NCBI GenBank assembly: GCA_016763335.1 | Contig: JAESUD010000296.1 | Location: 1-15,808, forward strand | Direction of reading: 5' to 3' | DNA: 15,808 nucleotides | DNA from: Emcibacteraceae bacterium | GTDB taxonomy: Bacteria; Pseudomonadota; Alphaproteobacteria; Sphingomonadales; Emcibacteraceae | Shown: one piece after another, positions 1-15,808 of the stretch | Layout: each line of letters opens with the position of its first letter | Numbering within the stretch: the first letter of the stretch is position 1 | Position numbers and translations under genes: made by a program | The notes under the pieces: generated by a model | What the model saw: the letters and a program-made list of their open reading frames with translations, nothing else | Databases searched by the model: none | What the model was told of the DNA's origin: nothing

Positions 1-975
1 CAATGTGTTAACAATGCCCGGGTTCTTTTGTTCGATGGATTTGTATATCGTCGTACCGCCATAGCTGTCCTCGGCGTCATATGAGCCGATAACGGTCATA
101 ACATTAGCAGTAATATTGTTTAAATGTGGGGCGATGGCCCTACTCTGCCAAAATTCGTCATAATCGCCATGTTCCATTAAATTATTCCAGAAAGGACTTT
201 TACCGTGAAATATTTTATCGTTGACGTTTGAAAGTGCGCCAAGCTCTAAGAAAAATTGGTAGCTGTCATCATGAGGAAATTGAAACCTCGTCGCACTTTC
301 TTGTGTCGGGTTTTTTGGGCCTTGATCAAAACCCCGGAAAAACCGAAAAGCATCAAGCATAAAAAATGCGCCTTGATGGTGGAAATCATCGCCGATATAT
401 ATATCGCCCATGGGCGCTTGCGGTGATGCTGCCTTAATAGCGGGATGGGTATCAATGATACTGGCGGCGGTATAAAATCCGGGGTAAGAAATGCCAAATA
501 AGCCGACTTTGCCGTTATGGTTTTTGACGTTTGTTAACAACCATTCAACCGTATCATATGTATCCGAGCTTTCGTCATGCTCGGTACCGGTTTTATTATC
601 ATTATGGGGCGTCATATTGCGAAAGTCACCTTCTGACATGTTTTTGCCGCGAACATCCTGATAAACGAATATATAACCGTCTTTGGCAAAGCGGTTATCA
701 CCGCCGTTAGGACCAAGGTAATTTGGGTAGTTATTAACGCCGTAAGGACGCAAGGAATATGGCGTTCTTTTTAGCAATATTGGATAAGTAGCACCGCCCT
801 CTTTCGGGGTATAAACCGACGTAAACAGGTGTGTACCATCACGCATGGGGATATTATATTCATGTTTGGTATAATTGGCTTTGAGGTCATAATCACCGTC
901 TGACGCATTTGCCGCAACGTTATTCAAAAGCATTAAACTAATGATTATAAAGAACGATTTTATAATATTTTGCAT
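1..975 (-). CDS. Secreted CocE/NonD family serine hydrolase, C-terminus cut by window edge
   Basis: The visible 325 codons are open to the left edge. They begin with a likely Sec signal peptide: a Lys near the start, a hydrophobic stretch at about residues 7-20, and a probable cleavage after ANA near residue 24. The mature protein should therefore be periplasmic or secreted. The early segment YNIPMRDGTHL resembles the entry to the alpha/beta-hydrolase fold in cocaine esterase, glutaryl-7-ACA acylase and X-Pro dipeptidyl-peptidase relatives. GISYPG (residues 161-166) is the family's G-x-S-Y-x-G nucleophile elbow, with Ser163 as nucleophile. GSYDAED places a probable acid Asp near residue 300. 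The catalytic His and the C-terminal jelly-roll domain lie outside the window. The start is set by AAGGGA five bases before the ATG. It lies 17 bases after the stop of the upstream symporter gene, so the two are probably co-transcribed. The substrate (ester, amide or peptide) cannot be read from the sequence. Confidence 0.88.
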   Translation of the reverse strand, partial: MQNIIKSFFIIISLMLLNNVAANASDGDYDLKANYTKHEYNIPMRDGTHLFTSVYTPKEGGATYPILLKRTPYSLRPYGVNNYPNYLGPNGGDNRFAKDGYIFVYQDVRGKNMSEGDFRNMTPHNDNKTGTEHDESSDTYDTVEWLLTNVKNHNGKVGLFGISYPGFYTAASIIDTHPAIKAASPQAPMGDIYIGDDFHHQGAFFMLDAFRFFRGFDQGPKNPTQESATRFQFPHDDSYQFFLELGALSNVNDKIFHGKSPFWNNLMEHGDYDEFWQSRAIAPHLNNITANVMTVIGSYDAEDSYGGTTIYKSIEQKNPGIVNTL

Positions 976-992
976 GATATTCCCTTATTTAT

Positions 993-2195
993 TTATTTTG
1001 TAAAGCGCGCTAATACGGCAGCACCCACCAGGTCACCCCAAACATTTAATGTTGTTCTCATTCGGTCCAAAAACCAATCAACGCCAAGAATTAAACCGAA
1101 ACCTTCAGCAGGAATGCCGACAATGGAAAATAACATTAATGTCATGATATGTCCCCCTTGCGGAATTCCCGCAGATCCGATTGATGCCAAAGATGTTGTT
1201 AAAGCAATTAACACATAGTCGGAAAACACCATATCAATACCGTAAACCTGCGCAAGGAAAATTGTCGCAACCGATTGATAAACGGCGGTACCGTTCATAT
1301 TAATGGTGCTTCCAAGCGGAATAACAAAGCGGACAGGACTTTTAGGTAATCCGTGGTCTGTGGCGCATTCAATTGATAATGGTACCGTTGCCGAAGAGCT
1401 TGACGTGCTAAGGGCCGTTAAAAGTGCCGGCAACACATCACGGAGATATGTTATTCCCCTTCCCGCAATAAATATCAAAACAATGAATAGTAAAACTGAA
1501 TGAATAACAAGCCCGCTTAGTACAATTACTAGATAACCGCCGACAGCAGCAAATGTTTCGATCACGCCTTCTTTACCGCCAGCCTCGGCAATGGGAGTAG
1601 CGACAAGGGCAAAAATACCAAAAGGTGATAAATACATGATCCAGCCAACAATCACCATCATGATGCCGTTAAGGCTTTCAAAAAATGAACTTACAGCCTT
1701 GCCTTTTTCACCCGTCACCGTCAGGGCAGCACCAAAGATTATTGAAAATATTATGAGCTGTAATAAATCCATATTGGCGGCTGATGCGACAATATTTGGT
1801 GATATAAGTCCGAGAAGTATTTCACCAATGCTTGTTGTTCCGGCATTTGCAGCAATTGACACATCGCTCGGCGTTAAGTGAAAATCCCCGCCCGGAACGG
1901 CTATTTCAGCAAGTGACATACCAATCATGGCAGCAATTAATGTCGTCACTATGAAATAAAGAAACGTAATACCGCCCGGTTTACCAAGTTTTCTAACATC
2001 GCCTAATGATGCAACACCACTTATAATAGCGGCGACAATAAGCGGCACGACAACCATTTTAAGCGCATTAAGAAATAATGTTCCCATCCAGGAAAACATC
2101 AGCGCGTCTTCCCCCATATACCACCCAGCGGCAACCCCAAGAATGACGGAAACAATAATTGAATAGAGTAAAAGCATCGTATGACGCTTTGACAT
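993..2195 (-). CDS. Dicarboxylate/amino acid:cation symporter (DAACS, SLC1 family), copy 1
   Basis: This 400-residue inner-membrane transporter has the glutamate/aspartate symporter fold. A Ser-rich HP1 hairpin motif, STSSSSAT, lies at residues 263-270. A TM7 motif, NMNGT, lies at 299-303. An HP2 hairpin, IGSAGIPQGG, lies at 339-348. TM8 carries Asp373, Asp377, Arg380, Thr381 and Asn384. The last four correspond to Asp394, Arg397, Thr398 and Asn401 of the archaeal homologue GltPh, where the Arg binds the substrate side-chain carboxylate, so an acidic amino acid or C4-dicarboxylate is likely. TM7 has Asn301 where GltPh has Asp312, a cation-site residue. A TTG 12 bases upstream could extend the frame, but I chose the ATG at 2195 because GGAG sits six bases before it. 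The gene follows a second DAACS gene and precedes a secreted hydrolase gene. Confidence 0.93.
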   Translation of the reverse strand: MSKRHTMLLLYSIIVSVILGVAAGWYMGEDALMFSWMGTLFLNALKMVVVPLIVAAIISGVASLGDVRKLGKPGGITFLYFIVTTLIAAMIGMSLAEIAVPGGDFHLTPSDVSIAANAGTTSIGEILLGLISPNIVASAANMDLLQLIIFSIIFGAALTVTGEKGKAVSSFFESLNGIMMVIVGWIMYLSPFGIFALVATPIAEAGGKEGVIETFAAVGGYLVIVLSGLVIHSVLLFIVLIFIAGRGITYLRDVLPALLTALSTSSSSATVPLSIECATDHGLPKSPVRFVIPLGSTINMNGTAVYQSVATIFLAQVYGIDMVFSDYVLIALTTSLASIGSAGIPQGGHIMTLMLFSIVGIPAEGFGLILGVDWFLDRMRTTLNVWGDLVGAAVLARFTK

Positions 2196-2215
2196 ATAAT
2201 TCTCCAATTTTGTAA

Positions 2216-2254
2216 AAATAAAGGCCTAGCGATAAATTCACCAAGCCTTTATTT
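2216..2254 (-). terminator. Intrinsic terminator or attenuator between the two symporter genes
   Basis: Two 14-base arms (2216-2229 and 2241-2254) pair fully with two G-U wobbles around an 11-base loop. On the minus strand the stem ends in a T-rich run (TTTATTTTT), as in a Rho-independent terminator. It begins 10 bases after the stop of the upstream symporter gene. The T-run ends only a few bases before the ribosome site of the downstream gene. The A-rich opposite flank means it could also work in the other direction. Confidence 0.8.
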
Positions 2255-2264
2255 ATTTGATAAG

Positions 2265-3509
2265 TTAGATATTTGGATCTCTTCTGAACTCGTCGAGATC
2301 AATCTCGCCTTCCCATTTTGCCACGGCTGTACAAACAGCAAGGTCACCTGTGACGTTGACAGTTGTTCTTAACATATCAAGCGGGCGGTCAAACGGAAGT
2401 AAGAAACCAACGACAATGGCCGTCTGTTCCGCAGAAACGCCAATGACGCCGAGAACACCAGCCAGCAAAAATAAACTTGCAGATGGAACAGCGGCAGTAC
2501 CGATTGATGCAATCGTTGTTGTCATTGCAATTAAACCATAATCCATTAGGGAAAGCTCAATGCCAAAAGATTGTGCCGTAAATACAGCAACAATTCCCAC
2601 ATAAATTGCTGTGCCGTCCATGTTAATTGTCGCACCAAGCGGGATAACGGATGATGCTACGGATGACTTGATCCCAAGGTTATCTTCTGCAACGGCAATA
2701 GTAACCGGCATTGTTGCACTGCTGGATGATGTTGAAAAAGCAACCAATTGGGCATCGATGATATCTTTGAAGAAACGAATGGCGGGTAAACGCAATACTA
2801 CCTGAATGAGTGCGCCATGCATCAATATTACATGAAGTACACAGCCCAGCAATATTGTTCCAGCTAGTGGAACGACATCAAGTAATGCAGCCGCACCCTT
2901 TGTGCCTGCAACAGAAGCAATAAGAGCAAACACACCAAAAGGAGCCACTTCCATAATCATATGTGTGATTTTAAGAATTACTTCCGAAGCACTGTCCATT
3001 AATTTTGCAACGGGCTTTGCTTTTTCGCCAGCCGTCATAATACCAATGCCAAATATGAGTGCAAAGAAAATAACCGCTAATATATCGCCGTCGGCCAGTG
3101 CCGCTATAGGATTGGCAGGTATAATATTCATCATACGCTCACCAAGTGGCATTGCTGCTTCCAAAGTTAAGGACTCGCCACCTGTTATAGAGACGCCAAC
3201 ACCGGGTTGGAAAATTGCAGCAAGGGCTAAACCAATTGTGATGGCTACGGCTGTCGTACCAAGATAAAGCGCCATTGTTTTAACACCAATAGAACCCAGC
3301 TTTTTAGGGCTGCCCATTGCGACAACACCGGAAACGAGCGTGACAAAAATCAAAGGAACCACAATCATGCGGATGAGTTTAATAAAAACATCACCAATCC
3401 ATTTAATATTTGTTGCCGATTCCCCGAATATTGACCCAACGATGACACCTAGCACAAGCGCTAGAACAATCCGTTTCCAGAGCTTGATTTCGAACCATTT
3501 TTTAATCAT
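2265..3509 (-). CDS. Dicarboxylate/amino acid:cation symporter (DAACS, SLC1 family), copy 2
   Basis: This 414-residue transporter is a clear but divergent relative of its downstream neighbour. It has STSSSSAT at residues 259-266 (HP1), the complete NMDGT cation motif at 296-300 (TM7), IGTAAVPSAS at 336-345 (HP2), and TM8 residues Asp374, Asp378, Arg381, Thr382 and Asn385. The Arg/Asp pair in TM8 is the GltPh-type signature for acidic substrates (aspartate, glutamate or C4-dicarboxylates). Cation-coupled import across the inner membrane is the family role. Which cation and which substrate cannot be fixed from sequence. The short charged tail (GEIDLDEFRRDPNI) is cytoplasmic in the family. The ATG at 3509 has GGAG six bases upstream. 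It is the first gene of the leftward cluster, divergent from trpG, and is followed by a strong terminator hairpin. Confidence 0.93.
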   Translation of the reverse strand: MIKKWFEIKLWKRIVLALVLGVIVGSIFGESATNIKWIGDVFIKLIRMIVVPLIFVTLVSGVVAMGSPKKLGSIGVKTMALYLGTTAVAITIGLALAAIFQPGVGVSITGGESLTLEAAMPLGERMMNIIPANPIAALADGDILAVIFFALIFGIGIMTAGEKAKPVAKLMDSASEVILKITHMIMEVAPFGVFALIASVAGTKGAAALLDVVPLAGTILLGCVLHVILMHGALIQVVLRLPAIRFFKDIIDAQLVAFSTSSSSATMPVTIAVAEDNLGIKSSVASSVIPLGATINMDGTAIYVGIVAVFTAQSFGIELSLMDYGLIAMTTTIASIGTAAVPSASLFLLAGVLGVIGVSAEQTAIVVGFLLPFDRPLDMLRTTVNVTGDLAVCTAVAKWEGEIDLDEFRRDPNI

Positions 3510-3674
3510 TTAACACTCCATCCCTACTTTTATATTTTGTTTTTAATTGGAGAATTTTATCATTTTTTTTAATAAAAATCCATTCCCCTTAAAAAGACCT
3601 TAATTTATTGTTGTACCTTTTGCAGCATCTTTTATAAAAGAAGTAGTATTTTTTTAAAAAAGGCAAAGATTTTT
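3510..3674. promoter_or_regulatory. Divergent promoter region between symporter copy 2 and trpG
   Basis: This very AT-rich 165-base gap separates two head-to-head genes, so it must hold promoters for both unless one is internal. A rightward candidate is TTGTAC (3611-3616), a 16-base spacer, then TATAAA (3633-3638), about 37 bases before the trpG start. I see no convincing leftward pair. No Trp-rich leader peptide or attenuator hairpin is visible ahead of trpG. Confidence 0.4.
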
Positions 3675-4265
3675 ATGTTTATTTTGATCGATAATTACGA
3701 CAGTTATACCTATAATTTATACCATTACCTTGGTGAAATCGGCGCAGATGTTGACGTTTTTCGAAACAATGAAATTTCTGTTGATGAATTAAAATCAAAA
3801 AAACCAAAAGGAATTATTCTTTCCCCCGGCCCCTGTACACCGGATGATGCCGGTATTTGCATGGATATTATTGAACAACTTGGTGAAAACGTCCCAATTT
3901 TAGGGGTCTGCCTTGGCCATCAATCAATTGGTCAAGTATATGGCGGCAAGGTTATTCGCGCACCTTATTTAATGCATGGCAAAGTAAGCAAAATGTTTCA
4001 TAAAGACCGCACTTTATTTAATGGCTTTAAAAGCCCCTTTATAGCCACACGGTATCATTCACTTATTGTTGACCGCGAAAGCCTGCCAGACGTGCTGGAA
4101 ATTACCGCAGAAACAGAAGACGGTATTATTATGGGTCTTAGTCATAAACACTTTCCAGTTCACGGGGTTCAGTTCCACCCAGAAAGTATAGCATCAGAAC
4201 ATGGACATGATTTATTGAAAAATTTTATTACCATCGCCGATGAATTTAACAGTGAGGCCGCATGA
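3675..4265 (+). CDS. trpG: Anthranilate synthase component II (glutamine amidotransferase)
   Basis: This 196-residue class I glutamine amidotransferase supplies ammonia from glutamine to the TrpE subunit for anthranilate formation, the first step of tryptophan synthesis. It is cytosolic. The triad is visible: Cys79 in GVCLGHQ (77-83), and His168 and Glu170 in VQFHPES. The oxyanion-loop segment ILSPGPCTP lies at 48-56, and RYHSLIV at 126-132 is typical of TrpG/PabA. The length is normal. TrpG and PabA cannot be separated by motif alone and one protein may serve both anthranilate and folate synthesis. The call as TrpG comes from the 4-base ATGA overlap with trpD. No trpE lies in the window. An AGG about 11 bases before the ATG is a loosely spaced ribosome site. 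Confidence 0.93.
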   Translation: MFILIDNYDSYTYNLYHYLGEIGADVDVFRNNEISVDELKSKKPKGIILSPGPCTPDDAGICMDIIEQLGENVPILGVCLGHQSIGQVYGGKVIRAPYLMHGKVSKMFHKDRTLFNGFKSPFIATRYHSLIVDRESLPDVLEITAETEDGIIMGLSHKHFPVHGVQFHPESIASEHGHDLLKNFITIADEFNSEAA

Positions 4266-5317
4266 TGGCATTTGATTTTAAAAAATTAATAAATTATCTC
4301 GCTCAAGGAAACATATTAAGTCGTGATATGTCGCGTAATGCTTTCGAATATATGATGAATGGTGATGCTACCGGTCCACAGATTGGTGCATTTCTTATGG
4401 GGTTGCGAATACGTGGAGAACGTGTCGAAGAAATAATTGGTGCAGTAGAGGCTATGCGCAATAAAGCTTTGACTATAAAAGCCCCAGAAGGTGCGGTTGA
4501 TACTTGCGGAACAGGCGGCGATCAATCTGGTAGCTATAATATTTCCACTGCTGCGGCAATAGTATTGGCATCGTGTGGTGTACCAGTAGCGAAACATGGA
4601 AACCGTGCAGCATCCTCAAAAACTGGAAGTGCTGACGTTCTTGAAACGTTAGGTATCAATATTGATGCAGATATGGAAATAGTTAAGCGCTGTCTGTATG
4701 AACTTGGAATAAGTTTTTTAATGGCCACCCGGCATCATAGTGCCGCGCGCCATGTGGGTCCAGCCCGTGCAGCTCTCGGAACACAAACAATCTTTAATAT
4801 TATTGGGCCACTGTCAAATCCAGCAGAAACGAAATATCAAGTGATAGGTGTTTTTGATAAAAAATGGAATGTACCAATGGCTGAAGTTCTTGGAACCTTA
4901 GGTAGTGAACATGTATGGGTAGTGACTGGATCAGATGGTCTTGATGAAATAACAATTACTGGCGAAACCCATGTGGCAGAATTTAAAGACGGGAAAATTA
5001 ATGAATTTACCGTCTCACCGGAAGACGCCGGATTAAAGCGCGCGACAATGAAAGAAATTGAAGGCGGTGACGCGGAGTATAATGCGGCCGCAATATGGGA
5101 TATTCTTGGTAGTAAAAAGAATGCCTACCGGGATATTGTCCTGCTTAACACATCCGCCGCATTAATTGTTAGTGGTAATGCGGCGGATTTAAAAGACGGT
5201 GCAAGAATTGCGGCACAGGCAATTGATAGCGGCAAAGCCAAGAAAACCCTTGAAAACTGGATCGAGATGAGCAACCAAGAGCCGCCCGTTATTGAAGAAG
5301 ACAAAGAAGATGAGTAA
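4262..5317 (+). CDS. trpD: Anthranilate phosphoribosyltransferase
   Basis: This enzyme transfers the phosphoribosyl group from PRPP to anthranilate, the second committed step of tryptophan synthesis. The 351-residue length fits the family. An all-alpha N-terminal region (1-75) is followed by the PRPP loop CGTGGDQSGSYNIST (82-96), then KHGNRAASSKTGSADVLE (111-128). The segment RHHSAARHVGPARAALGTQ (157-175) holds the anthranilate-binding region, and FNIIGPLSNPA (178-188) follows. The second codon is also ATG, so the start is ambiguous by one residue. I use the first ATG, which overlaps the trpG stop as ATGA, a sign of translational coupling. The C-terminus is strongly acidic (EEDKEDE), and its last codons overlap the trpC start by 8 bases. 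Confidence 0.95.
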   Translation: MMAFDFKKLINYLAQGNILSRDMSRNAFEYMMNGDATGPQIGAFLMGLRIRGERVEEIIGAVEAMRNKALTIKAPEGAVDTCGTGGDQSGSYNISTAAAIVLASCGVPVAKHGNRAASSKTGSADVLETLGINIDADMEIVKRCLYELGISFLMATRHHSAARHVGPARAALGTQTIFNIIGPLSNPAETKYQVIGVFDKKWNVPMAEVLGTLGSEHVWVVTGSDGLDEITITGETHVAEFKDGKINEFTVSPEDAGLKRATMKEIEGGDAEYNAAAIWDILGSKKNAYRDIVLLNTSAALIVSGNAADLKDGARIAAQAIDSGKAKKTLENWIEMSNQEPPVIEEDKEDE

Positions 5318-6107
5318 TATTTTAAGTAAAATTGCTGCGACAACACGCGACCATGTGGCAAAATGTAAATTAACAAGACCCCTTTTTGAAATTGAAAAAG
5401 CCGCCAAGGCCGCCTCTCCTGTTCGTGGGTTTCATAAAAACCTTCTAACCGCCGAGAAAGAAGGACGTTACGGACTTATATCTGAAATTAAAAAAGCAAG
5501 CCCCAGCAAAGGATAAATCAGAGAAAATTTTAACCCTAAGGAGCTTGCAAAAGCTTATGAGGATGGCGGTGCGAGCTGCCTTAGTGTGCTAACGGATGTG
5601 CCATATTTTATGGGCGCAGATCAATTTTTGATTGAAGCACGCACCGCAACGTCGCTTCCTGCACTACGCAAGGACTTTATGATTGACCCATATCAGATTA
5701 TTGAAGCCCGGTCCCTAGGCGCCGATTGCATATTGCTTATTATGGCAATGATTGATGATGATTTAGCGGCGGAACTTGAACAAACAGCCATTGAATATAA
5801 ACTTGATGTATTAGTTGAAGTTCATGATGCTAATGAATTGGAACGAGCGCATAAATTGTCATCATCGCTTTTTGGTATTAATAACAGAAATCTTAAAACA
5901 TTTGAAGTTTCACTTGATACTACTGCCCAGCTTTCAAAACTAGCCGATAAAGACCGCACATTGGTGAGTGAGAGCGGTTTATTTAGCCATGATGATTTGA
6001 AAATGATAAAAGAAACATGCGGCATTAACAGTTTTCTTATTGGTGAAGCATTGATGCGCCAAGATGATGTCAAATTGGCAACCAGAAAACTGCTTTTTAA
6101 TGATTAG
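5310..6107 (+). pseudogene. trpC: Indole-3-glycerol phosphate synthase interrupted by an in-frame TAA
   Basis: An intact TrpC would cyclise CdRP to indole-3-glycerol phosphate. The frame from the ATG at 5310 is 265 codons, a normal TrpC length, but codon 69 is TAA. The first piece ends at EIKKASPSKG and carries catalytic Lys61 (Lys53 of the Sulfolobus enzyme). In the same frame after the stop come [44 protein letters not shown] and SESG, which hold the remaining catalytic and phosphate-binding positions. No other stop or frameshift is present. The family usually reads SPSKG-Leu-Ile-Arg here, so one TTA-to-TAA change explains the break. The GTG at 5586 is too far inside the barrel to be a sensible restart. 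The ATG overlaps the trpD stop by 8 bases. A real mutation, read-through and a base-calling error are all possible. Confidence 0.9.
5514..5516 (+). other. Premature TAA codon within trpC
   Basis: The triplet follows SPSKG and precedes IRENF in a continuous frame. TrpC homologues commonly have Leu here, and TTA is one base away. TAA is a genuine terminator elsewhere in this window (trpD, moaC, lexA, the histidine kinase gene and others), so a changed genetic code is not the explanation. Confidence 0.95.
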
Positions 6108-6147
6108 GATCAAGTTTTTAACTTGCAATAAGGCTTAGGAAAGAACC

Positions 6148-6624
6148 ATGTCAAATTTAACCCATCTAGATAATCAGGGCCGTGCCAGCATGGTTGATGT
6201 ATCCGAAAAACCAGAAACCAAACGCATTGCAACCGCAAAAGGCCGCATATACATGACGGCGGAGACCCTTGCGTTAATCGATAAAGGCGGCGTTAAAAAG
6301 GGCGATGTATATACGGTTGCCCGGTTGGCCGGCATTATGGCTGCCAAGAAAACTGCTGATCTGATACCGCTTTGCCATCCCTTACCCATTCAGAATGTTC
6401 AGGTTGATCTCGTCAGTAATACTGAGGGTAACTACGTTGACATTACGGCAACAGCCAGTCTTTATGGTCGGACCGGCATTGAAATGGAGGCATTAGCCGC
6501 GGTTTCTGTAGCAGCGCTTACCATTTATGACATGTGTAAAGCCGTTGATAAAGCGATGAGGATCAGCGATATACGCCTCACCCATAAATCCGGCGGCAAA
6601 TCAGGAACTTATGAAGCGGAATAA
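6148..6624 (+). CDS. moaC: Cyclic pyranopterin monophosphate synthase
   Basis: MoaC acts after MoaA in the first stage of molybdenum cofactor synthesis and forms cyclic pyranopterin monophosphate in the cytosol. At 158 residues it is the usual size. Residues known as functional in the E. coli protein fall at the same numbers here: Lys51, His77 in LIPLCHPL (72-79), Glu112 in GRTGIEME, and Asp128 and Lys131 in YDMCK. The C-terminal KSGGKSG (147-153) is also typical. AGGAAAG lies just upstream of the ATG. The gene begins 40 bases after the trpC stop and ends 5 bases before moeA, so moaC and moeA are one transcription unit, possibly continuing from trpGDC. Confidence 0.97.
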
Positions 6625-6629
6625 TTAAT

Positions 6630-7826
6630 ATGGCCCTCCTTCCCGTTACAGATGCATTAGCGCGCGTTTTAAATTCTGTTTCCACGCTTGATACGGAAAC
6701 TGTGAGCATACATGATGCTCTTGGCAGGATTACTGCAAAGGATATACGTTCAAACCTAACACAGCCCCCCTTTGCAGCATCGGCAATGGATGGTTATGCC
6801 GTTTTATATGATGATATTAGCAACCCTTTAAAAGTGGTCGGGGAATCCCAAGCGGGCTTATCATACACGGGAACTCTAAAATCCGGTGAAGCCGTGCGAA
6901 TTTTTACCGGTGCGCCAATGGTTGATGGTGCAGACACCGTTGTTATACAGGAAAATGTCAACCGTGATGATGACCAATTGATCATTAATGAATGCAAAGC
7001 CCGCGGCAGCAATATTCGCGCCGCCGGTAGTGATTTCATGGTCGATGAAGTACTTGTTGAAGCAAATATCAAACTCGATGCCCGTCATATTGCTTTAATT
7101 GCCGCCGGAAATGTGGCTGAATTCACCGTCTATAAAAGACCTAAAGTAGCAATATTATCAACCGGCGATGAACTTTGCGAAGTAGGGTCAAAAATTGGCC
7201 CTGATAAAATTGTAAATTCAAATGTACCGTTATTTATGGCATTGGTAAAAGAAAGCGGCGGAATTGCCATTAATATCGGCACAGCAAAGGACACTGCGGA
7301 AGATGTCAAAGCAAAAATCGCCCTTGTTAAAGATGTTGATATGTTTGTTAGTATCGGCGGCGTGTCGGTTGGTGATTATGATATTATTCAAGATATACTC
7401 AAGGAAAGCGGCTTAAAGGTTGAATTCTGGAAAGTGGCGATGATGCCGGGTAAACCGGTTGTTTATGGTGACTTTAACGGCATTCCTTATTTTGGAATGC
7501 CCGGCAATCCATCAAGTGCCTATGTTTGCTTCGCCAATTTCATGCTTCCTGCCCTATATAAAATGCAGGGTCTACTTGATGGTGGTTTCCCTACAAGCCA
7601 TGCGCGTCTTGAACATAAATTAAAACAAGGTAGCAGCCGTGTTAATTATATGCGGGCGACTTATCATGAAAACGAACTTGGCGAAAAGCTTGTCAGCTCA
7701 ACGCTTACACAAAGTAGTGCAAATCTAAAAACTCTGGCCCGTTCAAACTGCCTTCTTGTGCGCGAATTAAAGGTCCCAGAGGCAAATATTGGTGATTTGG
7801 TTAGAATTATTATCATTAAACCATAG
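6630..7826 (+). CDS. moeA: Molybdopterin molybdenumtransferase
   Basis: MoeA inserts molybdate into adenylylated molybdopterin, the last general step of molybdenum cofactor synthesis, in the cytosol. The 398-residue length matches the family. In order: PPFAASAMDGYA (46-57) in the N-terminal domain, ILSTGDEL (175-182) opening the MogA-like domain, SIGGVSVGDYD (241-251), KVAMMPGKPVVYG (268-280) and GMPGNPSS (289-296) in the MPT-binding core, then a C-terminal beta domain. It follows moaC after 5 bases, with no strong ribosome site before the ATG, which suggests coupling to moaC translation. Nothing in the sequence looks damaged. Confidence 0.96.
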   Translation: MALLPVTDALARVLNSVSTLDTETVSIHDALGRITAKDIRSNLTQPPFAASAMDGYAVLYDDISNPLKVVGESQAGLSYTGTLKSGEAVRIFTGAPMVDGADTVVIQENVNRDDDQLIINECKARGSNIRAAGSDFMVDEVLVEANIKLDARHIALIAAGNVAEFTVYKRPKVAILSTGDELCEVGSKIGPDKIVNSNVPLFMALVKESGGIAINIGTAKDTAEDVKAKIALVKDVDMFVSIGGVSVGDYDIIQDILKESGLKVEFWKVAMMPGKPVVYGDFNGIPYFGMPGNPSSAYVCFANFMLPALYKMQGLLDGGFPTSHARLEHKLKQGSSRVNYMRATYHENELGEKLVSSTLTQSSANLKTLARSNCLLVRELKVPEANIGDLVRIIIIKP

Positions 7827-7836
7827 TTATTTGTTT

Positions 7837-7881
7837 GTTCTTGACAGCAGAATAAAAATAGAACATAAGGGAACATATAAG
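7837..7881 (+). promoter_or_regulatory. lexA promoter with a GAACATA direct repeat (candidate SOS operator)
   Basis: A perfect -35 hexamer TTGACA (7841-7846) is followed after 17 bases by CATAAG (7864-7869), a weak -10 match. The heptamer GAACATA occurs at 7861-7867 and 7871-7877, across and just after the -10 region. Alphaproteobacterial LexA is known to bind GTTC-N7-GTTC direct repeats. On the opposite strand the present repeat reads GTTC-N6-GTTC, one base shorter. Position and sequence suggest LexA autorepression, but the spacing is atypical. Confidence 0.5.
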
Positions 7882-7937
7882 GTTTAATTTGTGATTCTAC
7901 GGACTATTTTTAGTTCTTGGAAAGCGGGAGAGAATTA

Positions 7938-8600
7938 ATGCTAACGAAAAAACAACATACATTATTGATGTTAATCCATGACAGGTTACAGGAAGATGGT
8001 GTTGCCCCTTCCTTTGAAGAAATGAAAGTGGCGCTTGAACTCAAATCAAAATCAGGCATCCACAGATTAATCAATGCTCTTGAAGAACGTGGCTTCATTC
8101 GCCGCTTACCAAACCGCGCGCGCGCGCTTGAAGTTATTAAATTACCGGAAGATGAAGACAAAAGCGGCGCAAATATATTTAAGCCGGATTTTGGTGGTCG
8201 CTCGCACAATGTTGATCCAAATACGATCGAAATTCCCCTTCACGGTAAAATCGCCGCTGGTACACCGATTGAAGCACTGGAACAATATGAAAATATCGGC
8301 GTGCCGGCCCATATGCTTGGTGATGGCAGTTATTATGCCCTTGATGTGGATGGTGACAGCATGATTGAAGCCGGGATACTTGACGGTGACCGCGTGGTAA
8401 TTGAACGTTGTGATAGCGCAAATAACGGTCAAATTGTTGTGGCACTTGTCGATGAAGAAGAAGCGACACTTAAAACTTTGCAAAAACGCGGGCCTGATAT
8501 TGCTCTTGAGCCCTCTAATCGTGATTTTGAAATACAGATTTATCCGGCCAATCGGGTAAGGATTCAAGGGCGTTTAGTGGGTTTATTACGCCAATATTAA
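7938..8600 (+). CDS. lexA: LexA repressor, SOS response
   Basis: LexA represses DNA-damage genes and cleaves itself when RecA filaments form. The 220-residue protein has an N-terminal winged helix-turn-helix (about 1-65), a hinge, and a C-terminal S24-type protease domain. The self-cleavage bond is Ala107-Gly108 in GKIAAGTP. The catalytic Ser141 is in GDSM and the catalytic Lys179 in EATLK. All are present, so it should be cleavable. A TTG 21 bases upstream could lengthen the frame, but GGAG seven bases before the ATG at 7938 and the family N-terminus MLTKKQ fix the start. The DNA coding for residues 60-63 (RARA) is an alternating CG run. The gene follows moeA after 111 bases with its own promoter region. 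Its stop overlaps the convergent kinase gene. Confidence 0.97.
8115..8127. repeat. Alternating CG tract of 13 bases inside lexA
   Basis: Six and a half CG units in an otherwise AT-rich window encode Arg-Ala-Arg-Ala at the end of the LexA DNA-binding domain. Such a dinucleotide tract can favour slippage and Z-form DNA. Gain or loss of one unit would shift the lexA frame. Confidence 0.9.
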
Positions 8601-9721
8601 AAATAGTTATCGCCGAGGATAGAACGTGCTGGTGGAAAATGAAGCGTGGCTCTTGTTCCCTCACCTACGGTGCTTTTAATATTCAACATTCCATTAAATA
8701 ATTTTATAAAAGCGTCGACCAAGGGCAACCCTAGACCTGTTCCTGAAATGTCTGAATTTTTAAATTGTGATGTACGGCGAAACGGGATCATAGCCGTTAA
8801 CAAGTCTTCTTCCGACATACCCATACCTTTATCAATCACAGATATATCAAGGCCACCACTATTTCTTACCTTTAGGCCAACCGTCACAATGCTATCTTTG
8901 CATGAATATTTTATAGCATTGGACAATAGGTTATAAATCATTTGACGAAGGATTTTTTCATCGCCTTTCAAGGTAACCTCTTGTTCAGGAAAATTTTCTT
9001 CAATAATTATATTATTTTGTTTTGCCAAGCTCGCTGATGTTTGAATACATGTTTCAATAACATATTTTACATCTATTTCGCTTTCAAAAAATTCCTGTTC
9101 ACCGGCTCCTATTTTTGAAAGATCAAGCAAGTCATTGATAATTTCAAGCAAATGAATGCCACTTGAATTTATCAGCTGGGCATATTCAGCCACATTTTCT
9201 TTGATTTTATCATCTTTTACGCCGCTTTCACCACTAAGAATACTGGAAAACCCAATGATAGCATTAAGCGGTGTTCGCAGCTCATGGCTCATATTTTGTA
9301 AGAACGTACTCTTATGTGAATTGGCTTCTTCCGCTTTACGGCGTGCTTCTAATAATTCATTTTCTGATATTTTCAACTCTGATATATCTGTTGAAATGCC
9401 CGCTAAAACCTTTTCTCCACTTTCTTCATCTTCAATGATAAATTTGTGACTGTAAAAATATAAATCCTCATTAACTTTTTCTTCGCCGTTATGGTTTTGT
9501 CCGTTAAAAACATTTCGGTCTATTTGCATAACTTTTTCAGCGATTTCTTCGGGAAATATTTCTTTATCATCCTTGCCTATGAAATCCTTGACCGTTAACC
9601 CAACTGTCTGGGCTCCCTTTTCATTAATCATCAAGTATTTGCCATTTTTATCTTTTAAATACACAGCATTCGGCGTTGCATTAATTAATGCTTTAAGGAA
9701 ATTTTCAGTTATTTTTAGCAC
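8597..9721 (-). CDS. Soluble PAS-domain sensor histidine kinase
   Basis: This 374-residue kinase has no membrane segment. An N-terminal PAS/PAC sensor spans about residues 5-118 ([21 protein letters not shown], then [10 protein letters not shown]). A short helical linker follows, then the HisKA dimerisation domain with phospho-acceptor His146 in [12 protein letters not shown]. The ATPase domain has an N-box around [15 protein letters not shown] (259-273), a G1 box DKGMGM (297-302) and a G2 box GTGLGLPL (327-334). No receiver domain or response regulator lies nearby, so it is an orphan and its output is unknown. The sensor ligand cannot be read from the sequence. The start is GTG, with AGGGGA shortly upstream. 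No ATG precedes the PAS core. It is divergent from recO and convergent with lexA, with 4 bases of overlap. Confidence 0.92.
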
Positions 9722-9880
9722 GACGTCCCCTAAAATTTATACTAATTTTATCTGTATTTCTAATACTTTAGGTTTAATATATTATTAAGTATATAATTTT
9801 TATCTAATCTTTATGCGTAAGACAATTTATTTGCTGTTAATCTAAGATTAAAAAATCAAAATAACATTCAAGGTTAATAT
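9722..9880. promoter_or_regulatory. Divergent region between kinase gene and recO, with a perfect palindrome
   Basis: This 159-base, very AT-rich gap lies between head-to-head genes and should carry both promoters. TTAATCTAAGATTAA at 9837-9851 is a perfect 7+1+7 inverted repeat about 30 bases before the recO start, where an operator could sit. No clear -35/-10 pair stands out, because AT-rich hexamers are everywhere here. Confidence 0.35.
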
Positions 9881-10609
9881 ATGGAATGGCACGATGAAGG
9901 CATAATTTTAAGGTCGCGCAAACATGGTGAATTTGATGCTATTTTAGAAGTATTAACCCGCGATCATGGCCGCCATGCCGGCATTGTAAAAGGTGGCCTT
10001 GGTCGCAGACAACGCGGAACTATCCAACCAGGAAATGAAATTAGCGTTACCTGGCGCGGGCGTCTTGAAACACATCTTGGCACCTATTCCGTTGAACTTA
10101 TAAAAGCAAGAGCAGTTAATTTCCTTTATAACCCCGCAAAGCTCGCAGCTTTAAATAGTTGCTGTAGTCTGCTTTGTGTTGCTATGGCAGAAAATGAGGC
10201 TCATGAATTATTGTTAAGTGGACTGATCGCTTTTCTTGATATTCTTGAAGTGTCTGTTGAAGATATTATGGTATGGTCACCATTATTAATCAGGTGGGAA
10301 CTTGGATTACTTAGTGAGCTTGGGTTTGCTCTTGATCTTACAACTTGCGCAGCAACAGGGATAGATAATGATCTGGTTTATGTTTCGCCAAAATCCGGCC
10401 GAGCGGTAAGCCGTGATGCTGGCGCACCATATCATGATAAGATGCTAAAATTGCCGCCTTTTTTACAAAAGAATGATTGTGATGTAACATTGGGGGACAT
10501 AAATGATGGTTTAACATTGACTGAATTTTTTATGGAACGTCATATGTTAAGCCCATTCGGCAAATCCCTGCCCCAGGCACGGCGCATGCTTAGAGATTAT
10601 ATTGTGTAA
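9881..10609 (+). CDS. recO: DNA repair protein RecO
   Basis: RecO works with RecR (and RecF) to load RecA onto SSB-coated single-stranded DNA in gap repair. It is cytosolic. The 242 residues match the family length. The N-terminal OB-fold begins WHDEGIILRSRKHGEFDAILEVLTRDHGRHAGIVKGG (3-39), a strong family signature, followed by basic residues (GRRQRG) and the segment ISVTWRGRLETHLGTYSVEL. The C-terminal part is helical (CSLLCVAMAENEAHELLLSGLIAFLD), and I see no four-Cys zinc finger. The ATG has AAGG nearby upstream. The gene precedes parC, a neighbour seen in other alphaproteobacteria, but a 192-base gap separates them. Confidence 0.93.
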   Translation: MEWHDEGIILRSRKHGEFDAILEVLTRDHGRHAGIVKGGLGRRQRGTIQPGNEISVTWRGRLETHLGTYSVELIKARAVNFLYNPAKLAALNSCCSLLCVAMAENEAHELLLSGLIAFLDILEVSVEDIMVWSPLLIRWELGLLSELGFALDLTTCAATGIDNDLVYVSPKSGRAVSRDAGAPYHDKMLKLPPFLQKNDCDVTLGDINDGLTLTEFFMERHMLSPFGKSLPQARRMLRDYIV

Positions 10610-10801
10610 AATCTCAAACAAATTTTCTAATTTTACCTAAAAAATATATCATTTCTAATGACTAAAAATTAGTAAGATAAAACACCTACAAAGAGTTCTA
10701 AGGCTTGGTTACTATACCTTACATAGCTGGATAATAATTATTCTTTAAAAGTCTCTATTTTTCATCAATTAATACTTTAAACTGCCGATCATATTGGTAT
10801 A
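10610..10801 (+). promoter_or_regulatory. recO-parC intergenic region, weak promoter next to the parC start
   Basis: This 192-base AT-rich gap holds no ORF or RNA gene that I recognise. TATAGT at 10798-10803, running just past the gap end, lies seven bases before the parC ATG at 10811. TTTAAA at 10776-10781 is a 4/6 match to a -35 box at 16-base spacing. If used, transcription would start at or next to the ATG. A short palindrome ACTAA-AAA-TTAGT at 10661-10673 is too weak to call a terminator. Confidence 0.3.
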
Positions 10802-10810
10802 GTGGCACTT

Positions 10811-13048
10811 ATGAATACAGCAATACCTAAAGATACAATTCTTGATGCGCCACTCGGTGATACCCTGGGTGATCGTTACCTTTCCTATGCCTTATCAACT
10901 ATTATGTCGCGGTCACTTCCCGATGTACGGGACGGGTTAAAACCGGTTCATAGACGCCTGCTTTATGCCATGCGGCAGTTAAAGCTAAACCCCGAAACCG
11001 GGTTTAAGAAATGTGCGCGTGTTGTCGGTGATGTTATCGGTAAATACCATCCCCACGGTGACCAATCGGTTTATGATGCAATGGTTAGACTATCCCAAGA
11101 ATTTGCTGTGCGTTACCCGCTCGTGGACGGACAAGGAAATTTCGGAAATATTGACGGCGATAACGCCGCCGCGATGCGGTACACAGAAGCCCGTATGACC
11201 TCCGTTGCTGTGGCATTAATGGAAGATATCGACAAACAAACCGTTGATTTCAGGGAAACATATGACGGTGAAGAAGAAGAGCCGACCGTTATGCCCGCCA
11301 ATTTCCCCAACCTGCTTGCCAATGGCGCTATGGGAATTGCGGTTGGTATGGCCACCAGTATTCCGCCCCATAATGTTGATGAAATTTGCGGTGCATTACT
11401 GCATCTAATTAAGACACCAAATGCCGGCATCGCCAAGCTGGTTGATTTCATTCAAGGTCCGGATTTCCCTACAGGTGGCACAATTGTCGAACCACGAGAA
11501 AATATACTTGCCGCATACAGTACCGGACGCGGTAGTTTTCGCACACGGGCCAAATGGCATGTTGAACCCGGACCACGGGGCATGTACCAGATCATCGTAA
11601 CTGAAATTCCATATCAAGTTCAAAAATCAAGATTGATCGAGAAAATTGCAGACCTGATTTATAATAAAAGATTACTAATTCTCGGTGATGTACTTGATGA
11701 AAGCTCAGAAGATATCCGCATTGTTATAGAGCCAAAAAACAGAAACATTGAGCCGGAAATGCTCATGGAAAGTCTTTATAAACTTACCGATCTCGAAAAC
11801 CGTTTTTCCCTTAACATGAATGTGCTTGAAGGCGGTAAAATGCCGCGGGTTATGAACCTGCGCGAAGTATTACAAGCATTTCTTGATCACCGCCAAAATG
11901 TGCTCATTCGGCGTTCGCAATATAGGTTAGAGAAAATTGATCGTAGGCTTGAAGTTCTGAGTGGATATATAATTGCCTTTCTTAATCTCGATGAAATTAT
12001 CCGTATTATTCGCGAAGAAGACGAAGTCAAAAAATGCCTGATGGATACATTTAATCTTACTGATAATCAGGCAGAAGCCATTCTTAACATGCGTTTACGT
12101 TCATTGCGTAGATTAGAAGAAATGGAACTTAAAACTGAACATACCGCCCTTGAAGAAGAAAAGGCAATGTTGTTACGACTTCTTGATAACGAAGAGCTTA
12201 GATGGCAGACAATCGCCACCGACATTAAGGGTATTAGAAAAACTTTTGGCAAAAATACCGAACTTGGTGCACGACGTACTGAATTTGATGACGCGCCAGA
12301 AATCACGTTTATTCCCCTTGAAGCGATGATTGAAAAAGAACCTGTGACAATTATCTGTTCTCAAAAAGGATGGATCAGGGCCATGAAAGGTCATGTAGCC
12401 ATTGATGATAAAATTAAATTTAAAGAAGGCGATGAAGAACGCTTCTCATTTCATTGTCAGACCACAGATAAAGTACTTTTATTTGCATCAAACGGCCGTT
12501 TTTATACCCTTGGTGCTGATAAGTTGCCCGGTGGACGTGGTCACGGGGAACCGGTAAGACTTATGATTGATTTGGGTAATGACGAAGAAATAGTGTCATT
12601 ATTACTTCATAAACCGGAGAGCATGATTATCATAGCCGCAGAAACCGGACGTGGTTTTATTGCCGAAGCGGATAAAGTGATTGCTAGCACAAGAAACGGC
12701 AAACAGGTAATGAATATCGAAGACGGAAAAAATAAAGCCGTCCTCGCCCGCATTATTGAAGACGGCGATGATAGTATTGCGGTCGTCGGACAAAATAGAA
12801 AACTTTTGATATTCCCTATTGACCAAATGCCGCAAATGACCCGTGGACGCGGAGCTATCCTCCAAAAATATAAAGGCGGCACACTAGGCGACATTATTTC
12901 ATTTAACAGTGAAGAGGGTTTAAGTTGGGAAATGCGCGGCGGAAAAACACGAACGGAAACGGACCTTCTGCCATGGAACGGCAAACGTGGACAAGTCGGG
13001 CGGATGCCCCCACACGGTTTCCCTTCAAATAATAAATTTTCACGCTAA
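10811..13048 (+). CDS. parC: DNA topoisomerase IV subunit A
   Basis: ParC forms the heterotetrameric topoisomerase IV with ParE, which unlinks daughter chromosomes. Numbered from the ATG at 10811 (745 residues), the breakage-reunion domain opens with [27 protein letters not shown] (23-49). [17 protein letters not shown] (77-93) is the quinolone-determining region, and the catalytic Tyr124 sits in [10 protein letters not shown] long coiled-coil arm (roughly 390-470) and a beta-propeller C-terminal domain follow. GyrA-like motifs are shared, but the DQS version, the short C-terminal domain and the recO neighbour favour ParC. Start choice is uncertain: GTG at 10802 would add three residues, and neither start has a good ribosome site. 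No parE is in the window. A 19-base gap leads to the acetyltransferase gene. Confidence 0.93.
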
Positions 13049-13067
13049 AGTTAAAGGGAGAAAATAA

Positions 13068-13631
13068 ATGTTAAAATTTGATCCCATGAAAGCTATTCTT
13101 ACGCATACTATTGCTCGCGGTGAAACAGTTGAACTTCAACTGCCATCTGTGGCACACAAAAAAGCATTCGTAGATTTTGTCAGGCGAAATAAACAATTTC
13201 ATGAACCGTGGGTCTATGTACGTGGTGATCCCTCATATTTTGATCAATATATCAGACGAATGAAATCAGGATCAATGCTTGGTTTCTTTGTATTTACTAA
13301 GAAGAATGATGAATTTGTAGGTGTGATAAATTTAAACAATATTCGACTTGATCCTTTTGGTTCTGCCAGCCTTGGTTATTACGCTGAAGAAAAGCTCTGC
13401 GGTAATGGGTATATGAAAGAAGCCATAAGACTGGTATTACATCATGCATTTCAAAAAATTGGCCTTAACCGGGTTGAGGTAAACATCCAGCCGGATAACA
13501 AAGCCTCTATTGGCCTCAGTAAATCATCAGGTTTTATCAAAGAAGGTTTTTCTAAAAAATATTTAAAAATTGGCGATGATTATAAAGACCACGAAAGATG
13601 GGCTATTTTAGCAGATGATTATGTTATTTAA
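13068..13631 (+). CDS. GNAT acetyltransferase, RimJ/RimL type
   Basis: This 187-residue cytosolic protein has the GNAT fold as found in ribosomal-protein N-terminal acetyltransferases. Visible features are FVGVINLNNI (beta-4 region), SLGYYAEEKLCGNGYMKEAIRLVLHHAF with the acetyl-CoA loop around GNGYMKEA, then LNRVEVNIQPDNKASIGLSKSSGFIKEGFSKKYLKIGDDYKDHERWAIL. The last segment, with N-x-x-S near the CoA and a W near the end, is the classic RimJ/RimL ending. The true substrate could be a ribosomal protein, another protein N-terminus, or a small molecule. GGGAG lies seven bases before the ATG. It follows parC by 19 bases and is likely co-transcribed. Its last 8 bases overlap the end of the convergent DUF3108 gene. 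Confidence 0.87.
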   Translation: MLKFDPMKAILTHTIARGETVELQLPSVAHKKAFVDFVRRNKQFHEPWVYVRGDPSYFDQYIRRMKSGSMLGFFVFTKKNDEFVGVINLNNIRLDPFGSASLGYYAEEKLCGNGYMKEAIRLVLHHAFQKIGLNRVEVNIQPDNKASIGLSKSSGFIKEGFSKKYLKIGDDYKDHERWAILADDYVI

Positions 13632-14484
13632 CTTCTAATGCCGTAACTAACGGTTTATCAACACTTGCAATATTAAATTCAGATAGATAAATTCGCACTT
13701 TACCCCACCCTAGCGGAAATTCTGTATAAACTGGGATTGTACCATCAAACCCGTCCATTTTACCGAACCATAAGCGACTATCCTGATCATCATTTTCGCG
13801 TCTTTTTTTTCGTTTCTTTTTTAGTTTTGTGCTTTTTATATCGCCTGAAATTACTTTACCATCTACCTTGCAGATAATCGCCTCACCCATAAAAACAGAC
13901 CGGCTTTCTTTTTTCATCATTTCACTATCATCACAGGTAAATATCTGTTCTGAAACGAATAATCCGCCGAATTGCCTCTCTCTATATTCTTCTTTATAAG
14001 CTTCGGCAAAATTCGGATCCATAATCATATTTAAAAACATGGTCATGGGATCCATACCATATTTTTCTTCAGCAGCGACAGGCGTATATTCGGTATCTTT
14101 ACGGAGTTCTATATCCTGCACATGATTGATAACTTTGAGGGTCTCAGGATCAAATGATACTTGATTTAAATATTTAAAATTCCCAAAATTACCCTTGTTT
14201 TCATAATATTCAGGGCGGTATTTGCCATCAGTGAATAAAATGCCCCTACTCATGGTGTGATTTTGCATTTTAGTCATAATGCTTGCGATACCTTTTACAC
14301 GGTAATCAGCAGTTATTTGATATTTTGTCGCGTCAATTATTGTCTCACTATCAATTTCTGCAATGACAAATCCGGCCCAATATGCCTTATATTTGAAGGT
14401 GACTTTATAAGGCATACTAACCTGCGCGGCTGCAAAACAGCTTAACATGAGGAAGAGCAGTATAGTTTTATAAAATATTCTCAT
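13624..14484 (-). CDS. Secreted DUF3108 family protein
   Basis: This 286-residue protein of unknown function has an N-terminal signal peptide: Arg2, Lys6, a hydrophobic stretch at 7-19 and a likely cleavage near AAA-QV at 18-22. The start of the mature domain, MPYKVTFKYKAYWAGFVIAEIDSETII, and later YRVKGIASIMTKM resemble DUF3108 proteins, which are beta-rich and periplasmic or outer-membrane associated. Cys16 sits in LMLSC, a poor lipobox, so a lipoprotein is unlikely. A run of ten basic residues with one Leu (KLKKKRKKRR, 220-229) is followed by an acidic patch and is unusual for a periplasmic protein. The gene begins 11 bases after the valS stop and was probably transcribed with it. Its end overlaps the convergent acetyltransferase gene by 8 bases. 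Confidence 0.8.
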   Translation of the reverse strand: MRIFYKTILLFLMLSCFAAAQVSMPYKVTFKYKAYWAGFVIAEIDSETIIDATKYQITADYRVKGIASIMTKMQNHTMSRGILFTDGKYRPEYYENKGNFGNFKYLNQVSFDPETLKVINHVQDIELRKDTEYTPVAAEEKYGMDPMTMFLNMIMDPNFAEAYKEEYRERQFGGLFVSEQIFTCDDSEMMKKESRSVFMGEAIICKVDGKVISGDIKSTKLKKKRKKRRENDDQDSRLWFGKMDGFDGTIPVYTEFPLGWGKVRIYLSEFNIASVDKPLVTALEVK

Positions 14485-14495
14485 AATACCTACAA

Positions 14496-15808
14496 TTAAT
14501 TTATAGAGGCTAAACGCTCCAATGCCTGATTGATTTTATCAGCTTTAATTTTTGCCTCTTCAAGACCTTTTTTGTTTTCTGCAATGACATGATCTGGGGC
14601 TTTTGCCACAAAATTTTCATTATTCAGTCGTCCTGATACGGAAGCAATTTCTTTTGTCAGCTTTTCTAAATTTTTTGATAGTCGTGATTTTTCTGCATCA
14701 ATATCAATAACCCCGGCCAGTGGCAGATAATAAGTTGCTTCACCGACTACTACAGAAATCGCGCCATTTGGCGCCGCGCCATCAAGTGTATCAATGTTTT
14801 CCAACCGCGCAAGGCGTTTTAAAACACCCCCCTGGGTGGTTAAGGAGTTTTGCGTTTGTTCTGTTGCGCCGGATATTAACATGTCGAGCTTTGCACCGGC
14901 CGGTACATTCATTTCCGCGCGCGCCGTGCGAATATCGGAAATAAGCGTGATCAACCAATTCATTTCATTTGATGCATCAACATCAACATTATTTTCATTA
15001 TATTCGGGCCATGATGCTAATATAAGATCAGTATCTCTAGTATTGGAAAGCGACCCCCAAAGTTCTTCGGTAATAAACGGCATAAATGGGTGCAGTATTT
15101 TAAGTATCTGATCAAGCACCCATGCAGCGGTTTTTCTGGTTTCATCTTTACCCGCATCATCATCCGCATAAAACTGAGTTTTAACAAGTTCAATATACCA
15201 ATCACAGAATGTGCCCCATGTGAAATGATATGCCGCTGCAGCGGCTTCATTATAACGGAACGCTTCAAGTGCTTCGGTCACTTTTTGTCCTGCTTTTTCG
15301 GCCTCGCCGATAATCCATTTATTAACGGTCAGTTGAATATCTGCGGGGTCAAAATTACCCGCAGTGTTAAAACATTCATTCATTTCACAGAATTTTGCCG
15401 CATTCCATAGCTTGGTACCGAAATTACGGTATCCTTCGACACGCTTGTCGGACATTTTAATGTCCCTGCCCTGTGCTTCCATCGAAGCAAGGGTAAATCG
15501 CAGCGCATCAGCACCGTATTTATCAGCAATATCAAGCGGATCAATGACATTGCCTTTACTTTTAGACATTTTTGCCCCTTGTTCATCACGAACAAGTGCA
15601 TGTACATAAACCGTTTCAAACGGCACTTCAGGTTCACCGTTCTCATCTTTCATGAAATAAAGGCCGTCCATCATCATACGCGCTACCCAGAAAAAGATGA
15701 TATCAAAACCCGTTACCAACACATCTGTTTGATAATAGTTTTCAAGCTGGGGTGTTTTGTCTGGCCAGCCAAGTGTTGAAAATGGCCAAAGCGCAGAAGA
15801 GAACCAAG
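14496..15808 (-). CDS. valS: Valyl-tRNA synthetase, C-terminal half (start outside window)
   Basis: This class I synthetase charges tRNA-Val with valine. About 436 C-terminal codons are visible, roughly half of a normal ValRS, and the frame is open to the right edge. The visible part begins with WFSSALWPFSTLGWP, then DVLVTGFDIIFFWVARM. The KMSKS adenylation loop is at 15558-15572 (complement). FTLASMEAQGRDIKMSDKRVEGYRNFGTKLWNAAKF joins the catalytic core to the anticodon-binding helical domain, which carries LHPFMPFITEELW. The last 65 residues form the ValRS coiled-coil arm (SRLSKNLEKLTKEIASVSGRLNNENFVAKAPDHVI), which contacts the tRNA. The HIGH motif and most of the editing domain are outside the window. 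GTG codons inside this stretch are not starts, because homology runs straight through them. Confidence 0.97.
   Translation of the reverse strand, partial: WFSSALWPFSTLGWPDKTPQLENYYQTDVLVTGFDIIFFWVARMMMDGLYFMKDENGEPEVPFETVYVHALVRDEQGAKMSKSKGNVIDPLDIADKYGADALRFTLASMEAQGRDIKMSDKRVEGYRNFGTKLWNAAKFCEMNECFNTAGNFDPADIQLTVNKWIIGEAEKAGQKVTEALEAFRYNEAAAAAYHFTWGTFCDWYIELVKTQFYADDDAGKDETRKTAAWVLDQILKILHPFMPFITEELWGSLSNTRDTDLILASWPEYNENNVDVDASNEMNWLITLISDIRTARAEMNVPAGAKLDMLISGATEQTQNSLTTQGGVLKRLARLENIDTLDGAAPNGAISVVVGEATYYLPLAGVIDIDAEKSRLSKNLEKLTKEIASVSGRLNNENFVAKAPDHVIAENKKGLEEAKIKADKINQALERLASIN

Follow-up and report, generated by a model that had tools for sequence, protein, structure and literature searches.

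Here we ask what a single in-frame stop codon in the tryptophan biosynthesis gene trpC means for a Pseudemcibacter-like alphaproteobacterium. The gene lies in the window, the whole 15,808-nucleotide contig C234 of a draft assembly of 2,885,374 bases in 371 contigs that is 90.6% complete. A preliminary description had left three options, a very recent event, a stop that is read through, or a wrong base call; our analysis slightly favours a recent loss over a consensus error, with the wrong consensus almost as likely and readthrough poorly supported.

The trpC gene, encoding indole-3-glycerol phosphate synthase (IGPS) and recognised from profile matches and its translation, occupies positions 5310..6107 of the plus strand. 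Its frame runs from an ATG at 5310 to 6104, corresponds to a TrpC of 265 residues and is terminated by a TAG at 6105-6107, but it is not continuous, being crossed by one TAA at 5514-5516 (residue 69). When this stop is read as X, the Pfam IGPS profile is matched over 254 of its 254 positions with 308.9 bits, and the NCBIfam TrpC equivalog model scores 399.4 bits against a cut-off of 348, which bears out the earlier view that the gene is whole apart from a single nonsense codon. The essential residues of the Sulfolobus enzyme, given as Lys53, Lys110, Glu159 and Asn180 in the available portion of the source (PMC7681013), map through an alignment via the P. aeruginosa enzyme to K61, K121, E170 and N191. 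The catalytic lysine, K61, lies in the 68-residue piece upstream of the stop (5310..5513, plus strand; translation and alignment), and K121, E170 and N191 lie downstream, in agreement with the preliminary placement of Lys61 before the TAA and the other active-site segments after it. Among the open reading frames, the first restart at an ATG, GTG or TTG is a GTG at 5586, 23 codons past the stop, which opens a frame of 173 amino acids (5586..6107, plus strand) without K61. Since the essential residues are thus split between the pieces, neither piece would be expected to be active.

A search of the draft genome's contigs for a second trpC, as had been proposed, returned one IGPS match, that of the window, and no other copy in the contigs searched. 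An IGPS match was found in 52 of 59 other genomes, with no internal stop in the matched stretch in any of the 52. The proposed comparison with relatives gave a sense codon at the position of the TAA in every genome aligned (Leu in 32, Val in one); the alignment comprised 37 rows from 33 other genomes, four of them represented twice, out of the 52 with a match. Within the same genus, trpC was found in nine of 12 other genomes, none of the nine with a stop, and contig ends divide the gene of G003. At 91% identity, P0002 is the closest protein known, and it is intact. In being single-copy with intact orthologues, the interrupted trpC resembles a unitary pseudogene formed by nonsense mutation. Loss of trpC in the sister genomes G004, G005 and G011 was considered and not accepted, because trpD is absent from them too (G004 has a weak match below the cut-off), and moaC is likewise absent from G004 and G011 and cut by a contig end in G005. 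In the distant relative G037, the IGPS match at G037:C1:1781929-1782695 lies in two overlapping frames and resembles a frameshift. A viral scan for trpC relatives recovered four loci at 51-53% identity.

The genes around trpC are open. On the plus strand, trpG (3675..4265) and trpD (4262..5317), both assigned from open reading frames and profile matches, precede it, trpD overlapping its start, and moaC (6148..6624; open reading frame and comparison with relatives) is the next gene 3' of it. The order trpG-trpD-trpC-moaC-moeA-lexA is shared with G012 and G009, and the TrpC of Pseudemcibacter aquimaris (P0017), of the Emcibacter/Kordiimonas type, has the same length and 75% identity; the internal TAA at residue 69 sets the present gene apart from that type. 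Marine trp operons divided into an EGDC and an FBA part have been described from the Sargasso Sea (PMC2395257), and as far as the accessible text of that source goes the arrangement here is similar in having moaC after trpC in the window, pyrF before trpF on contig C16 and accD-folC after trpA on contig C303 (pyrF, accD and folC being named by eye), and differs in that trpE does not adjoin trpG and lexA is third after trpC, not adjacent to it. Two SDF-family symporters stand in tandem at 993-3509, adjoining trpG. Transporters of this family or an S15-family hydrolase also lie by trpG in eight relatives with intact trpC (the hydrolase in G012 and G007, both kinds in G009, the transporter in G001, G010, G008, G006 and G002), six of the eight being covered by about 1.5 kb on each side of trpD. 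As one or both gene kinds adjoin trpG in genomes with an intact gene too, the suggestion that the neighbouring transporters and peptidase-like hydrolase fit a scavenging lifestyle was dropped.

The remaining trp genes widen the question. Contig C16 (L129; 3017 bases) carries trpF-trpB-trpA in this order, and both outer genes are interrupted, trpF by one in-frame TAA at 633-635 and trpA by one at 2313-2315, while trpB between them is open and itself ends in TAA. With trpE, trpG, trpD and trpB open, three of the seven trp genes (trpC, trpF and trpA), on two contigs, thus carry one stop each, and judged from these sequences the whole pathway is affected, rather than trpC alone. The statement that there is no second lesion accordingly holds for trpC itself, whose conserved columns show no excess of changes, and fails for the pathway. 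Both trpF and trpA were matched in all 12 other genomes of the genus and were free of stops in each, the trpA of G003 and the trpF of G007 being represented by two pieces on different contigs. Among 11 aligned relatives, the codon at the trpF stop specifies Lys in nine, Val in one and Ile in one, and that at the trpA stop Leu in all 11. A few weak TrpB-like matches with stops were seen in G002, G003 and G008. An octamer, ATAAATCA, is common to the trpC stop (window 5513-5520) and the trpF stop (L129 632-639), probably because Ile comes next in both.

Signs of decay beyond the stops are scarce. There are no surplus changes at conserved columns of trpC, trpF and trpA apart from the stops, which indicates that the lesions are recent or not real. 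Counting the stop, TrpC shows 13 derived changes and its nearest relative eight, a comparison that gives no clear sign of relaxed selection. TrpF carries L50H, and TrpA carries D31G, eight residues before its stop, at a position where 98% of 47 homologues have Asp. Odd residues are not over-represented in trpB, trpF and trpA on C16, and since these genes are otherwise well kept, the contig does not appear densely erroneous. A local patch of poor bases is conceivable, given that two of the three stops lie on this one 3-kb contig and that the TrpA stop is close to D31G.

To what extent do such stops occur elsewhere in the draft genome? We surveyed 121 of the 371 contigs (906 kb), of which C16, C208, C270 and C303 came in through trp-family matches, 19 through tRNA or TrpB-like matches and the others by number, using a codon-usage scan that recovers only 51-71% of planted stops and leaves frameshifts outside the survey. 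The scan returned 67 candidates, in 32 of which the first start codon lay at least six codons on or was absent, and in 35 sooner. These comprise trpC, trpF and trpA, eight that were sent to Pfam and 56 judged by eye to be gene junctions or chance frames. The eight proved to be five single genes crossed by a stop, one NusB-ThiL junction and two undecided cases (a relaxase and one on L191). The five are ppx (L212 1569), an amidase gene (L287 7478), mltA (L319 5076), sucB (L324 648, minus strand) and a Sel1-repeat gene (L340 11174, plus strand), all identified by Pfam. At the junction (L288 near 13663, minus strand), 16 codons without ATG, GTG or TTG follow the nusB stop, and the ThiL-like sequence seems to begin immediately.

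Similar lesions therefore occur elsewhere in the draft genome, though more rarely per kb than in the trp genes. The rate of non-trp stops in the sampled contigs is 0.008-0.016 per kb, and the probability of at least two stops by chance among the other six trp genes is P = 0.001-0.004, the highest figure including the two undecided cases; this test was run once trpC was known to be interrupted, with trpC excluded from the count, and its independence is weakened by two of the stops lying on one contig, C16. With only five other clear cases confirmed in the 121 contigs, two further stops among six trp genes are unlikely to be due to chance. Homology searches of the draft genome for two large families, TonB receptors and short-chain dehydrogenases, gave 35 matches and no stop, compared with two stopped genes among the six other trp genes (P = 0.018). 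Among the TonB-receptor matches of G006, one of 12 contained a TAA.

The assembly also bears marks of mixed origin. Comparison of contig ends in the 121 contigs revealed nine overlapping pairs of 135-479 bases at 92-97% identity (L129/L280, L159/L321, L166/L194, L168/L296, L191/L328, L193/L332, L284/L324, L303/L315 and L337/L338), and a tenth overlap at 81% identity that is internal in one partner, as if several strains had been binned together. C16 and C303 have 417 bases of trpA in common, ungapped and at 92.8% identity, and 20 of the 30 differences fall at third codon positions, so this stretch represents true strain variation. In protein searches, stop-free near-copies were found of TrpF (99%) and TrpA (97%), each with a contig of 2868 bases, which we take to be the same contig and which probably belongs to this assembly or to a sister one. 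The trp genes may thus exist side by side in an intact and a broken form, and C16 and the window contig C234 may come from different strains.

Three rival accounts were weighed. One is that TAA was created in functional genes by wrong bases at low coverage or by chimeras of strain variants in a multi-strain bin, and we regard this as a serious contender whose chances fall somewhat short of even. The contig-end overlaps and the two trpA versions, the five stops in other conserved genes and the near-identical intact TrpF and TrpA all speak for it, as does, more weakly, the spectrum of changes: no trp stop of the three could have arisen by a single transition from a codon present in relatives, and an unbiased, error-like process, computed to yield a transition in 15% of cases, fits this. 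The excess of stops among trp genes, the ordinary frequency of odd residues on C16 and the predominance of third-position differences between C16 and C303 argue against it.

Readthrough, whether through leaky termination or with the help of a suppressor tRNA, would keep the gene working; in its favour are the conservation of frame and residues past the trpC stop and the shared context, a TAA followed by A at all three trp stops. We nonetheless consider it very unlikely. No tRNA with a stop anticodon was present among the 25 ARAGORN genes found at 26 tRNA matches, an incomplete set, the trpC stop recurs in no genome of the 33 others aligned, the relatives' residues differ between the three stops (mostly Leu, Lys and Leu), and ordinary genes of this genome, such as trpB, terminate with TAA. 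UAA is, moreover, usually the tightest of the stop codons. A new meaning of TAA was rejected on the same two observations, the differing residues of relatives and the continued use of TAA at gene ends. Even less credible is a TrpC made in two parts which then join to form a functional barrel. All four essential residues are present across the two pieces, and the overlapping frames of G037 may offer a parallel, yet the stretch between stop and restart would be missing, no such split was seen in the other 51 matched relatives besides G003, cut by contig ends, and the partial matches of G031 and G051, and trpF and trpA have stops of their own.

Our preferred reading, to which we assign a probability of about 0.5 on the genomic data at hand, is that one Pseudemcibacter-like strain very recently lost tryptophan synthesis. 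It draws support from the trp stops exceeding the background of the draft genome and from the other genomes of the genus being stop-free in trpC, trpF and trpA where they have these genes; the mixture of strains, the interruption of further core genes (sucB, for example) and the intact near-copies call for caution. The claim that the cell would probably be a tryptophan auxotroph is strengthened by the interruption of trpF and trpA as well as trpC, and weakened by the strain mixture, the scattered stops and the intact near-copies, which make a wrong consensus or a minority allele plausible. If the loss is real, the ribosome would halt at each TAA of trpC, trpF and trpA, the steps from phosphoribosylanthranilate to indole would be lost, and the cell would depend on tryptophan uptake or on the conversion of indole to tryptophan by TrpB alone. 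A more specific and tentative version, which we think doubtful as a whole, is that the pathway is being lost at present, a strain with fresh stops in trpC, trpF and trpA and an indole-using trpB living beside a near-identical intact strain that feeds it.

Tryptophan auxotrophy through mutations in trpA or trpB is known from ocular Chlamydia trachomatis, where, as here, small changes break a gene while the pathway is still recognisable; the present case concerns an alphaproteobacterium with stops in three genes of a draft assembly. More generally, mutational loss of amino-acid synthesis is well known, and such loss is selected quickly once the product is supplied, according to the portion of PMC5096674 available. 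We found no report of these interrupted trp genes in the literature, which is no proof of absence. Should the stops be artefacts, they would warn against inferring auxotrophy from a draft genome before its reads have been inspected. If they are real, a single sample from the environment may contain this costly pathway both intact and broken in near-identical strains, and the order and pace of amino-acid pathway loss, and any supply of the product by neighbours, could be tracked directly.
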